From positions 1 through 8,617 of the forward strand of contig JASHRY010000341.1 in the NCBI GenBank assembly GCA_030037105.1: a DNA stretch of 8,617 nt. Direction: 5' to 3'. A model generated the notes under the pieces. That model was given only the letters and a program-made list of their open reading frames with translations. It searched no databases and was not told where the DNA came from. The DNA is from Xanthobacteraceae bacterium (GTDB lineage Bacteria > Pseudomonadota > Alphaproteobacteria > Rhizobiales > Xanthobacteraceae). Each line of letters opens with the position of its first letter. Positions within the stretch are counted from its first letter, which is position 1. The position numbers and the translations under genes were made by a program. Positions 1-8,617 of this stretch are shown piece after piece.

Positions 1-86
1 CCGGATCGCCGCGAAGCGGCGAGACCGGAATCCATAGGCTCTCCCGCCCGGTCGTTCCCGCATATCGCTTCGCTCATGCGGGCTAC
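1..86. repeat. Noncoding leader with small palindromes
   Basis: No convincing coding frame is visible. Bases 6-22 form a perfect hairpin (TCGCCGC, loop GAA, GCGGCGA). A second imperfect inverted pair (CGCAT ... ATGCG) lies at about 59-79. From memory, strings such as 'GGAATCCATA' and 'CTCATGCGGGCTAC' occur in intergenic repeats of Bradyrhizobium-type genomes; this could not be checked by search. The stretch may be host-type intergenic DNA rather than phage sequence. Confidence 0.4.
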
Positions 87-100
87 TTGCTTTCTATTGA

Positions 101-148
101 CGTCATCCTGAGGCGCTCGCCCGCAGGGCGAGCCTCGACGGATGATGA
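101..148. repeat. Palindromic intergenic repeat (CGTCATCCTGAGG type)
   Basis: The segment begins CGTCATCCTGAGG and ends CCTCGACGGATGATG. Its centre is a perfect hairpin: GCTCGCCC (115-122), loop GCA, GGGCGAGC (126-133). The outer arms CATCCTGAGG and CCTCGACGGATG are imperfectly complementary, so the whole unit is a near-palindrome of about 45 bases. I recall very similar elements scattered between genes in Bradyrhizobiaceae, which is recollection and not a database match. It abuts the 5' end of the pseudogene, and the earliest possible start (TTG at 87) would translate straight through it. That is a reason to prefer the later ATG at 156. Confidence 0.55.
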
Positions 149-155
149 TGAGCGG

Positions 156-544
156 ATGCGCCAGCGCCAAGCGGAGATCGCCTCCATACGCCGTGAACTG
201 GAAGAGATCGCGCGCGACGTTCACAAGCTGTGCCGCGAATGGCCGTTGCTGGTCCGGGCGGAGTTGCGCAAGGCCGGCTACGATCCCGATGAGCCGCGCG
301 TGCTGGCCGGCTATCCCGACAGCGGGCAATGGGCGACTGAAGATAACGGCAAATACGAGGATACGACCAACGCGACTGTTGTCATGGCGGCCCGCAGCAA
401 GCAATCTGAAGCAGAATGCGATGCGCAGTTGGCGGCGGATGGCATTATCTGCAATGCACTGCGCTCGCGGTCATGTTGGGCTTAAGCTATGGAACGCTAT
501 CCGCTTGCTTGAGTGGCCGGCAGATTCCGCCGTTAAGCTTCTAG
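156..544 (+). pseudogene. Broken small gene with GQW motif and cysteine-rich C-terminus
   Basis: The open frame from ATG 156 gives 109 residues and stops at TAA 483-485. It starts with a charged, probably helical segment (RQAEIASIRRELEEIARDV) and has the motif AGYPDSGQW at residues 51-59. This resembles the 'AGxPDGGQW' signature I recall from many rhizobial hypothetical and prophage-linked proteins. A cysteine-containing C-terminal part follows. Coding continues past the stop. Frame 0 reads AMERYP, then frame 2 reads CLSGRQIPPLSF and ends at TAG 542-544. Reading TAA 483 as CAA, and restoring one G between 500 and 501, gives one continuous protein of 129 residues ending CWAQAMERYAACLSGR... and then QIPPLSF. 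The gene therefore carries one nonsense change and one single-base deletion. There is no clear ribosome site before ATG 156; TTG 87 is an unlikely alternative because it reads through a repeat. The function is unknown. Confidence 0.7.
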
Positions 545-552
545 GGGTCGTC

Positions 553-885
553 GTGATTATTGCAAGCCGATCATTGAAACTACGTCAGAATGAAGGCGAT
601 ACTGATATCGCCGTGCGAATCCTGGCGCCGCAACCCAGTCAGAGCCACTGGTCGTGCGATTACGAGATCGACTGGCCTGAGGGAACGCGTAAAGGGACGG
701 CGCACGGATTTGATTCTGTGCAGGCGTTGCTGTTTGCGTTAGAGATGATCGGCGCGGAAATCTACACCAGCGATTATCATAAATCGCAGAAGTTGATGTG
801 GAGTGAGCCGGGCGAAGGATATGGATTTCCAGTGCCCGGGACGATCAGAGACCTCCTGGTCGGCGACGACGCGAAATTCCTTTGA
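553..885 (+). CDS. Small protein of unknown function (DUF6968-like)
   Basis: This encodes 110 residues from GTG 553. AGGGG at 543-547 is a good ribosome site with 5-nt spacing, and it overlaps the restored stop of the upstream pseudogene (542-544), so the two were probably one operon. The frame is open further upstream to 142, but that part is a shadow of the pseudogene. The protein looks soluble, with no signal peptide or membrane segment. Notable stretches are WSCDYEIDWPEGTRKGTAHG (residues 33-52), FDSVQALLFALEMIGAEIY (53-71) and a C-terminal GYGFPVPGTIRDLLVGDD (89-106). The tryptophan/cysteine core followed by a 'DSVQALLFALEMIG' helix matches my memory of the family DUF6968, a short bacterial domain without assigned function; that name is unverified. 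It is not a recognised tail component and is probably accessory or host sequence. Repeats begin 15 bases after its stop. Confidence 0.75.
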   Translation: MIIASRSLKLRQNEGDTDIAVRILAPQPSQSHWSCDYEIDWPEGTRKGTAHGFDSVQALLFALEMIGAEIYTSDYHKSQKLMWSEPGEGYGFPVPGTIRDLLVGDDAKFL

Positions 886-900
886 AGCCAGTTTATCGTG

Positions 901-957
901 CCTTCTCCCCTTGCGGGAGAGGGCGGCCGCGAGCAAAGCGAGCGGCCGGGTGAGGGG
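901..957 (+). repeat. Dispersed repeat, copy A
   Basis: The copy begins CCTTCTCCCCTTGCGGGAGA and ends CCGGGTGAGGGG. It contains two hairpins: TCTCCC-CTTGC-GGGAGA at its left end, and CGGCCGC (924-930) pairing with GCGGCCG (942-948). The same unit occurs inverted at 1579-1636, and its left half recurs inverted at 1003-1025. I recall this 'CCTTCTCCCCTTGCGGGAGAAGG' type from intergenic regions of alphaproteobacterial chromosomes. It lies 15 bases after the 553-885 gene and could act as a transcription-attenuating hairpin, although there is no T-run. Confidence 0.7.
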
Positions 958-1002
958 TGCGACGCCGAACCCACCTATTCTTGTTGTTGAACCGCCGCGT
1001 GG

Positions 1003-1025
1003 CCCTCTCCCGCAAGGGGGAGAGA
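1003..1025 (-). repeat. Dispersed repeat, half copy B (inverted relative to A)
   Basis: The sequence CCCTCTCCCGCAAGGGGGAG is the reverse complement of the left half of copy A with one extra base. Together, A and B could fold the transcript of 901-1025 into one long stem. The rest of the 886-1121 gap (958-1002 and 1026-1121) holds no gene or clear regulatory site, apart from an AGAGAGA ribosome site at about 1110-1116 that serves the next gene. Confidence 0.6.
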
Positions 1026-1121
1026 GCACTGTAATGCGCTTGCTGAGGCCTGAGATGTCGGCGTTGCTGTCCTCCCGAACGCGAAGCGCACGCCAATGAG
1101 CAGCTTTTAGAGAGAATCCGC

Positions 1122-1568
1122 ATGACCGCCGTCAGTCGCGAGCAGATATCGGCCGCGTTCTTCGCCCTTGTCGCCGGCGCGGCTGGACTCACGGCGACGA
1201 GCCGGCGCTTCGTGCATTGGGACCAGGTCAATGAGACGCAGATGCCGTTCCTCACCATGCTCAGGACCGGCGAAGTACGCGGCCGGCAGGGCGAGGGGCT
1301 GCCGACGCTCACCATCAACGCACATGTCTTTATATATATGTCCGCTGGCATGGACCCGGAGGACGTGCCCGACGCCGCCATGAACGCGATGCTCGATGCG
1401 GTCGATGCGGCGGTGGCGCCGTCCGGCGCCGACGCCATCGCCGGCACCAAGCAGACGCTCGGCGGGCTCGTTTCGCACTGCTATCCGCTCGGGCCGGTTT
1501 TCATCGATACCGGCGACATCGACGGCAAGGCCGTTGCCGCCATTCCGTTTCAGATTCTCGTTCCGTAG
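1122..1568 (+). CDS. Probable phage tail terminator protein
   Basis: This encodes 148 residues from ATG 1122, with AGAGAGA (about 1110-1116) as a plausible ribosome site. It is soluble, alpha/beta in character, with no membrane segment. It opens with a helix (REQISAAFFALVAGA), then has WDQVNETQMPFLTML (residues 33-47), a strand region near FIYM, a helix around DAAMNAMLDAVDAAV, and a C-terminal TLGGLVSHCYPLGPVF before a final strand ending FQILVP. This pattern (a central 'P-x-L', 'lldavdaal' helix and 'TLGG.V..c' segment) fits the tail-terminator class that caps the tail tube and joins it to the head. The call rests mainly on position: in siphophages the terminator gene sits just before the major tail protein gene, as here. 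The usual head-completion genes are absent upstream; repeats and accessory genes lie there instead. The call is functional and by context, and no family name is certain. Confidence 0.72.
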   Translation: MTAVSREQISAAFFALVAGAAGLTATSRRFVHWDQVNETQMPFLTMLRTGEVRGRQGEGLPTLTINAHVFIYMSAGMDPEDVPDAAMNAMLDAVDAAVAPSGADAIAGTKQTLGGLVSHCYPLGPVFIDTGDIDGKAVAAIPFQILVP

Positions 1569-1578
1569 GAGCGTTGAG

Positions 1579-1636
1579 CCCCTCACCCGGCTCGCGGCCG
1601 ATGCCGCTTGCCACCCTCTCCCGCAAGGGGAGAAGG
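1579..1636 (-). repeat. Dispersed repeat, copy C (inverted relative to A)
   Basis: The segment starts CCCCTCACCCGGCTCGCGGC and ends CTCTCCCGCAAGGGGAGAAGG. It is the reverse complement of copy A, with a diverged middle. It fills most of the 115-base gap between the tail terminator and major tail genes. A and C together bracket the terminator gene as an inverted pair. Right of the repeat, 1671-1676 (AGGAGA) is the ribosome site of the next gene. Confidence 0.7.
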
Positions 1637-1683
1637 TGCATTCGCGATTTCCAGCTTTCAAACGATCATCAGGAGACCCGCCC

Positions 1684-2424
1684 ATGACCCAATTCGCCTT
1701 CGGTTCCGGCACGCTGATCGGCAAACGCACCGACATAACCGGCACGCCGCCGTGCCTGCTGGGCACGCTCGACACCGTCTCGCTCGACTTCGACCGCAAG
1801 ATCGAGACTCTGCTCGGGCAGTACGCCGTTCCGGTCGCGGCCGGCGGCGGCGAGTTCAAGATCACCGGCAAGGCGAAGTTTGCGCGGCTGCAGGCGACGC
1901 AGATCAACAATCTGTTCCTGGGCCAAACGCTCACGGCGGACAGCATGCTGGAGATGACCACTGGAGAGACCGGCACCGTCGCCTCCGGCGCGGTCACCGT
2001 CGCCAACAGCGCGACCTTCGTCGAGGATTTCGGCGTGTTCTATGCCGCCTCCGGCGCGCAGCTTGCGCCGGTCGCCTCCTCGCCGGCGCAGGGCCAGTAC
2101 AGCGTGGCGAGCGGCGTCTACACCTTCAACTCCGCCGACAACGGCGCTGCGGTGCTGATCTATTACAGCTACACCGTCGCTGCGGGCAACAACATCAGCC
2201 TGGCGAACCAGCTCGCCGGCCCGCTGCCGCTGTTCGAAGTCTCGCTAAAGGAGACGTTCAACTATTTCGGCGCCAGCAAGGATTTATTGGTGAAGCTCAA
2301 CGCCTGTGTCTCGTCGAAGCTGTCGCTGCCGTTCTCCAATCAGAAATTCGCCATAGCCGAATTCGATTTCCAGGCGATCGCCGATTCCTCGAACAATATC
2401 GGCACCATCAGCCTGAGCGAATAA
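1684..2424 (+). CDS. Phage major tail (tube) protein
   Basis: This encodes 246 residues from ATG 1684, with a strong AGGAGA site seven bases upstream. The frame is open back to 1396, but that part is a shadow of the terminator gene. The protein polymerises into the tail tube. It is beta-rich, with small residues prevailing and no signal or membrane segment. The N-terminus (GTLIGKRTDITGTPPCLLGT) and the early GEFKITGKAKFARLQATQIN segment (about residues 57-76) resemble tube proteins of lambda/HK97-type siphophages. A middle part (about 95-165) with repeated VASGAVTVANSATF and YSVASGVYTFNSADNGAAVL elements looks like an inserted beta-sandwich. The C-terminus returns to the tube fold (FEVSLKETFNYFGASKDLLV ... 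FQAIADSSNNIGTISLSE). Its size and its position after the terminator and before the chaperone agree with this role. Its stop is only seven bases from the stop of the convergent nucleotidyltransferase gene, with no visible terminator. Confidence 0.85.
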   Translation: MTQFAFGSGTLIGKRTDITGTPPCLLGTLDTVSLDFDRKIETLLGQYAVPVAAGGGEFKITGKAKFARLQATQINNLFLGQTLTADSMLEMTTGETGTVASGAVTVANSATFVEDFGVFYAASGAQLAPVASSPAQGQYSVASGVYTFNSADNGAAVLIYYSYTVAAGNNISLANQLAGPLPLFEVSLKETFNYFGASKDLLVKLNACVSSKLSLPFSNQKFAIAEFDFQAIADSSNNIGTISLSE

Positions 2425-2431
2425 GGCTCCC

Positions 2432-3457
2432 TCATTTTTTGAAAAGCGAAGCGGCCTCGTTAAACACCGTCTTCGGGAGCATTCGCAATTGTTCCGGAGC
2501 ATACGGCAGATGCGGCATGTACTCGGCGACCAGACGGCCAACGGCCTGAGCCTGCGCTTCGTCGCGTTTGCGCTTGAGGTGCGCGCGATCTTGGCGTTTC
2601 GAAAGCCAGAGTTTGTGAGCAGCCCAAACACGCGGATCGGTCGCTACGATGCGGCAGGGCTCGCCCCTTTCGTCGACGGCAATGGCTTCGAAAGAGGGTG
2701 CGCTTTCATGCCAGTCCAATCCTTCCATTTCGGTGGCTAGAAGGTCATCGGCTTCGTTGCCGACTCCCAAGCGTTCCGGCTGCCACGGCGGATCGCGTGA
2801 CGGCTTGATCAGATCGACGAGGTATCCGTCATCGTTTTCGGCTCGGAATGTGTAGGCTGAACGCTTGAAACTGCGATCTATCTTCTGCAGCAAATGCAAT
2901 AACGAAAGGTGCGTTACATCTTCGCTTGCAACGAACATCAACCTCCTGCGGGCATGGAACAGCAAGTCGATGTCTTCGGTGGTCGTTAGACCCGGATCGA
3001 TGCGAACGCCCGCGGCTGCCTCGTAAGCATAGATCGCGTTTGTGCCAAGCACGCGTATGCCCGACCCGAGCATCCCGACGTGATCCAGTCCCCGTATAAT
3101 CTTGGCGCCGATCAGTGGAACGCGTCCCAGACCGAGGGCGCGATTGATGGCTGACTGTCGGGCGAGTATCATTTTTAGATTTTTGAGGCGGGCCTGCGCC
3201 TCCGACCGGCCGCGCTCATACTCGGTCTTAATCGCCTCGGTCTTTTTCGCGCGTGGACCCAAGGACGTTTGTCGCCGGATTCCGGATTTGTCGTAGTGGC
3301 TGCGGACTAGATAGTCGCGCTCGCCATCCTTCATCCAAACCATGGAACCGCGGTACCCCTTGGCCCGTTCGTCAGCCTCGCGATAGGCGGCGTAGCGTTG
3401 CTGGGTGTTGACCATCTCCTTGCGCTGGTCGCTATTTAATTCTTGAAATTCAATCAC
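2432..3457 (-). CDS. Nucleotidyltransferase-family cargo protein (COG5397/NTP_transf_8-like)
   Basis: This encodes 341 residues from GTG 3457, read against the tail genes. TTG 3526 would add 23 residues, but family members as I recall them begin near (M)IEFQ.LNxDQR, and a promoter-like pair fits inside the extra part. The order seen is an N-terminal MVNTQQRYAAYREAD helix, a GSMVW element, SLGPRAKKTE, a long charged helix, RALGLGRVP, then the catalytic-type core. The core has VLGTNAIYAYEAAAGV followed by TEDIDLL (Asp162 and Asp164) and, later, YLVDLI (Asp215). That makes three carboxylates arranged as in polymerase-beta-type nucleotidyltransferases. The C-terminal part has ATDPRVWAAHKLWLSKRQDR and a basic KRKRDEAQAQAV helix. 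The family is known as a putative nucleotidyltransferase with unproven substrate. It sits where morons insert, between two late tail genes. One hand-counted 60-base stretch near its 5' end is 37% GC and one near its 3' end is 53%, against about 67% for a stretch of the tape measure gene, which suggests separate acquisition. A defence or lysogenic-conversion role is inference only. Confidence 0.82.
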   Translation of the reverse strand: MIEFQELNSDQRKEMVNTQQRYAAYREADERAKGYRGSMVWMKDGERDYLVRSHYDKSGIRRQTSLGPRAKKTEAIKTEYERGRSEAQARLKNLKMILARQSAINRALGLGRVPLIGAKIIRGLDHVGMLGSGIRVLGTNAIYAYEAAAGVRIDPGLTTTEDIDLLFHARRRLMFVASEDVTHLSLLHLLQKIDRSFKRSAYTFRAENDDGYLVDLIKPSRDPPWQPERLGVGNEADDLLATEMEGLDWHESAPSFEAIAVDERGEPCRIVATDPRVWAAHKLWLSKRQDRAHLKRKRDEAQAQAVGRLVAEYMPHLPYAPEQLRMLPKTVFNEAASLFKK

Positions 3458-3497
3458 TTCAACAGGCTCATCGATTTTTTCCGTTGTCTGTTGAAGA

Positions 3498-3526
3498 AGT
3501 TTAGCAAGCTGTATCAATACCTTCAA
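3498..3526 (-). promoter_or_regulatory. Candidate promoter for the nucleotidyltransferase gene
   Basis: On the minus strand, TTGAAG (3521-3526) and TAAACT (3498-3503) are separated by exactly 17 bases. Each matches four of six positions of the sigma-70 consensus, in a locally AT-rich stretch. It would start transcription about 35 bases before GTG 3457, which supports that start codon over TTG 3526. Matches this weak are common by chance. Confidence 0.3.
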
Positions 3527-3599
3527 CAGTTACAGTCGTCCCGGACTTTAACTGATGAAGCCATTGATAGCTAAGCTCTTTTGCGAGGGAGATCATGAC

Positions 3600-4025
3600 G
3601 TGACGCTTGAATCCGACGACAGCCTCGACCTTTCCGACGCTCGGCAGGTCCGCCTCGGCGGCCGCGACTGGTTCGTCGCGCCGTTGTCGTTGCGGCAGAT
3701 CCTCGCCATCGCCGATCATGTGCCGAAACTGTCGGCAATCGCCGTCGACAACCTCGCCGGCGAGCGCCTCGCGCCGCTCGCCGAGGTGGTGTGGCACGGC
3801 TTGCGCCGCGCCCATCCGCGATTGACGCGGGATGAATTTTTCGACTTGCCGATCACCATCGCCGAGCTCGTCGCGGCCCTGCCAGTGGTGATCGAGCAGG
3901 CCGGCGGCCGGCGGGTGGACGGGGGCGACGGCGCGGCGGCGCAGGGGGCCGCGCCCGCGGGGGAACTCATGGCGGCGAGCGCTTCGATTGCGTCGATTGG
4001 CGCGCGCTCGTCGCCGAGCTCGTGA
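3600..4025 (+). CDS. Tail assembly chaperone, unshifted product (gpG-like)
   Basis: This encodes 141 residues from GTG 3600, preceded by GAGGGAG at 3585-3591 (8-nt spacing). ATG 3555 is in frame but lacks a ribosome site, and its extra 15 residues lie in the junction next to the inserted antisense gene. The protein begins with a short strand-rich part (VRLGGRDWFVAPLSLRQIL) and continues as helices (IAVDNLAGERLAPLAEVVWH, TRDEFFDLPITIAELVAALP). It ends in a low-complexity Gly/Ala-rich tail (from about residue 104) that is typical of the slippage zone of G/GT chaperone pairs. Such proteins bind the tape measure during tail assembly and are not in the virion. The position directly before the tape measure gene, and the overlapping second frame that continues as sensible protein, support the call. 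The last 19 residues after the slip point (MAASASIASIGARSSPSS end) are low-information. Confidence 0.75.
   Translation: MTLESDDSLDLSDARQVRLGGRDWFVAPLSLRQILAIADHVPKLSAIAVDNLAGERLAPLAEVVWHGLRRAHPRLTRDEFFDLPITIAELVAALPVVIEQAGGRRVDGGDGAAAQGAAPAGELMAASASIASIGARSSPSS
3943..4015 (+). promoter_or_regulatory. Programmed -1 frameshift signal
   Basis: Three elements line up. AGGGGG (3943-3948) can pair with the 16S anti-Shine-Dalgarno with one G-U. After 10 bases comes the heptamer G GGG GAA (3959-3965), where the P-site glycine tRNA can move from GGG to GGG without mismatch. After a 5-base spacer comes a 12-bp stem, 3971-3982 with 4004-4015 (one G-U), closing a 21-base loop. This is the arrangement known from dnaX and lambda-type chaperones. 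The A-site codon GAA would re-pair imperfectly on GGA, so the heptamer is not a perfect X XXY YYZ. The G-run at 3944-3948 (G GGG GCC) is a second possible slip point. Confidence 0.65.
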
Positions 4026-4222
4026 TCAAACTGCACTGGACGCGCGAGCAGGTCCTCGATCAGATCGACATTCCCTTTCTCGAGGATTTGCATCGCGCCT
4101 GGGCGGATTTTCCGCCGCTGCGCCGCTTGGTCGCCGCCTATCTCGGCCACAAGCCGCGGCCGCGGCCGTCGCGGAACTATCAGGAGCTGCTCGCTATGTT
4201 CCCGGGCGGCACGATCAGGTAA
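3965..4222 (+). CDS. Tail assembly chaperone, -1 frame extension (gpT-like part of the GT fusion)
   Basis: In the -1 frame relative to the preceding gene, 85 codons run from about 3965 to TAA 4220-4222. Protein-like sequence starts well before any start codon: GGERFDCVDWRALVAELVIK, then LHWTREQVLDQIDIPFLEDL, HRAWADFPPLRRLVAAYLGH, and a Pro/Arg-rich end with NYQELLAMFPGG. This argues for entry by ribosomal frameshifting, giving a fusion of about 207 residues from GTG 3600. In siphophages the longer minor product recruits tube subunits onto the tape measure. GTG 4022 overlaps the TGA of the first frame (GTGA), so coupled reinitiation is a possible alternative, but it would lose the coherent segment upstream and has a poor ribosome site. 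The -1 frame is open from 3836. I cannot name a specific Pfam chaperone family with confidence. Confidence 0.75.
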   Translation, partial: THGGERFDCVDWRALVAELVIKLHWTREQVLDQIDIPFLEDLHRAWADFPPLRRLVAAYLGHKPRPRPSRNYQELLAMFPGGTIR

Positions 4223-4240
4223 GGCAATGAGGATCGCCGG

Positions 4241-5443
4241 ATGGCCGATGACAATGAGGTCGTGATCAGTTTCGGCGCCCAGACCGATGATGCGCTTGCG
4301 GGCATCGCCCAGGTCCGCGACGCGCTTTCCGGGCTGACCGCGCCGGTCCGCGGCCTCGGCGGCAGCCTTGGTCAATTGCGCGCCGTCTTCGGCGCCGCGC
4401 TGCCGGCCGGCCAGTTGTCGCAACTGGTCAAGGATTTCGGCGATCTCGGCACGCAAGCCCAGCGCAGCGCCCTCCAGGTGAAGGAGGTCGGCGCCGAAAT
4501 CAAGGTTTTGCGCGAGGGCCTAGCCGAGAAGAAAATCGTCTTCGACGCCGAGGCGAGCCAATTCCAGATTACGCAGAATCAGAAATTCGCGCTGCTCGAG
4601 GCGGAGACGCAAAAAGAGTACGAGGCCGAATTGGCCTTGCTGCAGCAGGAAGCGGCGCTCGGAAACCTGAGCGTGGCGCAAAGGCAAGGAGTGCTCGACA
4701 AGATCGCGGAGCTGGAACAGAAGCACCGCACCGACATGCTCAAGCTCGACGAGCAGGCGATCGCGCAGCAGCAGCAGCAATGGACGTCGGCGCTGAACAC
4801 GATCGAGGGGGCGTTCAATTCGCAGCTTCGCGGACTGCTCGCCGGCACGACGAGTTGGTCGCAGGCCTTCAAGCATATTCTCGGCGACATCATCATCAAG
4901 TTCATCGAGATGTGCGAGGAGATGGTGGTAAAGTGGGCGGCTGCGGAGCTTGCGCAGACGACCGCGACGACGACCGGCGCGGCGGCGCGCGCCGCGGCCG
5001 AGCAGACCGCGGCCGGCTCCGGCATTCTCGCCAACGCCGCCAGCGCCATGCGCGCGATCATGACCGACGCCGGGCAGGCTTTTGCCGGCGTGTTCGCTTT
5101 CCTGGCGCCAGTGATGGGGCCGGCGGCGGCCGGACCGGCGGCGGCGGCGCAGGCGACCGTGTGCGCGGCGGCGGTCTTCGAGACGGGCACCGATTACGTG
5201 GTGCGCGGCGGCCTCGCTTTGATCCATCCGGGCGAGACGATCGTGCCGGCGCGCGGCTCGGGGCCGTTCACCAGCGGCGGCATGGGGGCGCAGATCCACG
5301 CGCCGGTGAGCATCAGCGTTTCGGCGCTCGATTCGCAGAGCGTCGCGCGCTTCTTCAACGACAACTCGAAGCACATGATGCGCGCCATCAACGACGCGGT
5401 GAAGCGCGGCGCCCATCTCGGGCTGCGACGGTTACAATCATGA
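4241..5443 (+). CDS. Short phage tail tape measure protein
   Basis: This encodes 400 residues from ATG 4241, with GAGG at 4229-4232 (8-nt spacing). The N-terminus is soluble (VVISFGAQTDDALAGI). Residues about 75-180 are a charged, glutamine-rich probable coiled coil ending AIAQQQQQW. Next comes LNTIEGAFNSQLRGLLAGTT (185-204), a segment conserved in alphaproteobacterial tape measures, then a Thr/Ala-rich helical stretch and a hydrophobic part FAGVFAFLAPVMGPAAAGPA (281-300) that could insert in a membrane. The C-terminus has the recurrent motif YVVRGGLALIHPGETIVPA (319-337). Tape measures set tail length and exit at DNA ejection. Most are 600-1200 residues; at 400 this one is short, mainly through a reduced N-terminal and central part, so a short tail is expected. 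The reading frame is uninterrupted and both ends look complete. It follows the chaperone by 18 bases. Confidence 0.85.
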   Translation: MADDNEVVISFGAQTDDALAGIAQVRDALSGLTAPVRGLGGSLGQLRAVFGAALPAGQLSQLVKDFGDLGTQAQRSALQVKEVGAEIKVLREGLAEKKIVFDAEASQFQITQNQKFALLEAETQKEYEAELALLQQEAALGNLSVAQRQGVLDKIAELEQKHRTDMLKLDEQAIAQQQQQWTSALNTIEGAFNSQLRGLLAGTTSWSQAFKHILGDIIIKFIEMCEEMVVKWAAAELAQTTATTTGAAARAAAEQTAAGSGILANAASAMRAIMTDAGQAFAGVFAFLAPVMGPAAAGPAAAAQATVCAAAVFETGTDYVVRGGLALIHPGETIVPARGSGPFTSGGMGAQIHAPVSISVSALDSQSVARFFNDNSKHMMRAINDAVKRGAHLGLRRLQS

Positions 5444-5449
5444 CCGGCC

Positions 5450-7924
5450 ATGAGCTACATCAACGGCGTCAATCTCTTGCCATCGACCGGCGAATTCACC
5501 TACGACACGATTGCCTATCTCGGCCAGCGCGTCACGGAAACAAGCCTGGGCCCGGTCAATTGCTATGCATCGGACGGCGCTGGTTCGACCACTGATTATA
5601 CGATCGCGCTCAACGATCTGCAGGCGCAATTCCCCGGCTGCACGACGGTCGCGGTCGTCGTCTCGTGGTTTGTCAATTTGACCGACATTACCGCGTGCCA
5701 GATTTACCCGTCCACGACCTACATCAACGGCACTTTTCAGCAGGCGTCCGGCGGCGCGGATGTCTGGCGCTGCTCAAGCCTCACGCAATCGTCGCCCGGG
5801 CTTATCCCGATTCCGCAGGTCGGGGATGCTTTCATTTACGGCGGCACGCCGTCCGATCAATCGCTCGTGCGCTGCATCCGCGACCTGAAATCGCGCGGAC
5901 TGCGCGTCGTCTTCTATCCGTTCATCCTGATGACCACCACAGGCGAGCCATGGCGCGGGCGGATCACGTACAACGGCGCGGACATATCGAGCGCCGCGAC
6001 GACGGCAATCAATAATTTCTTGGGCAGCGCTGCGGTATCGGACTTCACCCAGGACACGACGAACCTGACTGTCGCCTATTCGGGATCGCCGACCGATTAC
6101 ACCTATCGGCGGATGATCCTGCACTATGCCAACTTGTGCTGCGTTGCCGGCGGCGTCGATCTTTTCCTGCTGGGCTCCGAGCTTCGCGGCATCGAGGTGA
6201 TCCGCGGGCCGGCATGGACGAAAGCGGGCACGGTCAGTGGCGGCGCCGCCACATGGGACTACCCGTTCGTCACGGGCTTGATCCAGCTCGCCGATGACGT
6301 GCGCAGCGTCTTTGACGCCGCAGGCCTGACGAAAGACTTGACGAACCTGCACAACCTCATCGCCTATTCGCCCGACTGGTCGGATTGGATGGGTTATCAG
6401 CATCCGGGCGAAAACGGCCAGTGGCCGCATCTCGATCAGCTTTACGCCCACGACAACATCGACCTCGTCTCGTTCGACAATTACCTGCCGTTGTCGGATT
6501 GGACGACGGGCGACGGCGGGCTCGATGCCCGGAATTGGCTTGCACCGGCGCCGAGCGGCGCGTGGCCGCCGCCGTCGACTACGTTCAGCGGCCTTGGTTT
6601 AAGCGGCCAGCCCACGATCTACAGCATTCCCTATTTGCAGGCGAACATCGAAGGCGGCGAGAAGTTCAACTGGTTTTATAACGACAGCACGAACGGCGGC
6701 CCTGGCCTCGACCCGAACGGCAGCGACCTCATCGTCTCGCTGCCCGAAGGTGATCGCTTATCGCAGTCACGAAACGCCTATGCGGCAAACCAGCAGATCC
6801 TCGCCAACAAGCAACTGCGCTGGTGGTGGAACAACCAACACTATGCGGTCTACGACACCGGGTCCGGCTGGCAACCGCAGGGCTCGCCGACCCAATGGCT
6901 GCCCAACTCAAAGTCGATCACGTTCGCCGAATACGGATTCCCGGCTTGCGACAAGGGGACCAATCAGCCGAACCTGTTCTACAGCCCGGCGTCGATCGAG
7001 AGCGGCACGCCGTTCTGGTCGATCTGGGACCCCAGTCAGAGTGCGGCAGGCGATTATTGGCCGCAACGCGACGATCTTCTTTATTTGCTCGCGTTGCAGG
7101 CGGTCTATGAATATTGGCAGAACAACAACGAGAGCGTCGGCGGCGTGGCGATGATCCAGCCGGCTTTCATGTCTGTCTGGAACTGGGACGCGCGGCCGTT
7201 CCCGACCTTTCCGCAGCTCGTTGATGTGTGGGGCGACACCGGCAACTGGCCGGCCGGCAATTGGCTGCAGGGCAAGGGACCGTTCGTCGCGCCGCCGGTG
7301 CCGGACGATCCACCCGCGCCGGGGCCATATTCGACGTTCCCGACCGTGCCGACGCGCGGCTGGTCGATGACGGTGTCGCCGATCTTCTCGACCGGGGCCG
7401 CACTGCATGTTTCCGGCAAAGAAGCTCGCATGGCAAAGTATGCAGCGCCGCTGTGGCGGGTCGAGCTTAACTACGATTTGCTGCGGATGGTTTCGCCGGA
7501 CACCGAGTTGCAGGCGATCATCGGCTTCTTCGAGCAGTGTCAGGGCGAGGACGCGCCGTTCTACTTCGAACCGGTGACGCTCTCCCCGGTTGACGGGCAG
7601 GCGATCGGCACCGGCGACGGTGCGGCCACGACCTTTCCATTTGTCGTGTCGATCGGCGACGCGATCATCTCACCGGCGAATATCGGCATGTCGCCGCACG
7701 TTTATCTCGATGGCGCGCTGCAAACGGGCGGCTTCACGGTGAATGCAATCCCGCTCGCTCCCACGGTGACCTTCGCGACGGCGCCGGCATCGGGCGTCGC
7801 GGTGTCAGCCGACTTCCATTGGTATTTTCTTTGCCGCTTCGACGATGACAGCGAAGACGTCGAGGAATTCATGGCCGAGCTCTACGCGCTGCAATCGCTA
7901 CGGCTGCGCACGGTGCGGCCGTGA
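5450..7924 (+). CDS. Tail-tip protein: GTA-type TIM barrel fused to distal-tail (DUF2460-like) domain
   Basis: This encodes 824 residues from ATG 5450, six bases after the tape measure stop and without a strong ribosome site, so translation is probably coupled. Residues about 50-610 match the glycoside-hydrolase-like GTA TIM-barrel family (PF13547, from recalled family features). Elements seen are VVSWFVNLTD (70-79), GGTPSDQSLV (131-140), VVFYPFILMTTTGEPWRGRI (153-172), LLGSELRGIE (240-249), LVSFDNYLPLSDW (339-351), SKSITFAEYGFPACDKGTNQ (487-506), and WNWDARPFPTFP (577-588). Glu244 and Glu494 sit where clan GH-A enzymes carry the acid/base and nucleophile, so cell-wall or glycan cleavage during entry is possible but unproven. 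A proline-rich linker (612-635) leads to a C-terminal domain (636-824) that aligns along its length with the next gene's product. In true GTAs the barrel is followed by a phage tail hub domain and is encoded last in the cluster. Here that hub part is missing and the gene comes right after the tape measure. Confidence 0.85.
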   Translation: MSYINGVNLLPSTGEFTYDTIAYLGQRVTETSLGPVNCYASDGAGSTTDYTIALNDLQAQFPGCTTVAVVVSWFVNLTDITACQIYPSTTYINGTFQQASGGADVWRCSSLTQSSPGLIPIPQVGDAFIYGGTPSDQSLVRCIRDLKSRGLRVVFYPFILMTTTGEPWRGRITYNGADISSAATTAINNFLGSAAVSDFTQDTTNLTVAYSGSPTDYTYRRMILHYANLCCVAGGVDLFLLGSELRGIEVIRGPAWTKAGTVSGGAATWDYPFVTGLIQLADDVRSVFDAAGLTKDLTNLHNLIAYSPDWSDWMGYQHPGENGQWPHLDQLYAHDNIDLVSFDNYLPLSDWTTGDGGLDARNWLAPAPSGAWPPPSTTFSGLGLSGQPTIYSIPYLQANIEGGEKFNWFYNDSTNGGPGLDPNGSDLIVSLPEGDRLSQSRNAYAANQQILANKQLRWWWNNQHYAVYDTGSGWQPQGSPTQWLPNSKSITFAEYGFPACDKGTNQPNLFYSPASIESGTPFWSIWDPSQSAAGDYWPQRDDLLYLLALQAVYEYWQNNNESVGGVAMIQPAFMSVWNWDARPFPTFPQLVDVWGDTGNWPAGNWLQGKGPFVAPPVPDDPPAPGPYSTFPTVPTRGWSMTVSPIFSTGAALHVSGKEARMAKYAAPLWRVELNYDLLRMVSPDTELQAIIGFFEQCQGEDAPFYFEPVTLSPVDGQAIGTGDGAATTFPFVVSIGDAIISPANIGMSPHVYLDGALQTGGFTVNAIPLAPTVTFATAPASGVAVSADFHWYFLCRFDDDSEDVEEFMAELYALQSLRLRTVRP

Positions 7925-8535
7925 CGACTCCACCCTCGCTGCCGACGCTCGCCGGCCTTGGCTGGTCGCGTCACAAGAAGCCCGGCTTCTCGACGCGCGT
8001 CGCCTCGCACGTGTCCGGCCGCGAGGTCCGCGTCGCGCTGATGGCCTATCCGCTGTACGAGTTCGAGGCGGTCTACAACGGGCTCACGTCGTCGGCAGCG
8101 CTGTTCGCCGGCCTCGGCGCATCAAGCCTGCAGACGCTGATGGGATTCTTCCTGCAACTGCAGGGGCAGTTCGGGACCTTCCTCTACGCGGACCCGGACG
8201 ACAATACCGTCAACGGCCAGGCGTTCGCGACCGGTGACGGCTCGACCGCGTCGTTTACGATCATGCGGTCGCTTGGCGGTTTTCTCGAACCCGTCGGCTG
8301 GGTGACGACGCTTTTGAACGTATATTTGAACGGCACCCGGCAGGCGAGCGGGTTCAGTCTGACAACGCCAAATACGCTGACGTTCACCGCGCCGCCCGGC
8401 TCGGGCGCCGTTGTGTCGGCCGACTTCTCCTACGCCTTCAACTGCCGCTTTCTCGACGATCAGATGGATTTCGAGGAGTTCATGTCGAACCTTTGGAAGC
8501 TCGACAGCATGAAGTTCCGCGGCGTCAAGTCATGA
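7921..8535 (+). CDS. Distal tail protein, DUF2460-like
   Basis: This encodes 204 residues from GTG 7921, whose GTGA overlaps the previous stop; the next in-frame ATG would cut off the conserved N-terminus. It probably forms the ring joining tail tube and tip (Dit role), as DUF2460 proteins do in GTAs. Landmarks are GWSRHKKPGFST (14-25), HVSGREVRVA (30-39), LQTLMGFFLQLQGQFGTFLY (70-89), GQAFATGDGSTASFT (99-113), VYLNGTRQASGF (134-145), LTFTAPPGSGAVVSADFSY (153-171), and CRFLDDQMDFEEFM (175-188). The same order occurs in the C-terminal domain of the upstream 824-residue protein (for example VSADF and CRF.DD..D.EEFM), so the two are paralogues lying in tandem. The stop overlaps the next start (ATGA). 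The DUF2460 name rests on pattern memory. Confidence 0.8.
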   Translation: MTTPPSLPTLAGLGWSRHKKPGFSTRVASHVSGREVRVALMAYPLYEFEAVYNGLTSSAALFAGLGASSLQTLMGFFLQLQGQFGTFLYADPDDNTVNGQAFATGDGSTASFTIMRSLGGFLEPVGWVTTLLNVYLNGTRQASGFSLTTPNTLTFTAPPGSGAVVSADFSYAFNCRFLDDQMDFEEFMSNLWKLDSMKFRGVKS

Positions 8536-8617
8536 AGCCGGCATCATCCGCGCTTGTCACCTATTTGAACGATGCCCGCGCCAATTCCGACGTGCCGCTC
8601 ATCATGGCCGACATCTT
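8532..8617 (+). CDS. Start of next tail gene, probably DUF2163 family (truncated by window end)
   Basis: From ATG 8532, overlapping the preceding stop as ATGA, 28 codons are visible before the window ends: MKPASSALVTYLNDARANSD, then VPLIMADI. An N-terminus of this form ('salv.yL..a......l..ad.ytf') and a place right after a DUF2460-type gene both match DUF2163 proteins, the next gene in the GTA order and in related prophages. Only the beginning can be seen, so the family call is tentative. The reading frame itself is well supported by the overlap and its coupling to the operon. Confidence 0.65.
   Translation, partial: MKPASSALVTYLNDARANSDVPLIMADI

Follow-up and report, generated by a model that had tools for sequence, protein, structure and literature searches.

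A GTA-type TIM barrel, predicted to be a glycosidase arm, on one of two paralogous distal-tail proteins at a phage tail tip

Introduction

How does a domain that belongs to the megatron in RcGTA come to stand on a distal-tail (Dit) protein, beside a second Dit, and what might it do there? The question is raised by a stretch of 8,617 nucleotides from a Xanthobacteraceae bacterium (contig JASHRY010000341.1; hereafter the window), which homology shows to encode the tail tip of a siphophage or prophage whose baseplate is of the RcGTA/R4C type. The peripheral barrel sits here on the N-terminus of one Dit paralogue (Dit1), and an ordinary Dit (Dit2) is encoded by a translationally overlapping gene. 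Our best explanation, to which we give a probability of about 0.6, is that the barrel is a portable predicted glycosidase arm, which a specialised Dit displays at the tail tip.

The locus and its recurrence

The features of the window are as follows.

4241..5443, + strand: tape measure protein, 400 aa (phrog_2854, 1.7e-13), directly upstream of the fusion gene
5450..7924, + strand: barrel-Dit1 fusion gene, 824 aa, ATG start, right after the tape measure gene
5456..7276, + strand: GTA TIM barrel, fusion residues 3-609, equivalent to the peripheral domain of the RcGTA megatron
6179..6181, + strand: codon of E244, candidate acid/base at the end of barrel strand 4 (from conservation and model)
6929..6931, + strand: codon of E494, candidate nucleophile at the end of barrel strand 7 (from conservation and model)
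7277..7348, + strand: proline-rich linker, fusion residues 610-633 (from sequence)
7349..7918, + strand: fused distal-tail domain Dit1, residues 634-823 (PF09343, 5e-30; Foldseek match to the R4C Dit)
7921..8535, + strand: free distal-tail protein Dit2, 204 aa, GTG start (PF09343, 2.1e-40; predicted fold)
8532..8617, + strand: baseplate hub gene, first 28 codons (MKPASSALVTYLN...), cut by the window end

The genes are tightly packed: the fusion ends in a TGA (7922-7924) that shares bases with the GTG start codon of Dit2 (7921-7923), a gene overlap of four bases, and the Dit2 stop is overlapped in turn by the ATG of the hub gene at 8532. A first-pass annotation had the coordinates right, and also the position of the barrel gene just after the tape measure gene, which adjoins it.

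Since the window spans no more than 8,617 bases, the fusion might be suspected of being a gene-calling or assembly artefact. We give this virtually no weight, as recurrence already refutes it. The first-pass annotation had proposed looking for further barrel plus DUF2460-like fusions, and these occur in 96 locus groups. Among the matches listed, 120 database proteins with the window's own included, PF13547 is present in 120/120 and PF09343 as well in 119/120; relatives are encoded on five genome contigs and 41 viral contigs, and both parts of the fusion are under purifying selection. The carriers form a group among the phages that infect soil alphaproteobacteria, and one homologue is listed under the name of Methyloferula stellata. 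The domain pair is already on record in a database name, 'GTA TIM-barrel-like domain/Conserved hypothetical protein 2217 (DUF2460)', and a literature search, with most subscription journals outside its reach, found nothing on two Dits or on a barrel-Dit fusion.

The relatives also show what became of the rest of the megatron. The first-pass annotation had held that the fusion replaced a hub domain which follows the barrel in GTA proteins. That does not stand, since the parts that follow the barrel, the central and fibre-binding domains (PF13550, PF23666), persist in relatives on a separate megatron, which lacks the barrel and is encoded further downstream, past where this window ends. The hub, moreover, is a different protein, whose start lies inside the window and corresponds to the start of the hub of relative L005 (PF09931 plus PF09356). 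A barrel-less megatron is retained in 52/53 fusion groups with enough sequence, and the barrel-Dit as a replacement for the megatron is therefore rejected; in the exception, L184, no module of the tail-tip set was found after the hub.

Two distal-tail paralogues

The two Dits are clearly related. The landmarks that the first-pass annotation had listed as shared, in the same order, all fall within a single BLASTP alignment between the last 191 residues of the fusion and the 204-aa protein (75/193 identical, 39%, E 5e-42). Both copies match PF09343 (DUF2460/Dit) over nearly its full length, at 104.9 bits for Dit1 and 138.8 bits for Dit2 (cut-off 30.4 bits), while against the Rcc01695 subfamily model TIGR02217 they score 32.3 and 29.6 bits, below its cut-off of 136.65 bits. 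The predicted fold of Dit2 is nearest to the R4C Dit 8gtc_G (E 1.8e-8), which the model of the fusion also matches (Foldseek, E 9.5e-10), and the Dit-like fold that had been proposed for both regions is thus common to them. Both Dits match the RcGTA Dit Rcc01695 and the R4C Dit by sequence and predicted fold. RcGTA and R4C, however, have one Dit, forming a hexamer, where the window has two paralogues, one with an N-terminal barrel. Sequence and recurrence agree with the proposal of two related Dit modules, one of them joined to a GTA-type barrel.

GTA-type Dits form a separate clade (support 100/100), and in a comparison of GTA membership the barrel and both Dits lie outside the GTA/megatron clades, with many relatives on viral contigs. 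Within the tree of fusion loci, Dit1 and Dit2 are distinct lineages. In the four pairs compared both are under purifying selection, and dN is higher in Dit1 than in Dit2 by a factor of 1.7 to 2.3. A central segment is missing from 18/85 complete fused Dits versus 0/87 free Dits.

Such differences could mean that Dit1 is a remnant anchor, which no longer makes a ring and serves only to hold the barrel at the tail tip. The faster change of Dit1 and the loss of its central segment would agree with this, as would four groups that lack Dit1 and carry the barrel on a Dit of the Dit2 type. We think it doubtful, because Dit1 remains under purifying selection and has lost only the middle, retaining the domain ends and, in its N-terminal half, the SGxxxR motif that Dit2 also keeps.

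A free Dit follows the fusion in 87/91 groups, a count into which a search with the free Dit as query brings a bias; in the groups found with the fusion as query (those holding a locus of L001-L046) the figure is 26/27. No separate Dit is found in the available DNA of the remaining 4/91 groups (L035, L188, L229 and L230), or of 6/76 under a stricter grouping that sets L033 and L035 apart and counts L197, a locus with its barrel truncated at the contig end. A free Dit is thus not obligatory. The barrels of these four groups belong to the fused-barrel lineage and sit beside those of L039 and L193, some supports being weak, and their Dits belong to the Dit2 lineage; we therefore reject the reading of these loci as ancestral fusions. 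They look as if the first Dit, Dit1, had been deleted.

Two further candidates for steps in the history of the locus were set aside. L223/L224 might have been a barrel-free ancestor of Dit1, but the trees disagree: a quick tree places L223 beside Dit1 (99), and a careful one beside Dit2, weakly (88/45). L200 is no intermediate, since its two Dits are sisters (96/92) from a separate duplication; no barrel was found within 6 kb upstream of it. There are also relatives with a single Dit and no barrel at all. With no reliable root, the trees are compatible with a move of the barrel from megatron to Dit or from Dit to megatron.

The barrel as a portable, predicted glycosidase

The barrel aligns with residues 221-765 of the RcGTA megatron Rcc01698 (6tba/6teh), essentially the peripheral domain (230-744), to which it is homologous. 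PF13547 (GTA TIM barrel) matches fusion residues 217-588 (2.6e-94; 316.4 bits against a curated cut-off of 27 bits; profile positions 1-299 of 299), and the stretch N-terminal to this match is part of the same megatron segment, residues 3-609. The full GTA megatron model NF048004 gives 406.7 bits, below its cut-off of 800, with the match confined to the barrel part. RcGTA holds the barrel inside its megatron; here it lies outside the megatron and is followed by a Dit, and a different protein carries the adhesin-like, central and fibre-binding parts in the relatives.

A similar separation is seen in Rhodobacter phage RcMcDreamy (gp40) and its cluster, where the barrel is likewise outside the megatron and a separate barrel-less PF13550 protein is present. 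There the carrier is a hub-like protein in which PF09356 was found but not PF09931, its barrel branches among those of megatrons, unlike that of the window, and no second Dit was found in the stretch read. The barrel is thus a portable module, carried by the megatron, a hub-like protein or a Dit in different phage groups.

Fold searches of the predicted structure support the TIM barrel that had been proposed for the 824-aa protein, and assign it a (beta/alpha)8 fold of GH113 type, clan GH-A, in a model of moderate quality (mean pLDDT 70.0; 215/824 residues below 50). GH113 was reached by fold searches only, and not by sequence searches of the PDB; against PF22612 (GH113) the window protein scores 23.6 bits, under the cut-off of 27 bits, which relatives L035 (34.9 bits) and L237 (31.6 bits) pass. 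In alignments with the GH113 beta-mannanases 5ylh, 4cd7 and 7dvj, also of clan GH-A, the barrel is 16-18% identical and has long extra loops. In this clan two catalytic glutamates stand at the ends of strands 4 and 7. In the fusion model, with strands counted by eye, E244 comes just after strand 238-243 and E494 inside strand 490-495, and both align with glutamates of 6tba. Across all carriers, the E244 position is a glutamate in 201/202 barrels and the E494 position in 202/202. The barrel probably acts as a retaining glycosidase of GH113-like type, predicted to trim host-surface polysaccharide at adsorption.

Conserved glutamates alone are no proof of activity, because one GH113 clade keeps its catalytic residues and yet no substrate was reported to be found for it (PMC9032380). 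The barrel may have ceased to be an enzyme and become a sugar-binding, docking or purely structural domain at the tail tip. No substrate or activity is on record, and a 2026 preprint describes the exact role of the RcGTA peripheral domain as having remained unknown and its loop 591-599 as touching the tailspike TspA, which makes docking another possible role (PMC13420450). We consider a non-enzymatic barrel unlikely, though not far-fetched, given the retention of both candidate glutamates in all carriers, the predicted GH113 fold and a dN/dS of 0.115-0.171.

In evolved Dits of Gram-positive phages, the extra modules are binding modules placed in Dit loops. Dit1 differs in its enzyme-like barrel at the N-terminus and in the presence of a second Dit, although the evolved Dits of lactococcal and other Gram-positive phages are also described as joining a Dit to a carbohydrate-related module.

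Arrangement at the tail tip

In published structures the N-terminus of the RcGTA Dit faces the hub and megatron, so an N-terminal barrel should sit at baseplate level, near its usual place. In the Dit ring, Dit1 most likely takes its place next to Dit2, perhaps in 3+3 alternation, and a ring of that kind would keep three barrels, the number on the megatron trimer. The mixed Dit1/Dit2 ring that the first-pass annotation had suggested is plausible. We are more tentative about the fuller proposal, and would put the odds somewhat against it: an alternating 3+3 hetero-hexamer with exactly three glycosidase arms, together with a mobile barrel used by megatron, hub and Dit.

Carrying the barrel on a Dit cannot require a mixed ring: in four fusion groups a separate Dit is missing, and barrel-bearing subunits are apparently sufficient to build a Dit ring by themselves. 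This suggests that six barrels fit one ring, and it would suit an arrangement of two stacked rings, in which Dit2 forms the standard hexamer and Dit1 a separate hexamer bearing six barrels. Dit1 and Dit2 are distinct clades, and related tube-like proteins of RcGTA already stack as separate rings (PMC7296036). An extra ring would nevertheless need new contact surfaces on both of its faces, and the different contacts of the RcGTA hub and megatron with odd and even Dit subunits (PMC7296036) fit an alternating ring as well. Stacking therefore seems to us rather improbable.

Implications

The same barrel is found on three different partners, and its two putative catalytic residues are conserved on all of them, which argues for a self-contained enzyme arm, and its portability suggests a tool for getting through host-surface sugars. 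With the Dit1/Dit2 pair one can test cleanly how a six-fold tail is joined to a three-fold baseplate: if the alternating ring is true, the change from six-fold to three-fold would be made by two gene products instead of one product in two conformations. Where a separate Dit is missing, as in four groups, the loci resemble natural deletion experiments, and the barrel-Dit phages supply a protein with which the function of the RcGTA peripheral domain may be tested.

Two related Dit modules in the tail region

The window covers a tail region of siphophage type, with the following genes:

1122-1568: 148-aa protein of a family with no assigned function (phrog_8150)
ending at 2424: protein of a family with no assigned function (phrog_8234)
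2432-3526, minus strand: nucleotidyltransferase (PF12281)
3555-4025 and 4022-4222: two small genes, matching function-unassigned families only
4241-5443: tape measure gene
5450-7924, plus strand: barrel-Dit1 fusion, 824 aa
7921-8535, plus strand: free Dit2, 204 aa
8532: start of the hub gene

The homologue of the phrog_8234-type protein in L022 (L-numbers are loci of relatives) weakly matches a tail tube model (E 0.0039), and at a guess from their position the two small genes could be tail-assembly chaperones. The nucleotidyltransferase, on the opposite strand amid tail genes, is likely a cargo gene; a PADLOC comparison gave no match for it. Another opposite-strand gene amid tail genes, at 2647-3354 in L135, matches PADLOC mad2 (1.6e-15). 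Residues 141-231 of a 247-aa ORF at 142-885 match DUF6968 (PF22302, 4.2e-34). The window holds no tRNA and no RNA family above gathering score.

The first-pass annotation had proposed related Dit-like modules in the fusion C-terminus and the next protein, and this is borne out: the two align with 39% identity over 193 positions (E 5e-42), and both are members of the distal-tail (Dit) family PF09343 (DUF2460). The GTA TIM barrel, PF13547, occupies residues 217-588 of the fusion. The predicted folds agree, with the free Dit2 model (mean pLDDT 78.7) closest to 8gtc_G (E 1.8e-8), the Dit of phage R4C, which has an RcGTA-like baseplate. The fusion model (mean pLDDT 70.0) matches first the R4C megatron, the Rcc01698-type tail-tip protein, and second 8gtc_G.

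The combination also recurs. A search of 5.8 billion proteins (7,995 candidates scored) gave 1,198 matches; among the 120 listed, the window's own included, all have PF13547 and 119 also PF09343. The protein was matched in 174 of 296 sampled genomes of one family, at least five of which carry the fusion or a piece thereof at 78-85% identity; the other matches listed are mostly barrels in ~1,300-aa frames, i.e. megatrons, with some free Dits only. Across the order, PF13547 occurs in 265 of 397 genomes, mostly in ~1,300-aa frames among the matches listed. Coverage of 80% of the fusion was reached in none of 68 matching INPHARED phage records and none of 13 matching plasmid records. Five genome contigs with fusion relatives come from metagenome-assembled genomes: Xanthobacteraceae (two), Methylovirgula, Methylocapsa and an unplaced proteobacterium. 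No account of a barrel-Dit fusion or two-Dit ring was found in the literature searched, which lay mostly outside subscription journals; it included PMC7296036, PMC10276861, PMC13420450, PMC8601537, PMC10783043, PMC11409702 and PMC9032380, together with papers on evolved Dits.

Origin of the barrel

Fusion residues 5-616 align to residues 221-765 of the RcGTA megatron, whose domains are iris (1-46), adhesin-like (47-229), peripheral (230-744), central (745-984) and fibre-binding (985-1304) (PMC7296036). The window barrel therefore corresponds essentially to this peripheral domain, taken as a unit. Longer relatives, read gene by gene (L005, L013, L015), have the order tape measure, barrel-Dit1, Dit2, hub, NlpC/P60-like protein and barrel-less megatron-type protein. 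Family matches in the proteins of L005, L013 and L022 are PF09931 and PF09356 in the hub, a peptidase, and PF13550 and PF23666 in the barrel-less megatron, which also matches the megatron N-terminus through NF048004.

Merging 362 loci by shared sequence left 283 groups, 96 of them with barrel-Dit (fusion groups). The domain after the barrel had earlier been thought replaced, a view that does not hold: where 5,500 or more downstream bases are available (53 fusion groups), a barrel-less megatron follows in 52 and a barrel-bearing one in none, L184 alone having neither. Between the N- and C-terminal megatron parts lie a median of 7 residues in 132 barrel-less ORFs vs 547 in 126 barrel-bearing ORFs, counted without deduplication and with single-Dit relatives included.

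The barrel has another carrier. In gp40 of the Rhodobacter phage RcMcDreamy (L049:5902-8946), the barrel precedes a hub-like C-terminal part (PF09356) that shares 29% identity with the hub of phage RcBaka over 130 positions; PF09931, the hub attachment domain, was not detected in gp40. A separate barrel-less PF13550 protein lies at L049:9447-11846. Twenty-three phage records contain the hub-like part (74-100% identity), annotated in all as TIM-barrel proteins (gene neighbourhood read for one). In the barrel tree, that of RcMcDreamy groups inside the megatron barrels (SH-aLRT 96), and its move was therefore separate from the Dit fusion. A solo GTA barrel protein of ~714 aa is found in four genomes (L119:6095-8236, L120, L121 and L122), with megatron, hub and Dit modules absent from the 12-15 kb examined around it; the one neighbourhood read, L119, looks chromosomal.

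Divergence of the two Dits

Of the 91 fusion groups whose downstream sequence spans 700 bases or more, 87 have a separate Dit. Free-Dit query bias does not explain this frequency, since the proportion is 26 of 27 among groups containing a locus retrieved with the fusion query (L001-L046). A careful tree built from 54 chosen rows unites the 17 fused Dits from two-Dit loci in one clade (96/89), with free and single Dits outside it. A quick tree (161 rows, long-branch warnings) places 54 fused Dits in one clade (98) with the single-labelled L176, probably a truncated fusion with just 34 bases upstream. Selection was measured in four chosen pairs: the barrel has a dN/dS of 0.115-0.171, Dit1 of 0.209-0.255 and Dit2 of 0.114-0.134; both Dit copies are thus maintained, Dit1 more loosely.

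The copies specialise, by segment loss in the fused and inserts in the free. Among complete Dits, a central segment (positions 90-160 of our 198-position Dit profile) is missing from 18 of 85 fused copies in two-Dit groups vs 0 of 87 free ones, and at its site the free Dits of L009, L022, L024, L037-L039 and L043 carry extra inserts of ~100 residues or more. We tentatively equate the segment with the Dit insertion domain, proposed in RcGTA to bind sugar (PMC7296036); where a barrel is fused to the Dit, the segment may no longer be needed. A single site in the free-lineage Dits of L022 (12653-13609), L039, L229 and L237 holds inserts of ~100 to 310 residues and is likely an adsorption hot spot. 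Pfam returned DUF2460 alone for the L022 Dit, and only barrel-type domains and DUF2460 for the L237 protein.

Probable loss of Dit1

In four groups the available sequence shows a barrel-Dit but lacks a separate Dit: L035 (with L033, L227 and L228), L188, L229 and L230 (with L237). L197, with its barrel cut where the contig ends, is apparently a fifth case. Their Dits fall with the free lineage in the quick tree (L035, L188, L197, L229, L237) and, apart from L197, in the careful tree too. The barrels of L033, L035, L188, L229 and L237 nest within the clade of fused barrels, close to those of L039 and L193, and the linker is of fusion type (GPF..PP.PD; GPL in L237), followed by a Dit2-type start. 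Dit1 is full in the window, lacks its middle in L002, L028, L039 and L193, and is absent in these groups. From trees of moderate support, we infer a series ending in Dit1 deletion.

Ring composition and loci without the fusion

The megatron and hub are trimers and the Dit a hexamer (PMC7296036). Two Dits, one barrel-bearing, could form an alternating ring presenting three barrels, the same number as on the megatron trimer; judging from the groups that lack a separate Dit, six can apparently be carried too.

L200 (5812-7270) shows an independent tandem Dit duplication without a barrel, with short N-terminal repeats in the first copy; a similar N-terminal repeat occurs in the single Dits of L223, where a 350-aa protein without Pfam match precedes the Dit, and L224. 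The one-Dit phages L133 (1403-4891, minus strand) and L135 (9839-13318) encode barrel-less megatron-type proteins of ~1,160 aa, with phage tail family matches confined to the first ~720 residues.

A Dit without a barrel is found in 31 locus groups, and in 22 of them the sequence before the Dit extends over 3 kb or more. Close reading of three (L132, L133, L135) shows a gene whose start is tape-measure-like, as compared by eye, directly upstream of the single Dit. Such single-Dit, barrel-free loci indicate that phages of this group can do without the barrel-Dit1 gene.
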